From Paludisphaera rhizosphaerae (GTDB taxonomy: Bacteria > Planctomycetota > Planctomycetia > Isosphaerales > Isosphaeraceae): a DNA stretch of 64,000 bases. Shown here one piece after another: positions 1 through 64,000 of this stretch. The position numbers and the translations under genes were made by a program. The DNA lies in contig NZ_JAALCR010000007.1 in the NCBI RefSeq assembly GCF_011065895.1, forward strand, positions 124,001 to 188,000, given 5' to 3'. How positions within the stretch are numbered: the first letter of the stretch is position 1; every line of letters starts with the position of its first letter. Under the pieces are notes generated by a model. The model was not told the DNA's origin. It saw nothing but the letters and a program-made list of their open reading frames with translations, and did not search any database.

Positions 1-205
1 CCTGCCCCTGGTCGAGCGTCCGAAACCCATCCGAGGCCAGTCCGCGCAGCAACGCCAATTTTTGTTCCTCGGCCCGCGTCCGCCGTTCCAGAAGCCTCAA
101 GCCCGCCCGAAGCACCTCGCTGGCGTCCTGGTATCGGCCGGCCTCCACCTGCTCTTCCACGAAACGGTCGAAATGCTCGGTGAGCTTGATGTTCCGGGTC
201 GGCAT
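1..205 (-). CDS. ParD-type ribbon-helix-helix antitoxin (partial, runs off the left edge)
   Basis: The frame opens at ATG 203-205 (complement) after a GGGAG ribosome site and reads MPTRNIKLTEHFDRFVEEQ, then a segment typical of the ParD/CopG family: VEAGRYQDASEVLRAGLRLL. This is a ribbon-helix-helix DNA-binding antitoxin that normally neutralises a ParE-type toxin and represses its own promoter. Only 68 codons are inside the window and no stop is reached, so the C-terminus and any downstream toxin gene lie beyond position 1. Family assignment rests on the N-terminal motif only; the partner toxin is inferred, not seen. Confidence 0.75.
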   Translation of the reverse strand, partial: MPTRNIKLTEHFDRFVEEQVEAGRYQDASEVLRAGLRLLERRTRAEEQKLALLRGLASDGFRTLDQGQ

Positions 206-263
206 GGAGGTCGTCTCCCTAGGATCTCGGTCCAGCCTGGCAAGCAACGAAAGCTCAGTCCGG

Positions 264-1247
264 TCACCCGTGGGCCAGCATCTCGCGGGCGAAGAGTGAG
301 GCGCCGAGGACGCCGGCGTCGTCGCCGAGGGTCGCCAGGACGAACTTGATGGTCCGGTTCGGGTCGGTGATGATCTGGCGGCGGGCGGCCTCGGTGACCA
401 TGTCGAGGTAAGGCTGCCCGAGCGCCTGGGTCACGCCGCCGCCGATGACGACGATCTGCGGGCCGAAGACGTTGACCAGGCCCCCCAGGCCCGTCCCGAG
501 GTAGAAGGCCGCGCGTTCGACCTCGCGAACGGCGACCTCGTCCTTGTTGCGGACGGCCTCCGCCAGGTCGCCGCTCTTGAGCCTCCCCTTGCGCTGGATC
601 TTCTCGCCGAGGGGGCAGTCGCGCTTCTTCGACGCCTTGACGAGCCGGTTGGAGATGGCCGTCTTGCTGGCGAGGGCCTCCATGCAGCCCTTGGACCCGC
701 AACCGCAGCGCGGGCCGCCGGCCTTGACGACGACGTGGCCGATCTCGCCGGCGTTGTTGGTCGAGCCGCCGACGATCCGGCCCCCCTGGATCAGGCAGCC
801 GCCGATCCCCGTGCCGACGAACGCGGCGATGACGTCCGAATACCCCCGCGCCGCGCCCAGCATGAACTCGCCGTAGCCGCCGACGCGGACGTCGTTGTTG
901 ACCTTCACCGGCACGCCGAGCGCCTTGGAGAGGTCGGGCCCCAGGGCGAAGTTCTTGACGTTCATGTTGGCGCTGTAGAGGATCACGCCGGCGTCGGCGT
1001 CGAGCGGCCCCGGGGACCCGACGCCCGCCGCGGCGACGTCCGAGCGCGAGAGCCGGGCCTCGGCGAGCGCCTCGTCGATGCAGTCGAGCATCGTCTTGAG
1101 GATCGCCTCCGCCCCTTCCTTGGCCGGCGTGTTCCGCTTGCCCCGGCCGAGGATTTTGTGGTCGGCCGCGACCACGCCCGCCATGATCTTCGTGCCCCCG
1201 AGATCGACGCCGATCACCGGAGGCCCGCCCCCGTGCCCTTCCGCCAT
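264..1247 (-). CDS. ROK family sugar kinase (glucokinase-like)
   Basis: A 327-residue ROK protein that probably phosphorylates glucose or a related hexose with ATP in the cytoplasm. The N-terminus has the phosphate-binding DLGGTK motif (VIGVDLGGTKIMAGVV), the middle has GTGIGGCLIQGG, and the ROK zinc signature is present as CGCGSKGCMEAL. Length fits the family (300-330 aa). There is no extra N-terminal winged helix, so it is an enzyme rather than a ROK repressor. I chose ATG 1245-1247 because it lies just before the conserved strand; the frame stays open 20 codons further upstream without family similarity. The substrate is not deducible from sequence alone. Confidence 0.88.
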   Translation of the reverse strand: MAEGHGGGPPVIGVDLGGTKIMAGVVAADHKILGRGKRNTPAKEGAEAILKTMLDCIDEALAEARLSRSDVAAAGVGSPGPLDADAGVILYSANMNVKNFALGPDLSKALGVPVKVNNDVRVGGYGEFMLGAARGYSDVIAAFVGTGIGGCLIQGGRIVGGSTNNAGEIGHVVVKAGGPRCGCGSKGCMEALASKTAISNRLVKASKKRDCPLGEKIQRKGRLKSGDLAEAVRNKDEVAVREVERAAFYLGTGLGGLVNVFGPQIVVIGGGVTQALGQPYLDMVTEAARRQIITDPNRTIKFVLATLGDDAGVLGASLFAREMLAHG

Positions 1248-1345
1248 TGGGATGCGCCCCTGGGTTGAATTGCGACCGCGGCCTGTCACCGCCTGAGTCG
1301 TCCGCACATTCTAGCGGACGAGCCGTCGTCGCGTAAGCCGGGGCT

Positions 1346-3208
1346 TTAGGAAGAAGGGGTCGCCCCGGCGAGGATCTCGTCCAGCTCGGCGGCGTCGACG
1401 GTCTCCTGTTCCAGCAGGCGGTCGACCAGGCGGTCGAGCGCGTCGCGGCGGTCTTCCAGGATGCGGCGGGCCTTGGTCATGGACTCGTCGACGATCCGGC
1501 GGACTTCCAGGTCGATCTCGCGGGCGGTCTGCTCGCTGTAGCCGCGGTCGGGGGTTGAGCCGCCGCGGGGGGAGTCGCCGCGGTCGGGCGCGTAGCGGAG
1601 GCGGCCCACGACGGGACTCATGCCGAAGTCCAGCACCATCCGCGAGGCGATCTCGGTCGCCCGGCTGAGGTCGCTGGAGCAGCCGTCGGACGGCTCGCCC
1701 AGCACAATCTCCTCGGCGAGCGTCCCGCCCAGCAGGCCGCAGATCGCATTCTCCAGCGCCGTGCGGGTGTGGAGGAAACGGTCGTCCTCGGGCCGGTACA
1801 TCGTGTACCCCAGCGCCGCCGATCCCCGGCCGATGATCGTCACCTTGTGGACGGGATCGGTCTGGGGGAGGCTCCGCGCCACCAGGGCGTGGCCCGATTC
1901 GTGGACGGCGATCCTTCGCTTCTCGTCGGCGCGGAGCAGCCGCTGACGCTTCTCCGGACCGGCGATGAGGCGTTCGACGCCGTCCTCAAACTCGGCTCTT
2001 CCCACGCAGTCCTTCCCTCGGCGGGCGGCCAGAAGCGCGGCCTCATTCACCAGGTTGGCCAGATCGGCCCCGGCGAAGCCGGAGGTCATCGCGGCGATGT
2101 GGCGGAGGCTCAAACCGTCGGCCAGCGGGACGGTCCGGGCGTGGACCTGGAGGATCTGCTCGCGGCCCACGAGGTCCGGGCGGTCGACGACCACCTGGCG
2201 GTCGAACCGGCCGGGACGCACCAGCGCGGGGTCGAGCGTTTCCGGGCGGTTGGTGGCGGCCAGCAGAATCACGCCGCGGTCGGAGTCGAAGCCGTCCATC
2301 TCGACGAGGAGCTGGTTGAGAGTCTGGTCGCGCTCGTCGTGGCCGCCGGAGCCCCCCGAGCCCCGGGCCTTGCCGATGGCGTCCAGCTCGTCGATGAAGA
2401 TCAACGAGGGCGCCTTGGCGTGGGCCTTCGCGAACAGGCTGCGGACCCTCGACGCGCCGACGCCGACGAACAGCTCGACGAAATCCGAGCCCGAGAGCGA
2501 GAAGAACGGCACGCCGGCCTCGCCCGCCACCGCGCGGGCCAGCAGGGTTTTGCCCGTGCCGGGAGGACCCACCAGCAGCACGCCCTTGGGGATCCGCCCA
2601 CCCAGCGTCTGAAACTTGCCCGGAGTGCGGAGGAAGTCGACGACCTCGCGCAGTTCGTCGACGACCTCGTCGTGGCCGGCGACGCAATCAAAGGTCACCC
2701 GGCGCTCGCCCTCGTCGTAGACCCTGGCCTTGCTCTTGCTGAAGGCCAGAGCGGAGCCGAGCCCCCCCGAACGGGCGAAGACCAGCGACAGGGCGGCGAT
2801 CATCACCAGGAACATCGCCGTGGGGACGATCATCGCCCAGGCGGGCGACGGGACCGGCTCGGCGTCGTAGTCGCCGCCGGGGACGTGAGCCTCCAGCAAG
2901 CGGATCAGGTCCTGGTCGTGCTCCATCCCCAGCCGCGAAACCCGGTACGACGAGCCCGTTGCGAGCGGGGGCGACGCCGCCAGGCGGCCCTCGATCTCCG
3001 ACGGCCCAACGCGCGCCGACGCCACGCGGCCTTCCGTCAACAGCTTGCGGAAGCGGCCGTAGGAAAGATCCTCCACCGGCGTGCGAAACGCCGCCAGCGG
3101 GTACAGAAGGGCCGCCAACCCCAGCGCGACGGTCGCCGCCAGCAGGCCCAGGTTGCGACGTCCTCGACGGGTGCGGTGCGAGAGCGAGAAGCGGTTCATA
3201 GTGCTCAC
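1346..3208 (-). CDS. ftsH: FtsH-type ATP-dependent zinc metalloprotease
   Basis: A membrane-anchored AAA protease for quality control of membrane and regulatory proteins. Two transmembrane segments (about residues 19-40 and 122-145) flank a short periplasmic domain. The AAA domain follows, with Walker A GPPGTGKT at 214-221, Walker [12 protein letters not shown] and the second region of homology with RPGRFDRQV. The zinc site HESGH is at 436-440, and a later [11 protein letters not shown] supplies the usual third acidic ligand. The C-terminus is a helical peptidase domain. At 620 aa it is normal length. A GTG at 3208 opens the frame; ATG at 3199 is an equally good start and neither has a clear ribosome site. 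Planctomycetes usually carry several FtsH paralogues; which one this is cannot be told. Confidence 0.93.
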
Positions 3209-3245
3209 GGTGTGGCGTCGTCGGGTGTTACTTACAGTCAGGTCG

Positions 3246-5165
3246 TCAACTCACGGGGGCGATCTTACCCGGCCCCCGCAGCGGGTCGACGCCCGGCTGG
3301 GGCTGGGGGCGAGGCGTGCGCGGCAGGTGCGGGAACGACGGTTGAGCTTCAATCCGACGGGCCTTGGAGAGGTCGACCCGGTCGTCGGTCAGGTTCACTT
3401 CGTAGCGCTGGTTCCCGGCCAACTGCATGGGGATTCGGACGGTGAACGTGCTCCCCCGGCCCAGTTGGCTCCGGAGGTGGACTTCGCCGCCGAGGAGCCG
3501 GGCGAGTTCGCGGACGATCGACAGTCCCAGGCCGGTCCCCTGGTGCTCGCGGGTCAGGACGTCGTCGTTGCGGCCGGGCGCCTTCGCCTGGCGGAACTTC
3601 TCGAAGATGGCCTCACGCTCGTCCTCGGCGATGCCGATGCCGGTGTCCTCGACCTCCAGGACGACGGACCGGCCCTCGGTCCGGGCCCGGAGCGTGACCC
3701 GGCCTCCTTCGGGGGTGAATTTGATGGCGTTGGAGAGGAGGTTGTAGAGGATCTGGCGGATCTTCCCCGCGTCCTGGCGGAGCAGCGGGATCGCCTCGTC
3801 GAGCCGGCATTCCAGGACCACGTCCTTGCGGTCGGCCATGGGTCGGGTGAGGTTCGTGAGCGCCTCGCAGACGTCGCGGATCGAGAAGTCCTCGCCGCGG
3901 ACCTCCATCTTACCGCTCTCGATCTTGGCCAGGTCCAGGATGTCGTTGATCATCCCCAGCAGCATCTTGCCGGAGGTCTGGATGTTCCCCACGTACCGCT
4001 GCTGGCGGTCGTTCAGGTTGGAGTTGCCGTTGAGGACCTCGGAAAAGCCGATGATCGAGTTCAACGGCGTGCGCAGCTCGTGGCTCATGGTGGCGAGGAA
4101 GTCGCTCTTGATGCGGTTCATCTCGTAGAGCGCCATGTTCGCCTGGGCCAGTTCGTCAACCTTGTGGTCGAGGTCGTTGTTCACGTCGCGCAACTCCTGC
4201 TGCATGGCGACCAGGTTGTGGAGCATGCGGTTGAACGCGTGCGAGAGGTCCTCGAACTCGTCGCCGGTCTGGATCTGGCTGCGGATGTTCAGCCGACCGG
4301 CGGCGATGGCGTCGGAGACGTCCCGAAGGTGCTTGACCGGCTTGACGATCACGTAGCGGACGATCATCGCCGAGGCCAGGATCGCCAGCACGGTCGTCAC
4401 CAGGGCGGCGGCGATCAGAACGGCCCGGTTGTTGTTGATCTTCTGCTGGATCTGGTCCATCGGCACCCGGACGACGACCGCGCCGGCGATATCCCCCGCC
4501 TTGACGGGGATGTTGAGCTTCCCATCCGGCGCGGGCCGCCAGAGGTGGCCGTCGATGTGGACCTTGCCCCCCTCGAAGGAGTCGATCGCCGCATCGTCGC
4601 GACTGTGGCAGTCCATCAGGCAGGTCGGCTTGAACGTCACGGCCTGGATGTACTGGTATTCCGGCTTCTTGCTCTCGCGATTGGTGACGACCCGGTCTTC
4701 CCACATCCGCGTGCCGTCCGCGAACGTATACGGGTTGGGCCGGATTTTGCCCGCCTTGACGGCCGCTTCCTCGTCGGCCGAGGCCTTGAGGAACCGCGCC
4801 AACGAGGCGGTCTCGAACTCGTCCTGGGGGTTCTTGGACTTGTCCTTGTCGGTGTAGGGCCGGATCACCCGGGCGTCGACGTTGGGAAGGTCGTCGGGGG
4901 TTGGGTTGAGGTCGCCCCACAGGGTGTCGAGGATGGATTCGAAGAGGTAGTTGCCCAGTTTCTTCGAGTGGATGTTCATCAGCGTGGGCTTGATGAGCAT
5001 CCGGGCCGTCTGGGTCGTCTGGTTCTTGACCAGATTCTCCGTCTTGATGCCGTAGAGCAGGAAGCTGCCGACGACGAGCAAGAACAGCCCCAGCCCGAAG
5101 ATGAAGCGGCACTTCCGCTCCAGGCTGGTCTCGCCGAGCAGGTGCTTGAAGCTGCGATAGGACAC
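3246..5165 (-). CDS. Membrane sensor histidine kinase with DUF3365-like haem-type sensor domain
   Basis: A 639-residue two-component sensor. TM1 spans about residues 20-42. The extracytoplasmic region contains [13 protein letters not shown] with Cys182, Cys186 and His187, a CX3CH motif suggesting covalent haem as in Tll0287/DUF3365-type sensors. TM2 is near residues 250-272, followed by a HAMP linker and a short coiled coil. The HisKA box [18 protein letters not shown] carries the phospho-His. The ATPase domain has the N box [13 protein letters not shown], the G1 box [10 protein letters not shown] and the G2 box [12 protein letters not shown]. No response regulator is adjacent in this window, so the partner is unknown. 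The C-terminal 40 residues are proline-rich and look disordered. A redox or gas signal is inferred from the haem motif only. Confidence 0.9.
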
Positions 5166-5422
5166 CGGTCAGGTCCCTCTACCAGGCTTCGGGCCTCCGC
5201 CCGCGGCGGTCGCATCCGCAGCCGAGCCGTCCCGTGCATCGCTTCCGAGCGTCCATCCATCGCCGAGGTCGTCGCGAGAGGAATATCCAACCTAATCAAA
5301 ACCGCCGTTCCTGGCCAGTGCGAGATCCGGCCCCTGGACTTCCCACTCTCGGAGCCTATGCTGGGCGACAGAGGTGCACGGCTCTCCACCAGACCGGCCC
5401 CGGGCCGGAGGACGACACGACC

Positions 5423-6685
5423 ATGAAGCCCTCGCGACGCACGATCCTTCGGACGGCCCTCGGCGCGGCGGCGGCCCCGGCGCTCGGCGGGCGGGGCGAG
5501 GCTCAGGAATCCCCTCGGGTCTCGGTCGAGCGTCTTCGCCAGGTCGCGGAAACCCCGGTGCTCCGGGTCGAGGCGATCGACCGACCCGTGGAGATCGCCT
5601 CGCTGGACCTCCTCCGGCGCGGGCGGGAGTACCTCGTCCGGGCTCGGTCGAAGGACGGGGCCGAGGGCTACTCCGTCGCCAACTCCATGCACATGGTCCA
5701 CACGTACCCGATCTTCCTCAATCGGGTCGCCCCGTTCTTCAAGGGGAAGGACGCCCGGCAGTTGGAGCCCCTGCTCTGGGAGCTTTACCGCCACGACGAC
5801 AACTACAAATACCAGGGACTCGCCCTCTGGGTCTGCACGGCGGCCGCCGAATTCGCCGTGCTCGACCTGCTGGGGAAGGTCTCCGGCCGGTCGGTCGCCG
5901 ACCTGCTCGGGGGCCTGAAGCGGACCGAGATCGACGTCTACCGCGCCAGCGGCACGCGGGGAAACACGCCCGAGCAGGAGGTGGCCGACCTCAAGAAGAT
6001 CGTCGCCGAGAGTGGGGCGCGGGCGTTGAAGTTCCGCCTGGGGGGCCGGATGAGCCGCAACGCCGACTTCCCCCCGGATCGCACCGTCCGGCTGATCCCG
6101 ATGGTCCGCGAAGCCTTCGGCCCCGGCATGACCCTGTACGCGGACTCCAACAGCTCGTACGGCGTCCCCGAAGCCATCCGCATCGGCCGGATCATGGAGG
6201 AGTATAACTACGCCTTCTACGAGGAGCCCTGCCGCTTCGACCACCTGGAAGAGACCAAGGCCGTCGCCGACGCCCTGCGAATCCCGATCGCCTGGGGCGA
6301 GCAGGAATTCAGCGAAGAGGGCTTCCTCTGGATGATCGCCAATCGCGGCGTGGAGATCGTCCAGCCCGACCTGCACTACCACGGCGGCTTCATCCGCTCG
6401 ATGCGAGTCGCGCGGATGGCCCACGAGGCCGGCCTGCTCTGCACGCCTCACATGTCGGGCTCGGGCCTGGGCTACCTGGACGCCACCTACTTCGCCGCCT
6501 GCATCCCGAACCCCGTCCCCTTCACCGAGTACAAGGGCTCAGCCGCCGTCCCCGTCAGCAGCGAGACCTCGCCCCTCAAGGTGACCGACGGGCGGGTCAA
6601 AATCCCCACCGGCCCCGGCTTCGGCATCACCATCGACCCGACGTACCTCCGCGAGACGATCCCGGTGAAGACGACGGGGGGATGA
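5423..6685 (+). CDS. Mandelate racemase/muconate lactonizing enzyme family protein, exported
   Basis: A 420-residue enolase-superfamily enzyme. The start at ATG 5423 gives a twin-arginine-like leader, KPSRRTILRTALGAAAAPALGG, so export is likely. The capping domain is followed by the barrel with Lys203-x-Arg205 (ALKFRL), the metal ligands Asp241 (YADSNSSY), Glu267/268 (YEEPC) and Glu293 (WGEQEF), and the general acid/base His343 (CTPHMSGSG). This set fits MR-subgroup acid sugar dehydratases or racemases that abstract the proton alpha to a carboxylate. It is divergent from the kinase gene at 5165, with about 257 bp between them. The exact substrate cannot be assigned. Confidence 0.85.
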   Translation: MKPSRRTILRTALGAAAAPALGGRGEAQESPRVSVERLRQVAETPVLRVEAIDRPVEIASLDLLRRGREYLVRARSKDGAEGYSVANSMHMVHTYPIFLNRVAPFFKGKDARQLEPLLWELYRHDDNYKYQGLALWVCTAAAEFAVLDLLGKVSGRSVADLLGGLKRTEIDVYRASGTRGNTPEQEVADLKKIVAESGARALKFRLGGRMSRNADFPPDRTVRLIPMVREAFGPGMTLYADSNSSYGVPEAIRIGRIMEEYNYAFYEEPCRFDHLEETKAVADALRIPIAWGEQEFSEEGFLWMIANRGVEIVQPDLHYHGGFIRSMRVARMAHEAGLLCTPHMSGSGLGYLDATYFAACIPNPVPFTEYKGSAAVPVSSETSPLKVTDGRVKIPTGPGFGITIDPTYLRETIPVKTTGG

Positions 6686-6732
6686 AGGTCGCGCCGCCAG
6701 GCGCCTTCGTCCCTCCCGATCCGATCCACAAC

Positions 6733-6784
6733 GGCCTTCCCCCCTCGCGGGGGAAGGTGGCCCGAAGGGCCGGATGAGGGGGGA
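6733..6784 (-). repeat. REP-like intergenic palindrome, copy 1 (inverted orientation)
   Basis: About 52 bases that read, on the minus strand, as CCCCTCATCCGGCCC followed by TTCGGGCCACCTTC and a C-run/G-run hairpin. The same block recurs at 7195, 51070 and 53925, here in opposite orientation. It lies between genes and is best seen as a dispersed repetitive extragenic palindrome. Confidence 0.7.
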
Positions 6785-6935
6785 CCGGTTCCGCGTTCAG
6801 AGCAGTCGTGGGGTGCGCGTCCGACGCAGTCGTTCACTGGCCCACAAGGAGGATGCCCAGTCGCCTTCGAGCCGGAGACGGTTCGAGTCGACGCCGTGGG
6901 CCACGCGGGGCGAGGCTCTGCTCGGGGAGGGTCCT

Positions 6936-7187
6936 TTGGAAAGTATCTCTCGCTTCATCGTGGGGCCGTTGTTCGTCCTCGGCGGCCTGTGGTTTCTCGC
7001 CATTCCGTTTGCCTTCGCCGCCACGACCTTCGGCGACCGCGAAGTTCCACCGGGTTGGGAGGAATACTTCGGCAAGACGTTCGAAGGCGCCCTTTCGGCG
7101 ATAGCTATAGGCCTCCTCATGGTCATCATCGGCCTATGCTGGGCGTTGGGTTGGCCTTACTCCTCGGACCGCGAAAGCCGCCTCTAG
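6936..7187 (+). CDS. Small two-helix membrane protein, function unknown
   Basis: I do not recognise this gene. From a TTG at 6936, preceded by a GGGGAGGG ribosome site, it encodes 83 residues with two hydrophobic stretches: FIVGPLFVLGGLWFLAIPF and GALSAIAIGLLMVIIGLCWAL. These are separated by a charged loop containing EVPPGWEEYFGKTFEG. An ATG at 6774 is in frame, but the residues in between are arginine-rich and pass close to the repeat at 6733, so I prefer the shorter form. It sits alone between two REP-like repeats (6733 and 7195). About 250 bases upstream of it contain no gene other than the repeat. Confidence 0.45.
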   Translation: MESISRFIVGPLFVLGGLWFLAIPFAFAATTFGDREVPPGWEEYFGKTFEGALSAIAIGLLMVIIGLCWALGWPYSSDRESRL

Positions 7188-7194
7188 GTCGTGG

Positions 7195-7247
7195 CCCCCT
7201 CATCCGGCCCTTTGGGCCACCTTCTCCCACGAGGGGAGAAGGGAGGG
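7195..7247 (+). repeat. REP-like intergenic palindrome, copy 2
   Basis: The block CCCCCTCATCCGGCCC, then TTTGGGCCACCTTCTCCC and GAGGGGAGAAGG forms two nested hairpins. It is a near copy of 53925-53975, including the trailing GGGAGG..TTG..CAGGCCCG segment, which suggests the repeat unit extends slightly further. Confidence 0.7.
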
Positions 7248-7288
7248 TTGGCCCAGGCCCGCGAACGTGCTTCTTGAACGTGCCCCTC

Positions 7289-8488
7289 TCACTCCGGCAG
7301 CCACGAGGCCGGGATGCGGGCGAGGGTCAGGCGGTCGTAGGGCTTTCCCTTGGCGTCGGGACCGACTTCGCGGCTGCGCTCGTAGAGGCAGAGGATGGTG
7401 CCGTCGGGAAGGACGGCGAGGTCGCTGTAGGCGCTCGGGCCGGGTTCGAGCGTCTTGACCAGCGGCCAGGTCGCGCCGGAGTCGCGGCTCACCTTGATCG
7501 ACAGGTTCTTGCGGTCCTTCCATTCCTTGGGCATGGGTGAGCCCGCCGGGATCGGCGTCTTGTGGGGCTGGGCGAAGATGAGTCGGTCCGGGCCGACGCC
7601 CGCCGAGGCCGGCAGGCGGACGATGCTCCCCATGCAGATGGGCTCGGCGAGTTCCTTGACGAACTCGGGCTTCGTCCAGCCGGTCGCGCCGTCGGGGCTG
7701 ATCGTGACCAGCCGGCGCAGCGAGGGGCCCTCGTTGCGGACGTTGAGCATCACGCGGCCGTCGGCGAGTTGGACGACGACGGTCTCGTTGGGGTCGTCGG
7801 TTTCGGGAGTGTCGGGCGCGGCGATGTCGCCGCGCCGCCAGGTCTTGCCGCCGTCGTCGCTATAGATCGTGGCGGCGACCGACGGATGGTGCTGGTTGGC
7901 CCCCGTCGAGGTCGACAACCAAACGGCGACCACCAACCGGCCGTTCGCAAGCTGGATTCCGTGCCCCGGTCCGGTGGCGAGGACCTTCCAGTCGTACTCA
8001 GGCCGGAAGGCGTCGAACGTGGCCGTGACGTCGACGGGCGTGGAGAACGTCCGGCCGTCGTCGTCGCTCTTCATATAAAAGCATCGGCCGTATTCGACGC
8101 AGTAGAGAAAGTGAACGGCGCCCGAGCGATCGACGATCGCCACGGGATTGTTGACCGTCCGCACGCCCTGCTCCGCATGGCTCTTGGGCGCCACGGGGTT
8201 GGGCGGCACGCTCGCCTCGTTGTGGACGATCTGCGTCTGCGGGCTCCAGGTCTTGCCGCCGTCCTCGCTGCGGCGGAGGAAGACGTCGATGTCCGACCAG
8301 TCGCCGCCGGACTTGCGAGCCTCGCAGTAGGCCAGCACCGATCCCTTCGCGGTGACGACGACGCCGGGGATGCGGTACATCACGTAGCCGTCGCGTCCCG
8401 CTTCAAACAGGTCGATCTTCTCGACCTCCCCCGCCGAGGCCGACGCCATCCAGGCCCCCGCAATCACCGCCGCAAACAACCGCCTCAT
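7289..8488 (-). CDS. Secreted exo-alpha-sialidase (GH33, BNR/Asp-box propeller)
   Basis: A 399-residue secreted glycosidase predicted to release terminal sialic acids. ATG 8486-8488 follows a GGGAGG ribosome site and gives a Sec signal peptide (MRRLFAAVIAGAWMASASAG). The arginine-triad motif appears as YRIPGVV, followed by EARKSGGDWSDIDVF. At least four Asp boxes are visible (SEDGGKTW, SDDDGRTF, SDDGGKTW, SRDSGATW). The C-terminal AYSDLAVLPDGTILCLYE carries the usual catalytic tyrosine region. Upstream of this start the frame runs into the low-GC nuclease region, so longer starts are unlikely. Substrate could be another sugar acid; the fold is secure. Confidence 0.9.
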   Translation of the reverse strand: MRRLFAAVIAGAWMASASAGEVEKIDLFEAGRDGYVMYRIPGVVVTAKGSVLAYCEARKSGGDWSDIDVFLRRSEDGGKTWSPQTQIVHNEASVPPNPVAPKSHAEQGVRTVNNPVAIVDRSGAVHFLYCVEYGRCFYMKSDDDGRTFSTPVDVTATFDAFRPEYDWKVLATGPGHGIQLANGRLVVAVWLSTSTGANQHHPSVAATIYSDDGGKTWRRGDIAAPDTPETDDPNETVVVQLADGRVMLNVRNEGPSLRRLVTISPDGATGWTKPEFVKELAEPICMGSIVRLPASAGVGPDRLIFAQPHKTPIPAGSPMPKEWKDRKNLSIKVSRDSGATWPLVKTLEPGPSAYSDLAVLPDGTILCLYERSREVGPDAKGKPYDRLTLARIPASWLPE

Positions 8489-8593
8489 GGCGTCGCCTCC
8501 CTGTTGTACATAGTCGACAGCCGCCCTGCATTCCTTCATGAGCCGGTTCCGATCCATCGTCAGCGTTAGCCGGCGTAACAAAACCAACAACGA

Positions 8594-10192
8594 CTACACC
8601 TCGCCGTTACACAATTTACTCAACATATTGCCGATTAAACCAAGGCGAGCCTGAACAAAATCTGAGTATGTAGCTGTGCTATAATCGAAGCTCGCAGGAC
8701 TGGGAAGCAAATTAGAGGCGAAGACCGAGTCCGCATGAGCCCCAAGAGCAAGAGCACAACGCGGCAGATACGATTTAGGATCGGCGGAACCGACTCGCTT
8801 ATTCTCGGAGGCAGACAGAATACATATATTGGCATTCGCATTATGTTCGCCTGGCGCATCGATCGATCTTAGATGCGCCCTAGGATATACATGGTGAAAT
8901 TCCTTTTGATTAAACGCGGACAAAGCCTCACTAATGTCGATCGCGGCTCCATTGGTCACGTTCTTTGGATTCAAGAGCGCAAGAGCCAGGACGAAGGCTC
9001 GTGATCGTGAGTTGTTACTCCGAAAAACACCCCGCTCCCAAGCCTCATCTTTTGGAACCCCTCCAAACTCGTCTGGCGACCCCTTCCGGTTCACCACAAA
9101 GTCGTGTATCAAATCCAAATCACTGGAAACAACCGAATCGGAAGCGCCTCGATATCGCTCATTCAAGGCGGATCGCCAAAACCACTGGCGCACACGAACA
9201 ACCTGATCAGGACTGAGATTGGGCTGTTTGGCGGTCACGTAAGTTAAAACCACCGCAAGAGCCTCATAGGGCAAAAAGTCCCAGCTGTAAACGCGGAATT
9301 CTGTCGATAGCAAGTCTACCGATTTCAGCACGGCGGCCTGCGCCCTAGACACTAATTCCGTCATGTCGGACTTCGGCAATTTGTCCAAGGAAAAAATCTG
9401 GGCGCGTTTGACGCCTCGGCATTGGATGGCACTCAAGCACTTCAACACAGTGCCGCCTTCAATATCGTCAAACCCTTTAGGAACAAGCGCGCCCTGAATT
9501 TGCTCGACCTGTTCATTGAGATCGAAACTGCGAGTCCAAGTCGCAGCAGCCATAAGATCAAATGTCGACAATTTCGTGCCAGAGCTATTAACCCGTTCAA
9601 ATATCGGGCAAACTTCGTCAACCGTCAGATCTTTGAGCGTAACGACCGGAATTCGATAGTTAGTCAAAATACCAGCGATTGCGTCAAATCGCTCGTTCAG
9701 CTCCTTGCCTCGGGGATGAGTCAATAGCGCAGCTCTAAAATTCAACATGGCGGTAAACACGTATAGATGTCGCAACGGAAACACATGCACGAGAGGATTT
9801 TTAGGAAGCCTAACAAACTCTTCTTTTTCGAGATCGTAGCCCGCAGCAAACCCGGGATCTGTAGGCTCTGCTCCCAAACATGAGTAGATAACCGTCAGCC
9901 TCTGCTGTCCATCCAGAACATAATCAGTCGGATCAACATCATCGGTATCAGGCAAACTAAAGTCGCCAATATTCCTCTCTACTCGCATTTTATCTTTGGT
10001 CGTCCAAATCAACAGGCTTCCGACCGGGTAATTATTTGCCATGCTATCCAGCAAATCGAGAGCCTGCTGATCTTTCCACACAAACTTCCTCTGAAACTGA
10101 GGGATCTTCACCTCACCTTTTCGAATCTCTTCGCAAAGCGTGCTCAAGCTTTTCGTGGTCGTATCCAATCGGCCTTTCAGGTTCTTCTGCAT
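8594..10192 (-). CDS. Single-chain GmrSD-like DUF262/HNH (DUF1524) nuclease, probable defence gene
   Basis: A 531-residue protein. The N-terminal DUF262 domain has KIPQFQRKFVW at about 30-40 and the diagnostic DGQQRLTVIY at 94-103 (ParB-like NTPase motif). The C-terminal region has FHHVYPRAHL followed by ANICILSASENKRVG, the His-Asn pattern of DUF1524 HNH nucleases. In the type IV restriction system GmrSD these two domains recognise and cut modified phage DNA, and fused forms are common. It stands alone: no methylase or partner is adjacent. Base composition is visibly more AT-rich than both neighbours, with different codon use (TTA, AAT, ATA). Both suggest recent transfer. ATG 10192 was chosen because the DUF262 similarity starts a few residues later. 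Anti-phage role is inferred. Confidence 0.85.
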   Translation of the reverse strand: MQKNLKGRLDTTTKSLSTLCEEIRKGEVKIPQFQRKFVWKDQQALDLLDSMANNYPVGSLLIWTTKDKMRVERNIGDFSLPDTDDVDPTDYVLDGQQRLTVIYSCLGAEPTDPGFAAGYDLEKEEFVRLPKNPLVHVFPLRHLYVFTAMLNFRAALLTHPRGKELNERFDAIAGILTNYRIPVVTLKDLTVDEVCPIFERVNSSGTKLSTFDLMAAATWTRSFDLNEQVEQIQGALVPKGFDDIEGGTVLKCLSAIQCRGVKRAQIFSLDKLPKSDMTELVSRAQAAVLKSVDLLSTEFRVYSWDFLPYEALAVVLTYVTAKQPNLSPDQVVRVRQWFWRSALNERYRGASDSVVSSDLDLIHDFVVNRKGSPDEFGGVPKDEAWERGVFRSNNSRSRAFVLALALLNPKNVTNGAAIDISEALSAFNQKEFHHVYPRAHLRSIDAPGEHNANANICILSASENKRVGSADPKSYLPRCALALGAHADSVFASNLLPSPASFDYSTATYSDFVQARLGLIGNMLSKLCNGEV

Positions 10193-10633
10193 CTCAAAGC
10201 CCCCACTTAAACCCGCTTGTTCTCGCCTTGGCGACCCACTGTCGAACAAATCGAATCAATGCAGCGCTCGCGAACACTAATTTTCAAGCAAGCAGAACGC
10301 GACGGCTCCCCCAGCCATGCACCTCGGGAACAGCGGCAGAGAAACACTACCCCGACTCTTGCGAGGCAATCGGCGAACGCCACTTGCTTTCTCTTACAAT
10401 ACCAAGGAATCAGCCCCGCTGTCCAAATTCCCACGGGATATTTAGTCGGCAATCTCAAAGATTTGCCGACGAGTCCAATAAAAACCGTTCTTGAACTTTA
10501 CCGAGAGTTGCGAGAGCCAGAACCATCGTCTCTCCTGGGCCTCTCAATCCGTATCTCTTCCGTAGCTTTCGCCTCGCTTTTGGAATACGCTCGTCGATGC
10601 CGCGAGATTTCCCCACGCCCTGGGAGTCGTGCG
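10193..10633. other. AT-richer gene-free stretch with a hairpin at 10445-10470
   Basis: This 441-base gap between the divergent nuclease gene and the esterase gene carries no convincing gene. Open frames here are extensions of neighbours without family similarity. It contains a perfect 8-bp inverted repeat GTCGGCAA/TTGCCGAC (10445-10452 and 10463-10470, loop 10 nt), possibly an operator or transcript hairpin. The low G+C continues from the nuclease gene, so the right boundary of the acquired segment is probably near 10600. Confidence 0.5.
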
Positions 10634-11632
10634 ATGAGAAGGGTCATTTTCTGCGTCTGCGTCCTGAGTTGCCTGTCGGCGTCCGCCCAAGAGGCGAAGA
10701 AAGCTGCGTCCGGGCAGCCCAACCCCGACTCTCAGTATCGGCTGGGTCCCGACTCGCTCCCCCAGGAAGGCGTGCCCAAGGGCGAGATCAAGGGACCGTT
10801 CACGCTCCCCAGTCAGGTCTATCCGGGGACCCAGCACACCTACTGGATTTACGTCCCCGCGCAGTACGACCCGGCGGTCCCGGCGGCCTTGATGGTCTAC
10901 CAGGACGGCCAGGCGTTCAAGAATGAGACCGGGGACATGCGGGCCCAGAACGTGATGGACAACCTGATCTACCGCCGCGAGATCCCCGTGATGATCGGCG
11001 TGTTCATCAACCCCGGCCGACGCCCCGATCAGCCCGAGCCGACCCCCAAGAACTGGGGAGACCGCGACACCAACCGCCCCACCGAATACAACAGTCTCGA
11101 CGACCGCTACGCCCGCGTGATCACCGAGGAACTCATGCCCGCGCTGGCGAAGGACTACAACATCTCCAAGGATCCGGAGATGCACGGCATCGGCGGGTCC
11201 AGCTCGGGGGCGATCGCCGCGTTCACCGTCGCCTGGGAGCGGCCGGATCACTTCCGCAAGGTCCTCAGCAACGTCGGCAGTTTCGTCAACCTGCGCGGGG
11301 GTCACGTCTACCCGGAGAAGATCCTCGCCGCTGAGAAGAAGCCGATCCGCGTCTACCTCTGCGACGGTCGCAACGACAACCGAGGCCTGCGCAACGGCAA
11401 GTACGACGAGACACGCGACTGGTTCTATCAGAACGTCCGGCTGATGAAGGCCCTCACGCAGAAGGGGTACGACGTCAACTACTCGTGGGGCATGAACAAC
11501 CACGGCCAGAAGTTCGGCGGCGCGATCCTCCCCGACATGATGCGCTGGCTCTGGCGCGACGGCCCCGTCTCGACCGACCCCAACGACGCCGTGGAGCGCG
11601 ACTTCCGCCCGCCGGTCGCGAAGAAGGGGTGA
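10634..11632 (+). CDS. Secreted alpha/beta-hydrolase esterase (enterochelin esterase-like)
   Basis: A 332-residue exported hydrolase of the esterase D/putative esterase (PF00756) type. ATG 10634 gives a signal peptide ([19 protein letters not shown]). The N-terminal beta region [15 protein letters not shown] precedes the nucleophile elbow [13 protein letters not shown]. Acid and histidine candidates follow in [10 protein letters not shown] and [13 protein letters not shown]. Such enzymes cleave siderophore, feruloyl or carbohydrate esters. The frame is open for 139 codons upstream but has no similarity there, so the signal peptide fixes the start. It converges with the SGNH hydrolase gene 22 bases downstream. 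Confidence 0.85.
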
Positions 11633-11654
11633 ACGAGAAGGGCCCGCCCCACGA

Positions 11655-12356
11655 TCACTTCACGAACGGCCGCACCCGCGCCGCGAACAGTTGGTAGCCG
11701 GTCGGCGAGAAATGGAGCCGATCCTGCACGAACAGCTCCTCGCGGGGGAGGCCGTCGGGACCGCCGAGGGTGAACTCGTCTGCATCGACGTAGCCGACGA
11801 AGGGCATGTCCAGGGCCATGGTGCGGATCAACCGGTTCAGCTCGCGTCCCTTGTCGACTTCGCTCCAGCGGGCGCGCGTCGGGGCGAGGCCGATGTAGAG
11901 AATCTCCGTCTTCGGCAGCTTGGCGCGGACGGTGTGGACGAACTCGGCGAAGTCGGCGGCGACCTCCTTAGGCGTCTTGCCGTCGTGGATGTCGTTGCCC
12001 CCGGCGCGGAGGAAGATCTGCTTGGGCTCGTAGGGGAAGATGATGCGGTCGGCGAAGTGGGTGGAGTCCTCGATCGCCGACCCGCCGAAGCCGCGGTTGA
12101 CGACGTTCTTCCCCTGAAAATCCTCAGCCAGCGTCTTCCACAGCCGGATCGTCGACGACCCAATGAACAGCACGCCCCCCTTCTCCGGGGGCGCTTTCTT
12201 GTCGGCCTCCTCGAACGCCGAAATCTCCTTCTCCCACCTCGCGTAATTGTGCGTCGCCGCCGGCCCCGCCACCGGCGTTTGCCCGACGGTCGCATACGGC
12301 TGCACGCCCAGCAACAGGCCGATCGCGATCGTCGCAACGGTCGAAGGCTTCATCAT
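11655..12356 (-). CDS. Secreted SGNH/GDSL-family hydrolase
   Basis: A 233-residue protein with a Sec signal (about residues 1-25) and all SGNH blocks: block I as FIGSSTIRLW (nucleophile Ser), block II as NRGFGGSAIED, block III as RAGGNDIHDG and block V as DRLHFSPTGY with the Asp-x-x-His pair. Expected activity is esterase or carbohydrate deacetylase outside the cytoplasm. Typical length for the family. It is convergent with the esterase gene on its left, so the two may act on related secreted substrates, but no operon links them. Confidence 0.88.
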   Translation of the reverse strand: MMKPSTVATIAIGLLLGVQPYATVGQTPVAGPAATHNYARWEKEISAFEEADKKAPPEKGGVLFIGSSTIRLWKTLAEDFQGKNVVNRGFGGSAIEDSTHFADRIIFPYEPKQIFLRAGGNDIHDGKTPKEVAADFAEFVHTVRAKLPKTEILYIGLAPTRARWSEVDKGRELNRLIRTMALDMPFVGYVDADEFTLGGPDGLPREELFVQDRLHFSPTGYQLFAARVRPFVK

Positions 12357-12455
12357 GTTCGCAGACCTCGGGAGGGGGATTGGGGTGAAGTCGTCTTGCG
12401 AGAGGACTCCATCCTATCTCCCCCATCTCGCGAGGCAAGAAGCACGGAGGACCGT

Positions 12456-13184
12456 TCAAACCACCGGGCGTGTACCGCGTTGTTTGCGGGCCGTACGAGC
12501 AACGGCCGCGATCCCGGAGATTCCCAGGCCCATAAGGACCATCGCCGAGGGCTCCGGCACGGCGGCGTCGACTCCTCCGGCGATCACCGTCCCCGTGACG
12601 ACGGCGGGCGTCGTGGCCGAAACACTCCAGTTGTCGGACTCGAAGCCGCTCTGGGACGCGGTGGTATTCGTGAACACGATCGAATCGAACGTCGTCCCGT
12701 CCGTGCCGATGAAGTTCAGATAGATGAAGGGATTCACGCCAACGTAGTACTGACCGCCGTTCGGGAAGTGTGAGATGGCGTCGAGGACATAGGCGGCGTT
12801 GAACGTGGCGATCAACTGGCCGCCCGAGTAGAACGAAACGTTGTTCCACCAGTCGGCGGACGACCAGTAGAAGCCGAAATACGCCTGTGGCCCGTTAAGC
12901 GTGAGCGTCGTCGGCGCGGTGGATCCACTTTGGACGCCCACCGAGAAGAACTCCCCCTTCCCACCCGCCCCGCCGTAGACGTTAGCGGCGAGGATGGCGA
13001 ATGCGCCATTCGTCGAGAGCCGTCCGACGGCGGTGTCGAGGCTCGAATACAGGCCGGTCCTGAAGCCGTCGAAGTTCTCGGTCGTCGCTCCCGCGACGAG
13101 CGTGGCCTGCACGCTAGGGGCGTCGGCCGTGACGATGAGTCCCGCCTCGGTCGTGCCGGTTGAGCCGACGGCGGCTAACGACAA
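12456..13184 (-). CDS. PEP-CTERM sorting-signal protein; leader interrupted by an in-frame UGA
   Basis: Mature part of about 240 residues of low complexity, rich in Gly/Thr/Ala/Asn, ending in VPEPSAMVLMGLGISGIAAVA-RTARKQR. This is a textbook PEP-CTERM tripartite signal (VPEP, hydrophobic helix, basic tail) for exosortase-type sorting to the cell surface. Function otherwise unknown. The best ribosome site and ATG are at 13221-13223 (AGAGGTGAAAAC before ATG), but that frame reads M V D S F, then TGA at 13206-13208, then VRLCALFLSLAAVG. The signal peptide is therefore split by a stop. The coordinates given begin at a TTG (13182-13184) after the stop. Either the gene is inactive, re-initiates, or the base is an error. 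Confidence 0.7.
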   Translation of the reverse strand: MSLAAVGSTGTTEAGLIVTADAPSVQATLVAGATTENFDGFRTGLYSSLDTAVGRLSTNGAFAILAANVYGGAGGKGEFFSVGVQSGSTAPTTLTLNGPQAYFGFYWSSADWWNNVSFYSGGQLIATFNAAYVLDAISHFPNGGQYYVGVNPFIYLNFIGTDGTTFDSIVFTNTTASQSGFESDNWSVSATTPAVVTGTVIAGGVDAAVPEPSAMVLMGLGISGIAAVARTARKQRGTRPVV

Positions 13185-13487
13185 GAACAGAGCGCAGAGA
13201 CGAACTCAAAATGAATCAACCATGTTTTCACCTCTTTGTTTCGTTGATACCTTCGGTTGATCGCGCAGGCAAGACGACCCAGCGTTTAAAATCTCCCTCA
13301 CCCAAAAGAAAACCTCCGCATTGAGCGGAAATCGCCTTGTCGCACCACCCCGTCATCGCCAGAATGATGCATGCGGCACTCAGGCCCACCGCTCGACGCC
13401 GCACGTCGTCTGGAAAGCAATCCGCGGGTTCCTGACACGCGGTCTGGATTTTCCGAATCCAGCAATAAGCTCCCGGAGCGCCGATCG

Positions 13488-14105
13488 ATGTCGAACCTCG
13501 ACGTGGGCCTCACCAGCCCGACGCTGCTGCGAGCGGTGTCCGACCCGAGGTATCACCGGGACTGGCGGGAGTTTCGGGAGCGTTATACGCCTCTCATGCG
13601 GGAATGCTGCCGCCGCTATCGGCTGGACGAGCACGCCGTCGACGACGTCGTCCAGGATGCGTGGGTCCAGGTGGCCCGGCGGATGAGGGATTTCGTCTAC
13701 GACCCGAAGAAGCGGAACTTTCGCGGCTGGCTGTGGCGCGTCTGTCAGTACTCGGCCGCAAGCCACTTGCGGCGGCGGAGCGCTGAGGAAGCAGGCTTGC
13801 TCGGACGCTGGGATGAGATCCCAGCCCCTGCGCCAATGCTCGGCGACGCGGCCGAGGATGCCGACGAATGGGCCGAGCACCGTCGGATCGCCGCCGAGGT
13901 TCAGGAAGCGGTCCGGCGGCGGATCGAGCCGCACACCTGGGAGGCCTTCCGACTCTTCGAGATCGTGGGTTGGAAAGGCGACGAGGTGGCCGGCCATCTC
14001 GGGATCAAGCTCGCGTCGGTCCACCAGGCCAAGAAGCGCGTCCTCGCCATGCTCCGCGAGGAAGGGCGGAATCGGCTGGAACACCTGGCGGACGATCGCC
14101 CATGA
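13488..14105 (+). CDS. ECF-type RNA polymerase sigma factor
   Basis: A 205-residue extracytoplasmic-function sigma factor. Region 2 includes LDEHAVDDVVQDAWVQVA and the -10 recognition helix with RNFRGWLWRVCQYSAASHLRR. Region 4 includes TWEAFRLFEIVGWKGDEVAGHLGI followed by the recognition helix ASVHQAKKRVLAMLREE. ATG 13488 is preferred over an upstream in-frame ATG at 13371 because similarity starts at MSNLD. Its stop overlaps the start of the kinase gene by four bases (ATGA at 14102-14105), so both are translated together. This is the gene order of planctomycete ECF-kinase sigma groups. Confidence 0.9.
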   Translation: MSNLDVGLTSPTLLRAVSDPRYHRDWREFRERYTPLMRECCRRYRLDEHAVDDVVQDAWVQVARRMRDFVYDPKKRNFRGWLWRVCQYSAASHLRRRSAEEAGLLGRWDEIPAPAPMLGDAAEDADEWAEHRRIAAEVQEAVRRRIEPHTWEAFRLFEIVGWKGDEVAGHLGIKLASVHQAKKRVLAMLREEGRNRLEHLADDRP

Positions 14106-16564
14106 GCACCGACGGCGCGTGCCCCTCCGATGAGACCCTCCGCGGCCTGATCGAGGGCTCGCTCGATCCGGCCGCCTTCGACACAATCAATCAACACGTG
14201 GATAATTGCTCACAATGCCGTAGACAGATGGAGGTCTCGGGAAGAACCTTCTCCACCATTTCGCAATCGCTCGCCTTGCCGTCGCCGATCGAGGGTCCCC
14301 TGCCGGAAATCCCGGGCTTCGAGTTCGTCAAGCTGCTGGGCCGAGGCGGCGCGGGGGCGGTCTTTCTGGCCCGCCAGGCGGACGTGGGCCGACTCGTCGC
14401 GATCAAGGTCCTCGTGGCCGGCGACGGCGACGCCTCCGCCCGCACGCGAACCCGGTGGATTGAGGAAGCGACGGCCGCCGCCAGCGTCCGGCATCCGAAC
14501 GTCGTGCAGCTCCACTCCTGGGGAGAGGTTGAGAAACTGCACTACCTCGTCATGGAATACGTCCCCGGCGGCGACCTCCAGCGTCGGGCGTCCTCCCCCC
14601 TGCCCCCGCGCGAGGCCGCCGCGCTGGTTGAAGCCGTGGCCCGAGCCGTGGCGCATCTGCATACCGTCGATTTGCTCCACCTCGACCTCAAGCCGTCGAA
14701 CATCCTGCTGGACGACGACCCCGACGGGACCCCCGGCCGAATCATCCCGAAGGTCGCGGACTTCGGCCTCTCCACCCCGGCATCGAACGAAAGCGAACGC
14801 GGGGCCGGGATCCGCGGGACCCCCTCATACATGGCGCCCGAGCAGGCGGCAGCCGGCGCCGAGCCGATCGGAAAGGCGGCCGACGTCCACGCCCTCGGCG
14901 CGATCCTCTACCGCCTGCTGACCGGCCGGCCGCCGTTTCTGGGGGCGAGTCCGCAGGAGACGATCGAACAGGTCCGCGGCCGAGATCCTGTCCCGCCGAG
15001 GCTGCTCGTCGACCACATCCCGCGCGACCTGGAGACGATCGCCCTCAAATGCCTGGCGAAAGACCCGAGGAGTCGCTACAGCTCGGCCGCGGCGGTCGCC
15101 GAAGACCTCCGGCTCTGGACCGCCGGCCGTCCCATCAAGGCCCGGCCGATCTCCGCAGCCTCCCGCATCTGGAGATTCGCGCGCCGAGAACCGCGGCTCG
15201 CCGTCGCGTCCGCCGCCCTCGCGGCGGCCGTCATGCTTGGCTTGACCGTGTCGATCGCCCTCTATCGCCGGGCCGAGCGCAACCTGGCGACCGCCTCCGA
15301 CGTCGCCTCACGTCTCCAGGCCCTGGTCGTGGAGATGGGCTACGGACGATACCCGGAATCAACGAGATTCGACACCGCCGCGACCGAGGTTCGGGAAGGC
15401 ATGCTCCGACTCGCTGAAATCGTGGAGTTGCCTCCCCACCTGGTGCGTGGGCTGTCCGAGATCGAGGGCGTCGCGGCCCACCGCCTCATGGAAGCCAGGC
15501 GACTCGACGAAGCCCGCCGCCTCTTCCACGAGCGGACCTCGATACTCCGTAGCTCTCGGCGTGTCGCCGAGGAGAATCCGTTCCAACTTTATCTGTGCGG
15601 GGCGTTGATCAACGAGGCTGACTGCGAACAACGATCGGGACGAACCGCCGAGGCGCTCGCGCGGCTCGACGAGGCCGCGGCCCTGGTCCTCGCGGTCGGC
15701 GCTGAGAACCAGGGGCGATGTACGCAGGCGCTTCGGATTGGAGAAGGCTACGCCGACATCCGTGACGCCCCGGAGAGCCAGCCGGAAGAATCCAGGCGCG
15801 CCGAGGAGTCGCGTCGACGAATCCTAGAGCCACTGGCGAAGATCGATTCGGCCCGGCCCGAGATGATCCTCTTTCGGGCGTGCGCCCTGGTCGACCTGGG
15901 CGATCCGTCCCGAGCCGATGAGCATGCGGCCGGCCTGACGGCGCTGGCCTGTCCCTACCAGGCGCCGACCTTCGGTCGACGGCTGGAGATGGTGGACGCG
16001 ACGAACGCCTGGGTGCGACGCGAGGTCTATCGCTGGTTGATCAAGCTCGAACACCTTGAGGCCGAGGATTTCCAACACGTCCTCGCCCGGCTCGAACGTC
16101 TCTATGAGCGGGCCGGAGTCGGTTCCGATAGCGCTATCAACCCCATCGCGAGCGTACACGACGGGTCCGCCCACGTCCTGATGACCCTCCGAAGCCAAGG
16201 GCGGTTCGATCAGGCTGAGCGCGTCACCGAGGTGATAATGACGACGGCTCGAAAACTCGTTGAAGACCGGCCCAGATCGGCCGATGCCCATGCATTGCTG
16301 GCCGAAGCTTACGGCCAGCGAGCCAAGAACGCCTGGAAGCGGGACAACCTGGCCGGCGTTCGATCCGGCCTGCAAGTGGCGATCCAGGCGGCGGCCGCCG
16401 GCCTGGCCGTCGCCCCTGACGACGCGATCCTGCGTCGCCAGCACTCCAAACTTGCCGAACGGCTCGCGGGGCTCGAACCGAACAACGTACCCGTAGACCG
16501 AACCGCCGTCAGTCCCGCGGACCTTGCGAATCGGGCAGCGACGAGTTCGCGGCCGAGCGAGTAG
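14102..16564 (+). CDS. Zinc anti-sigma-like/Ser-Thr protein kinase fusion, membrane-bound
   Basis: 820 residues. The N-terminus has His32-x3-Cys36-x2-Cys39 (HVDNCSQC), the zinc anti-sigma (zf-HC2) motif. The Hanks kinase domain begins near residue 77 with a glycine-rich loop GRGGAGAVF. The Lys lies in VAIKVL, the catalytic loop HLDLKPSN at 193-200 has His-Leu-Asp instead of His-Arg-Asp, then DFG and PSYMAPEQ follow, so the kinase should be active. One transmembrane helix follows (about 362-385, AVASAALAAAVMLGLTVSIAL). The remaining 430 residues are helical, TPR-like, and by topology extracytoplasmic. Together with the overlapping sigma gene it suggests a receptor that controls the sigma factor by binding and phosphorylation; this is inference. 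Confidence 0.88.
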   Translation: MSTDGACPSDETLRGLIEGSLDPAAFDTINQHVDNCSQCRRQMEVSGRTFSTISQSLALPSPIEGPLPEIPGFEFVKLLGRGGAGAVFLARQADVGRLVAIKVLVAGDGDASARTRTRWIEEATAAASVRHPNVVQLHSWGEVEKLHYLVMEYVPGGDLQRRASSPLPPREAAALVEAVARAVAHLHTVDLLHLDLKPSNILLDDDPDGTPGRIIPKVADFGLSTPASNESERGAGIRGTPSYMAPEQAAAGAEPIGKAADVHALGAILYRLLTGRPPFLGASPQETIEQVRGRDPVPPRLLVDHIPRDLETIALKCLAKDPRSRYSSAAAVAEDLRLWTAGRPIKARPISAASRIWRFARREPRLAVASAALAAAVMLGLTVSIALYRRAERNLATASDVASRLQALVVEMGYGRYPESTRFDTAATEVREGMLRLAEIVELPPHLVRGLSEIEGVAAHRLMEARRLDEARRLFHERTSILRSSRRVAEENPFQLYLCGALINEADCEQRSGRTAEALARLDEAAALVLAVGAENQGRCTQALRIGEGYADIRDAPESQPEESRRAEESRRRILEPLAKIDSARPEMILFRACALVDLGDPSRADEHAAGLTALACPYQAPTFGRRLEMVDATNAWVRREVYRWLIKLEHLEAEDFQHVLARLERLYERAGVGSDSAINPIASVHDGSAHVLMTLRSQGRFDQAERVTEVIMTTARKLVEDRPRSADAHALLAEAYGQRAKNAWKRDNLAGVRSGLQVAIQAAAAGLAVAPDDAILRRQHSKLAERLAGLEPNNVPVDRTAVSPADLANRAATSSRPSE

Positions 16565-16645
16565 GAAGATCAGCCGCCGCGAAGGTCGTCCGGCGTGAGT
16601 GCAAGGTCTCTTGCCGAGGGCGTTCTTCGGCGAATGGGGCTCGGG

Positions 16646-18196
16646 CTAGAATCGGACGTCGTAGGCCTGACGGCATCCGTCGTAGGTGGTCTGAGCTTCA
16701 CGAAAGAGAGTCCGAGCACGGCTGCGGTCGCCCAGCCGGGTCGCTTCGCGGAGCCCTCGGACGGCTTCCAACAATGCCTGGGTGAGGCGCTGAGCCTCGG
16801 CGTCGGGACGGCGGAAGCGGATCGCCGCGCCGATCGGCAGTCGCGACGCCTGCCGCTCCCAGAGATCGAGGTGATGGATCGGAACCTCGACGTCAGCCGC
16901 GTCGATCTCGCCGAAGTAATCAGCGCGGATGACGCTCATGTCGCGGAAGGCTTCGTCGGGGGATGGGAAGAACATGAAGCCGCCGACGACGAACAGGGTG
17001 ATCCCGGCCGAAGCCCCGATCGCCCAGACGAGCCATCTCGGCAAGGGACGTTCGTAGATCGCCGCGCTCACGCCTTCGGTCTGTCGATCGGATCCTTCCG
17101 ACCAGTCCTCAAACGTCGACCTCGGACCCAACCGACCTGCTCGGAGCGCCACGCCGGCCGCCAAACTCAGGGCCAGTGCAACCGGTGCAGCCAGCCCGCC
17201 GGAGCCCGTTCGTTCCCAGATCCTCCCCAACTCGCTGCCGACGAGGCTCGGATGGTCGTGGGAGATCGGAGAGACCAGGGCGTCGTAATGATCGTTGTCC
17301 GGGTTGATCGACCCGACGGGCGTATCCAGGCTCTCGATCGCCCAGGCGGCGAGGAAGGTCGCGACGACCGTCGCGGTCAGCCAACGAACGACCACGGCGC
17401 GACCATAAGCTCCGCCGATCCACGTCAGATGGCCGGCGGTGACTCCGATCCCCAGCACCACGAGAACCAGCATCGCTCCGGCGGACTGGCGGAACTTGAC
17501 CATTTCCGGAAGCATGACCACGCCCGCTTCGGGGCTGACGTAGGCTGGCGCAGCGATCGCCGCCAGTCGAGCCGGCGCCATCGGATCGCCGGCGTTCGTC
17601 CCTTCGGCCAGCCAGGTCGGGGAGACGGCGGCGGAGACGATGCAAGCGACGATCAGCCCCACCCCCACGTCGAACCAGACCGGGCCGCTCGCCTCCCGGA
17701 GGAAATGAACAGCCCCCGCCGCCTGGCGATCTCGACCGGGGAGAGGAGTCGAGCCGTCCACCGTCTCCGCTTCCCTGGATCTCCCAACAGCCATCCCCAC
17801 GACGACGGAGACCATTGCCGAAGCCGCCGTCAACCTGGCCATCACGCCGGGGCCCAGGTATGAGAAGCCGGTCAGGAGCGTCAAGGGATTGAACATCGGC
17901 GCGGCCAGCGCGAACGTCAGAACGGCGTCCCGCCGCACCCCCGAACGCCGCAGCTCTCGCAGGACGGGCAGCACGCCTAGCGAACAGACGGGGAGGAGCG
18001 TGGCGGCCGCCCAGGCCCGGACGGGCCCCGTCCAACGGCCCTCGCCGAACACCCGCCGCAACCGCGCCGGGCCGACCATCGAGCGGAGGATGGCGGAGGT
18101 TGCAAGGCCCAGCAGAAGGTAAGGCGAAGCCTCGACGACGACACGCGCCGCCCGGACCAGAAGTCCCCCGAAGAAGGCCGCGAGAGGGTCGATCAT
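16646..18196 (-). CDS. ArsP-type (PF03773) permease with C-terminal extension
   Basis: A 516-residue multi-spanning permease. The N-terminal half has ASPYLLLGLATSAILRS and the signature TLLPVCSLGVLPVLRELRRSG, then the FALAAPMFNPLTLLTGFSYLG motif repeated in the PF03773 family of metal(loid) or organoarsenical exporters. A second membrane block follows (residues about 210-330). After a final helix near residue 400 there is a 100-residue extracytoplasmic tail ending TYDGCRQAYDVRF. That end resembles the last helix of a small cytochrome but lacks a full CXXCH. It starts 8 bases after the bL33 gene ends. Substrate unknown. Confidence 0.82.
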   Translation of the reverse strand: MIDPLAAFFGGLLVRAARVVVEASPYLLLGLATSAILRSMVGPARLRRVFGEGRWTGPVRAWAAATLLPVCSLGVLPVLRELRRSGVRRDAVLTFALAAPMFNPLTLLTGFSYLGPGVMARLTAASAMVSVVVGMAVGRSREAETVDGSTPLPGRDRQAAGAVHFLREASGPVWFDVGVGLIVACIVSAAVSPTWLAEGTNAGDPMAPARLAAIAAPAYVSPEAGVVMLPEMVKFRQSAGAMLVLVVLGIGVTAGHLTWIGGAYGRAVVVRWLTATVVATFLAAWAIESLDTPVGSINPDNDHYDALVSPISHDHPSLVGSELGRIWERTGSGGLAAPVALALSLAAGVALRAGRLGPRSTFEDWSEGSDRQTEGVSAAIYERPLPRWLVWAIGASAGITLFVVGGFMFFPSPDEAFRDMSVIRADYFGEIDAADVEVPIHHLDLWERQASRLPIGAAIRFRRPDAEAQRLTQALLEAVRGLREATRLGDRSRARTLFREAQTTYDGCRQAYDVRF

Positions 18197-18204
18197 CGAC
18201 TAGC

Positions 18205-18381
18205 TCACTTCCGCTTGATCTTATGGATGGTATGGCGACGCAGCCGGGGGCAGTATTTGCGGAGCCCTTCCCGCATCGCTTCGGGAAGGCCGCCGCGAGT
18301 GTTGATCGATTCCCGATGGTTCTGGTCGTCCGTCTCGGTGCACTGGAGCCAGACGTGCTCACGACCCTGGGACCTGGCCAT
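18205..18381 (-). CDS. rpmG: Ribosomal protein bL33 (50S subunit)
   Basis: A 58-residue frame from ATG 18379-18381 reading MARSQGREHVWLQCTETDDQ, continuing with INTRGGLPEAMREGLRKYCPR and ending LRRHTIHKIKRK. The C-terminal block KYCPRLRRHTIHK aligns with the KFCPHCNKHTVHKE of bL33, and LQCTE with LECTE. Of the four zinc cysteines of C+ forms only one in each pair remains (CTET, CPRL), so zinc binding is probably lost. A GGAG site lies 10 bases upstream. It sits between the MoxR ATPase gene (30 bp) and the permease gene (8 bp), an unusual place for a ribosomal protein. Confidence 0.85.
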   Translation of the reverse strand: MARSQGREHVWLQCTETDDQNHRESINTRGGLPEAMREGLRKYCPRLRRHTIHKIKRK

Positions 18382-18411
18382 CTGCGGGACTCTCCGTCGC
18401 CGGGTGAAGGA

Positions 18412-19392
18412 TCAGCGTTTGAACGTCGTCGGCACCGGGACGCCGGCGAAAACCTCGGACACCACCGCCGGAAGCGCGCCGGCCTCGACGCCCAGCCGGA
18501 CGCCCAGCGTCGGGGCCGCCACGTCGCGGACGTCGTCCGGGGTGACGTAGCCGCGGCCGGCGAGGAACGCACGCGCCTGGGCGAGCCTCTGCCAGATCAA
18601 CAGGCCGCGCGGGCTGAGGCCAAGCTCGACCCGACGATGCGACCGCGTCGCCCTGCCCAGGTCGACGAGGTAGTCGCGAACCGCCGGCGCGACGGGCGTG
18701 GCGGCGACGCGAACCTGCAGCGAGGCCAACTCGTCGGCCCCAATGACCGCTGGCGCCAGTTCGGGCTCGCGAGCGGCCGCCCCGACCGCCGCGTCGAGCA
18801 TCGCACGCTCGTCATCCCGGCCGGGGTAGCCGATGCTCAACTTGATCGCGAACCGATCGAGCTGCGCCTCGGGCAAGGGGTAGGTTCCGTGCTGCTCGAC
18901 GGGATTTTGGGTCGCGATCACGAAGAACCCGTCGGAGAGGCGGTGATGGACGGAATCGACCGTCGCTTGCCGTTCGGCCATCGCCTCCAGGAGGGCGCTC
19001 TGGGTCCGCGGGGTGGCCCTGTTGATCTCATCCGCCAGCAGGACGTCCGCGAAGACGGGGCCGGGGATGAACTCGAACTCGCGGGTCTTGGGATCGTAGA
19101 CCCGAAAGCCGGTGAGGTCCCCCGGGAGCAGGTCCGGCGTGCACTGGACGCGGGCGAACCGCCCGCCGACGGCTGCGGCCAGGGCCTTGGCCAGCGTGGT
19201 CTTGCCCAGCCCTGGCATGTCCTCGAGAAGGAGGTGCCCGCGGGCCAGGAGGCAGGCCAGAACCATCTCCACGACGTCCGCCTTCCCTCGCAGGGCCGCG
19301 TTCAACGCGCGCCTCAGCGCGGCGACCGCCTCGGCCGCTTCCAGGCGGTCGTCGGGGAGGCTGTCGAAGATTGTCGCGCTGGCGACTTTCAT
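18412..19392 (-). CDS. MoxR-family AAA+ ATPase
   Basis: 326 residues with Walker A MPGLGKTT, Walker B VLLADEINRATPRTQSALLEAM and sensor region FVIATQNPVEQHGTYPLPEAQLDRF, all characteristic of MoxR chaperone-like ATPases. The C-terminal lid domain contains GLSPRGLLIWQRLAQARAFL. MoxR proteins act with DUF58 (vWA-like) and membrane transglutaminase partners on cell-envelope or metal-insertion tasks. That trio is exactly present here: its start overlaps the transglutaminase stop by four bases (19389-19392) and DUF58 lies upstream. Confidence 0.93.
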   Translation of the reverse strand: MKVASATIFDSLPDDRLEAAEAVAALRRALNAALRGKADVVEMVLACLLARGHLLLEDMPGLGKTTLAKALAAAVGGRFARVQCTPDLLPGDLTGFRVYDPKTREFEFIPGPVFADVLLADEINRATPRTQSALLEAMAERQATVDSVHHRLSDGFFVIATQNPVEQHGTYPLPEAQLDRFAIKLSIGYPGRDDERAMLDAAVGAAAREPELAPAVIGADELASLQVRVAATPVAPAVRDYLVDLGRATRSHRRVELGLSPRGLLIWQRLAQARAFLAGRGYVTPDDVRDVAAPTLGVRLGVEAGALPAVVSEVFAGVPVPTTFKR

Positions 19393-21692
19393 GTCGATGT
19401 TTCCTCGCAGTTCGTTCGCGTTCGGCTAAATCGGCCAAGCGTCCACGAGCGGACGATGAGCCTGCAGAGATCCCGCGGAGCCAGGCCGGCGTGCCGGGGA
19501 GGCGTTGAGCCCTCCGGCGCGTAGAGGCTCCATTCGGCCAGGGCCAGCAGTTGATCGAGGTCGGGACCGAAGTTGCAGCCGAGCTTCATCGGACCGTACC
19601 ATCGCCGCAGCGTCGCGTGGGAAGGGCGAGGCGAACCGCCCAGCCGGGCGCGTCGCTCCACCAGCCTCATCGTGCGCAGGACGATCCGCCGCGAGGAGCC
19701 GCGCAGACCGGCCCTCCAGACGAGCGTGGCCGCGGCGTCGGCGGCCTCGCGCCGCAACCGGAGCCCCGCGAGCAGCAAGGCCAGGGTCGAGACGATCGCT
19801 GCCGGGTGGGCGGCGAGCCGGCGGCACGCGGCGACCAGGCGGGACCGAAGCGTGGCCAACGTCGTCGCCGGCGGCTTCATCAATTGGTATCCGGGCGTCG
19901 GCTCGACCGCGATCCAGGCGCCGTCGGAGGCTCGCACCTCAGCCCAGACGTGAACGTCCTCGCGCCTTACCGGAGTGTGGCGCGTTCGCGGGTCGTAGCG
20001 CTCGGGCCTGGCGTACAGTCCGCTCACCAGACGGGCCGAGAAGCCCGAGGCCCGCAGCATCGCCGCGGCGGTCGTCGCGAACAGGTAGTCGGGGCCTCGG
20101 GACGTCCTCGCGAAATGCTCGACGACGTCCTCGCAGTCCTGCGGCGCAACGAACCTTGCGTCCACGACGCCGAAGCGTCGCAGTCCGTCGACGATCGCCT
20201 CGACCTGCTCCCAGTCGTCGGTGGCCCCTTGGGTCCAGGACGCAAGTAAGGCCGAGGCCGTCCGACCGAGCGGCGGATCGCCCGGTTGGGCGTGTGACCG
20301 AAATACGAGCGAGTGCAGGGCCAGGGGGTCGACGACGCCCGCCTCGGTTTCCACCACCGTGCTCGACGGGATCGTCCTCCCTTCCATCTTCAGCAAGCCG
20401 TCGCACGCCCAGTCGAAGAAGTCGACGCGATCGACCTCGCCTACACGGAAGACCCGCAGTCGGCCGGGGGCGGGGAGCGACGAGGAATCCAGGCCGGCGA
20501 TCTTGATCTTGTGGGCGACCGTCCCCGCATCAGTCCGGGGCTCCACGCCGTCGACGCGAAACCAGGGGCCCTTCCGCCGCTCCAGGACCAACCGCGTGTG
20601 AAACCGGGGACGACCGGCCTCCGTCCAATCCCGGCCGTTGAATTCGTCGTAGGCCGCCAGCGGAATATGCAGCGGCGTCGGACCTTCGACATACAGGAGA
20701 GCGCCTGCCTCGCGATGGGCGGGCTTGCCCTGCGTTCCGGGCTTCGCCCCTCGGCGGACGGCCGAAAACTGACGGCCGGCGCGCAGGTTCTCGGCGGGCC
20801 GCTCGCGCTGTTCGGCGACGTTCTGGTTGCTGAGCGCGACCATACGGTCCATCTTGCGCGGCTTCGAGGGCTCGCCGTACATGTCGTTGAAGGCGTCGTA
20901 AAGCGAGGGGCGGTCGGTGTCGAGGTAGACGTCGCTGTCCGCGAAGCCGATGCTCTCGGGTCGCTCCGCGCCTTTCACCTCGTTCTCGCCGTCGCCAACG
21001 CCGCCGCGGGCGTCGGGATCGTCCCAGTCCGTGCCGCCCGAACTGGGCATCAGGCCCGCCAGAGCCACGGCCGCGCGAGTTGGGCCGAGGGCGACCATCC
21101 CGGCCGCGACGCCGACCAACGCGAATGCGGTCAACATCGGCGCGGCCGGCCACCGACCGGGCTCGCGTCGACCGTCGATGAGGCGCAGCCCCCGCCAGTA
21201 GACCAACGCCAGCCAGGCCCCACCGACGATCGAGTAGAGTCCAATCGCCCCGAGCACGATCGCCCCCTCGACGAGGCAGGAGGAGCAAAGGATGAGAAAC
21301 AGACTCGCGAGCGCCGTGAGTCGAGTCGTCGAGGCCCGATTCGACGTCGCCGCGAGACCTAGAACCAGGTTGCGGAGCGACGCCAGCAAGGCCAGTTCCA
21401 GGGGGCCGGGTCGGCCGACCGCAATCATGCGGACCGCCGACATCGCCAGGGGGGCGGAGAAGGCGGCCGCCAGGACTACGGCCGTCGCCCGTAGCGGCCG
21501 GCCTCGGTATCGGCTCAGGCACGCGTGGACGAGGATGGTTAGCGACGTCCAGCCCAGGGCGGTCACCAGGGCCCCCATCGGCGGCGAGCCCGGTTCGGCG
21601 ATCGCCAGCTCCGTCGTCGCCGTGGCGATCGACGCCAAGGCGAGCGTGACCACCCGGACGTCCCGTGGTTCGTCAACGACCTCAGGCCTCAA
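19389..21692 (-). CDS. Membrane transglutaminase-like (TgpA-type) protein lacking the catalytic Cys
   Basis: 767 residues. Five or six membrane helices cover about residues 10-230. A long extracytoplasmic part follows with a transglutaminase-core fold (about 490-610). Where active enzymes have G-x-C-x-x-F, this protein has RGPDYLFATTAAAMLRASG, placing Asp535 at the Cys position. The His is kept (His581, DVHVWAEV) and the third residue is Glu597 in VEPTPG where Asp is usual. One more helix lies near residues 625-645, followed by a cytoplasmic tail. The TTG at 21692 is chosen because it has an AAAGGGGG site and overlaps the DUF58 stop by 11 bases. Probably a non-catalytic envelope scaffold working with MoxR and DUF58. 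Confidence 0.85.
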   Translation of the reverse strand: MRPEVVDEPRDVRVVTLALASIATATTELAIAEPGSPPMGALVTALGWTSLTILVHACLSRYRGRPLRATAVVLAAAFSAPLAMSAVRMIAVGRPGPLELALLASLRNLVLGLAATSNRASTTRLTALASLFLILCSSCLVEGAIVLGAIGLYSIVGGAWLALVYWRGLRLIDGRREPGRWPAAPMLTAFALVGVAAGMVALGPTRAAVALAGLMPSSGGTDWDDPDARGGVGDGENEVKGAERPESIGFADSDVYLDTDRPSLYDAFNDMYGEPSKPRKMDRMVALSNQNVAEQRERPAENLRAGRQFSAVRRGAKPGTQGKPAHREAGALLYVEGPTPLHIPLAAYDEFNGRDWTEAGRPRFHTRLVLERRKGPWFRVDGVEPRTDAGTVAHKIKIAGLDSSSLPAPGRLRVFRVGEVDRVDFFDWACDGLLKMEGRTIPSSTVVETEAGVVDPLALHSLVFRSHAQPGDPPLGRTASALLASWTQGATDDWEQVEAIVDGLRRFGVVDARFVAPQDCEDVVEHFARTSRGPDYLFATTAAAMLRASGFSARLVSGLYARPERYDPRTRHTPVRREDVHVWAEVRASDGAWIAVEPTPGYQLMKPPATTLATLRSRLVAACRRLAAHPAAIVSTLALLLAGLRLRREAADAAATLVWRAGLRGSSRRIVLRTMRLVERRARLGGSPRPSHATLRRWYGPMKLGCNFGPDLDQLLALAEWSLYAPEGSTPPRHAGLAPRDLCRLIVRSWTLGRFSRTRTNCEETST

Positions 21693-22899
21693 GCGCGCCC
21701 CCTTTCCATCCCCTGCGAACCTGCCGCGGCACGTCGCGAGGATCGTCGATCCAGATCCACGCCCTCGGGCCCGAGGGCGCGACGACGGGAGCCGGCGCGT
21801 CGGCGAAGGCCCCGGCCGCCAGGAGGACGAAGCGTTCTTCCAACCTCGGAGAGCCAGGATGGGGACGCCGCGGCGATCGATCCGTCGCAACGACGAGTCG
21901 CAATCCCGACGTGCGCCGGACGCACGCCGGGCCGGCCAGCACCCTCTCGAGCGACTGCGAGGCGTCGGCCGTGAGGCACGCCAAAGCGTCGAGCGCCGCG
22001 CGCCGACGCGAGTCCACGGAGCCTCCCTTGCTCGTAATCGTCACGTCGCCGAAGACCAACTCGACCTCAACTCCCTGGCCGATCCAATCCTCGGCGAAGC
22101 TGGCCGCGACCCGGACGGCCCATTCCAGCGAGCCAGCCGATCCCGAGCCCGCGTGGGAGTCCGGGTGGACGTCGATGACGATCTGGACCTCGGGGGTGGC
22201 CCTCGACTCCAACTCGCAGACGATCAGGGTCCCGTGCCGCGCCGACTGCGGCCAATGGATGCGTCGGATCGAGTCTCCCCTTCGATACGGCCGGACGCCC
22301 ACGAGGTCGCCGATCGTCCCGGCGCGGGCCCGAATGGCCGTCCCCTCCGACTCCCGGGCGCCGGCCGACTCGGGGATCGGCCCTACCGGAAAGGTCGCCG
22401 GCCAGACGAGGATGCAGCGCGCCGCGAGGATGGGGCGAGAGGCCTCGCGAATGCCGAACGGGAATCCGCAGGCGACGCGAGGAACGGTCTCGGGGTATCG
22501 CCCGCGACGGTCGAAGACGACGTCCCAGGCCGCCTCGGTGGTCCGCAGTCCCGGCGAGAAGGCCAGGCCGGTCAAGGGACCGAAGGATTCCCCGGAAGAT
22601 GGCCGCACGACCAGAGCCCAGGCTCCCCAGGGGGCCCGGTTCCGGATCCTGAGCCGGGCCGAGGTGGGAGAGCCCTCGCGGGTCCGCTCGACCGCATAGG
22701 ACAGCTCGCCCGTCACCCCCCACAACGACACCCAGGGCCACACCGCGCCGACGACGAGCACGGCCGCGATGCCCGCGGCCGGGACGAGAGCCCTCGGATG
22801 CAAGTAGAGCCCGCAAAGGACGCCCGCGACAGCGGCCGTCGCCAGCACCGAAGCGGGACTGCGGAGTCGCTTCGCGATCGAGATCGCCCGCGAACGCAT
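21682..22899 (-). CDS. DUF58 domain protein
   Basis: 405 residues. Two membrane helices (about 12-32 and 37-55) are followed by a beta-rich region and the DUF58 signature VGVRPYRRGDSIRRIHWPQSARHGTLIV. A degenerate vWA-like domain follows (EVQIVIDVHPDSH, RLVVATDRSP). DUF58 proteins work with MoxR ATPases, which are encoded two genes downstream. ATG 22899 has the strongest ribosome site (AGGAGG, 5 bases before it); ATG 22935 and 22950 are in-frame alternatives. Coupled to the transglutaminase gene by overlap. Confidence 0.85.
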   Translation of the reverse strand: MRSRAISIAKRLRSPASVLATAAVAGVLCGLYLHPRALVPAAGIAAVLVVGAVWPWVSLWGVTGELSYAVERTREGSPTSARLRIRNRAPWGAWALVVRPSSGESFGPLTGLAFSPGLRTTEAAWDVVFDRRGRYPETVPRVACGFPFGIREASRPILAARCILVWPATFPVGPIPESAGARESEGTAIRARAGTIGDLVGVRPYRRGDSIRRIHWPQSARHGTLIVCELESRATPEVQIVIDVHPDSHAGSGSAGSLEWAVRVAASFAEDWIGQGVEVELVFGDVTITSKGGSVDSRRRAALDALACLTADASQSLERVLAGPACVRRTSGLRLVVATDRSPRRPHPGSPRLEERFVLLAAGAFADAPAPVVAPSGPRAWIWIDDPRDVPRQVRRGWKGGALEA

Positions 22900-22963
22900 C
22901 TCGCCCTCCTGAACTCTCGGCCCACCTTCCTGCATGACGCCCCTCCGCAATCGATACGCCGGC

Positions 22964-25900
22964 TCAGACTTCGCTTCGCTTCCAAAGCCGTCCCAACACC
23001 GTCAAACCCGCGGCCAGCACCAGGACGAGGCCGACGGCTTCCGAAACGCTCGACTTCTCGCGGGCCGTCTGGACGTCCACGGGGCGGGAATAGTCCTTCA
23101 CCGCCTCGACCGTCGCCGGTTCGGCCCTGTTCGCCGCCTTCGTCGGATCGACCTTCTCAAGGGCCAACCCCTCGACCTTGTGAGAGCCGCTTCGAGCCGC
23201 CACGTCCTCGCGGACCTCGTCGATGGCCGCGAGGTAGGCGTCGGCCGCGGGGCCGGCGGCGTTCTTGCGAATGGTCTCTCGGAGCTTGGCGTTGTCGCAG
23301 ACGAAGCCGGAGCAGCCGGGCTTGTGCCGATTGACGAGGTCGACGTGCAGCGCCGAGATCGCCCGCAACTGCTCGGGCGTCGCTTCCCACAGCCCCTTGC
23401 GAGCGGTCTCGGCCATCACGGCCGTCATCTCCTGGAGGGCGTACGGGTTCTTGGCGGCGAAGGCCTCGCGGATCCCGAGGCCCTCGCGATCCTCGACGTA
23501 CACGGCGTAGAGTTCGTCCCAGAGGGCGTCGTCGATCAGCTCGGGCTTGAGCGCGTTCCAGGCGTACGTGTTGCGGAAGGTCTCGGCGAAGACGGCCGCC
23601 GAGGAGGCACCGCCAGCCTGGAGGTCGCGGATGTACTTGGGGTTCAGCAGCGTGCTGCGGGCCTCGACCCAGACGGCCTCGTGCGCGGCCTGCATCTTCG
23701 GGTTGTGCTTGTTGCGGACGTCCGCGAAATACGCGGCCGGCTCCGCGCCGGTGACCTTGCGGATCGCGTTGTTCAGCCCGCCCATGAACTCGTAGACGTG
23801 ATCGAGCGACAGCGCCCCATTCACGTTCGACGATCGGCTGTGGACGATGGTGTCGGTGTTCTGGAGAGCCCCCTCGAACACGCCCGGATTGTAGGCCGCC
23901 CAGTGCTCGCCGATGTAGACCGCGCCCATGTTCTTGAGGTACTGGTCGGCCACCTCGTCGGCGTTCTCCCAGCGGTCGCCGGCCTCCACCATCCCCATGA
24001 TCCCCGTGCCGTAGTTGCCGTTCACGCCGCCGAAGACGCGGGCCGTGGCGAACATCTTGGCCTCGACGGGCGACAGCCCGCGTTCCTTCATCAGCGACTC
24101 GGCGGCGACGGCCCCTTCGCGGACGTGGTTCTCAAAATCGGCCGGGTCGTCGGCCGAGGCGGCGAGCTTCACGGCGCGGTCGATCAGGGCGAGCCGGCTG
24201 GCGGCGATATCGCGGAGCTGGCCCGACGTCTGGACGACCACGTCCACGCGCGGCCGCTTCAGCTCGGCGGCCGCGATGAGGCGAACGTCGTGGACCTCGC
24301 CCCGAGCGTTGCGGACCGGCTCCACCCCCAGCAGGTGGAAGATGAGGGCGAGGTCGACCCCCTGGGTGTTGATGAACTCCCCGCCCCACATGCTGAGGGC
24401 CACCTTCTTGGGGAACTTACCCGTCTCGCTCAGCTTGGCCTGGATCGTCTCTTCGGCCAGCTTCTTGCCGACCTTCCAGGCCTCGGCCGAAGGGGTCTTC
24501 TCGGCGTCGATCGAGGTCAGGTTGCGACCGGTCGGGACCGCATCAGGGTTTGTGATCGCGTCTCCTCCCGAGGACGGAGCGATGTACCGCCCGTTCAGGA
24601 CGGCGACCAGGCCGTCCAGTTCGGCCGACGTCGAGGTCGCCAGAGCGTCGCGGTTTCGGGTCGCCGTCGTCAGGGCTTCGCGCAGCGTCTTCACGGCGGA
24701 AATGGATTCACGGTCCGCGTCTGCATTCGGCGGCCGAGGACGTCCGGGAGAGGACGCCGCCGAGTCGTCAGCCTTCACACGCTCCAGATCGGCCGGGTCG
24801 ATGAATGAAAGAGGATCGGCCCTATCAGCGAGGAGGGCGTCGAGCGTCTCGAACGCTGGCTTGTGATAACGTTCATCGAAGAACTTCTTGTCGTCGATCT
24901 GCTCTCGCGCGGCCTTCCCCCGAGCGACGTCGAGACGAGCGCGGGCCTGGGCCACGCCGTCGACGCCCATCAGCCGTGCCGTCTCAAGCACTCGGTCCTG
25001 AGGGTAAGGAACGCCCAGCGTGTACAACCCGCGCGTGATCTTCTCCAGGCCGACGGTCATCAGGTAGTCGTGGACCTGTTCGATCTGGTTCTCGTCGAGG
25101 GGCGTCGAGCTTTCGGGGAGCTTGAGGTCCTTGTCGATCTTCTGCTCGCGGACGACCCGCGTGATGGTGGCGACCAGCTCGGCCTTGAGCGTCTCGTCGG
25201 ACGTCGACTGCCACGAGCCGATGGCCGTTTGCAGCTCCTTGAGCGGCCCGTACAGGTCGGACTCGGCGAACGGCGGCGTGAGATGGGAGACCAGCGTCGC
25301 GTAGCTCCGGCGCTTGGCGATCACGGCCTCGCCGATGTTGTTGATGATGTAGAGGTAGGCGTGCGGCAGGTCGCCCACCAGGGCGTCGGGCCAGTCCATG
25401 CCGGAGAGGCCGTTCTGCTTCCAGGGGGTGAACTCCAGGCTGCCGTGGGTGCCGAAGTGCATAAGCGCGTCGGCCTTGAAGCCGTAGCGGGCCCAGAGGT
25501 AGGTCGCCAGGTAGGGGTGCGGCGGGGCGACCTTCGCGCCGTGGATCAGCTTCGAGGAATCGTCGCCCATCGCCGGCAGCAATTGGGGCAGGAGCACCAC
25601 GTTGCCGAACCGCACCCGAGGCAGGGCCAGGTTCCGCTTGCCGTCATGCTCGAACGTCAGGAACTTCCCCGGCGCAGGGCCGTACTGGTCCTCGACGGAT
25701 TTGTAGGCCTCGGCGGCGACGCCCTTGCGGGCCCATTCCTGATAGTCGGAAGTCCTGATGATCTCAGGGTCGCCGTCCTTGAGGAACGCCTCGAAGGCGC
25801 CCTCGGCGTAGGCGCCCAGAACGGGCCCCTGGCGCTGGACTCTCGCCTGGAACTCCTCAACGGAGTCGGGCAGATTCCCCAGGTCGTAGCCCTCCGCTTT

Positions 25901-27124
25901 GAGGCGCTTGAGCAGGTTCAGGAGCGAGGGCGCAACCTCCAGCGCCGCGGCGGCCATCGCATTCTGGCCGGGCCCCTTGTAGTAGACGATCGCCAGCTTC
26001 TTCTCGGCGTTGGGCTTGGACCGAAGGGTCAGCCACTTCTCGACGCGTGAGGCGAAGGTTTCGACCCGATCGGGGATCGGCCCCGGGACGTTCAGACCGC
26101 GTTCGTCGGGAAAGAGGGCGCCGACGGCGAAGGGCTCGGCGCCGCCGTCCAGCTCCGGCATGACGACGTTCTGGCTCAGCATCCCCCCCTCCATCCCCTT
26201 CTGCGAGCCGAGCCACGAGGCGTATTCCTCCTGGACGGTCATCGGGCAGAGGAGCGGGACTCCGCGTTCCTTGAGGTAGGCGATCGCCTCGTCGGCCTTC
26301 CCCGGCGCGAGCCTGCCGTGAGGGACGTAGACGACGAGGTCGGGCCCAATCTCGCGGACGAAGTCGAGCCGCTTGAGGAAGCCGGCGATCGGGTAGACGT
26401 TCAGCCCGCGTTTCTCCAGCGATTCCACGAGCGCCCCCATCGATCCCAGGTTCGGGTTGCGCGGGCCGAAGATGGAGGTGAGGAGCGCCACCTTCGGACG
26501 ACCCTCGCGGAACCGACCGCTCGACTCGTAGAACGCCTGGTAGTCGCCGACCGCCCCGAAGAAGCGCCCGCCCAGGTGGAAGAGTGCGTCCGACGGGATC
26601 ACCTCGGGCTCGTCGGGCTCGGGGGCGAAGACGGCCTTGCCGTCGAGCCTTCGACGAGCGTAGCGGAACAGCGAGGCCAGGTTCTTGCGGCCGCCGTTCT
26701 CGAAGTAGGCGGAGACTCGCTTGAGATCGTCGCCGGCGAGGTCCGTCAGGTCGCTGGCTGCGTTGGTCGCGCCGTAGACGTAGACGCGGGTCCCTGCCCC
26801 GATCGCCCGTCGGATCGTCGCCTGCTGGGGCTCGTCGAGGTTCAGGCCGCGGCCGAAGAAGAACGCGGCGTCGTAGCGCTTCAGGTCCGTCGCCGTGAGG
26901 TTCGGCAGGTCGATCCGGTCGAGCTTCACCCAGGCGCGGGGATCTTCCGAATCGAGCATCTCCGCGAACTGGAAATCGCGAAAGTTGACCAGGGCGATCC
27001 TCGTCGGGCCGACGTGGCGGTCCCAGACGTACCAAGCCGTCACGCCAACGGCGATCGCCGCCAGGATGCACGCGGCGATCCTGGGCCGGAAGATTCCTCG
27101 AATGAGCGACTTCAACCTCGACAT
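22964..27124 (-). CDS. Membrane-anchored CobN/HmuS-like chelatase large subunit
   Basis: A 1386-residue CobN/BchH-superfamily protein. Unlike soluble cobaltochelatase CobN, it has an N-terminal helix (about 15-34, AACILAAIAVGVTAWYVWD) and a C-terminal helix (about 1358-1378, AVGLVLVLAAGLTVLGRLW), so the body should be extracytoplasmic or tethered. Family blocks visible include MHFGTHGSLEFTPWKQNGLSG, DLPHAYLYIINNIGEA, ALSMWGGEFINTQGVDLALIF, ATARVFGGVNGNYGTGIMGMV and SSNVNGALSLDHVYEFMGGLN. Upstream genes encode DUF2149 and ExbB-like proteins, as in the Bacteroidota hmu haem locus, where HmuS is CobN-like. Role in haem/tetrapyrrole metal removal or insertion is inferred. No CobS/CobT or ChlI/D genes are near. 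Confidence 0.88.
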   Translation of the reverse strand: MSRLKSLIRGIFRPRIAACILAAIAVGVTAWYVWDRHVGPTRIALVNFRDFQFAEMLDSEDPRAWVKLDRIDLPNLTATDLKRYDAAFFFGRGLNLDEPQQATIRRAIGAGTRVYVYGATNAASDLTDLAGDDLKRVSAYFENGGRKNLASLFRYARRRLDGKAVFAPEPDEPEVIPSDALFHLGGRFFGAVGDYQAFYESSGRFREGRPKVALLTSIFGPRNPNLGSMGALVESLEKRGLNVYPIAGFLKRLDFVREIGPDLVVYVPHGRLAPGKADEAIAYLKERGVPLLCPMTVQEEYASWLGSQKGMEGGMLSQNVVMPELDGGAEPFAVGALFPDERGLNVPGPIPDRVETFASRVEKWLTLRSKPNAEKKLAIVYYKGPGQNAMAAAALEVAPSLLNLLKRLKAEGYDLGNLPDSVEEFQARVQRQGPVLGAYAEGAFEAFLKDGDPEIIRTSDYQEWARKGVAAEAYKSVEDQYGPAPGKFLTFEHDGKRNLALPRVRFGNVVLLPQLLPAMGDDSSKLIHGAKVAPPHPYLATYLWARYGFKADALMHFGTHGSLEFTPWKQNGLSGMDWPDALVGDLPHAYLYIINNIGEAVIAKRRSYATLVSHLTPPFAESDLYGPLKELQTAIGSWQSTSDETLKAELVATITRVVREQKIDKDLKLPESSTPLDENQIEQVHDYLMTVGLEKITRGLYTLGVPYPQDRVLETARLMGVDGVAQARARLDVARGKAAREQIDDKKFFDERYHKPAFETLDALLADRADPLSFIDPADLERVKADDSAASSPGRPRPPNADADRESISAVKTLREALTTATRNRDALATSTSAELDGLVAVLNGRYIAPSSGGDAITNPDAVPTGRNLTSIDAEKTPSAEAWKVGKKLAEETIQAKLSETGKFPKKVALSMWGGEFINTQGVDLALIFHLLGVEPVRNARGEVHDVRLIAAAELKRPRVDVVVQTSGQLRDIAASRLALIDRAVKLAASADDPADFENHVREGAVAAESLMKERGLSPVEAKMFATARVFGGVNGNYGTGIMGMVEAGDRWENADEVADQYLKNMGAVYIGEHWAAYNPGVFEGALQNTDTIVHSRSSNVNGALSLDHVYEFMGGLNNAIRKVTGAEPAAYFADVRNKHNPKMQAAHEAVWVEARSTLLNPKYIRDLQAGGASSAAVFAETFRNTYAWNALKPELIDDALWDELYAVYVEDREGLGIREAFAAKNPYALQEMTAVMAETARKGLWEATPEQLRAISALHVDLVNRHKPGCSGFVCDNAKLRETIRKNAAGPAADAYLAAIDEVREDVAARSGSHKVEGLALEKVDPTKAANRAEPATVEAVKDYSRPVDVQTAREKSSVSEAVGLVLVLAAGLTVLGRLWKRSEV

Positions 27125-27160
27125 CGAACGGAGCCTCAGAAGGTGAGCGATCGACTGGGA

Positions 27161-27517
27161 TCACGGCGTCTTCGCCGCGTCTTCCGGGACGTAGATGATG
27201 CGGCCGTCTTCAAGCTGATAGGCGGCGCCGACGCGCTTGCCCCGGCCCTCCCCCTTGCCCTGCGCGCCCTTGTAGCGGGTGACCTCGCCCCCCTTCTTGA
27301 CGATGATCTCCATGTCGGCCGTCCCCGGATTCTTGACCAGCGTCATGTCCTTGTCGGACATCAGGTCGGCGACCTGCGGGCGGACGATCAGGGCGATCAT
27401 GAGGGCGGATCCGACGACCATCGCCAGGTCGAAGAGGTTGGCCACGCCGGCCAGCGGATCGTCGTTCTCGTCGTCCTCAAAGAGCGAGCGGCGCGAACGT
27501 TTCGTGCGTCGGATCAT
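27161..27517 (-). CDS. DUF2149 family membrane protein (HmuV-like)
   Basis: 118 residues. The N-terminal DDPLAGVANLFDLAMVVGSA leads into one membrane helix (VVGSALMIALIV), and the rest is a small extracytoplasmic domain (MEIIVKKGGEVTRYKG, GAAYQLEDGRIIYVPED). The DP-x-GVANLFD motif is the hallmark of DUF2149, whose members accompany CobN-like proteins and ExbB-type channels and have an ExbD-like layout. It overlaps the ExbB-like gene by 41 bases and lies 36 bases before the CobN-like gene, so it is part of the same operon. Confidence 0.82.
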   Translation of the reverse strand: MIRRTKRSRRSLFEDDENDDPLAGVANLFDLAMVVGSALMIALIVRPQVADLMSDKDMTLVKNPGTADMEIIVKKGGEVTRYKGAQGKGEGRGKRVGAAYQLEDGRIIYVPEDAAKTP

Positions 27518-28166
27518 CGTCGTCCATCCTCGGGTTGTGGTCGCGCCCTTCCGCCTGGTCCTGGGCGAGTTCGTAGGCGTAGCGGAGCAGTTCGGCGTCA
27601 GCCATCGCCCAGCGCTGCTTCACGATGCGGACCCAGAATCCCAGGCCGCCGACGAACAGGCCGACGACCGTGGCGGTGAGCCCCTCCTCCACGTTGGCGG
27701 CCATCGCCGAGATGTCGCCCGCCGCGAGACCGGCGAGCGCCGGGCCGATGGGGATCAGCGCGCCCATCAGACCGAGCATCGGCCCGAGTCGGATGAGGGC
27801 CTGGGGGCCGTCGAGACCGCGACGGGCGGCCAGCTCGAAGTCGGAGATCGCCTTGTCCGCGTGGATCGGATGCCAGCCGACCTCGGCGCAGCGACGAAGG
27901 GCGCGGGCGACCTCCGTGTCGCCCGGCAAGTCCGCCGTCGCGTCGCGGACCGGCTCGCGGAGAAGACGGCCGGAAAGCTCGCGCAGTCCACTCGCCGCGC
28001 GGCGTCGCTGGACGACCGCGGCGAGGAAATCGCCCGTCATGAGAAGCGACCACCCCAGCAGGCCCGTCATCGTCACGAGCACAGGAACCAGGAGCCCCGC
28101 CGAGACCCAGGAGATCAAATTCGTCAATACGCTCACGAGGCCGCCGCTCCTTTCCGAATCCGCCAA
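27477..28166 (-). CDS. MotA/TolQ/ExbB-type proton channel protein (HmuU-like)
   Basis: 229 residues with three membrane helices: about 10-35 (VLTNLISWVSAGLLVPVLVTMTGLLGWSLL), about 133-155 (ALIRLGPMLGLMGALIPIGPALAGL) and about 165-190 (MAANVEEGLTATVVGLFVGGLGFWV). The GPMLGLMGALIPIG and EEGLTATVVGL segments are the conserved channel region of the ExbB/TolQ family. With the DUF2149 partner it should couple proton flow to work by the CobN-like protein. Overlaps the upstream gene by 34 bases and the downstream gene by 41. Confidence 0.85.
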   Translation of the reverse strand: MADSERSGGLVSVLTNLISWVSAGLLVPVLVTMTGLLGWSLLMTGDFLAAVVQRRRAASGLRELSGRLLREPVRDATADLPGDTEVARALRRCAEVGWHPIHADKAISDFELAARRGLDGPQALIRLGPMLGLMGALIPIGPALAGLAAGDISAMAANVEEGLTATVVGLFVGGLGFWVRIVKQRWAMADAELLRYAYELAQDQAEGRDHNPRMDDDDPTHETFAPLAL

Positions 28167-28852
28167 ACCCGAATCAGCCGAAGCCCAATCCCCAGCGCGA
28201 GCCCCGTCGTCGCGACGATTAGCAAGAACGCCGTCGCGCGAAGGTCGATCTCAGCCGCCCTCACGCCTTTGGGGCGAGAGTCGAGCACCGGCGACAACGT
28301 CGCACCCAGGGCGAACAGGATCGCGAAGAACGGCAGCGATCCCGCCGCCCGTCGCTCGGGCTCATGGCGGGCGAACCGCCATGCCGAAGCGCCTCCCACG
28401 ATCGCGAAGAAGACGGCCGCCGACAGCCCGGTATTCAACGCGGTGAAGCTCCACCCCGAAGCTGCGTGGAAGAGCGACGCCTGGACGCCGACGAGTCCCG
28501 CCGCCAGACTCGGCGACGGCGCCCACGCCGCTGCGCGGGCGACCGATCGCACCAGGCGATCGCGAAATCCCCGGCCCCCGTCCGCCGCCGAACCGGAACG
28601 CCGAACCGCTTCCCAGCCGCCGACGAGGGCTTCCATCACCACCAGCGCCGACAGTCCGCCGACGCGATCCGGTGACGAGGCCCAGGCGAACAACCTGGCG
28701 GCGCTGACGTTCGAGACGAGGTCGCTCGACAGCCAGGGGACCGCCGCCCAGGCCGCGGCGGCGAGGAGGGCCGGGCGAGGACTCCTCCAGGAGAGGTAGA
28801 GAGCCGTCGCCGCGAGTCCGACCGCCAGCAAGATCCAGGTGCAGGCTTCCAT
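28133..28852 (-). CDS. Multi-spanning membrane protein of the CobN-like module (HmuT-like position)
   Basis: 239 residues with about six hydrophobic segments, starting MEACTWILLAVGLAATALYL and ending with TAFLLIVATTGLALGIGLRLI before a basic tail. I do not recognise a named domain. It is the first gene of the four-gene module and overlaps the ExbB-like gene by 34 bases. In the hmu loci of Bacteroidota a comparable membrane protein (HmuT) accompanies the ExbB-like and DUF2149 proteins, so the correspondence is suggested by position and topology only. It starts 33 bases after the DUF1559 gene ends. Confidence 0.65.
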   Translation of the reverse strand: MEACTWILLAVGLAATALYLSWRSPRPALLAAAAWAAVPWLSSDLVSNVSAARLFAWASSPDRVGGLSALVVMEALVGGWEAVRRSGSAADGGRGFRDRLVRSVARAAAWAPSPSLAAGLVGVQASLFHAASGWSFTALNTGLSAAVFFAIVGGASAWRFARHEPERRAAGSLPFFAILFALGATLSPVLDSRPKGVRAAEIDLRATAFLLIVATTGLALGIGLRLIRVWRIRKGAAAS

Positions 28853-28885
28853 CGTTCCGCTCGATCTCCTCGCGACCGGGTCAGA

Positions 28886-29908
28886 TCAGAGGGAATCCGC
28901 CGAGACGACCTCGCCGCCGGCGCGGGTCGCGAGCGACTGCCAGGTCGCCATGCTCACCGAGTCCTTCACGAACCGGACGGAGCCGTCGCCCATCAAGGTC
29001 AACACGCCTCCCGGGTGAGGGCCTCTGGCGGCCAGCCAGCCGAAGCCGTGGCCGTAGACGTCCGGGGTCTTGCTGTTGGGCGTCAGGTAGGCGCTGAAGC
29101 CGCTCATCACCTGCGTACCGACGATCCAGGCGACGCCCCGCGTGCCGGACCATGAAACGGGCGTTGCACTCACCGAAGCGAGGTCCGGGTTGTTCATCGC
29201 CGGCGTGTAGCCGCCGGGGGCCGCCGTCGTCGGCTTGACCGTCGTGGAGATGTTGACGATCTGCCGAACGCGGTCGAGAGGGATCGGCCCCGTCGTGTCG
29301 AAGCCGGCGCCGAGGTAGCACTGCGACATGAACATCGTGTTCGACGTCCCGTCGACGATCCCCGCGAACTTCACCGCCGAGTTGTCCCAGAAGACGCCGT
29401 CAGTCGGATAGCGGGAGTCGTAGAACGTCCCCGTCCCGGTGCCGATGTTGACCACGTAATTCGTCCCAGCGGTGGGGACGCTTTGGTAGTACGACGGGTA
29501 GAGCGGATCATGGCCGTCGCTCGGGCAGAGGAGCGCGGCGATCACCGTCCGAGACCCCGTCGTCTGCGCCGGGTGGAACGAAAAGGTCGGAGGCCCCGAG
29601 CCGAGCGGGAGGGAGAAGTTCACGGCGTTGAAAGCGGCCGATCCCTCCAAGAACGGCAGGAGCCGCGCCGTCGCCGAGAAGCCCGACGACGACTGACCTC
29701 CGGAGCCTGGGAAACAGCCGTTGGAGCTCTCGTAGTTGTGGAGCGCCAGGCCCATCTGTTTCAGGTTGTTTGTGCTCTGGATGCGTCTGGCCGCCTCGCG
29801 GGCGGCCTGGACGGCCGGCAACAGCAGGGCGATCAGCACGGCGATGATCGCGATCACCACCAGCAACTCGATCAGGGTGAACCCGCGTCTCGGGCTTCGT
29901 CGAATCAT
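28886..29908 (-). CDS. DUF1559 pseudopilin-like protein
   Basis: 340 residues. A type IV prepilin leader MIRRSPRRG is cut before FTLIELLVVIAIIAVLIALLLPAVQAAREAARR, the DUF1559 signature of planctomycetes. The C-terminus has HPGGVLTLMGDGSVRFVKDSV, the H-x9-DG motif. Such proteins are exported and assembled or displayed by a type II secretion/pilus-like machinery; their role is unknown and they occur in large families. ATG 29908 gives a standard leader. An in-frame ATG at 29945-29947 overlaps the sigma factor stop (ATGA), so a longer leader through coupling is possible. Directly downstream of an ECF sigma gene. Confidence 0.9.
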   Translation of the reverse strand: MIRRSPRRGFTLIELLVVIAIIAVLIALLLPAVQAAREAARRIQSTNNLKQMGLALHNYESSNGCFPGSGGQSSSGFSATARLLPFLEGSAAFNAVNFSLPLGSGPPTFSFHPAQTTGSRTVIAALLCPSDGHDPLYPSYYQSVPTAGTNYVVNIGTGTGTFYDSRYPTDGVFWDNSAVKFAGIVDGTSNTMFMSQCYLGAGFDTTGPIPLDRVRQIVNISTTVKPTTAAPGGYTPAMNNPDLASVSATPVSWSGTRGVAWIVGTQVMSGFSAYLTPNSKTPDVYGHGFGWLAARGPHPGGVLTLMGDGSVRFVKDSVSMATWQSLATRAGGEVVSADSL

Positions 29909-29943
29909 CTCGATTCCATCCTGTGAATGAGGTGGACGGTTCG

Positions 29944-30525
29944 TCATCGAACATCGTCGGGTCCGAAACAGAGCCGCGCCCGCAGAGCCTCGCGGGCCCT
30001 CGACAGCCGCGACCGGACGGTCCCGGTCGGCACGCCGAGGCGGAGGGCGATCGATCGGTAATCCAGGCCCTCGATCAGGTGGAGGATCAGGACGGCTCGA
30101 TGGTCGTCGGCCAGCCCTTCGAGGGCGGATCGCACCTCATCCCACAACTCCGCGACGGCCGCGCGACGGGCCGGGTCGTCGCGGTCGTCGGCCGAATCCA
30201 GGGCCGTTCCCGCCGCCGATTCATGGCGGCGTCGACGCCGAACCGTCCGCTCGATGTGCAGACATCGGAGAAGAACGGCGCGGATGAGCCAGGCCCGTGG
30301 ATTCGGCGGAGGGACGGGCTGGGACCACAGATTGAAAAGCGCGTCCTGGACGGCCTCCCAGGCCATGTCCTCGCTCCCCAGTCGTCGCCGGGCGAGCCGA
30401 ACCAGATCGCCGACGAGCGGCCGGACCGCCAGGGCGAAATCGTCGCCGTCGCAGGACGCTTCGCGACGTGGAGTCGTCGCAGCCTGGGCGCGGACGCCGC
30501 GCAGGCGTGAGGAAACACCTAACAT
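29944..30525 (-). CDS. ECF-type RNA polymerase sigma factor
   Basis: 193 residues from ATG 30525, which has a GAGCGGGTG site; an upstream in-frame start at 30591 adds an arginine-rich stretch without similarity. Region 2 contains LVRLARRRLGSEDMAWEAVQDALFNLWSQP and NPRAWLIRAVLLRCLHIERT. Region 4 contains ALEGLADDHRAVLILHLIEGLDYRSIALRLGVPTGTVRSRLSRAREALR. No zinc anti-sigma gene is adjacent. Its stop overlaps a possible start of the DUF1559 gene, which suggests that the pseudopilin and perhaps the CobN module are co-transcribed with it. Confidence 0.88.
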   Translation of the reverse strand: MLGVSSRLRGVRAQAATTPRREASCDGDDFALAVRPLVGDLVRLARRRLGSEDMAWEAVQDALFNLWSQPVPPPNPRAWLIRAVLLRCLHIERTVRRRRRHESAAGTALDSADDRDDPARRAAVAELWDEVRSALEGLADDHRAVLILHLIEGLDYRSIALRLGVPTGTVRSRLSRAREALRARLCFGPDDVR

Positions 30526-30680
30526 GAATTCACCCGCTCTTCCCGGAGAACGCTCGTGATCTCGACGGACGTACGTCTCTCCTCGGCGCACGGTCGGCTC
30601 TGAGAGGGCGCGAACCCCGGCCGGCGACGAGTCAGAAGATCAACGACGACAGTCCCGCGCGTGGAGGCGCAAGAACGGCG

Positions 30681-31019
30681 TCAGGCCGAGCGGCGAGGTG
30701 GAGCGCGAGGAGGGGTGGCCGGGCGTTCAGGCGAAGGGTGCAGGATTGCTTCAACGAGCCCGGAGGAGGCCGCGACGGCGTGGTCGCATTCCACGAGACC
30801 GCCGAACTCGGCGGGCAGGACCGGAAGAGAAAGGAGATCGCAGACGGCGCAGCCGCCGGCCGGCTGATCGAAGACGGCCCTGGCCTCTTCGGCTCCGTGA
30901 ACCTCGCCCGGGGCGAAGACCGCGTCGAACGCGTGATGACCGCCCCCGCACAGTGACAACGTCACGTGCAAGGCCAGCATGCACAGCAGAGTGTGGCGTC
31001 GACTGGTCGTGGGCATCAT
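30681..31019 (-). CDS. Small secreted Cys/His protein, DUF2946-like
   Basis: 112 residues with a signal-like N-terminus (SRRHTLLCMLALHVTLSLCGGGHHAF), a middle Cys pair in GGCAVCDLLSLPV, and a C-terminal RAPPRRSA. The combination of an early hydrophobic stretch with His residues, one C-x2-C and a terminal R-A/G-P-P resembles DUF2946, but the match is by eye and weak. No ribosome site is obvious. It precedes the ECF sigma gene by about 155 bases on the same strand. Function unknown. Confidence 0.5.
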   Translation of the reverse strand: MMPTTSRRHTLLCMLALHVTLSLCGGGHHAFDAVFAPGEVHGAEEARAVFDQPAGGCAVCDLLSLPVLPAEFGGLVECDHAVAASSGLVEAILHPSPERPATPPRAPPRRSA

Positions 31020-31521
31020 CCAGGGCGGAAAAGGGAAAGAGTGGCGAAACCGAGAGACCCGTTGTCACGAGAAGAATGCCGCCCGTCTCGGATCGGTTCC
31101 GATTTTAGCGTTTTTTTCGAGACTCCTCTCCAGTCTCGACGGGCACGCGCCATCCGCCCGACCAAGACGGACCGGTTGAACGAGGGTTCTTCGCCCCGGC
31201 CTTCCTCAGCCGATGCGGACTCCAGAAGAGCCAGACAGTCCAGGCCGGGGTGGGACCGGCGCTCGCGAGGGCCTCGCGTTCGGCGGAGTCGCTCGGACGC
31301 CTCCCCGCCCTCCATACGGACGGCGTCAGGGCGAACAATTGGCTTCTCCGAAACCTACGACGTCGCCACGCGTCATCCGAGGCCGTAATCGTAGCCGCTT
31401 GAACGCAATGGTCCCGACTCGCGGTCAGGCATGCGGCACCGTCGACGGGGGAGGGTGGGAAGTTTAGCGGGGATCGCTCTTCCGCGACCGGAGGCGGGGG
31501 CGGATTTCCGTAAGTCTAGAG
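31020..31521. other. Gene-free stretch with an inverted repeat at 31117-31139
   Basis: About 500 bases with no convincing gene; open frames are short and arginine/serine-rich. It contains a perfect 8-bp inverted repeat TCGAGACT/AGTCTCGA (31117-31124 and 31132-31139, loop 7) directly after a run of seven T. The T-run precedes the hairpin on the plus strand, so it is not an intrinsic terminator in either direction. It may hold the promoter for the small gene at 31019. Confidence 0.45.
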
Positions 31522-31604
31522 TACCGAAGGTGGGACTTGAACCCACACGGGTGTTACCCCAACGGATTTTGAGTCCGTCGCGTCTGCCATTCCGCCACTT
31601 CGGC
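31522..31604 (-). tRNA. tRNA-Leu (anticodon CAA)
   Basis: On the complement an 83-nt cloverleaf runs from GCCGAAG (31604) to CTTCGGT plus discriminator A (31522). The anticodon arm is ACGGA-CTCAAAA-TCCGT, giving anticodon CAA. A variable arm TTGGGGTAACACCC of class II type follows, then the T arm GTGGGTTCAAGTCCCAC. The first pair is G-U. The CCA end is not encoded. It lies between the gene-free stretch and the end of the Tad locus. Confidence 0.93.
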
Positions 31605-31670
31605 TTTCCTACGACACAAGCATGCTGCCGAGGGGGGCCGATGTCAAGACCCCCTGCGCGGGCTTGAGGT

Positions 31671-32948
31671 TCACTGGGCCAGGTGGAATGCCGCCGTGGT
31701 GGACCCCGTCGACACTGGGACGTTGACCACGGCGTTGTTGGAGACGTTGAGCTTGTTGACGATCAACTGCGTTCCGTAGGTGTTGTTCGAACCGCCGGCG
31801 ATGCTCATCGACGCCCCCGGGGCGTAGATCTTGCCGGTAATCGTGTTATTCGTCCCATTGGCCATCGCGATTGAGTGAGTCGGCGAGTAGTCGTTCGTAC
31901 TCGAGTTGTAGACGGAACGCTGCCATATGGCCACATCTTGATACGTACCGCTGGTGGGAGCCGTCAGCGACGTGCCGTTTCCGCCCTGGATGTTGACGTC
32001 GCCGTTATAGAGGTAGATCGTCACGCCCGTGCCAGTGGCTCGGACGCCGTTGCTGACCTCGAAGTTGCCGCTCTTGATGTAGTACACCCCCGGACTCATC
32101 GTGTAGTTCATGCCGCCCGAGTTGAGGATCAGACCGCTGTTGTAGACGCCCGGGTAAACGGGGTAAGGGTTGGTGGCGTTCCAGCCGGAAGGGCTGGTGC
32201 GGGTGGTCATCCCCGAAGGGTCGGGCGCGGTCAGGGTGGAGAGCGGGTCGACCATCGCGCTGGGGTCGCTGCCGGTCTTGACCGCCGTGCCGGAGTCGAT
32301 GTAGCCGCTGCTGGAGAGTTGGTAATTGCCGGCGATCTTGAACGTCGACGCCTTGATGTGGCCCATGTTGTTGAGGTCGACGGCCTTGGTGGCGTTCGAC
32401 TTCACCTGGACCTCGCCCGCGGCGGTCACGTAGGCGCCGCCGGCAACTGTGAGGCTGGGCGAGGCCGAGGGGCTCAGGACGATGATCGACGGAGGCGAGT
32501 TGCTCACCCGAACGGAAGTCGAGCGGGCGGCGACGTTGACGGTCCCCGAACCAAGGATCGAGCTGAACAGCCGCGATTGATGCGAGAAGACGGAAACCTG
32601 GAGCGTCAGGTCGGCCGTTCCGTACCGCGTGGGGGGAACGGTGAGTTGCGCCATGGTCACCGTGGAGTGGGCGCCGTCGTTGGAATAGCCGTTGGCCGAG
32701 GCGTATGAGACCGCCGCGTTCGAAGCGGCCGTCCAGGGGTCGCGGCCGCTCCCCCCTTTGGCGACCTTGTCGTAGGTGCAGACGGCGGCGAACGACGCGG
32801 CGTCCGCCGCGGCCTGAGTGCGCCGTCGTTCGACCATCAGGAGGCCGCCGTCGATGATCATGGCCGTCACGCCGATGATCGGGATCAGCGAGACGGCCGC
32901 GACCACTGCGGTCGCACCGCGTCTTCGGGCGTACGTCGTTCGCAGCAT
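31671..32948 (-). CDS. TadG-like pilus-assembly protein
   Basis: 425 residues. The basic N-terminus MLRTTYARRRG is followed by ATAVVAAVSLIPIIGVTAMIIDGGLL and ERRRTQAAADAASFAAV, the TadG N-terminal domain that anchors to the inner membrane. The rest is a long Ser/Thr/Asn/Gly-rich region with repeated short strands (VNIQGGNGTSL, MSIAGGSNNTYG) that looks like a beta-helix and is extracytoplasmic. TadG is part of the Tad/Flp pilus machinery. It is last in a leftward group TadE-like, TadE-like, TadG with 15 and 3 bp gaps. Confidence 0.82.
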   Translation of the reverse strand: MLRTTYARRRGATAVVAAVSLIPIIGVTAMIIDGGLLMVERRRTQAAADAASFAAVCTYDKVAKGGSGRDPWTAASNAAVSYASANGYSNDGAHSTVTMAQLTVPPTRYGTADLTLQVSVFSHQSRLFSSILGSGTVNVAARSTSVRVSNSPPSIIVLSPSASPSLTVAGGAYVTAAGEVQVKSNATKAVDLNNMGHIKASTFKIAGNYQLSSSGYIDSGTAVKTGSDPSAMVDPLSTLTAPDPSGMTTRTSPSGWNATNPYPVYPGVYNSGLILNSGGMNYTMSPGVYYIKSGNFEVSNGVRATGTGVTIYLYNGDVNIQGGNGTSLTAPTSGTYQDVAIWQRSVYNSSTNDYSPTHSIAMANGTNNTITGKIYAPGASMSIAGGSNNTYGTQLIVNKLNVSNNAVVNVPVSTGSTTAAFHLAQ

Positions 32949-32963
32949 GTCTCGACTCTCCGA

Positions 32964-33353
32964 TCAATAGGCGATTCGCGCCCGCGCCGTGCTGTGGAGC
33001 GTGATCGTGCCGAAGTAGATTTCCGGGGTCCATGCATAGCTGATGGTTACGGTGGCCATGTCGGTCTGCGAGGGAGTGGTGGTGATCGTGACCGCACTCG
33101 GGTTGACGCAGACGGCCTTGGGCCGGACGACGTTGGAGAGGATCTGAGCCGGGGTCCGCATCGTGGCGTCCTGGAGCGAAGCCCATCGCGCCGATTCGCG
33201 CGCCAGATGGGCCACTTCCTGGTAGCGGTACAGGCCCATGCCGAGGCTCAGACCGGCGAGGACCGTCATCAGGAAGGCGGGGTAGACCACGGCGGTTTCG
33301 GCGAGGACGGCGCCTCGTCGCCGTCGCGCCAGGGCACGGGCACGGATCATCAT
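32964..33353 (-). CDS. TadE-like minor pseudopilin
   Basis: 129 residues. RRRRG before AVLAETAVVYPAFLMTVLAGL has the Gly cleavage site and Glu at +5 of TadE/TadF pseudopilins processed by the TadV peptidase. The remaining 80 residues form a small soluble domain (YRYQEVAHLARESARWAS...). Expected to join Flp pilus assembly at the inner membrane. It is 3 bases after the preceding TadE-like gene and 15 before TadG. Confidence 0.85.
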   Translation of the reverse strand: MMIRARALARRRRGAVLAETAVVYPAFLMTVLAGLSLGMGLYRYQEVAHLARESARWASLQDATMRTPAQILSNVVRPKAVCVNPSAVTITTTPSQTDMATVTISYAWTPEIYFGTITLHSTARARIAY

Positions 33354-33356
33354 CGT

Positions 33357-33776
33357 TTAACTCCCCGAGTTGGGGTTGCGCACCATTCGGACCTTGCGAA
33401 CGATCGTGACTGAGGAGATGCCCGTGGGACCGCCGACCACGCCGTGGAAAGTATAAGTCGCCGTGACCTCCACATAGTTGAGGCCTTCGGAGTCGGTCCC
33501 CGACACGACGGCGACCGTCGGCGCGACGTTGAGGTCGACGGCCGAGGCCTGGGCGGCGGTCTGGGCCGCCGAGTTCAGCGTTGCGATTCCCACGGCCGGG
33601 TCGGTCGCCGCGCTCGCGCCGCTGCGGGCGCACTCGGTGACCGCCGCGGCTGCGCGAAGGCAAAGGCCGTAATCGAGAGCCCCCAGAGCTGCGAGCGTCA
33701 GGAACGGCGCGATCATGGCCATCTCGATCGCCGCTGCGCCTCGGCGGGGCCGAGCGCGCCGAGTCTTGCAGATCAT
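33357..33776 (-). CDS. TadE/TadF-like minor pseudopilin
   Basis: 139 residues from ATG 33774-33776. RRARPRRG precedes AAAIEMAMIAPFLTLAALGAL with Glu at +5 after the Gly, then a pilin-like domain with LRAAAAVTECARSGASAA and a C-terminal beta part. Longer open frame upstream has no similarity. First gene of the leftward pseudopilin group, divergent from the Flp pilin operon. Confidence 0.82.
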   Translation of the reverse strand: MICKTRRARPRRGAAAIEMAMIAPFLTLAALGALDYGLCLRAAAAVTECARSGASAATDPAVGIATLNSAAQTAAQASAVDLNVAPTVAVVSGTDSEGLNYVEVTATYTFHGVVGGPTGISSVTIVRKVRMVRNPNSGS

Positions 33777-33957
33777 GTCTGCGGCTCCTTTTCTCGTCGG
33801 GAGGGAGCGTCGCCGATCCGAGGCGGCTCCCAATAAGAAGCCTAGAGCGCATCCAACAAGAGAGTCGGAATGGCTCCCGCCTCCAGAGGATTTCAACGAA
33901 CCGGCGATTCCCAAAGGCGACGGAGCCTCGGGAAACCGCGTCTTCTCGCCGCTTTTT

Positions 33958-33986
33958 TTGACACGCGGTCGAACGTGACCTTGGAT
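33958..33986 (+). promoter_or_regulatory. Candidate promoter for the flp/tad operon
   Basis: A perfect -35 TTGACA (33958-33963) is followed after 17 bases by TTGGAT (33981-33986), a 3-of-6 match to the -10. It lies in the 356-base gap between the divergent pseudopilin and pilin genes, which otherwise shows no gene. The transcript would have a leader of about 140 nt before the first pilin. The -10 is weak, so this is tentative. Confidence 0.35.
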
Positions 33987-34132
33987 TCTCTCGTGAGCCG
34001 ATGAGAACGGCCCGCCGACAGGTCTCCAGCGACCTGCCTCCCCTTCGCTCCAGAACACTCCAGAACGCCCCGGACGATCGGTTTAAGGATTCCGACGTCT
34101 TCCCCCAAGCAACCACTTAAGGAGAGCTCCCG

Positions 34133-34303
34133 ATGCTGCGCAGCTTCCTGAACCGCCTGATGACCGAAGAAGACGGCGCGACGATGGTTGAGTACGCGTT
34201 GATGGTCGCCCTCATCGCCGTCGCCGCCATGACCGCCGCCGCCACCCTCGGCACCAACATCACCTCCAAGTTCAACGCCGTCGCCACCCAGATCGGCGGC
34301 TGA
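34133..34303 (+). CDS. flp: Flp/Fap family pilin, copy 1
   Basis: 56 residues: MLRSFLNRLMTEEDG, cut before ATMVEYALMVALIAVAAMTAA, which has Glu +5 and Tyr +6 of Flp pilins. The C-terminus is TLGTNITSKFNAVATQIGG. A clear ribosome site (AAGGAGAG) precedes ATG 34133. This is the main subunit of the Tad pilus used for surface adhesion. It is repeated almost exactly 233 bases downstream. Confidence 0.93.
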   Translation: MLRSFLNRLMTEEDGATMVEYALMVALIAVAAMTAAATLGTNITSKFNAVATQIGG

Positions 34304-34365
34304 ACCCCCGTCCGTCGCCGACGCTCGCCCTATCCCGACCCACACGATTCTGAAGGAGCATCCCC

Positions 34366-34536
34366 ATGCTGCGCAGCTTCCTGAACCGCCTGATGACCGA
34401 AGAAGACGGCGCGACGATGGTTGAGTACGCGTTGATGGTCGCCCTCATCGCCGTCGCCGCCATGACCGCCGCCGCCACCCTCGGCACCAACATCACCTCC
34501 AAGTTCACCGCCGTCGCCACCCAGATCGGCGGCTGA
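34366..34536 (+). CDS. flp: Flp/Fap family pilin, copy 2 (tandem duplicate)
   Basis: 56 residues identical to copy 1 except one Asn-to-Thr change (KFTAVATQIGG). At DNA level the coding regions differ by a single base, while the 62-base spacers and ribosome sites (GAAGGAGCATCCCC here) differ more. The coding region alone is thus the near-perfect part, which points to a recent duplication or to gene conversion. Confidence 0.93.
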   Translation: MLRSFLNRLMTEEDGATMVEYALMVALIAVAAMTAAATLGTNITSKFTAVATQIGG

Positions 34537-34612
34537 TCGCGACGAGGCCGTCCGCCGAGCTAACAGCCAGTCGGACGGTCGCGATCATGAGCGGGAGACG
34601 GGAGGCGCCTCG

Positions 34613-34819
34613 ATGACCCGGCTCGAACGTCCGCCCCCCCGGGCGCGGGGCGCGATCTTGGCGGAATACGTCCTGGTGGCCGGCTTGATCGCCGTCGCCG
34701 CAATTACGGCGGCGAGAGAGCTGGGGCCGATCGTCAAAACGAGACTTCAGGGAGCGTCGTCGGCACTGGCCGGCGGCGGGCCTGCTCCGGGGGGTGGAGG
34801 CACGTCCTCCACGCAGTGA
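34613..34819 (+). CDS. Third Flp-like pilin with Gly/Pro-rich tail
   Basis: 68 residues. RPPPRARG is followed by AILAEYVLVAGLIAVAAITAA, with the Gly cleavage site and Glu/Tyr at +5/+6 as in Flp pilins. The tail SSALAGGGPAPGGGGTSSTQ is unlike the two main pilins. It may be a minor or cap pilin. Located between the duplicated pilins and the prepilin peptidase gene. Confidence 0.75.
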   Translation: MTRLERPPPRARGAILAEYVLVAGLIAVAAITAARELGPIVKTRLQGASSALAGGGPAPGGGGTSSTQ

Positions 34820-34875
34820 ACCGAGGCCGTCGGACCGAGCGGATCTCATTCGGACGAAAGAGGAGGCGCGATCCC

Positions 34876-35514
34876 GTGCCAGGCCATGAAGCGCTCGTCC
34901 TGACCGCGACGACGGTCGCCCTGATCGCCGCTGGGACGGACCTCTGGAAATTCAAGGTGTACAACGCTCTGACCCTCCCCGCGCTGGCCGCTGGTCTGGC
35001 TGCATCGGCCTGGGCGGGGGGATGGGAGGGGCTGGCGGCGAGCGGGCTCGGGGCCCTAACCGGCTTCGGCCTGCTCGCCGCCTTTTTCATCCTGGGGGGC
35101 GTGGGGGCGGGGGACGTCAAGCTGCTGACGGCCCTGGGGGCCTGGCTCGGGCCGGCCCTGACGCTCCGCGTCTTCTTCGCCTCGGCGATCGCCGCCGGGC
35201 TCTACGCTCTCGCTCTCTCGGTCCTCTACGGCGGCCTGGCCGCGACGACCGTCGACATGCTCCGGTTGGCCGACCGGATGCGGCGAGGAGACGTCCGGCC
35301 GTCGATCGCGCCGGAGATCGCCGCCGAGACTGCGCGGGCCGACCGCCGCCGCCGACTGGTGCCGTTCGCCGCCATGACCTTCCTCGGACTTGTCGCCGCG
35401 GTCTTCATCTGGAGACCGGACGGCGTCGGACCGGAACCGACCTCGCCCCACCCCGCGAACCCAACGGCCCCCGCCGCGGCGTTCGCGACGACTTCTGAAG
35501 GAGCCGCGTCGTGA
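34876..35514 (+). CDS. tadV: Prepilin peptidase, A24 family (TadV/CpaA)
   Basis: 212 residues, polytopic. The first catalytic Asp lies in AAGTDLWKFKVYNALTLP and the second in GGVGAGDVKLLTALGAW (the GxGD motif of aspartic prepilin peptidases). There is no N-methylase domain, as expected for TadV. The GTG at 34876 has an AGGAGG site nine bases upstream. A GTG at 34816 overlapping the previous stop is the alternative but adds 20 basic residues. Cleaves the leaders of the Flp pilins and TadE-like proteins. Stop overlaps the cpaB start (GTGA). Confidence 0.88.
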   Translation: MPGHEALVLTATTVALIAAGTDLWKFKVYNALTLPALAAGLAASAWAGGWEGLAASGLGALTGFGLLAAFFILGGVGAGDVKLLTALGAWLGPALTLRVFFASAIAAGLYALALSVLYGGLAATTVDMLRLADRMRRGDVRPSIAPEIAAETARADRRRRLVPFAAMTFLGLVAAVFIWRPDGVGPEPTSPHPANPTAPAAAFATTSEGAAS

Positions 35515-36476
35515 GACCCCAGACGATGCTGGTCGCGATCCTCGCCCTGGCGAGCGGCCTGGCCGCCGTGCTCGGCGTCAAGGGGATGATGAAGAAGCCC
35601 GCGGTCGTCGTCGAGGAGAAGGCGAAGGTCGTCACGGCCAAGGCCGAACTCGCCCGCGCCCAGTCGATCGAGGCCGCCGCGATCGAGGTCAAGGAAATCC
35701 CCAAGTCCCAGGTCCCCGAGGGGGCTCTGGCCTCCATCGAGGAAACGGCCGGGCGGATTCCGTCGATCCCATTGCTCAAGGGTGAGATCGTCGTCGAGCC
35801 CAAGCTTCTACCGAAGGGGAGCCGCGCCGGGATGGCCTCGATGATCCCGCCGGGGATGCGGGCCTTCACCATCCTGACCCCCACGTTTTCGTCGAGCCTG
35901 GCGGGGTTTCTCCAACCCGGCAACCGCGTGGACGTTCTCCTGACGATCCAGCCTCCTGGCTCGCAAGGAGACGACGGCTCGGCCACGACCACGATCCTCC
36001 AGAACATCGAGTTGCTCGCCGTGCACACCCTGGTCGATGCACCCGTCGAGGCCAAGGCCAACCTCAGCGAGACTCGCTCCGTGACCCTGCTGGTGACGCC
36101 GAGACAGGCTTCGATCCTCGATCTGGCTCAGGACAAGGGGAAGCTCCACCTGTCGTTGCGGAACTCGCTCGACGAGACGCCGGTCGACGAGACGCGGGCG
36201 ACGCTCGCCGACCTCGGACTCCCTGAGACGCCTTCCAAGCCCGAGCCCGCCGCGCCTCCTCCCGCGATCGCCGCGCCGACTCCCCCGCCCCCCCCCGAGC
36301 CCGAAGAACCCGAGCTTGTGGTTTTGACGGTCCGGACTCTCCGTGGGACGGTCGCCGGCCGCGACGAGATCACGGTCCTTCCCTCCGGGTCGAACCGACT
36401 TTCGCCGGGCCGGCTGCGGCCTCAACCCAACGCTTCGGCCGTCGCCTCGCAGGGACTCCGCCGCCCTCCCCGCTGA
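35511..36476 (+). CDS. cpaB: Flp pilus assembly protein CpaB/RcpC
   Basis: 321 residues beginning with GTG 35511 after AAGGAG. N-terminal helix (MLVAILALASGLAAVLGVKGM), then an SAF-like domain (ARAQSIEAAAIEVKEIPKSQVPEGAL, GEIVVEPKLL) and the RcpC domain with IPPGMRAFTILTPTFSSSLAGFLQPGNRVDVLLT. A Pro/Glu-rich segment with eight consecutive prolines precedes the C-terminus. CpaB sits in the periplasm and works with the secretin. Translationally coupled to tadV. Confidence 0.9.
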   Translation: MRPQTMLVAILALASGLAAVLGVKGMMKKPAVVVEEKAKVVTAKAELARAQSIEAAAIEVKEIPKSQVPEGALASIEETAGRIPSIPLLKGEIVVEPKLLPKGSRAGMASMIPPGMRAFTILTPTFSSSLAGFLQPGNRVDVLLTIQPPGSQGDDGSATTTILQNIELLAVHTLVDAPVEAKANLSETRSVTLLVTPRQASILDLAQDKGKLHLSLRNSLDETPVDETRATLADLGLPETPSKPEPAAPPPAIAAPTPPPPPEPEEPELVVLTVRTLRGTVAGRDEITVLPSGSNRLSPGRLRPQPNASAVASQGLRRPPR

Positions 36477-36525
36477 CTCGCTGCTCACTCAGGGAATGTC
36501 GACCCCCGCCGTAAAGGAATCGCCC

Positions 36526-37716
36526 ATGCCCTCCTTCATCGTGGCCGACGATGAGTCGCTCGCCTCCCGCGTCCGTTCCGTGCTGGCCTTCCACCAAAAG
36601 GACGGGCCTCGGCCCGAGGTCGTGTCCATCGCCCAGGCCCCCACCCGACTGGCCCGCGAAAAGGGGGTGGAAACCGTGATCGCAGTGCTGCCGCTCGACC
36701 CGGCGGCGGCCCTGGAACTGCTGACCCGGCTGGCCCCTTCGGCAGGCGGCGGCCTGCTGGCCGTGGGGCCGGCCGCCGACGCTCGGTTCGTCCTTCAGGC
36801 CTTGCGGGCCGGCGTTCGCGACTATCTGGATCGGGCCGACCTGGAAGCCGAACTGGCCGCGGCGCTCGGCCGACTGGCTGCCGGGCCTGCCACCAAGGCA
36901 TCCCTGGGGAAGGTGGTCGCCATCCTCGGACCGAGTGGAGGCGCCGGGGCAAGCACCGTCGCCGCCAACCTCGGCGTCGCCCTGGCCGCCGAACACGGCT
37001 CGACCGGTCTGGTCGACCTGAAGCTGGAATCCGGCGACCTGGCGGCGCTCCTGGATCTGAAACCCAACTTCAGCCTGGCCGACCTCTGCAAGAACCCCAC
37101 CTCGTTCGACCGGGTGATGCTCGAACGAACCTTCGTCAAGCACGCCTCGGGCGTCAGCCTGCTGGCCCCGCCGACTCATCTGGTCGACTCCCGCCTGGTC
37201 CGTCCCGAGGGAGTGGCGCGGGCGATCGACCTGGCCCGCTCGCTCTTCCCCTTCGTCGTGGTGGACGTCGATCATTCGTACCGTGACGAGCAGATCGCCG
37301 CGCTGCGGCAGGCCGACGTCCTGCTGGTGGTCCTTCGCCTGGACTTCAACTCCCTGCGCAACGCCCACCGGGCGCTGGAGCACCTCAACAGGCTGGGCCT
37401 GGCCGGCGATCGTATCCGCGTGGTCGTGAATCGAGCGGGTCTACCGCTGGAGGTCCCGAAGGCCAAGGCGGAAGAGGCCCTGGGAGGCCCGATCGCCCAT
37501 ATGATCCCGGAGGACGCCAAGGCCGTGACGCGAGCCAACAACAACGGCGTCCCCGTCGTGGTCGAAGCGCCGTCCTCAAGGGCGGCGAAGAGCCTGGTGA
37601 AGCTCGCTGACTTGTTGCGCGAGACAGAACCGGCGCAGGCCGCTGCGACGCCCGGAGTCGCCGGTCCGGCCTTCTTGCGGCTTCTGCGACGAAAACCGGC
37701 CGTTGCGACGCGCTGA
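36526..37716 (+). CDS. tadZ: TadZ/CpaE-like ATPase, pilus localisation factor
   Basis: 396 residues. An N-terminal receiver-like domain (about 1-120) is followed by a MinD/ParA-type domain. The phosphate loop reads GPSGGAGASTVAANLGVALA, in which the Lys of the deviant Walker A (GKT/S) is Ala, as in atypical TadZ proteins, so ATP hydrolysis may be absent. Later motifs: VDLKLESGDLAALLDLKPNFSL, FPFVVVDVDHSYRDE and VVNRAGLPLEVPKAKAEEALG. TadZ places the Tad machinery at the cell pole. ATG 36526 has an AAAGGAA site; ATG 36496 is in frame. Confidence 0.87.
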   Translation: MPSFIVADDESLASRVRSVLAFHQKDGPRPEVVSIAQAPTRLAREKGVETVIAVLPLDPAAALELLTRLAPSAGGGLLAVGPAADARFVLQALRAGVRDYLDRADLEAELAAALGRLAAGPATKASLGKVVAILGPSGGAGASTVAANLGVALAAEHGSTGLVDLKLESGDLAALLDLKPNFSLADLCKNPTSFDRVMLERTFVKHASGVSLLAPPTHLVDSRLVRPEGVARAIDLARSLFPFVVVDVDHSYRDEQIAALRQADVLLVVLRLDFNSLRNAHRALEHLNRLGLAGDRIRVVVNRAGLPLEVPKAKAEEALGGPIAHMIPEDAKAVTRANNNGVPVVVEAPSSRAAKSLVKLADLLRETEPAQAAATPGVAGPAFLRLLRRKPAVATR

Positions 37717-37804
37717 TCGCGCCGTGGGCCCAGACGCGCACTAGGCTTGTCCGGGGACGCTGGCGTGCGGCATCCCCTGCGCGGAGGAGATGGGAGGAAG
37801 GGCG

Positions 37805-39220
37805 ATGAGCCTGCCGAACGAGGTCATGACGGATCGACGCAGCGGAGGTCCGTCTTCAGCCGAGGAAAGACGGCTGCGGATCAAGAAGGAGCTGCACGAG
37901 AAGCTAATCTCCGAGATGGACGTCTCGTCGTTGGGGTCGATGAGCGAGGAGGAGATCCGCCAGGAGATTCGTCGCGGAGCCGAGCAACTCTGCCTCCGCC
38001 ACGACGACCTGCTGAGCCTCTCGGAACGCGAGCGACTCGTCGAGGACGTGCTTGACGAGGTCTTCGGCATCGGCCCGCTTGAGGGCCTGATGCGCGACCA
38101 GACCGTCTCCGACATCCTCGTCAACGGCCCCAAGGTGGTCTACGTCGAGCAAGGGGGCCGGCTCAACCGGACGGACGTCGTCTTCAACGACGAGAAGCAC
38201 CTCCAGGAAATCGTCCGTCGGATCGTCGGTCGGGTCGGCCGGCGCATCGACGAAACGTCCCCTCTGTGCGACGCCCGACTTCCCGACGGCTCCCGCGTCA
38301 ACGCCGTGATCCCCCCTCTGGCCCTCGACGGCACCTCGCTCTCGATCCGCCGCGCGGGGAAGTCGCCGCTCCTGACCGCCGACCTGGTGGCCAAGCGAGC
38401 GATGACGCAGGAGATGGTCGACTTTCTCTCGGCCTGCATCCGAGGCCGATCCAACACCGTCATCTCCGGCGGCACCGGTTCAGGTAAGACGACGCTCCTC
38501 AACGCACTCTCGTCCTTCATCCCGGAAGACGAGCGGGTCATCACGATCGAGGACGCGGCCGAACTGCGACTCCAGCAGCCGCACGTCGTCCGGTTGGAGA
38601 CCCGACCGCCGAACATCGAGGGCGAGGGGGCCATCCTCACCCGCGACCTGGTCAAGAACGCCCTTCGAATGCGGCCCGAGCGGATCGTCGTCGGCGAGTG
38701 CCGCGGCGGCGAGACGCTCGACATGCTCCAGGCCATGAACACTGGCCACGACGGCTCCATGACCACGATCCACGCCAACGACACCCGCGACGCCATCGGC
38801 CGTATGGAGATGATGGTCGGCATGTCGGGGTTCGATCTGCCGATCTGGATCATCCGCCGCCAGATCGCCTCGGCCGTGCACCTCATCGTCCAGGCGGCCC
38901 GACTCTCGGGAGGCGTGCGCCGGATCATCAAGATCTCGGAGATCGTCGGCATGGAAGGAGACGTGGTGAGTATGCAGGACATCTTCGTCTTCAAGCAGAC
39001 CGGCGTGGACGAGCAGCGCCGGGCGCAGGGCTACCACTTCTGCACGGGCGTCCGGCCCAAGTGCCTGGCCAGGCTGGAAGAGGCTGGCCTGGCCTTGCCG
39101 CCGGAGATGTTCGAGAGCCGGATCCTCACGCCCAAGGTCGACGCCCCGCCGCCTCCGCCGGTCGAGACGTCCAAGCCGTGGGGCCTGTTCGGAAGCAAGG
39201 CCCGGGAGACGGCGTCGTGA
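37805..39220 (+). CDS. tadA: Pilus assembly ATPase TadA/CpaF
   Basis: 471 residues, type II/IV secretion ATPase. N-terminal helical domain, then [20 protein letters not shown]. Walker A is GGTGSGKTT, the Asp box is [12 protein letters not shown], Walker B is [15 protein letters not shown] and the His box is [13 protein letters not shown]. Provides energy for Flp pilus assembly at the cytoplasmic face. ATG 37805 follows GGGAGGAAGG; ATG 37790 is less likely. Ends with GTGA overlapping tadB. Confidence 0.95.
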
Positions 39221-40191
39221 ACGAGCCCATCATTCTCGTCATGGCCGCGGCGTCGGCCGCGGCGTTCGTCGCCGCCGTCTACCAGATCGTCTCCGACCTG
39301 TTTCTTCGCGACCGCGCCCGCGTGAACGAGCGCGTCGACGTCGAGATGCTCAAGCGACAGGCGGCCGGCGCGGCGGCGAAGGTCAAGAAGGCCTCGCTGT
39401 TCAAGAACCTCGACCAGATGGACGCCGCGGCGCGGGCCGCATCCAGCCAGACGACCTGGTCGCAGGCGTTCGAGTCGATGGTCGAACAGTCGGGCCTGGA
39501 CGTGACCCCCGGCCGGCTGCTGACGATCGCCGGCGGAGCCTCGGCCGCGCTCGGCGCGCTGGCGTTCTTCATTCAGGGGAGCCCGTTGCACGGGGTGATG
39601 GGGGCGGTCATCGCCGGTGTGCTGCCGATCTGGTACGTCAAACGCTGCCGAGACGCCCGGATGGAGAAGCTCCGATCCCAGCTTCCAGACGCCTTCGACC
39701 TGATGGCCCGCGTCGTCCGCGCCGGTCAGAGCCTGGGCCAGGCCGTGCTGGGCGTCGCCGAGGAATTCCCTCAGCCCATCTCCACCGAGTTCGCGTATTG
39801 CTACGAACAACAGAACCTCGGCCTCTCCCCCGAAGTCGCCTTCCGCGAGCTGACCCGTCGCACCGGCGTCATCGAATTGAAGATCTTCGTCCTGGCGGTT
39901 CTCGTCCAGCAGCAGACGGGCGGCAACCTGGCCGAGATGCTCGCCAAGCTGGCCAACGTGGTCCGCGAGCGCTACCGGATCCGAGGCGCGATCTCCGCCC
40001 TGACGGCCGAGGGCCGGATGCAGGGCTGGGTCCTGGCGGGCATGCCGCCGGTGATGATCCTGATCCTCCTCGTCATGAATTACAACTACGCGATCGCCCT
40101 GTTCGAGCACCCGGACGTCCTGGCCGCCACTTTCGGCGCGGAGCTGGTCGGGATCCTCTGGATCCGCAAGATCGTTAACTTCGAGTTTTGA
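39217..40191 (+). CDS. tadB: Inner-membrane pilus platform protein TadB
   Basis: 324 residues from GTG 39217, which overlaps the tadA stop by four bases. An N-terminal helix is followed by the T2SS-F domain (SQLPDAFDLMARVVRAGQSLGQAVLGVAEEFPQPISTEF), with typical REL.RRTGVIELKIFVLAVLVQQQTGGNLAEML. Two C-terminal helices follow. TadB and TadC form the GspF-like platform for TadA. Confidence 0.92.
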   Translation: MNEPIILVMAAASAAAFVAAVYQIVSDLFLRDRARVNERVDVEMLKRQAAGAAAKVKKASLFKNLDQMDAAARAASSQTTWSQAFESMVEQSGLDVTPGRLLTIAGGASAALGALAFFIQGSPLHGVMGAVIAGVLPIWYVKRCRDARMEKLRSQLPDAFDLMARVVRAGQSLGQAVLGVAEEFPQPISTEFAYCYEQQNLGLSPEVAFRELTRRTGVIELKIFVLAVLVQQQTGGNLAEMLAKLANVVRERYRIRGAISALTAEGRMQGWVLAGMPPVMILILLVMNYNYAIALFEHPDVLAATFGAELVGILWIRKIVNFEF

Positions 40192-40212
40192 CGCGAGGAA
40201 GGGCCTCCGCTC

Positions 40213-41187
40213 ATGGACCAGGAAACCATCGTCCTGCTCGCCGTCTTCGGGGCCGTCGCCGGAGTGGCGCTCCTGGCCGGGACGGTTTTTTCGCAGAAGC
40301 GCGGCAAGCTCGCCGGCCGGCTCGACGAGTTGTCGGGACGCGGCCGCCGAGCCGACGAGGAGAAGCCGGAGACCGTCGCCAAGATCGCCAAGGCCGCGCT
40401 GCCGAAACTCGGCAAGGTGATCGTCCCGGAGGACGAGGCCGAGCGCAATCGGTTGGCCAACCGCCTGGTGCTGGCGGGTCTGTACAACCGCCAGGCGATC
40501 TACCTCTTCCTGGGCGTGAAGCTGTCGATCATGCTGGCGGCGATGGTCGTGGGCGCCGGTCTGACGCTCACCGGCGCGGCGCCTCCCGACCGCGCGATGG
40601 GCGCCGCTCTGGGGCTCTTCCTCGTGGGCATGATCGGGCCCAGCTTCTGGCTCGACAAGCGTCGCAATGGGCGCCAGCTCAAGCTCCGCCGAGCCATGCC
40701 GGACGCGCTGGACGTCCTGATCATCTGCCTGGAAGGCGGGTTGAGTTTTCAGGCGGCGTTGAAGAAGGTCGCCGATGAGATCGGCACGGCGCACCCGATG
40801 CTGGGGGGAGAGTTGCGGATCGTCGACCGCGAGATCCAGCTCGGCCGGACGGCGGGCGAGGCGATCACGCATTTCGCCGAGCGCACGGGGCTGGAGGAGG
40901 CGGCGTCGATGGCCACGGTGATCGGCCAGTCGGAGCGGTTCGGCGCCAGCCTGGTGAAGAGCCTGAAGGCTCACTCCGACACGCTCCGCGAGCGCCGCAA
41001 GCAGATCGCCGAGGAGCGCGCTCAGAAGGCGGCGACGAAGATCCTCTTCCCGACGCTCTTCTGCATCTTCCCGGCGATCTTCGTGATTCTGCTCGCCCCG
41101 GCCGTCTTCCAGATGATGAAGTCGCTGGGATCCACTCCCGCGGACCAGGCGCCCCCGGCGGCGGCGTCAGTCGCTTCCGGGGGCTGA
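40213..41187 (+). CDS. tadC: Inner-membrane pilus platform protein TadC
   Basis: 324 residues. T2SS-F domain with RRAMPDALDVLIICLEGGLSFQAALKKVADEIG and RTGLEEAASMATVIGQSERFGASLVKSLKAHSD-TLRERRKQ, framed by membrane helices (about 3-23, 103-143, 285-307). Last gene of the rightward tad operon, 21 bases after tadB. It overlaps the convergent TPR lipoprotein gene by 21 bases at the 3' end. Confidence 0.92.
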   Translation: MDQETIVLLAVFGAVAGVALLAGTVFSQKRGKLAGRLDELSGRGRRADEEKPETVAKIAKAALPKLGKVIVPEDEAERNRLANRLVLAGLYNRQAIYLFLGVKLSIMLAAMVVGAGLTLTGAAPPDRAMGAALGLFLVGMIGPSFWLDKRRNGRQLKLRRAMPDALDVLIICLEGGLSFQAALKKVADEIGTAHPMLGGELRIVDREIQLGRTAGEAITHFAERTGLEEAASMATVIGQSERFGASLVKSLKAHSDTLRERRKQIAEERAQKAATKILFPTLFCIFPAIFVILLAPAVFQMMKSLGSTPADQAPPAAASVASGG

Positions 41188-41976
41188 GGCGCGGGCCACG
41201 GCCGAATCGCGACGGGTCGCGGACGCGGTGGCCGTCGCTGGAACCCCGGCGACCGGCGGCCTGTCGCGTGAGGCCAGCACAGCGCCGGCGGCGCGGAGGC
41301 CGTCGCGGGCGGGGAGCGAGTCGGGCTTGGACGCCAGCGCCTCGGCGTAGAGTTCGCGGGCGTCTTCCATTCGGCCCTCCATCGCCATCGCCAGGGCGAG
41401 GTTGGAGCGGGCGTCGGCAGGGTCGCAGCCGGCGGCGGCGAACTCGGCGAGGGCGGCGTCGCGCTCTCCCTTGCGAGCCAGGGCCAGGCCCATATTGTTG
41501 TGCGCCCGGGCGTGCCGCGGGTCCTCGGCCAGCGCCCTGCGGTAGGCGGCCTCGGCCTTTTCCCATTCGCCGCGGAGATACAGGGCGTATCCGTGGTCGC
41601 AGAGGAGGTCCGGGTCGCGGGGGTCGAGCTTCAACGCCCGGGCGAAGTGCTCGTCAGCGCGTTTGGAGTCGCCGGCCTGCTCCGCCAGGACGGCCAGACG
41701 GGCCTCGGCGTCGCCTCGACGACGGTCCTTGGCGAGGGCCTCTCGATAGGCGGCTTCCGCCCCCTTGAAGTCGCCCGTCTGTTCGAGCGTGCGGCCCATG
41801 GCCACCTGCACGTCGGCCGTCTGGCGGCGCGAGGCGTGCGCGATCGTGGCGCCGTCGAGGAGCTTGGCGGAGGCGTGCTCCTCGCGGCGGCGTCCGTGAC
41901 ACCCGGTGGCCATGACGGACGCCAGAATCAGGCCCAGAAGAACTGGGGTCCGCGTCGTCGCGAATCCGATTCGCAT
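41167..41976 (-). CDS. TPR lipoprotein, TadD-like
   Basis: 269 residues. ATG 41976 gives a lipoprotein signal with lipobox ASVMATGC. Five or so tetratricopeptide repeats follow (QVAMGRTLEQTGDFKGAEAAYREALAKD; ARLAVLAEQAGDSKRADEHFARALKLDP; CDHGYALYLRGEWEKAEAAYRRALAEDP; and more). In Tad loci the TPR lipoprotein TadD helps secretin assembly, which fits the location beside tadC and the OmpA-like gene. Convergent with tadC. Confidence 0.85.
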   Translation of the reverse strand: MRIGFATTRTPVLLGLILASVMATGCHGRRREEHASAKLLDGATIAHASRRQTADVQVAMGRTLEQTGDFKGAEAAYREALAKDRRRGDAEARLAVLAEQAGDSKRADEHFARALKLDPRDPDLLCDHGYALYLRGEWEKAEAAYRRALAEDPRHARAHNNMGLALARKGERDAALAEFAAAGCDPADARSNLALAMAMEGRMEDARELYAEALASKPDSLPARDGLRAAGAVLASRDRPPVAGVPATATASATRRDSAVARASAPGSD

Positions 41977-42005
41977 GGTCGCTCGCTCCCTTTCCACCAC
42001 GGCCG

Positions 42006-42908
42006 TCACTGGCCGGGGATGACGCCCACCATCTGGTTCGTCACGCCGCTGGGGCTGTTCACACCGTTGGAGTTGATCGGAATCGGCGGTCCGTACTGCT
42101 GGGTCCGATTCAGGGAGTTGGCGTTGACGATCTGAGCGTTGACGCCCGACATGCCGAACGGCAGCGGCTGGCCCACCAGAACGCGGTCCGCCTCCACGGG
42201 AAGCGACGCCGACGCCAGCGCGCCGATCACGGCGCGACGACGGGCCTCGGCCAGGGCCGGGTCGTCCGGGGTCCGTTCAACGATCAACGGGTAGGGGCTG
42301 GCGGCCATCTGGGCGGCCGCCTTGGCGAGTTGGTCGCGTCCGCGCTCGGTCAATTCGGCCGTCCCGGGGGCGAAGTCGTAGTCGTACAACGCGAGCCGGG
42401 CCTCGGCCCCGTTCGCGGCCATCGTCCGGCCCATCGAGTAGACCGACGACCCCAGCGGCCGGGGCTTGAACTCCTCGGGATACCCCAGGATCTTCCCCTG
42501 CGATCGCCGCCAAAGCCACGACCGCATCTTCTTGAAGACGAAGTGCGGGCCCTTCTCGGCAGTCGCCACCGGGTCGAGCGGGGCTTTCTCCAGCCGGGTC
42601 GGGAACTCGTCGGGCGGGGCCTGAATCGTGACCGGGGCCGGGCGGACGATCTCAGACGAGGCGGCGTCCGGAGCTTCCTCGTACGCGCCGTCGCCTCGGA
42701 TGAGCGGCGGCGGAGGGACGACCGGGTGCGAGATCACGGCCGCCGGCGGAACCGGCGCCGGCGCCGCCGGGTTCGGGTGCGGGATCACGACCTCGCTCGG
42801 AGCGGCCTGCTGCGCCCGGGCGAGTCCGACCGGGGCCGCGGCCAGGATCGCCGCCAGCCCCAGGGCTTTCGCGACGCGCGGTTGACGGCGTCGGGGGTTC
42901 GATTCCAT
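42006..42908 (-). CDS. Exported OmpA-like protein of the Tad locus
   Basis: 300 residues with a Sec signal (RVAKALGLAAILAAAPVGLARAQ), a Pro-rich linker, and a C-terminal domain with LYDYDFAPGTAELTERGRDQLAKAAAQMAA followed by EARRRAVIGALASASLPVEADRV. This resembles the OmpA C-terminal fold, though the peptidoglycan-binding Asp/Arg pattern is degenerate. The end is Asn/Pro/Gly-rich (RTQQYGPPIPINSNGVNSPSG). Probably part of outer-membrane anchoring of the pilus, coupled to the TPR lipoprotein gene by close spacing. Confidence 0.7.
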   Translation of the reverse strand: MESNPRRRQPRVAKALGLAAILAAAPVGLARAQQAAPSEVVIPHPNPAAPAPVPPAAVISHPVVPPPPLIRGDGAYEEAPDAASSEIVRPAPVTIQAPPDEFPTRLEKAPLDPVATAEKGPHFVFKKMRSWLWRRSQGKILGYPEEFKPRPLGSSVYSMGRTMAANGAEARLALYDYDFAPGTAELTERGRDQLAKAAAQMAASPYPLIVERTPDDPALAEARRRAVIGALASASLPVEADRVLVGQPLPFGMSGVNAQIVNANSLNRTQQYGPPIPINSNGVNSPSGVTNQMVGVIPGQ

Positions 42909-42996
42909 GGGGTTGCGCTCCTTGCTTTCCGAGCTTCGAGCGGACGTATCGACGCTCTTCGCTCAACTTCACCGCGGGAAGATTGAAATCGGGTGC

Positions 42997-43021
42997 CATG
43001 CCCACGCTTGTCGTGGGCATG
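42997..43021. repeat. Strong hairpin between the secretin and OmpA-like genes
   Basis: A perfect 10-bp inverted repeat, CATGCCCACG and CGTGGGCATG, with a 5-nt loop. It lies just after the secretin gene in its reading direction. No T-run follows on either strand, so it may be a transcript-processing or stabilising hairpin rather than an intrinsic terminator. Confidence 0.6.
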
Positions 43022-43109
43022 TGATCGGCAAAGGTCGCGCCGCCGTCCCGGGCCGGTTCATGGCCACCCAGGCTCTCGATTTCGAGTCAACGTGTGAGAT
43101 CCATACTGA

Positions 43110-45017
43110 TTAGTGGGAGAACCCGACAGGACCATTCATGTATTTGCGTTCCAGCAGATGCGGACGGACCAGGTGGAGCGGGTCGTCGTACTTGGTGGTC
43201 GACCGATTGTCGACGCCAGTGCGGCCCTCGATCCGGTTCATGAAGAAGAATTCCAGGTCGTTGGGCTCGTTCACCTCGTCGCCGGGCGTGGGCGGGACCT
43301 GCCCCGGCCGCATGGGCTCCACGAGGTAGGGCGTCACCAGTACGACCAACTCTTTCTCAGTCCGGGTGTTGGTGGTGTTGCTGAAGAAGGCGCCGATGTA
43401 GGGGAGGTCCCCCAGTCCCGGGATCCGCTGGGTCTGGGCGTCGAGCGTCAACTGCATCAAGCCGGCGATGGCCAGGGTCTCGCCCTGCTTCAATTCGACG
43501 GTCGTGTGCGACCGCCGGACGTTCAGGCCGGGGACCGGCGAGCCGCCGGGGACCAGCGTGGTCCCCAGCGAGAAGTCGATCGAGGAGACCTCGGGGTCGA
43601 CGGTCAGGCGGATGGTCTCGCCGTCCTCGACGGTGGGGAGGAAGGCCAGGCGGACGCCGAAGTCCTTGAACTCGACCTGCACGTTGCCGCCGCCGACGCC
43701 GCCGCCCAGGCCGGAGTTCACCGGCACCGGGAACTGGCCGCCGGCCAGGAAGCTGGCCTGATGGCCGTTGAGCGTCACCAGGTTCGGCTCGGCCAGGATC
43801 TTCAACAGGTTGTTTCGCCGCAGCGCCACCAGGACGGTGTTGAACCGGCCGCCGGCGAAGGTCCCGAAGACCGTCGCGGCCGTCCCGATCGCCATCGACC
43901 GCGCGTCGACCTGGGAGATCTCGGGGTTGAAGGTCGTGCGGCCGATCTGGCCGGGAACGTAAGCATTGCCGGCGATATTGCTGCCGAAGAGGGTGGAGAA
44001 CTCGGGGATGGAGGCCAGGAAGTCGGCGCCCACCTCGCGGAAGGCGGTCCGGTTCAACTCGGCGACGCGGACCTTCAGCAGCACCTGCTGCGAGGTCGGT
44101 ACGCGAATCAGGTTGATGACCTGGGTGTGGTTGGCGGCGATCTGGTTGGCCGTCATCGACCCGGGAGTGGTAGGCGGCGCCAGCGGTCCGCTGCCGGCCG
44201 CTGCGCTCAGGCCGCCGATCATGCCAGGACCCGCGCCGGCCATCTCCATCCCCATCGCGCTCGGGCCCGAGGGGGCGTTGGGATTGACCGAGCCGTCCGG
44301 GTTGAGGGGGGCTTCCTGGATGGTGCTCCGCGCATCTCCCACCTGGCCGAGGATCGCGACCCGCTGGACGTGGCGGATGTAGCCGTCGATCGCCGCGACG
44401 ATCAGCCCCACCTGGGACGCGTCCCGAGCCTGCCCCTCGACGACGACCTTGTCGCGCAGCGGCGAAAGTTGCAGACGGGCGTCCGGGAAGAGCCGCTTCA
44501 GCTCGGCGTCGAGCGCGTCCAGGTCGGGGACGACGTGCAGCTCGTACTCGTACGTCTTGCCCGTCGCCGTGCCGACCATCAGGTCGGAGATCCCCAGCTT
44601 CTTGCCCAGCAGCCTGACCTGCCGGGGGCCGACCTGAAAGAAGTCGGCGACGGTGGGATCACCCACGGCCAGGAACGGCGAGGGCTTGTTCGGCTGGGCC
44701 AGATCCTCGTCGAAGGTCAGGAACCTCCCTTGCCCCACCTTGATTTCGATCGTCGCGCTGGGCGCGGCCGTCCCGGAGACAAAGGGGCCTTTCAGGCCTG
44801 ACGGGGACGGCGGCGGCGGCAGCGGCGCGGCCTCCGGCGTGGCCGGCTCCAATCGCGGAGGAGGCGGCAGGGGGACGATGGGCCGCTCCGCCGGCGGCTC
44901 CTGAGCGACGGCCGTCCCGGCCAGCAGCAGAAGGACCGCCGCCGCGATCGGCCGCGTCGCCTTCGCCGCATCCCAAGGGCGGGTCGCCCAGCGGTTTATG
45001 CTGAGAGGATGGGTCAT
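43110..45017 (-). CDS. cpaC: Tad pilus outer-membrane secretin CpaC/RcpA
   Basis: 635 residues from ATG 45015-45017. Signal peptide (AAAVLLLLAGTAVAQ), Pro-rich segment, N-terminal pilus domain (IEIKVGQGRFLTFDEDLAQ, PTVADFFQVGPRQVRLLGKKLGISDLMV), a BON-like domain (DKVVVEGQARDASQVGLIVAAIDGY), then the secretin core with VLLKVRVAELNRTAFREVGADF, VTLNGHQASFLAGGQFPVPV and SHTTVELKQGETLAIAGLM. Ends with a short C-terminal tail. The frame stays open leftwards of a stop-free antisense region as far as 47690; similarity begins only at this start. Forms the outer-membrane pore of the Flp pilus. Confidence 0.92.
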   Translation of the reverse strand: MTHPLSINRWATRPWDAAKATRPIAAAVLLLLAGTAVAQEPPAERPIVPLPPPPRLEPATPEAAPLPPPPSPSGLKGPFVSGTAAPSATIEIKVGQGRFLTFDEDLAQPNKPSPFLAVGDPTVADFFQVGPRQVRLLGKKLGISDLMVGTATGKTYEYELHVVPDLDALDAELKRLFPDARLQLSPLRDKVVVEGQARDASQVGLIVAAIDGYIRHVQRVAILGQVGDARSTIQEAPLNPDGSVNPNAPSGPSAMGMEMAGAGPGMIGGLSAAAGSGPLAPPTTPGSMTANQIAANHTQVINLIRVPTSQQVLLKVRVAELNRTAFREVGADFLASIPEFSTLFGSNIAGNAYVPGQIGRTTFNPEISQVDARSMAIGTAATVFGTFAGGRFNTVLVALRRNNLLKILAEPNLVTLNGHQASFLAGGQFPVPVNSGLGGGVGGGNVQVEFKDFGVRLAFLPTVEDGETIRLTVDPEVSSIDFSLGTTLVPGGSPVPGLNVRRSHTTVELKQGETLAIAGLMQLTLDAQTQRIPGLGDLPYIGAFFSNTTNTRTEKELVVLVTPYLVEPMRPGQVPPTPGDEVNEPNDLEFFFMNRIEGRTGVDNRSTTKYDDPLHLVRPHLLERKYMNGPVGFSH

Positions 45018-45178
45018 GAACGGGCCGCCGGAGGAAATGGAATAATCGGCAAGGTCGATTCGTGGTCTATTTCGGCGAGACCCCGTCCACCGCTTGAGCC
45101 TAATTTTCCGCCCTTGACGATCGGAGAACGGCCGCTTCACCCGCACGATCGGCAAACTCCTCCACTTGTCGATAACGC

Positions 45179-45203
45179 CCCGCCCCCGTAGTCTGGGGGC
45201 GGG
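45179..45203. repeat. GC-rich hairpin in the secretin/FG-GAP divergent region
   Basis: CCCGCCCCC and GGGGGCGGG pair over 9 bp with a 7-nt loop (GTAGTCT). It lies 58 bases before the FG-GAP gene and 160 bases before the divergent secretin gene, so it could be regulatory for either. Confidence 0.5.
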
Positions 45204-45260
45204 AGCAGGCCGAATCGTCGGCCGACCGGCCCAGGGTCGCGGGAAGTCGGGAACCGTCTG

Positions 45261-47642
45261 ATGATCAAACCGCTCGGGATTCGCGGGTTCGTGTTGATCG
45301 GGGCCTGTCTGGGAATCGCCGCGGGCGCGGAGCGCCTGGCGACGGCCGACGAGCCGAAGGCCGAGGGCCGGGGCCGGCTGGCCGACTACTTCGGCTTCCT
45401 TCCCCTGGAGCTGTACAAGCTCGACTTCCGGATCAACAACCTGACCCTGGCCGACCTCGACGGCGACAAGACCGACGACATGATCGTCGCCGACAACGCC
45501 CGCTCGCGGATCGACCTGTTCCTCTCCACCAAGAAGCCCGCCGACCCGGCCGAGGCCCGCCCGTTCCGCAAGGACGTCAACGAGCTGGAGCCCGAGAAGC
45601 GGATGCGGGTCGTGAACCTCCCCGTTGACCGCGAGGTCGTCAGCCTGGCCGTCGGCGAGTTCACCGGCGACTCCAAGCCCGACCTGGTCTTCTACGGCAC
45701 CCCGGCCGAGGTCGTCATCCTCCCCAATGAGGGGAACGGCAAGTTCGGCGCTCCCAAGCGAATCAAGACCGGCGACGCCCTGGAGAGCACCAACGCCCTC
45801 GCCGTCGGCGACCTCGATCGCGACGGCCGCGACGACCTGGCGCTTCTGACCGAGGGCGAGTTGGTCCTGATCCGCCAGATCGAGCCCGGCGTCTTCACCG
45901 AGCCCGAGCGCTGGCCGCACACGGCGTCCAAGCCGAGCATGGTCAAGCTCCAGGACCTCGACGGCGACGGCGGCCTCGACGTGGTGATCCTCGACGGCGA
46001 GACCGACCACCCGATCCACGTCCGGTTCTCCACCCCGGAGAAGAAGCTGGGGCCGGAGCAGCAGTTCGCCCTGCCGGGCGTCCGGGCGCTGGCGTTCGGG
46101 CAGATCGACGGCAAGAAGGGCGTGGAGGTGCTGACGGTCGAGGAGCAGGCCGGCCGGGGCCAGGTCTACACCCTCGACGACGCCGCGCCGGACTCCGAGG
46201 ACAAGTGGGGCCGGCTGGCCTTCTTCGGCTTCCCCAAGGGGAACGAACGCGGGCGGAGCCTGGCGGTGGGGGACGTCGACGGCGACAAGAAGAAGGACGT
46301 CGTCGTCACCGACCCGGCCAACGCCCAGGTCTGGGTCTACCGCCAGTCGGGGACGACCGGCCTCAGCAGCGCGGAGTCGTTCCCCAGCCTGCTGGGGGCG
46401 AAGCAAGTCGCCCTCGCCGACTTCGACGGCGACGGCCGCAATGAAGCCTACATCCTCTCCGAGCAGGAGAAGCAGATCGGCGTCAGCCGGTTCCAGGACG
46501 GCCGGCTGGCGTTCCCCGTCGTGCTGCCGACCATCGGCGAGCCGGTGGCGATGACCCTGGCCGACGAATCCGGCAAGCCGACCCTCCTCTACGCCACGCG
46601 ATCCAAGCCGGGCTCCGACGAATTCCAGGTCCGCGGCGTCCAGACCGACGGCCGCGGCGGCTACTCCGCGATCAAGTTCGCCGACGCCGACGAGGTGAAG
46701 ATCACCGGCCTCTCCGGCGCGCCGACGGCCCTCCGCGCCTTCGACGTCGACCGCAACGGCAAGTCCGACCTGCTCATCTTCAGCGCCTTCGGCTCGCCGA
46801 TCCTGCTTCTGGGCCAGAAGGACGGCTCGATGAAGCCGTTCGACGGGGGCCTCGGCCCGCTCGGCGGCGCGACGCCCGCCGGCGTGGGGGTGGGCGACCT
46901 GGACGGCCCCGGCGTCTTCGTGGCCCAGAACACCTTCGCCCGCAAGGTGCTGCTGGACGACAAGGGGCAGTGGCAGATCAAGGACCAGTACAACGCCTCC
47001 CGCGGCAACGCCCAGATCCAGGGCGCCGCGGCGCTCGACGTCACGGGCGAGGGCCGCAAGGACGTCGTCCTGCTGGACCGCAGCACCAAGTCGCTGCTCT
47101 TCCTGACCCCGAAGGACGGCGTCTACCGCCAGGCCGGCAGCCTGACGCTGGGGGCGATCAACTTCGACGGCCTGCACGTCGGCGACTTCGACGGCGACGG
47201 CCGCGACGACCTCCTCATCGCCGGCACCGACCGCTTCGCCGTCCTCCAGACCGGGGGCCGGGCGCGGAGGCTGAAGGCGATCGCCTCGTACGAGCCCAGG
47301 ACCGCCGAGAGCCGTCTCGGCGACCTGATCGCCGGCGACTTCAACGCCGACGGCGTCGCCGACGTGATCTTCACCGACCTCGCCGAACAGGCCGTGGACA
47401 TCGCCACCTACGACGGCTCCGAGGACCTCCTGCACGCCTTGACGTTCAAGCTCTTCGAACGAAAGTCCTACCGCGGCGGCTCCGGCCACTCGTTCGAGCC
47501 CCGCGAGATGGCCGTCGGCGACGTCGACGGCGACGGCCGCTCCGACTTCGTCGCCATCCTCCACGACCGCATCGTCGTCCTCCGCCAGGACCCCGGCGAG
47601 TCCCCCAAGAAGACCGCCGAAACCGCCTCCGCCCCCAAGTAA
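45261..47642 (+). CDS. Secreted FG-GAP/VCBS repeat protein
   Basis: 793 residues with a Sec signal (GIRGFVLIGACLGIAAGAERLA). At least ten Asp-rich calcium loops of integrin-alpha type are spread along the chain, for example DLDGDKTDD, DLDRDGRDD, DLDGDGGLD, DVDGDKKKD, DFDGDGRNE, DVDRNGKSD, DFDGDGRDD, DFNADGVAD and DVDGDGRSD. This predicts one or two beta-propellers that bind calcium outside the cytoplasm. No catalytic domain is seen. Role is probably adhesion or envelope structure. Divergent from the secretin gene, and followed at once by a terminator. Confidence 0.88.
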   Translation: MIKPLGIRGFVLIGACLGIAAGAERLATADEPKAEGRGRLADYFGFLPLELYKLDFRINNLTLADLDGDKTDDMIVADNARSRIDLFLSTKKPADPAEARPFRKDVNELEPEKRMRVVNLPVDREVVSLAVGEFTGDSKPDLVFYGTPAEVVILPNEGNGKFGAPKRIKTGDALESTNALAVGDLDRDGRDDLALLTEGELVLIRQIEPGVFTEPERWPHTASKPSMVKLQDLDGDGGLDVVILDGETDHPIHVRFSTPEKKLGPEQQFALPGVRALAFGQIDGKKGVEVLTVEEQAGRGQVYTLDDAAPDSEDKWGRLAFFGFPKGNERGRSLAVGDVDGDKKKDVVVTDPANAQVWVYRQSGTTGLSSAESFPSLLGAKQVALADFDGDGRNEAYILSEQEKQIGVSRFQDGRLAFPVVLPTIGEPVAMTLADESGKPTLLYATRSKPGSDEFQVRGVQTDGRGGYSAIKFADADEVKITGLSGAPTALRAFDVDRNGKSDLLIFSAFGSPILLLGQKDGSMKPFDGGLGPLGGATPAGVGVGDLDGPGVFVAQNTFARKVLLDDKGQWQIKDQYNASRGNAQIQGAAALDVTGEGRKDVVLLDRSTKSLLFLTPKDGVYRQAGSLTLGAINFDGLHVGDFDGDGRDDLLIAGTDRFAVLQTGGRARRLKAIASYEPRTAESRLGDLIAGDFNADGVADVIFTDLAEQAVDIATYDGSEDLLHALTFKLFERKSYRGGSGHSFEPREMAVGDVDGDGRSDFVAILHDRIVVLRQDPGESPKKTAETASAPK

Positions 47643-47655
47643 AATCAACAAACTA

Positions 47656-47703
47656 ATGAAAAAAGGCCCTGCGCCGCTTTCATGGCGCAAGGCCTTTTTT
47701 CAT
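47656..47703. terminator. Bidirectional rho-independent terminator
   Basis: AAAAAAGGCC-C-TGCGCC pairs with GGCGCA-AGGCCTTTTTT around the loop GCTTTCAT, giving a long GC stem framed by A-run and T-run. It lies 14 bases after the FG-GAP stop on the plus strand and 95 bases after the L27-fusion stop on the minus strand, so it can end both convergent transcripts. Confidence 0.9.
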
Positions 47704-47797
47704 AGCTCGAACGGCCTCGGATGCTAGAATTCACAGGTCGTCAAGGAAGCCGACACGAATTTACATCACTATGACACACGGATAAAAGAGTAAGGGG

Positions 47798-48523
47798 TCA
47801 GTCTTGAGACAAGATCGCCCCGAACCCAAACTCGTCCAGGTCTTCGGGAAGCCCAGCGTCGAATAGCCTCACATCGATGTAGTCTCTTAGAATTGTCTCA
47901 AGCGACTGAGATTCCCGTTCGACATGCTGAACGTCTAAGGTCAATAATTCTGCCAATGAATCGGGGTACGTCTTCGCATAGGAGAGGAATTCCGAGGCGA
48001 CTTCGATACCCAAAGATTCCAAGACCTTCGCTACGATCGGAGGTACCAAGAGTTGGTCTGATCGCACGATAGCGCCAAACGCAGGTTGGGTGCGCTGCAA
48101 TATGGCGTCAGGTTGAATTGTCAAATCTGTGTATGGCTGCATGCCGGCCGCTCCTGTGCTTTTATTGACAAGGCGGAGCAAAAATGAACCAACGATCTCG
48201 GGATGTAGCGAGGGTTTTCCCCGTTGCCGTGCATGTGCCGGATCAGCAATCGCCACGCCGTCTCCGAGGTCTGGAACCTCTTGAGCTTTCACATTGATTC
48301 GGCGTCCTCGAAGGTCAAAGTAAACTTTTCCTCGGATTTTCGAATGGATTGTCCAATCCCGGCCGTAGTAAACATTCTTTCCCGCCAACCATTTCGTCCC
48401 ACGTTGTCGGCAAATTATACTGCCCGCCTTAGCGACTTGCCCACCGAACAGCTTGATGCCAAGCATTTGTGGATTAGAATCACGTCCGTTCCTACTCGAT
48501 CCTTGCCCCTTCTTGTGCGCCAT
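47798..48523 (-). CDS. Ribosomal protein L27 domain fused to a C-terminal extension of unknown function
   Basis: 241 residues. Residues 1-78 are a full L27 domain: [19 protein letters not shown], then [20 protein letters not shown], then [13 protein letters not shown] and [14 protein letters not shown]. In the ribosome the L27 N-terminal tail reaches the peptidyl transferase centre, and that tail is intact here. Ordinary bL27 ends at about 85-90 residues; this one continues for some 160 more with no domain I recognise (includes [35 protein letters not shown] and an acidic end [10 protein letters not shown]). It is a paralogue in an AT-richer patch, 140 bases after a papain-family protease gene on the same strand. 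Function unknown; ribosome-directed regulation or defence is a guess. Confidence 0.85.
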
Positions 48524-48663
48524 CCCAATCCCCCCAGATTAACATGGGCGGCCTTTCGCCACATGTCAACGAGATTCCATGAGAGTAAGTCTAGAGGCCC
48601 GCCGCTACACCCCGCACAATCCCACCAACCCCACCAATCTCTCGCTCCTTGCCCCCTCCAGAT

Positions 48664-49497
48664 TCAAGCCTCCACGATCGTTTGGGATCGTGGCTCAATC
48701 GGCGTTGGATCGGACGATTCCGCACGTACCACATAAGCCATGCATCGTGTATATTTAGACACATAGTCCGCTGAGATGGTCCCATATCCAACCGGAAGTC
48801 GTATCCCACGAACGTATGAATTGCGACCGAACTTATTGCCCCAGGAATTTCTAAGGACGAACCAACCTTTTCCTGGGGCCTTGGGATCCTTGCTGTAACC
48901 AACCAACGTGACAGCGTGCCCTACAGAGGTGGGCTGTGAATTGCTTGGAGGTTCCATCACACGACCTTTTTCTTTGGCAATAGGATTCGTCCATCCAGTT
49001 TTTCCACTAGCCTTGTTCACGAACACTGGAAGGCTCACCGCAACCGCACCATATTTGTGTATAGCTTCAATGACACTGTCGACCTTGGGATTGGAGACAT
49101 AGATAGCATTCGCGAATCTCCGTCTCTGCGCGGCGGCGTCCACCAGCCCATTAGGGCGCAAAGGGAAGATCTCATGCGTGCAGTCGTCTTCGCCAGGACC
49201 CGCTTCAAACTGGTATGGCCACTCCCAATGAAAACAGAACCCATACTTCCTTAGAGCTTCGACTGCATCGCTCAGCCTAGCTCCCGAGCAGTGGCTCCTG
49301 CCGTCGACAACCTTCGTAGCCCACCACAGAAATTGTTCGGACTCTAAATCAGGATCTCTCGGTTCGGGATTGTCAGGACACAATGCGAATTCGTGACATG
49401 CTGCAAGTGCGAAAGCCACGCAAGTTGGACGTCTGCCTTGGTTTTTGGCGGGCCAATCCACCGGCATCGTTACTGCTCCAATAGTCTCTGAGAACAC
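48664..49497 (-). CDS. Papain-family (C1) cysteine protease without signal or propeptide
   Basis: 277 residues. NQGRRPTCVAFALAACHEF holds the oxyanion Gln20 and catalytic Cys26, VGHAVTLVGY holds His194, and LRNSWGNKFG holds Asn217. All three catalytic residues are thus present. The mature-like fold starts almost at residue 1 (MPVDWPAKNQ), there is no signal peptide and no inhibitory propeptide, so it should be cytosolic and controlled in another way. A GTG at 49497 is the only start after the upstream in-frame stop; ATG 49467 is possible. Lower G+C than neighbours. The gene lies directly upstream of the L27-fusion gene. Confidence 0.87.
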   Translation of the reverse strand: MFSETIGAVTMPVDWPAKNQGRRPTCVAFALAACHEFALCPDNPEPRDPDLESEQFLWWATKVVDGRSHCSGARLSDAVEALRKYGFCFHWEWPYQFEAGPGEDDCTHEIFPLRPNGLVDAAAQRRRFANAIYVSNPKVDSVIEAIHKYGAVAVSLPVFVNKASGKTGWTNPIAKEKGRVMEPPSNSQPTSVGHAVTLVGYSKDPKAPGKGWFVLRNSWGNKFGRNSYVRGIRLPVGYGTISADYVSKYTRCMAYVVRAESSDPTPIEPRSQTIVEA

Positions 49498-49687
49498 CGT
49501 TTCGACACGCGTTTAATGAACAAAGCAGAGACTTTACAACGAAGCATCGGAGGCGTCAAGAGTCTGCCATGCCTCGATGTGCCGGAGCACTGCCAAGTAA
49601 CAGGGCATTTCTGGGGCAGATCACTACAATCGCAAGGTTCGACAAGTTGGGTCGAGCCCCACCTTTCATGAGGCTTGACCTTCTCGG

Positions 49688-49705
49688 GCTGGGTCTCGAC
49701 CCAGC
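49688..49705. repeat. Small perfect hairpin GCTGGGT-CTCG-ACCCAGC
   Basis: A 7-bp stem with a CTCG loop in the 235-base gap between the protease gene and the frameshifted relic. A related GGGTCGAGCCC string lies 35 bases upstream. No T-run follows. Possibly a small dispersed palindrome. Confidence 0.45.
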
Positions 49706-49732
49706 CTAACGGCCCGATCCTCGTATAAGTTT

Positions 49733-50077
49733 GTGTTCCAACTCATCATCTGCGAACATCTCCAGGATCTCGAAGCCTCGGCTCGGGCGGCGGGCGTCAA
49801 GGTCGCGGCAACCGGCGACTGGTGGGGAAATGGCTCCGCAAAGAGCGTCTACCTCGCCTGTGTGCTGGCTCGCGACGATTCGACTTCCCGATATCGTCGA
49901 GTGGCATGAGTACGACGGCCGGGCAGCGGGCCACGAGGCCGGCTGGCGCTGCAACTCGCTGCTCGTCGGCGGCTATCCTGGCTACGGCGGGAATGTTTGG
50001 CCCTCGCCATCGGCCCCGACGATGAATTCGAGCCAGGACTCCTGACCGCACGCCAGACTACCGGACTATCTCAATAG
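49733..50077 (+). pseudogene. Frameshifted relic of an unidentified gene
   Basis: Starting at GTG 49733 the frame reads VFQLIICEHLQDLEASARAAG and on through GDWWGNGSAKSVYLACVLARDD, but then meets a stop near 49908. The neighbouring frame continues with protein-like sequence: IRLPDIVEWHEYDGRAAGHE then AGWRCNSLLVGGYPGYGG. Near 49990 the original frame resumes with LALAIGPDDEFEPGLLTARQTTGLSQ and a stop at 50075-50077. Two compensating indels therefore explain the pattern. The family is not recognised. Confidence 0.45.
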
Positions 50078-50099
50078 CTTCGTCAGACGGCATCGAACA

Positions 50100-50408
50100 A
50101 TGTCCACGGACGAGATCGAGACCATTCTCGCCAACTGGATCGAGCAAGCTCTTTCGTCGAGCGGCAGCCTCCCGGAGGGAGTTTCACCGGCGTCCTGGGT
50201 CGCCGGTCAGTTCGCCGACTGGTGGCGAGGGCGAGCCGGGGAGGCGATGAACGACGCCGAAATCGCCGTGTCGGCCGCCCTCAAGGAATTGACGCGGCTC
50301 AGTGGATGGGATTCCTTTGGCGAGGCGATGCACGAGATGGCCCATGTCCGCGACGCTCTGGGCGAGTTGCGAGGCCTCATGCGGCTGCCCAATGAGTCCG
50401 ACGTCTGA
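50100..50408 (+). CDS. Small acidic helical protein, function unknown
   Basis: 102 residues, mostly helical and acidic: STDEIETILANWIEQALSS, then PASWVAGQFADWWRGRAGEA, with AALKELTRLSGWDSFGEAMHEMAHVRDALGELRGLM at the end. No signal, no membrane segment, no domain recognised. It precedes the restriction-fold-like gene by 33 bases on the same strand, so the two are probably one transcript and the product may be a partner or inhibitor. Its own ribosome site is weak. Confidence 0.55.
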   Translation: MSTDEIETILANWIEQALSSSGSLPEGVSPASWVAGQFADWWRGRAGEAMNDAEIAVSAALKELTRLSGWDSFGEAMHEMAHVRDALGELRGLMRLPNESDV

Positions 50409-50441
50409 GCTTTCACATCGAAAATATGGAGGGAGAGCGAC

Positions 50442-50981
50442 GTGGCCCTGCTCGCCGAAAGCCTCGTCGAAGAATGGCTCAACCGAAACGGCTACTTCAC
50501 CATTCGCGGCGTCAAGCAGGGTCTTGGTGAGATGGACTTGCTCGCGGTGCGTCCGCAGGCTGAGGGCGTGATCGGCTGGCACGTCGAGGTGACGGTGAGC
50601 TTCCGGCCCATCGGCTACATCGCACGCGAGCCGGCCGGTAGTCCCGGCGGAAAAAGCAGCTACGTACGCAAGCGCGACTCTGAGCAGATCAGGGCCTGCG
50701 CCCGCACATGGATCGACGCCAAGTTCCGCTCACCTGCCAAGGTTCGGCTGCGGACCGAACTTTGGCCTGGCGTCGCGTGGTCCTTTCATCTCATTCATGG
50801 GGCCGTCCGCTATACCGATGAACTGGAGGCGTTTGCCGCCGAGGGCGTCACCTGCCACCCGTTCTACGAATTGCTCTCCGACTTGTCGAAACCGGGTGAG
50901 CGCTCGTTCTCCGGCTCGGCGGGGGGAGATCTCGCGGAGATCATCGGCTACTACAAATCGGTTCAAGCGCCGATCGGCTGA
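50442..50981 (+). CDS. Restriction-endonuclease-fold-like protein, function unknown
   Basis: 179 residues from GTG 50442 after a GGAGGGAG site. The N-terminal part reads VEEWLNRNGYFTIRGVKQGLGEMDLLAVRP and then WHVEVTVSFRPIGYI. This has the layout of the PD-(D/E)xK nuclease core: a helix, an Asp in MDLLAV, and an E-x-x strand (VEVTV). The usual Lys is Thr, so activity is doubtful. The rest has alpha/beta character (KVRLRTELWPGVAWSFHLIHG) without a known domain. Paired with the small helical protein upstream. Assignment is by pattern only. Confidence 0.55.
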   Translation: MALLAESLVEEWLNRNGYFTIRGVKQGLGEMDLLAVRPQAEGVIGWHVEVTVSFRPIGYIAREPAGSPGGKSSYVRKRDSEQIRACARTWIDAKFRSPAKVRLRTELWPGVAWSFHLIHGAVRYTDELEAFAAEGVTCHPFYELLSDLSKPGERSFSGSAGGDLAEIIGYYKSVQAPIG

Positions 50982-51483
50982 TCCGCCGTCCCCTCTCCGA
51001 ATGAGTTCAGGTGAGCGATGGATCAGCCTCGCCGCGTACCCGGCGGATCTCCCCTGAACGCCGCGCCGGTCCCCCCTCATCCGGCCGCTTCGCGTCCACC
51101 TTCCCCCGCGAGGGGGGAAGGCCGTTTTGGTCTCGATTTTCTCGATCGGAATTGGCGATCGGGGACCATGATATCGATAGAGGAGCGCTGGGCGTCGGCG
51201 TTCCTCGGCGGATGAGAACGGGCGCGCGGCGAGATCGAAAAATGGTCGACCGAACCCAATTCTCCGGAGCAGAAAACGGGCGGCAAACACTCTTTATCTA
51301 TCGACTTACGACCAACGGCTTCGATGCACGACTTGAGAGATCGAAGCCAAATCGAACCCGCCTTGATCGAGAAATCGAGGAAGGGTCCTCAGAAATCGGC
51401 GGCTCGTGCGTCTAACGGGGAGAGGGCCAGGGAATCCCTCAAACCGTTGGGAGTGGAACGGGCGTCGGCCCGGGGAGACGGCC
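50982..51483. other. Gene-free stretch containing REP-like copy 3
   Basis: About 500 bases without a convincing gene. Short open frames cross the repeat at 51070-51123 and are arginine/serine-rich. The stretch separates the accessory patch from the VIT/vWA gene. Confidence 0.5.
51070..51123 (+). repeat. REP-like intergenic palindrome, copy 3
   Basis: CCCCCCTCATCCGGCCG, then CTTCGCGTCCACCTTCCCCC and GAGGGGGGAAGG. Same architecture as the copies at 6733, 7195 and 53925, with more divergence in the first stem. Confidence 0.68.
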
Positions 51484-53856
51484 ATGTCAGCCAGGTGGAA
51501 TATCGCGGTCATTCTGCTGATGACGCTGGGGGCGGAGGCGAGGGCCCAGGGGTGGATCATCGACCGCCGGCCGAGGATCCCGATCCGCAACGCCTTCGAG
51601 GTCCGCGAGCTGGCCGTCGACGCCCGGATCCGCGACCAGGCGGCGGAGGTGCAGGTCGCCCAGACCTTCTACAACCCCGGCTCCACCGAGCTTGAGGCCG
51701 AGTACCTGTTCCCGATCCCCGAGGACGCGGTCGTCGAGAACCTCGTCCTGATGGTCGACGGCAAGGAGCTTCCCGGCCGCCTGATGAACAAGGACGAGGC
51801 CCGCCGCATCTACGAGGAGATCGTCCGCGGCAAGCGCGACCCCGCTCTGCTGGAATACATGGGTCGCGGCCTCTATCGCACCAGCGTCTTCCCGATCCCC
51901 GCCGGCGCCGAGCGCAAGGTGCTCATGCGGTACACCCAGCTCTGCCGCAGGGACCGCGACGTGGTGGAGTTCTCGTATCCCCTGTCGACCCAGAAGTTCG
52001 CCGGCAAGCCGGTCGGCAAGGTCGACGTGAAGGTCGCGATCGCCAGCCGGGACTCGATCAAATCGGTCTTCTGCCCCAGCGACGACGCCCGGATCGACCG
52101 CTCGGGCGACCACGACGTCCGCGTCAGCCTGGAGCGCCGGGACGTCTCGGCGATGAACGACTTCCGCGTCGTCTACACGCTGGCCGAGGGCCGCCTGGGG
52201 GCCTCGGTCCTCAGCTATCGCCCGAGCGCCGGGGAGGACGGATACTACCTCGTCCTCGCCAGCCCCGAGGTCAAGGCGTCCGACTCGAAGCCGCTGCCGA
52301 AGACGGTCGTCTTCGTGCTCGACCGCTCGGGCTCGATGGCCGGCAAGAAGATCGAGCAGGCCCGCAACGCCCTGCGCGACGTGCTCAACGGCCTCCGCGA
52401 CGACGACCTGTTCAACATCGTCGTCTATGACGACTGGGCCGAGACCTACAAGCCCGAGCTGCAACGCTTCGGCCCCGACGCCCGCGCCGAGGCCCAGCGG
52501 TACGTCGACAACATCCGCGAAGGCGGCAGCACGAACATCGACGAGGCCCTGCGTACGGCGCTCGGGCTCATCAAGGACGACTCGCGGCCCAGCTACATCC
52601 TGTTCCTGACCGACGGCCTGCCGACCGTGAGCCAGACGAACGAATTCCAGATCGCCGACTCGTGCAAGAAGGCCAACCTGAAGCACTCGCGGGTCTTCAG
52701 TTTCGGCGTCGGCTACGACGTCAACGCCCGGCTGCTGGACCGCCTCAGCGGCGGCAACAGCGGGGCCAGCGAGTACGTGAAGCCCGACGAGAGCATCGAG
52801 GCCCACGTCGGCCGGTTCGTCTCCAAGATGACCAGCCCCGTGCTCACCGGCGTTCAGATCGCCTTCGCCGATTCCGACGTCAACCGCGCCTACCCGCGCG
52901 AGCTTCCCGACCTCTTCGACGGCGGCCAGATCGTCTGGGCCGGCCGCTACCGCCGCTCCGGCCCCACGAAGCTGAAGGTCTCGGGCCGGGTCGGTTCCGA
53001 ATCCCGCTCGCACGAGTTCCCCGTCGAGCTGGCCGAGTCCGACCGGGGGACCACTTACCGCTTCGTCGAACGCATCTGGGTCGTCCGGCGCATCGGCGAT
53101 CTCATCGACCAGATCGACCTCAACGGCCAGAACAAGGAGCTGGTCGACGAGCTCGTCCGCCTGAGCACCCAGTACGGCGTGATGACCCCCTACACCTCGT
53201 TCCTCGCCGACGAGCGCACCCCGCTGCACATCACCGCCAACAACGCCGTCGCCGGCGAGCGGTTGGTGCAGCTCCGCGAGCTCAGCGGCGCGTCGGGCGT
53301 CAATCAACGCGGCCTGAAAAACGCCTACCGCGACGCCGAGAAGGTTGACTCGCTCCACCTCGCCGAATCCGCCAGCCGCTTCGGCTTCGACGCCGCCGCG
53401 CCGCAGACGTCCGGGGGTTTGCCGGGAATGATGGGAGGACGCTCGGGAGGCATGGGCGGCATGGGGGCCATGATGGGCGGGATGATGGGGCCCTCGGACC
53501 CGGCCGATGCGAGGCTGGCGGCGAGGAGGCAGGCCGCCGGCGCGCAGGCGGGTCAGCAGGCCCAGATGGGTCGGCAGGCCGGCCAGCAGCAGGGCCAGGC
53601 CCAGGCTCGCGCCGAGACCGTCCGCCAGGTGGGCGCCAAGACGTTCTACTTCAAGGAAGGCCGGTGGGTCGACTCGGCCGTGAAGCCGGGCGAGGAGGCC
53701 GGGGCGAAGGTCGTCCGCCAGTTCTCCGACGACTACTTCAACCTCGCCCGCGCCCAGTCCGCCGACTGGAACCAGTACCTGACCTTCACCGACCCCGTCG
53801 TCGTCAAGCTGGCCGACGCCGTGTATCGCATCGACCCGGCGGAGGAGACGCGGTGA
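51484..53856 (+). CDS. Secreted VIT and von Willebrand A domain protein
   Basis: 790 residues. ATG 51484 after GGGGAGA gives a signal peptide (ARWNIAVILLMTLGAEARAQ). The VIT domain spans about residues 35-160 (VAQTFYNPGSTELEAEYLFPIPEDAVV; LMNKDEARRIYEEIVRGKRDPALLEYMGRGLYRTSVFPI). The vWA domain (about 275-450) has the metal site DRSGSMAGKK and ends near GGNSGASEYVKPDESI. A Gly/Met-rich segment (about 645-670) and a Gln/Ala-rich segment (about 685-710) come before a last small domain. Expected to be an extracytoplasmic metal-dependent adhesion or scaffold protein. No membrane anchor is evident. Confidence 0.9.
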   Translation: MSARWNIAVILLMTLGAEARAQGWIIDRRPRIPIRNAFEVRELAVDARIRDQAAEVQVAQTFYNPGSTELEAEYLFPIPEDAVVENLVLMVDGKELPGRLMNKDEARRIYEEIVRGKRDPALLEYMGRGLYRTSVFPIPAGAERKVLMRYTQLCRRDRDVVEFSYPLSTQKFAGKPVGKVDVKVAIASRDSIKSVFCPSDDARIDRSGDHDVRVSLERRDVSAMNDFRVVYTLAEGRLGASVLSYRPSAGEDGYYLVLASPEVKASDSKPLPKTVVFVLDRSGSMAGKKIEQARNALRDVLNGLRDDDLFNIVVYDDWAETYKPELQRFGPDARAEAQRYVDNIREGGSTNIDEALRTALGLIKDDSRPSYILFLTDGLPTVSQTNEFQIADSCKKANLKHSRVFSFGVGYDVNARLLDRLSGGNSGASEYVKPDESIEAHVGRFVSKMTSPVLTGVQIAFADSDVNRAYPRELPDLFDGGQIVWAGRYRRSGPTKLKVSGRVGSESRSHEFPVELAESDRGTTYRFVERIWVVRRIGDLIDQIDLNGQNKELVDELVRLSTQYGVMTPYTSFLADERTPLHITANNAVAGERLVQLRELSGASGVNQRGLKNAYRDAEKVDSLHLAESASRFGFDAAAPQTSGGLPGMMGGRSGGMGGMGAMMGGMMGPSDPADARLAARRQAAGAQAGQQAQMGRQAGQQQGQAQARAETVRQVGAKTFYFKEGRWVDSAVKPGEEAGAKVVRQFSDDYFNLARAQSADWNQYLTFTDPVVVKLADAVYRIDPAEETR

Positions 53857-53924
53857 CGCGGTCGTGTCGACGGGACAAGGCTCCTGAATGAGAGGAGCGA
53901 GCCCAGCATCCTGTGACGCTATAG

Positions 53925-53975
53925 TCCCCCTCATCCGGCCTTCGGCCACCTTCTCCCACCGGGGGAGAAGGGAGG
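53925..53975 (+). repeat. REP-like intergenic palindrome, copy 4
   Basis: CCCCCTCATCCGGCC, then TTCGGCCACCTTCTCCC and GGGGGAGAAGG, followed by GGAGGCTTGCTCAGGCCCG. Closest to copy 2 at 7195. It lies between two convergent genes. Confidence 0.7.
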
Positions 53976-54025
53976 CTTGCTCAGGCCCGAGAGGGGACCT
54001 CGATTCGAGTGAACGCGTCCTTATG

Positions 54026-55690
54026 TCACTCCATGTACCCCAGGTCGGCCAGGCGGCGTTCGAGGATCGCCTGCTCCTCGTCGGTGTACTCGAAGGCCGG
54101 CTGGTGGGGGCCGGGGACGGGTTGGCGGCAGGGCTCGTCGAGGCGCTCGACGGGCTGGGGCCGTTGGCTGCCGACGCCGATGGGGGATCCCTCCATGTGG
54201 GCGGGGATCGGCAGGCCGAGGAGGTTCAGGACGGTCGGGGCCGCGTCGATCAGGCGGGCGTTCAGGTTCCGGCCGATCGGCAGCCCCGCGCCGGCGATGG
54301 CCACAACGCCCTCGGGGCGGTGGGTGCCGGTCAGGTTGGGATCGGCGTGGACCCAGTCGCCGGGGCGGGCGTCGGCGGCCAGCTTGGTGCGGACCCAGTA
54401 GGGGGCGTCCGGCAGGGCGATCAGGTCCGGGTAGCCCTCGCGCGCCGGGTCGATGCCGAAGGCCTCGGCCGTGGCGATGATCCTGGGGAAGAGCTTGCGT
54501 CCGGTCTCGGGGTGGCGGGCTTCCGCCAGCGCCTCGGCGGCGGCGTTGCGGGCTTCCTCGATCTCGCGGGGAGTGTACAGCGGGGCCGCGTGGCGGACGC
54601 CGCCGCGACGCGCGGGCGAGTTCACGTAAACCATCGCCGCCGTGTCCTGGTGCGGCGCAAAGGCCAGCGTCCGGGACCAGTCGAAGGGGAACGAGCCAGC
54701 GACGGACTGCTCGAACGAGGCCGACCGCGCCCCAGGGTCGTTGCGCTTGGCCCGCCAGACGCGCAGGTGGTCGACGGCCTGCCGACCGCGACGGACCAGC
54801 TTGCTGCCGAAGCCCGCCCCCTGGGCGACTCCGGCGTCGAGCAGGATCCGGTTGACGTCGATCCGGCCCTCGCAGGGGCCGAAGCCGTGGTCGCTGACGA
54901 CCATCACGGCCGCCCCGCGGGAGTCGGCCAGGTCGCAGAGCATGCCGATCGCGCGGTCGAGACCGCGGATCACCTCGGCGGCGGCGGCGTTCCACTCGGG
55001 GTCGTCCACGCCCGTCTCATCCACGTTCAGGTATCGCCAGGCGCGGTGCTGAAACGGGTCGAGGTTCTGGAACTGGACCATCAGGGCCGACCAGTCGGGG
55101 TAGACCTTGTCGGCCAGCAGGCCGCCCTTGGCGCGGCCGAGGAAGCTGTCGGCCGTGTAGCCGGCGTTGAGCCGAAGCTCTTCGAGCGTCTGCGGAGCCC
55201 GCTTCCAGAAGTAGCGGAGCGTGTAGTCGGGGACTTCCATCTTGAGACGAGCGGCGAACTCGGGCGAGCCCTGCAGGGCCGCGTCGAGGTGGGGCGCGTC
55301 CATGCCGGAGACGACCACGCCGTCGATCTTCGGCGGCGGGAACAGGCCCGGGACGTTCAGGCAGGCGGCGCGTCGGCCGGCCTGGGTGAGCGTCTGCCAG
55401 AGGTTGGGGACGCGGACGCGGCCCGAGTGGTTGACCTTCATCCGGTCGGCGGCGGCGTCGTAGTAGCGGTGGTCGAAGACGCCGTGCCGCGCGGGGGTGC
55501 AGCCGGTGGAGAACGAGGTCCACGCGGCCGTCGTCACCGGGGGCTCGACCGAGGTCAGCGTGCCGTGGGCGGCCGACTTCAGGAGGGCGTCGAGGTTGGG
55601 AGCGTGGCCCCGGGCCCGCATCGGGTCCAGGACGTTCCAGGTCGCGCCGTCGAGGCCGAGGATCAGTACACGATCGAGGTGCGTCGCCAT
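54026..55690 (-). CDS. Alkaline phosphatase-superfamily phosphodiesterase/nucleotide pyrophosphatase
   Basis: 554 residues. The first metal-binding Asp lies in RVLILGLDGATWNVLDP, the nucleophile Thr/Ser region in VEPPVTTAAWTSFSTG, a second metal pair in VMVVSDHGFGPCEG (Asp-His) and a late His in TGTHRPEGVVAIAG. This order matches type I phosphodiesterases of the alkaline phosphatase superfamily. No signal peptide is visible, so it is probably cytosolic or acts at the membrane. It starts 28 bases inside the methyltransferase gene and forms a two-gene operon with it. Substrate unknown. Confidence 0.87.
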   Translation of the reverse strand: MATHLDRVLILGLDGATWNVLDPMRARGHAPNLDALLKSAAHGTLTSVEPPVTTAAWTSFSTGCTPARHGVFDHRYYDAAADRMKVNHSGRVRVPNLWQTLTQAGRRAACLNVPGLFPPPKIDGVVVSGMDAPHLDAALQGSPEFAARLKMEVPDYTLRYFWKRAPQTLEELRLNAGYTADSFLGRAKGGLLADKVYPDWSALMVQFQNLDPFQHRAWRYLNVDETGVDDPEWNAAAAEVIRGLDRAIGMLCDLADSRGAAVMVVSDHGFGPCEGRIDVNRILLDAGVAQGAGFGSKLVRRGRQAVDHLRVWRAKRNDPGARSASFEQSVAGSFPFDWSRTLAFAPHQDTAAMVYVNSPARRGGVRHAAPLYTPREIEEARNAAAEALAEARHPETGRKLFPRIIATAEAFGIDPAREGYPDLIALPDAPYWVRTKLAADARPGDWVHADPNLTGTHRPEGVVAIAGAGLPIGRNLNARLIDAAPTVLNLLGLPIPAHMEGSPIGVGSQRPQPVERLDEPCRQPVPGPHQPAFEYTDEEQAILERRLADLGYME

Positions 55691-56487
55691 GCGCCTTGGC
55701 CCTTCGCGTCGTGGATCATGGGGGGGATGGGGGAGCCGTCGACCGCGGGGTCGACTCGGATCTCGCGGCCGTTCGCGGTCGCGGCCGCGGCGGTCGCCGC
55801 TTCGGCCCCGGTCTCGGCGCTGAACTCGGTGTGGTAGTAGCCGGACAGGAGCTGACGCTCGCCCTTGGAGCGGTAGAGCATCCCCAGCTTCCGGCGGATC
55901 TTGGCGCGGAGCGGCTCGGCGGCCTCGAACTCGGCCAGGGCCTGCTTGTAGCCGGCGACCAACGCGCGGGCCCGCTCGTGGAAGTCGGCCGGCGCGGGGG
56001 CCTTGATGCCCATCGCCATGACCGAGTGCGGGAACGCGCGGATCCCCTGCGAGCCGACGACGCGGGCGTCATACGGCCGCATCATCCGCTTGAGGCAACT
56101 GGGGGTCAGCCGCCAGTAGTCGTCGGGGTAGGCGTGGATCCGGAAGTTCAGCGGCGTGGTGATGACGAAGACGCCGCCCGGCTTGAGGATCCGGTAGACC
56201 TCGTCGAACGCCCGGCGGACCTCGAAGACGTGTTCGAAGGTCTCGATGCAGAGCACAGCGCCGGCGGACTCGTCGGCCATGCTGATGTTCGAGACGTCCT
56301 CGATTCGGTCGACGCCCAGGCCGGCCCGCATGTCGCAGCCGATGAACGCCTTGCCCGCGAACATGCCTCGGAGGTTGGCATAACCCTCCTGGCCCTCGAC
56401 CTGATACGACCCGAACTCCACGACCGGGGCCGGGCAGTCGAAGGTCTCGGCCACAAGGCGGCAGAACGCCTTGTTGTGGTCTCGCAT
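55663..56487 (-). CDS. Class I SAM-dependent methyltransferase
   Basis: 274 residues. Motif I region PVVEFGSYQVEGQEGYANLR, then FIGCDMRAGLGVDRIEDVS (acidic loop), ESAGAVLCIETFEHVFEVRRAFDEVYRILKPGGVFVITTPLNF (motifs II-III, with KPGG) and a following HAYPDDYWRLTPSCLKRMM as in methyltransferase-11 type enzymes. Its 3' end overlaps the phosphodiesterase gene by 28 bases, so both are co-translated. The acceptor is unknown; such pairs are often in glycan or lipid modification. Confidence 0.88.
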   Translation of the reverse strand: MRDHNKAFCRLVAETFDCPAPVVEFGSYQVEGQEGYANLRGMFAGKAFIGCDMRAGLGVDRIEDVSNISMADESAGAVLCIETFEHVFEVRRAFDEVYRILKPGGVFVITTPLNFRIHAYPDDYWRLTPSCLKRMMRPYDARVVGSQGIRAFPHSVMAMGIKAPAPADFHERARALVAGYKQALAEFEAAEPLRAKIRRKLGMLYRSKGERQLLSGYYHTEFSAETGAEAATAAAATANGREIRVDPAVDGSPIPPMIHDAKGQGAWRRTSIVY

Positions 56488-56590
56488 CGTTGTTGCTCCT
56501 CCATGAGCCTTGTGTGCGCGGACCGGGGAGGCGCGGGCGTCGGTCGGTCGTCGATCGGGACGGAACCTTCCCCCGAAATCCGGGAGGATC

Positions 56591-58072
56591 TTAGGACCTC
56601 GCCCGAATTAGGTCAATCGCAACTCGGCCGGATGGCAAACGAGATCCGGCGGCGGCTCCGTGAGCCGGATCGACGGGCGACCGGGCGTGCGAACGGCGGG
56701 AACGGGAAAGCGCGACCGCCGCGTGATAGCGACTCTCGACGCCAGGCTGCGGGTACAGGCCGCCGCCGAGGATCAGCGCGGTCAGCACAAGCACCGATGC
56801 GCGTTCCGCGGGGCGGATGTGCAGCTCGATCGACGATGCGTGCGGCCTCCCCGTGAAGATGCGGAAGTAGGCGTGGATCACCGCCAGACCGTTGAGCGCG
56901 GCGACGATCACGACAATGGCCCCGACGACCGGGGACGACTGCACGGCGCCGTCGACGAGCATCTCAAGCCCGATGAACCCGACCGTCCCCGGGAAGCCGA
57001 CGCTCGCCAGGCCGGTGATGAGAAACAGAGCGGCGAGCATCGGGACGTGTCGATAGAGCCCACTGAAATCCGAGAGCGACACCCGCCCCATCCGCGACTC
57101 GACGCAACGCATCGTCAGCCCGAACCCCGTCAACGAGAGGGCCGCCGACAGCCAAAGGCAAAGCGCGCCCGCGACCCCGATCGGCGAGGCCGTCTCCAGG
57201 CCGACGAGGACGAGCGACGCGTGACTCAGGAACAGGTAGCAGAAGAACCGACGGGCCTCGCGCTGCACCAACGCCATGCCGGCGGTGTAGACCGCCGTCG
57301 CCAGCGAGGCCATCGAAACGGCCTGGAGAATCCACGACGGTGCGAACGGCAGCACGAGCCGCATCGCACCGTAGACCCCCGGCATCGGTGCGACGAACAG
57401 CAGGGCGGTCCCGAAGGTGGCGTGCTCGAACAGATCCGTCATCCAGCAATGGAACGGCGCGACGCCGCTCCGCACGAGCATCGCAAGAGCCAGAGCCATG
57501 ATCGCCGCAACCGGTGGATTGCTCGCATCGCCGGCCGTTTCAAGCAGGGCCGCGCCCAGGGCGAGGAGTCCGACGAACAGCCCCGCGTGGACGACGTAGA
57601 CTCGCTTCGGCTTGCCCGCCTTGCTCAATTCCAGGAACGGCGGGATCGTCCCGATCGCTAGCAACGCCGCCACCGCCCAGGGCGTCTTGCAGGCGAACGT
57701 GGCGAGCAGGATCGCCTCGGCAGCCAACGATCGGGCGAACGAGAACTCGCGGGCCTTCGCGCGCAGCGTCGCCAGGTTGGTCAGGAAGTAGACCAGGGCC
57801 ACCAGCGGCAGCTTGGGCGCGCTGAGGGGGTCGAGAGCCAGCAGCGGCGAGCCGAGGAGGCCGGCTGTCAGGCTCCAGGGATCGTGGGCTTCCACGGCTC
57901 CCAGCAGGACGAAATCGAGCCAGGCCGCGAGAGTGCAGCCCAACGCCAGGCCTGAGGCCCCAAGGCTTCGGCGCCTGGCGACGTCCGGCGTCCGCGCCAG
58001 CGCGTCCCAGACCGCTCCGACGATGCAGATCAGGACGCTGAGCGACAACCAGGGGAATCGAAACTCCGCCAT
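56591..58072 (-). CDS. Second antiporter-like membrane subunit (NuoM/NuoN/MrpD-type) of the Dab operon
   Basis: 493 residues, about 13-14 membrane helices. Characteristic stretches are LLSAPKLPLVALVYFLTNLATLRAK-like early helices, IMALALAMLVRSGVAPFHCWMTDLFEHATFGTALLFVAP (proton-path Lys replaced by Arg, then His), and SDFSGLYRHVPMLAALFLITGLASVGFPGTVGFIGLEML. The start ATG 58070-58072 shares one base with the previous stop. Related to complex I and Mrp antiporter subunits; it should conduct protons or sodium for the DabA pump. Most Dab systems have only one such subunit. Confidence 0.85.
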   Translation of the reverse strand: MAEFRFPWLSLSVLICIVGAVWDALARTPDVARRRSLGASGLALGCTLAAWLDFVLLGAVEAHDPWSLTAGLLGSPLLALDPLSAPKLPLVALVYFLTNLATLRAKAREFSFARSLAAEAILLATFACKTPWAVAALLAIGTIPPFLELSKAGKPKRVYVVHAGLFVGLLALGAALLETAGDASNPPVAAIMALALAMLVRSGVAPFHCWMTDLFEHATFGTALLFVAPMPGVYGAMRLVLPFAPSWILQAVSMASLATAVYTAGMALVQREARRFFCYLFLSHASLVLVGLETASPIGVAGALCLWLSAALSLTGFGLTMRCVESRMGRVSLSDFSGLYRHVPMLAALFLITGLASVGFPGTVGFIGLEMLVDGAVQSSPVVGAIVVIVAALNGLAVIHAYFRIFTGRPHASSIELHIRPAERASVLVLTALILGGGLYPQPGVESRYHAAVALSRSRRSHARSPVDPAHGAAAGSRLPSGRVAIDLIRARS

Positions 58073-59460
58073 CACGCCTCCTCGCCGATCGGGGCGGACG
58101 CCGCTCGCCGATCCGACTCGCGCGACGCGGCCCCGGCCAGCCAGTCCGTCCAGCGCCGCTCCAACCGGTCGAACCTCTGAAAGATCCAGACGAAGGGTGC
58201 CACCACGAACCGATCGAGCGCGTCGTCCAACTCCCCGCGATGGAATCCCAGTCTGTAGAGGTTCCGACGACGACGCTCCGTCAGCCACCGGCCCGGCGCA
58301 TCGTCGGCGTCGTCGAGAGGGCCGCCGATGGCGTCCTCCAGCGCGTGGTAGTCGTAAAGCAGCGACGGCGCCCGGAGCAGTTGCAGCGTTCGCAGACATG
58401 CATGGCCGATGATGTGGATCAGCGGAATGTACCGCAGTCCCAGGCCGATCTCAGCCGTGATGATCCCGACCTGCGTCAGCGAGGCGAACGCCAACGCCCC
58501 CTTCACGTCCGCCTGCACCCGCCCGGTGATCGACGCGAAGGCCGCCGTCGCCAGGCCAAGAGCGACCGTCGCGATCCCCAGCACGGGAGAAAGCTCCAGG
58601 ATCGGACTGACTCGCAGCAGGAGATACGTCCCCAGGTGGACCGAGAGCGCCCCGTAGAACACGGCGCTCGAGGGAGTCGGCCCCTCCATCGCTCGGGGAA
58701 GCCAGCCGTAGAACGGGATCAGGCCCGATTTCCCGGCGGCCGCGACCAGCAGCAGGAGCCCCGCCCCCAGCGCCTGTCCGGAGGTCACGGCCGCTCTCCC
58801 CTCCGGCCACGGTCCGGTCCCCATCATGCCGGTGAAGTCACCTGTCCCGGTGGCGTGGTGAATGACGACGGCCGCCAGCAGAAAGGCCGCGTCTGAGATC
58901 CGGTAGATCGACCAGATCCTCTGGCCGTTCAGCACCGGCGACGTCCGCTCGTGGAAGAAGGCGACCAGCAAGGCCGAGGAGAGACCGACAAGCTCCCAGC
59001 CGAGGAACAGGGTCTCAATCGCGCCGGCGAGCGTGGCGACCACCATGCCGAACAGAAAGACGGCGAAGGCCAGGAAGAACCGCCCATACCCGGGGTCGCG
59101 ATGCAGATATCGATGGGCGAAGGCGCTCGTGGTCCCGCAGAGGATGAGCGTGAGAATCAAGAACGGCACGGACAATCGATCGAACACGAACTTCAGGTGA
59201 AAATGAAAGTGCTCCTCGGGGATCCTCGCCCAGTCGCCGAGCTCGACCGGCACGTAACGCGAGCCCGTCCCCAGCATCAGCGTAAGGATCGCGACGGACG
59301 CCAGCAGCGAGCAGGCGACGCACGAGGCCGTCCAGCGCGCCATCGCGTTCTCGCTCAGAGGGCGGGACGCCAGGAAGGCGCCGCCGATGGCCAGCAGCAG
59401 GATCGCGGGCGCGGCGACGACGCAGACTCCGAGGGCGACGAACAACGCTTCCACCGTCAT
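58072..59460 (-). CDS. dabB: DabB-like NuoL-family proton-conducting subunit
   Basis: 462 residues. [44 protein letters not shown] and [44 protein letters not shown] are the conserved core of NuoL/MrpA antiporter-like subunits, with the membrane Glu (WELVG) and Lys (GKSG). It lacks the long C-terminal lateral helix of NuoL. Its start overlaps the dabA stop by four bases. In the known DAB complex, DabB couples the ion gradient to bicarbonate/CO2 capture by DabA. Confidence 0.88.
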
Positions 59461-62400
59461 CGCGGGCCTCCGGCGATCGTCGCGAACCCGAGATGGTTGC
59501 GCCGGCCCTGATACCAGTCCAGGGACGAAGGGACGACCGGTAGGTCGCCGGTCTTCGGCTCGTAAAGCTGGAAACGGCCGTCCTGATAGACGTGGATCCG
59601 CGAGGACGAGGGGTCGAGCGTGGCCAACTGCACCCAGGAGTTGCGCGCCAGACGGCCTAACGCCTCCTCTCGGTTCATGACCTCCATGAGGATCTCCGGA
59701 GTGGTCTCGACGACGAACAGGATGCGCATAGCCTCGTGGATCTCCACCATCTGCCAGGGGAGTCCCGGGCGGAGGTCGCTGGCCGCGCCGTCCATGACCC
59801 CCAGCAGCGAGGTGATGTTGTGCGGGAGCTTCGTCCCGCAGCCGTAGCCCGTCGGGTCCACGTAGGAGAAGAAATACTCAAGGTTGATGCCGGCGCAGAC
59901 CGGCACGACCGCCCGCAGCAGCCCGCCCAGAGTCGCGCCCGTCTCGTCGTCGCGCGTCGGGTCGTACGAGGTGAGGAACGACCGCCGGTCGAGGAAGAGG
60001 CCGCGAGTCCGCGACCGTCGGCCGACGATGCAGACGGCGTTGGTGGCGTGGCCGCATTCCGGACGAGTCTGGGATAGATCCTCGGCGCGGACCTCGACGT
60101 GACGCAGGGCCTCCGCGGGAGTCAGGTCGAGGGGGGCCGACTCGAACCGGCGGCATCGCTCGTGGGCGTTCCGCCGCCGCGCCTCGTCCAGAGCCTCGCG
60201 AGCCTGCTTGAAGGCCGAGCGATGGGAAGGAGGCAGATCGTCGAGGTCGAAGTACGTCATGCCGTCAGTGCAGGTGTTGTGGCGAGCGCCGACGAAATGG
60301 ACGCCTTCAGGGATGGTCAGGCCGCTTTCCTCCAGGAGCCGTCGGACCCGAGGGTCGTTGGCCATCCGAGCGAAGGCGCGGGCGTTCGGGCCGCCGTTGG
60401 CCCCACCGCAGGCGCCGCAGTCGTAGGCCGCCTTCTGGGGATTGTTCAGACTCGACGAACCGTGCCCCACAACGACGATCAACGGAGCGAAGCCCTCGGT
60501 CAGGCCGATGGCCCGCAGCGTCCCCCCCACGACGCCCGCCATCTCGGCCCGGGAATAGCCGAGGCTGTCGTCGTCGGGCCCGGGCTCCGAAGCTGTCCGG
60601 TCCAGCCGAAGCCGCGTCAATGGGGGCGTCACGACCTGGTCGAGCAGCCGGCGGACCATCGCGGCCTGGCGAGGCAGAAGGACTCGAAGCAGCAGCGGGA
60701 GCGAGGCGACCGAGCCCACCATGCCGGTCAGGGCGCCGCCGATGAAACTTCGCGTCCCAACGTGCAGCCGACGGACGATCCGGCCCAAACCGCGTCGGGC
60801 CTCAGCCTGGAGGCGGCCGGCCTCTTCGAGCGACCGAAGCGGCTCCTCCTGGACGTAATGGTTCGGCTTGATGTTGATCGGACAGAGCGGGCGGTACTGA
60901 GCCTCGGCGACGCCTCGGTAATACATCGCCACGCCGAAGAAGCCGGCGACGCCGAAGGTCTCACAGGCCGGCTCCACCTCCTCCAGGTGCCTGCGGAACG
61001 ACTCCTCGCGCTCGTCGAGGCAGCACACGGCCTGAAACACGCTTCGGGCGGCTTCCCCGGCAGGAGGATGGGCGGCCAACGCGTCGAGCGTCTGGTCGCG
61101 GTAGGCTCGCTCATAGGCGAGATGGTAGATCCGCCTCCGCTCGACGCTGCCGAAGGACTCGATCTCCTCCACGAGCCGAGCCCAGTCGGCCTTCGACATC
61201 CGGTGCAGGTCGGCCGGTCCCCAGCCGCGGAGCTGGGCGAGTTGGAACACGAGGTACGCCCGCTGATCGACGCTCACCCGCGGAGGATGAGGCATGCGAC
61301 GGCGAAGGGCCGCCCGCAGGTCGCCCAAAACTTCGTTCTCGTAGGGCGTCTCCCGCGTCAAACAGCCCAGGGCCAGGCGTTCGAGAATCAGACGAACGGC
61401 GAGGTATTCGATGAGGGTTCCCGCCGGCGCGGGGTGGGCCGTCCATTCCGCGTTCGTCTCCATTTGCCGGAGCATTCCCGCCCATCCGCGCAAGGCCAAC
61501 AGCGTCTGCGTTACGAACTCTTCCCGCTCGGCCTCGGCGACGCCCATCAGGTGAAGCGACTCGTCGATCGACTCGATGGGCGTGAGCCCCGCCTGCTCGA
61601 TCCTCTGGATCTCGGCCGGCAGCTCGTGCAGCCAGGGTTTGACGGGCTTCGCATCGCGAAAGAGATCCGCGAAGGCCCGGAAGAAGCCGAGGTCTCGATT
61701 CGGCAACGTCCATCCGGCGAACCCCTGGTCGAGAAACGCGGCGCAAAAGCGAATGAGGACCTCGTGGACGGGGAGGTCGGCGTCGCGACCGGTCGCCGCC
61801 AGCAGCAGGTCGCGATGGCGGGCGGATTGCGAGGGATGCTGGACCGATCGCGCGAGCCCGTGAACGCCGCCGCGGCAGATCCGCCAGAGGGCGTGGAGCG
61901 TGAAGGACTCCCAGGTCTCCGGAGTCCAGCTCTCCATGGAAGCCGCATTGAAGCGGGACAAGAGCGAGGCCAACCCGTCGCGCTCGCGATGAGTCGGATC
62001 AACGTCGACCGCGACGCCGGACTTCAGGCGGCCGGCCCACTGGCGAGCCCCCTCGATCAGCCGCCGACGCACGTCGGGAGGGGCCTCGTCGCGGAATCGG
62101 CGCAGGGCGTCGGTCTCGGCGACCAGCCACCGCAGCTCCGCGTCCGAACCGATCCGCAAGGGACGATCCAGCATGGCCAGCCGCAGATGGTAGCGCGTGC
62201 CCATGAAGCCGATCAGCCGATCGGCCTCGTCCCCCAGATCGTCGAGCAACGCCGCGGCGAGATCGTCCCCCCGAATCCGGCCCCGGGCGAACTCCGCTCG
62301 GTAGAAGTCCTCGGGCAGATAGGGATGGCGCCCGTAGATCTCCGCGCCCTTTTTGACGGCCGCGTCGAACGGCAGATCTTCAAAGGCGTGCAGGGTGTTG

Positions 62401-62540
62401 TGATGGACGAAGACCGTGATCGGCCCCTGCGACGGCAGCAGATGCGCGGCGTGCTCGATGCAATGCTCGAGCCCCGCGGAAGATCCATGATCGTCGGGCT
62501 GATTCGACCGCCCGACGCCTGGAGCCAGGGCGTCATGCAC
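59457..62540 (-). CDS. dabA: Inorganic carbon pump subunit DabA (DUF2309)
   Basis: 1027 residues, family length 800-1100. N-terminal [19 protein letters not shown] is a DUF2309 hallmark. The zinc site of DabA, a beta-carbonic-anhydrase-like Cys-x-Asp...His...Cys, is complete: Cys507 and Asp509 in [10 protein letters not shown], His693 in VVVGHGSSS, Cys708 in YDCGACGG. Spacings are the same as in the Halothiobacillus protein (2 and 15 residues, from memory). The protein is cytosolic, bound to the membrane subunit. GTG 62538-62540 is the start in frame. Operon dabA-dabB-second antiporter subunit; upstream lies a GntR gene and a palindrome (62583-62600). No carboxysome or Rubisco gene is seen. 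Confidence 0.93.
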
Positions 62541-62582
62541 TTGGAGCCGCTCCCAGAAAGAGACGGCGATTACGTTGTCAGG

Positions 62583-62600
62583 GAGGTCGACGTCGACCTC
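62583..62600. promoter_or_regulatory. Perfect 18-bp palindrome upstream of dabA, candidate operator
   Basis: GAGGTCGACGTCGACCTC is a perfect palindrome without spacer, 43 bases before the dabA start in the 136-base gap after the GntR regulator gene. Position and symmetry fit a dimeric repressor or activator site. No promoter boxes could be fixed with confidence. Confidence 0.5.
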
Positions 62601-62676
62601 GGCTTATCTTAGGCCGCATGAGAGGCCTGTCAACAGGAGGCCCTGCGGCAAAAGCCCGGCGGCGTTCGCGCCAGGG

Positions 62677-63378
62677 TCACATGAAGAGGGGGTCGACCAG
62701 GGCCCGCCGGCCGAAGTCCAGATGCGCTTCGACCCGTTGGGCGGCGAGTTCGGCGGGGCCCTGGATGATCGTCTCGGCGATGGCCAGGTGCTCCTGGAAG
62801 CTCCCCTCGATCCGTCCCGGGTTCAGGGAGAAAACCCGATGGAAGATCCGGTGCGTCCGGTCCCGAAGCTTGGCCATCACGCGACAGATCTCGCGGTTGT
62901 CCAGAAATTCGGAAAAGAGCGTATGGAAGTCCTCGTCGAGCCGGACGCAGTCGCCGATGTCGCGGCGGACGAAGTTCTCGCGCTGGGCTTCCAGGTTCGC
63001 CCGCACCCGCTCGACCTGAGACGAATTCAGTCGGCCGGCGATCCGACGGGCGACGAACGGCTCCAGAGCCATCCGGATCTCGTACAACTCGGCGATCTCG
63101 TGGAACGAGAAATCGCGGACGACGGCCCCCTGCTGCGGCGAGATGCTCAACAGCCCCTCGACCTCCAGACGCTGCAGCGCGGAGCGGACCGGAGTCGTGC
63201 TCATCCCCAGCTTCGCGGCCAGCGGCCGCTCGGCGATGAACTCCCCAGGAGCCAGCTCGCTGCTGAGGATCATCCGGCGAATCTCGTCGTAGGCCCGGCT
63301 CTTGAAAAGCCCTCGGGCGTTCCTCACGCCGGCGGCGCCGTTCGCGTCGACGTCGGCTGTGGATCGAAGACTCGACAT
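62677..63378 (-). CDS. GntR-family transcription regulator with FCD domain
   Basis: 233 residues from ATG 63376-63378, which follows GGGAGGAGT. Winged helix (about 26-88) has YDEIRRMILSSELAPGEFIAERPLAAKLGMSTTPVRSALQRLEVEGLL. The FCD domain is helical and shows the metal/ligand pattern Asp148/150, His152 (LDEDFHTLF), His197 (QEHLAIAE) and His219 (VEAHLDF). FCD regulators respond to organic acids or sugar acids. A strong promoter with an internal palindrome sits just upstream, so autoregulation is likely. It reads toward dabA, 136 bases away, and may control it. Confidence 0.92.
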   Translation of the reverse strand: MSSLRSTADVDANGAAGVRNARGLFKSRAYDEIRRMILSSELAPGEFIAERPLAAKLGMSTTPVRSALQRLEVEGLLSISPQQGAVVRDFSFHEIAELYEIRMALEPFVARRIAGRLNSSQVERVRANLEAQRENFVRRDIGDCVRLDEDFHTLFSEFLDNREICRVMAKLRDRTHRIFHRVFSLNPGRIEGSFQEHLAIAETIIQGPAELAAQRVEAHLDFGRRALVDPLFM

Positions 63379-63443
63379 CGTTCGACTCCTCCCAGGACCG
63401 CCAGCCTCCGACATGAATGAAGTCCAACCCAAGGCCTATTGAG

Positions 63444-63472
63444 ATGTTACTGAGACCTCAGTAGGATCGCAA
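63444..63472 (-). promoter_or_regulatory. gntR promoter with operator palindrome between -35 and -10
   Basis: On the complement, -35 TTGCGA (63467-63472) and -10 TAACAT (63444-63449) are spaced by exactly 17 bases. The spacer holds TACTGAG-AC-CTCAGTA (63448-63463), a perfect 7-bp inverted repeat that also covers two bases of the -10. A protein bound there would block RNA polymerase. The start codon of the regulator gene is 66 bases downstream, so it probably controls itself. Confidence 0.6.
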
Positions 63473-63510
63473 CAAAAGGTTCTGAGATTTCGAGCCCGAA
63501 TCTCAGAACC
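63472..63510 (-). terminator. Rho-independent terminator of the right-edge gene
   Basis: On the complement a perfect 12-bp stem GGTTCTGAGATT/AATCTCAGAACC with a 9-nt loop is followed by TTTTGTTG. It lies 63 bases after the stop of the partial gene at 63574 and ends just where the gntR -35 box begins. Confidence 0.88.
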
Positions 63511-63573
63511 CTCTGATGGCTCTTAAGTCAGGGAAGCGACCGACGGGTGATCACGCCTCGGGCGAAGGGAGGC

Positions 63574-64000
63574 TCATTCGAACTCGAGAGTCCAGTTCGA
63601 CTTGCCCTTCAGGAAGAGGCGGGCGACCCGGCCGGCGACGCGGTCGGATTCGCGCCCCTGGGCGTCATAGCCGACGACCTGGGGATACCATTCGGTGGCG
63701 TCCATGAGCTTGGTGGGTTTGGTCCAGGCCTGGGGGTCGTCCAGCCGGCCGTTGAAGGCGATGTACACGCCCGTCTGATCCCAGCCGTTGCCGGCCGCGC
63801 GGTTCATGAGCACCACGTACTCCTTCAGGTGCTCGTTCCAGTGGACCGAGGGCCCCCAGAGGGCGCGAGCTTCGGGGCTGTGCCAGTCGGCCTCGACGCT
63901 GAAGATTGGCGTGGCTCGACCGCCGAGGCCCGGTTCAGTCCAGCGGCCGTCGAACCACTTAAAGGCCTTGCCGACCGGGTTGTCGAGGTCGGACGCGGCC
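63574..64000 (-). CDS. C-terminal part of a beta-propeller, glycoside-hydrolase-like protein (partial)
   Basis: 142 codons enter from the right edge and end at a stop at 63574. The sequence is rich in Trp/Gly/Asn: GKAFKWFDGRWTEPGLGGRA, then ALWGPSVHWNEHLKEYVVLMNRA, then GWDQTGVYIAFNGRLDDPQAW and TEWYPQVVG. Such repeated W-x-G-P-S-x-H-W and Y-x-A-F patterns are typical of five-bladed propeller glycosidases or DUF4185-like proteins, but the catalytic part is outside the window. A clear terminator follows. Confidence 0.65.
   Translation of the reverse strand, partial: AASDLDNPVGKAFKWFDGRWTEPGLGGRATPIFSVEADWHSPEARALWGPSVHWNEHLKEYVVLMNRAAGNGWDQTGVYIAFNGRLDDPQAWTKPTKLMDATEWYPQVVGYDAQGRESDRVAGRVARLFLKGKSNWTLEFE

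Follow-up and report, generated by a model that had tools for sequence, protein, structure and literature searches.

A protease of the papain family, a fusion protein that begins with a ribosomal protein bL27 domain and the conserved C-terminal domain with which this fusion ends occur together in two families of planctomycetes. One copy of the gene pair lies in the window, the 64 000-nucleotide stretch of DNA from Paludisphaera rhizosphaerae that was analysed here, and the other in Gemmata sp. IIL30, a member of another family; these are the only two genomes in which the pair was found. Taken together, the two loci point to a small ribosome-directed system that has not been described before. 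In the reading that we favour, tentatively and somewhat short of calling it probable, the genes form a rare and probably horizontally moved module, in which a papain-like protease free of export signals acts with a dedicated partner that is addressed to the ribosome by its L27 domain; ribosome binding, cleavage and any role in defence are what we infer.

In such a module the L27 domain would serve as an address tag, allowing the partner to take the place of ordinary bL27 on the host 50S subunit, or to mimic that subunit, and the conserved C-terminal domain may be the part that the protease binds, is restrained by or cleaves. Proteolysis would be coupled to the state of the ribosome, and the device would most plausibly serve growth arrest, conflict or the response to stress. 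It is uncommon for a ribosomal protein to belong to an accessory system, and a fusion that occupied the 50S subunit close to the peptidyl-transferase centre, with a protease attached as its partner, would link proteolysis directly to translation.

Organization of the gene pair

The sequence-only reading of this DNA had proposed a C1 protease with the catalytic set Gln20, Cys26, His194 and Asn217 and with neither signal peptide nor propeptide, followed 140 bp downstream on the same strand by a complete L27 domain fused to about 160 residues without a recognisable domain, and the analysis bears out each of these points (Table 1). The protease, P0002, scores above the Pfam cut-off for PF00112 (46.7 versus 20.7), has its best PDB match in 3ois (1.4e-13) and carries all four catalytic residues, which are also kept in the Gemmata protease, P0004. 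The ATG at 49467 (codon 11 of the open reading frame) is its more likely start, giving a protein of 267 aa, since GGAG lies 8 nt before this codon and the position agrees with the start of the Gemmata relative. P0002 begins just before the Gln motif, which leaves no room for a signal peptide or propeptide; the signal peptide and inhibitory propeptide of secreted C1 enzymes are absent from both P0002 and P0004.

The fusion, P0001, is matched by PF01016 (Ribosomal_L27) over residues 2-75 (1.4e-30) and falls just under the NCBIfam L27 equivalog cut-off (89.5 versus 90.35 bits). Its L27 domain begins with MAHKK, without an N-terminal extension, and the N-terminal tail of the domain is intact. The gaps between the two genes, of 140 bp in the window and 189 bp in Gemmata, do not prove a single transcript. 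Two terminator-like sites were found in the stretch against a shuffle mean of 1.9, a number not above that of the shuffles.

Table 1. Features of the gene pair in the window
Feature	Position	Strand	Evidence or remark
Leaderless C1 (papain-family) protease, P0002	48664..49497	minus	PF00112, 5.5e-12
L27 fusion protein, P0001, 241 aa	47798..48523	minus	Homologous 377-aa fusion in Gemmata sp. IIL30
bL27 domain of P0001, residues 1-78, by sequence of the type of the window's own family	48290..48523	minus	
Linker of P0001, residues 79-129	48137..48289	minus	Alignment with the Gemmata fusion, which has a long Q/E/K-rich stretch there
Conserved C-terminal domain of P0001, residues 130-241, module-specific	47801..48136	minus	Match to G559, E = 6.5e-8; 35% identity
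Gap from protease to fusion, exactly 140 bp	48524..48663	minus	G-rich ribosome-binding-like run directly before the fusion ATG (by eye)
Terminator-like hairpin, 20 pairs	47656..47703	minus	Between the module and the converging neighbour gene

Recurrence of the pair in Gemmata

The tail of the fusion was searched alone, with the protease left out of the query, against overlapping samples of 392 genomes of the phylum, 45 of the window's family and 397 of the class. Only the window's own genome was found in the phylum sample and, at E <= 0.001, in the family sample (next best match 0.042), while the class sample held one strong match besides the window, in G559. This genome is Gemmata sp. IIL30 (HG799463.1), described in the available part of PMC4672568 as the type strain of Gemmata massiliana; the protease taken from that record is identical. 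The Gemmata fusion, P0003, has 377 aa, starts with GTG and joins its L27 domain, through a linker rich in Q, E and K, to the C-terminal domain known from P0001 (35% identity). Located 189 bp before it, in the same order and orientation as in the window, is P0004, a leaderless C1 protease of 273 aa with about 31% identity to P0002. Pfam gives no C1 match for P0004 up to E = 0.1, and the protein was assigned to C1 by its pairwise match to P0002 (31%, 101 bits) and its aligned catalytic residues. Since the protease played no part in the search that found the Gemmata fusion, the pairing is independently confirmed.

Eight weaker matches in the class sample (E 0.007-0.044) were taken as chance; the one that was inspected, in G447, lies inside a 410-aa frame, which we take to be SbcD-like. 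No further member was found with a two-sequence tail profile among 95 genomes of the Gemmata family, and none by tail scans of genome_contigs and viral_contigs, which are blunt: the genome_contigs scan with the window tail missed the Gemmata relative, though HG799463.1 is in that collection. A tblastn search of the whole of P0001 against plasmids and phages returned L27 matches, which in the best 20 of 63 plasmid rows and in 15 of 15 phage rows end by residue 116, before the conserved tail, and the Gemmata tail had no match in phage or plasmid records. As to whether L27 fusions always neighbour a C1 protease across planctomycetes, which the sequence-only reading had asked, the pair recurs in another family but is not general, the tail having been found in only two genomes across these searches.

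Transposase-like genes, recognised by eye, flank the Gemmata pair (locus L106) at a distance of a few kb on either side. HTH_23/HTH_29 matches were obtained for the downstream gene and no Pfam match for the upstream open reading frame (2016-2378); these flanks are in keeping with a mobile module.

The C-terminal domain

Residues 79-241 of P0001 (163 aa) have no Pfam match up to E = 10 (HMMER filters on), and the tail has no significant match in PHROGs (best E 0.31) or in the PDB (best 0.19); against PADLOC, P0001 gives only a weak JetC match (E = 0.072). On these non-significant results the tail was not taken for a known domain. By eye, the tail resembles the helix-hairpin-helix modules of Saprospiraceae-type L27 proteins and the N-terminal parts of other C1 proteases, a likeness kept only as a lead because the hhalign probabilities against these two module types are 1.6% and 2.1% (pairwise P 0.03 and 0.02). 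AlphaFold models of the fusion and of the tail, predicted without relatives, are of low confidence (mean pLDDT 32 and 37). A short disordered end, which the sequence-only reading had named, together with the fusion being the only rpmA of the organism, as a case that would refute its proposal, is not what was found: the tail is a domain common to the window and Gemmata fusions.

Host matching of the L27 part and a shared altered patch

A tree of 71 L27 rows was built from 30 sequences of the window's family, 15 of the Gemmata family (locus L231 of this family was missed by the motif), ten from other planctomycetes, 14 from a pattern scan and the two fusions. P0001 groups with 25 of the 30 L27s of its own family (96/84) and P0003 with eight of the 15 of the Gemmata family (99/96), both on long branches that the tree tool flags as unsure. 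Forcing the two fusions into one clade costs 38 log units, a result that is suggestive and falls short of a firm rejection in the AU test (p = 0.059). Pairwise identities run the same way: the L27 domain of P0001 is 78% identical at the median and 83% at best to those of its own family, and 54% at the median to Gemmata-family L27s; that of P0003 is 65-72% identical (median to best) to its own family and 53% to the window's; and the two fusion domains are 51% identical to each other. At 21 family-diagnostic positions P0001 has the residue of its own family at 19 and that of the other family at none, and P0003 at 13 and two, respectively. Judged by these comparisons, the L27 domain of each fusion is of the type of its own host family. 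Tail and protease are therefore a common heritage, and it is the L27 part that looks separately captured or homogenised in each. The L27 domain of P0001 is 79% identical in protein sequence to the host's ordinary L27 and 31% identical at codon position 3, which suggests constraint.

Against this host-matched background, each fusion carries residues unseen in the ordinary L27s of its family: L46, Y52, Y53, H60, K62, R64, L71 and R72 in P0001 (30 own-family sequences) and Y52, C53, T54, Y57, H60, A62 and D72 in P0003 (15 Gemmata-family sequences). Five of these private positions overlap (eight and seven of 78; hypergeometric 5e-5, or 0.004 within residues 46-78), and two of them, Tyr52 and His60, hold identical residues. 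Residue 60 is Phe or Tyr in 30/30 own-family and 15/15 Gemmata-family L27s and His in both fusions; residue 62 is Leu in 30/30 and 12/15, and is Lys in P0001 and Ala in P0003. Residues 1-45, which in bL27 include the tail reaching toward the peptidyl-transferase centre, hold no family-foreign residue in either fusion. Left out one at a time, single ordinary L27s show up to six private residues in the window's family and 11 in the Gemmata family, so that it is the place and agreement of the private residues that count and not their number. Both the host matching and the shared altered patch are new beyond the sequence-only reading.

An L27 pattern of Tyr or Phe at residue 52 with His60 matches, among 111 loci, only those of the two fusions (seven loci). 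A scan of genome_contigs returned at least 118 stretches, of which 80 loci, mostly Saprospiraceae-type, were listed, and the pattern also occurs in L27s of Verrucomicrobia, Bacteroidota and a Dehalococcoidia contig; as this sample was chosen by the pattern itself, it shows only that the state is tolerated. Among the 80 listed loci, a C1 protease match at E <= 0.01 occurs at the Gemmata locus only and an L21 motif lies near L27 in six; a C1 pattern scan of viral_contigs gave no match.

The Tyr52/His60 patch, common to both fusions against both host families, may mark a face that is functionally unlike ordinary L27. A bolder account, to which we give limited credence, is that of a mobile protease module which, on moving, either captures its L27 part afresh from the host rpmA or has it homogenised with that gene, the same surface patch then being altered, so that the partner is built into or imitates the host ribosome. 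If true, such a module would stand for a new kind of conflict or stress system that targets the ribosome. The host-matched L27 part and the shared Tyr52/His60 change offer simple tests, and the conserved tail a handle for finding further members in metagenomes.

The same residues bear on an unlikely alternative, target-replacement immunity, in which the protease would act as a toxin against ordinary bL27 or its surroundings, and the fusion as an inhibitor or as a stand-in that resists cleavage. Papain-like enzymes prefer hydrophobic residues at P2. Resistance would then have come from losing Phe/Tyr60 and Leu62 in parallel, and both fusions have indeed lost these residues (His60 with Lys62 or Ala62); their L27 parts are moreover host-matched, as a functional replacement would need. 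Resistance as the meaning of the change is weakened by the occurrence of His60 in L27s of other phyla (in the sample chosen by that pattern), and the alternative leaves the conserved tail of about 110 aa unexplained.

Relation to ordinary and extended L27 proteins

P0001 is not the genome's own obg-adjacent rpmA. A separate, normal rpmA elsewhere in the genome had been anticipated, and an ordinary L27 of 95 aa is present on contig C30, adjoining an obg-like open reading frame (recognised as obg by eye). An L27 match was obtained in 42 of the 45 genomes of the window's family, with two matches in the window's genome only, and in 368/392 genomes of the phylum sample, four of which were counted with two. 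Gemmata sp. IIL30 likewise has an ordinary 89-aa L27 besides its fusion, and each of 15 further genomes from its family has a single L27. In the other phylum genomes with two L27 matches (G190, G292 and G313) the matches lie in frames of 89-96 aa, in a 123-aa frame (G190) or, partial and weak, in a 1183-aa frame; fusions of the present kind are ruled out there by length and by the tail search.

Extended L27 proteins are found elsewhere. The solved ribosomal chain 6z1p_AA has 237 aa with L27 at 33-108, and among the 80 listed pattern loci 52 (the Gemmata fusion included) have a frame of at least 200 aa and 43 show, after the L27 domain, a GIG (helix-hairpin-helix-type) motif. From such long-tailed chains and loci it follows that the fusion architecture can be compatible with ribosome assembly. 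At loci L112-L191, from Saprospiraceae and related Bacteroidota, L27 often has a long C-terminal extension ending in a DDLKxxEGIGPKI motif. This bL27 type is like the window fusion in joining an L27 domain to a C-terminal added domain, but differs in that the motif is plain there, that no C1 protease similarity was found in the loci covered and that the window tail gives an hhalign probability of 1.6% against the added domain.

One protease that acts on L27 is Prp (phage-related ribosomal protease), an enzyme of family C108 and clan CR, which cuts an N-terminal L27 extension according to the available part of PMC9405229; it is also the only L27-tied protease that the literature searches brought up. 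The module resembles the Prp-L27 system in that a cysteine protease is functionally tied to L27. It differs in having a papain-family enzyme, an L27 that starts at MAHKK and an added part that is C-terminal; neither a C108-family protease nor an N-terminal L27 extension is present.

By analogy with Prp, some of the ribosomes might instead use the fusion as an alternative L27, which the protease would mature or remove. The intact L27 N-terminal tail and the existence of extended L27s would suit such a specialised ribosome, and paralogous ribosomal proteins, such as bL31A/B of E. coli, are discussed as a source of heterogeneous ribosomes in the available part of PMC7363858. We regard this possibility as still less likely than target replacement, as the fusion has no N-terminal extension to remove, and its very patchy occurrence, low third-position GC in the window and, in Gemmata, transposase-like flanks look accessory and not housekeeping.

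Comparison with conflict systems

In Microcystis, a toxin-antitoxin pair is under the control of the cysteine protease encoded next to it, the orthocaspase MaOC1 (PMC7935541, in the part available). The likeness lies in a cysteine protease gene adjoining a small module under its regulation, and the difference, within the same text, in MaOC1 being a caspase homologue with a ParE/ParD-like partner and no ribosomal protein. The available parts of two surveys of bacterial conflict systems (PMC7159879, PMC8195603) describe peptidase domains, including a papain-fold one, as intracellular conflict components. Most of the peptidases described there resemble trypsin or caspases and are linked to NTPases or EAD adaptors, neither of which was recognised at the module, and the term L27 has no match in either text. 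Among the titles and beginnings of abstracts listed from the open-licence literature, none concerned the pairing of an L27 fusion with a protease of the papain family.

At E <= 0.001, homologues of P0002 were found in 18/392 genomes of the phylum and in 9/45 of the family (the window's own included); the former count makes a chance adjacency of protease and fusion unlikely. In a tree of 18 C1 rows, from which ten loci with partial or broken matches (L056-L061 and L066-L069) were left out, P0002 and P0004 join with support of 94/96, slightly below the level that the tool stars. Judged by raw identity, P0002 is no closer to P0004 (30-31%) than to two other relatives, L044 (34%) and L045 (31%), and no L27 neighbour was noticed at L044 or L045. 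The ORF lists of three further relatives (L087, L088 and L090) likewise revealed no L27 gene, and the window tail has no match better than E 0.78 in ten C1-relative loci.

At one of these relatives, L088 (G155, 794-8266), a C1 enzyme with a long C-terminal part is followed by three short predicted membrane or coiled-coil open reading frames and by two caspase-like genes (by eye). This looks like a separate peptidase conflict locus, and the position of the enzyme upstream of the two caspase-like genes indicates that C1 enzymes of this branch are found in loci of the conflict type.

A decoy or guard would fit such company: the fusion would mimic host L27 as bait for a ribosome-attacking factor of an invader, and the protease, released on contact, would be the alarm or executioner. 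Host-matched mimicry with an altered patch, the accessory distribution and the more distant relative L088 upstream of two caspase-like genes (by eye) agree with this idea. It is nevertheless improbable, given that neither gene has a significant PADLOC match in either genome (none for P0002 up to E = 1, and none for P0003 or P0004 up to 0.01) and that no phage or viral-contig relative of the tail was found. Least of all, and very improbably, the pair may be a coincidence or in decay, a captured rpmA copy drifting beside an unrelated protease, which the window copy taken by itself would allow, the other 44 family genomes showing neither such a fusion nor the tail, but which is disfavoured by the Gemmata locus, where a second family has the pair in this order and with this tail domain, and by open frames and an L27 protein sequence kept while third codon positions diverged.

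Base composition and neighbourhood

The two genes lie, as the sequence-only reading had noted, in a lower-GC patch of the window. The GC content per kb at 48-50 kb is 0.526 and 0.567, against 0.62-0.74 elsewhere in the window except at 8-11 kb, and third-position GC is 0.51-0.54 in the module versus 0.94-0.97 in two flanking genes. This low third-position GC suggests import.

Beside the module, on the plus strand at 50100-50981, are a small open reading frame and a UPF0102/YraN-like one, with intermediate third-position GC (0.80 and 0.77). The frame at 50442-50981, the nuclease-like neighbour of the sequence-only reading, has only a sub-threshold UPF0102 match (E = 0.027). In five congeners, the 10-11-kb stretches upstream of the VIT-domain gene are without the module, the VCBS-type neighbour and the open reading frames of 50.1-51.0 kb (domain names of the neighbours assigned by eye), and because all of these are missing together, an empty site cannot be read in the genus.

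A second low-GC patch of the window (0.49-0.59 per kb) holds, on the minus strand at 8594-10249, a gene for a DUF262/GmrSD_N protein (PF03235, 4.7e-29). The same protein matches PADLOC PDC-M55C (2.4e-63) and its gene is a candidate anti-phage defence gene.
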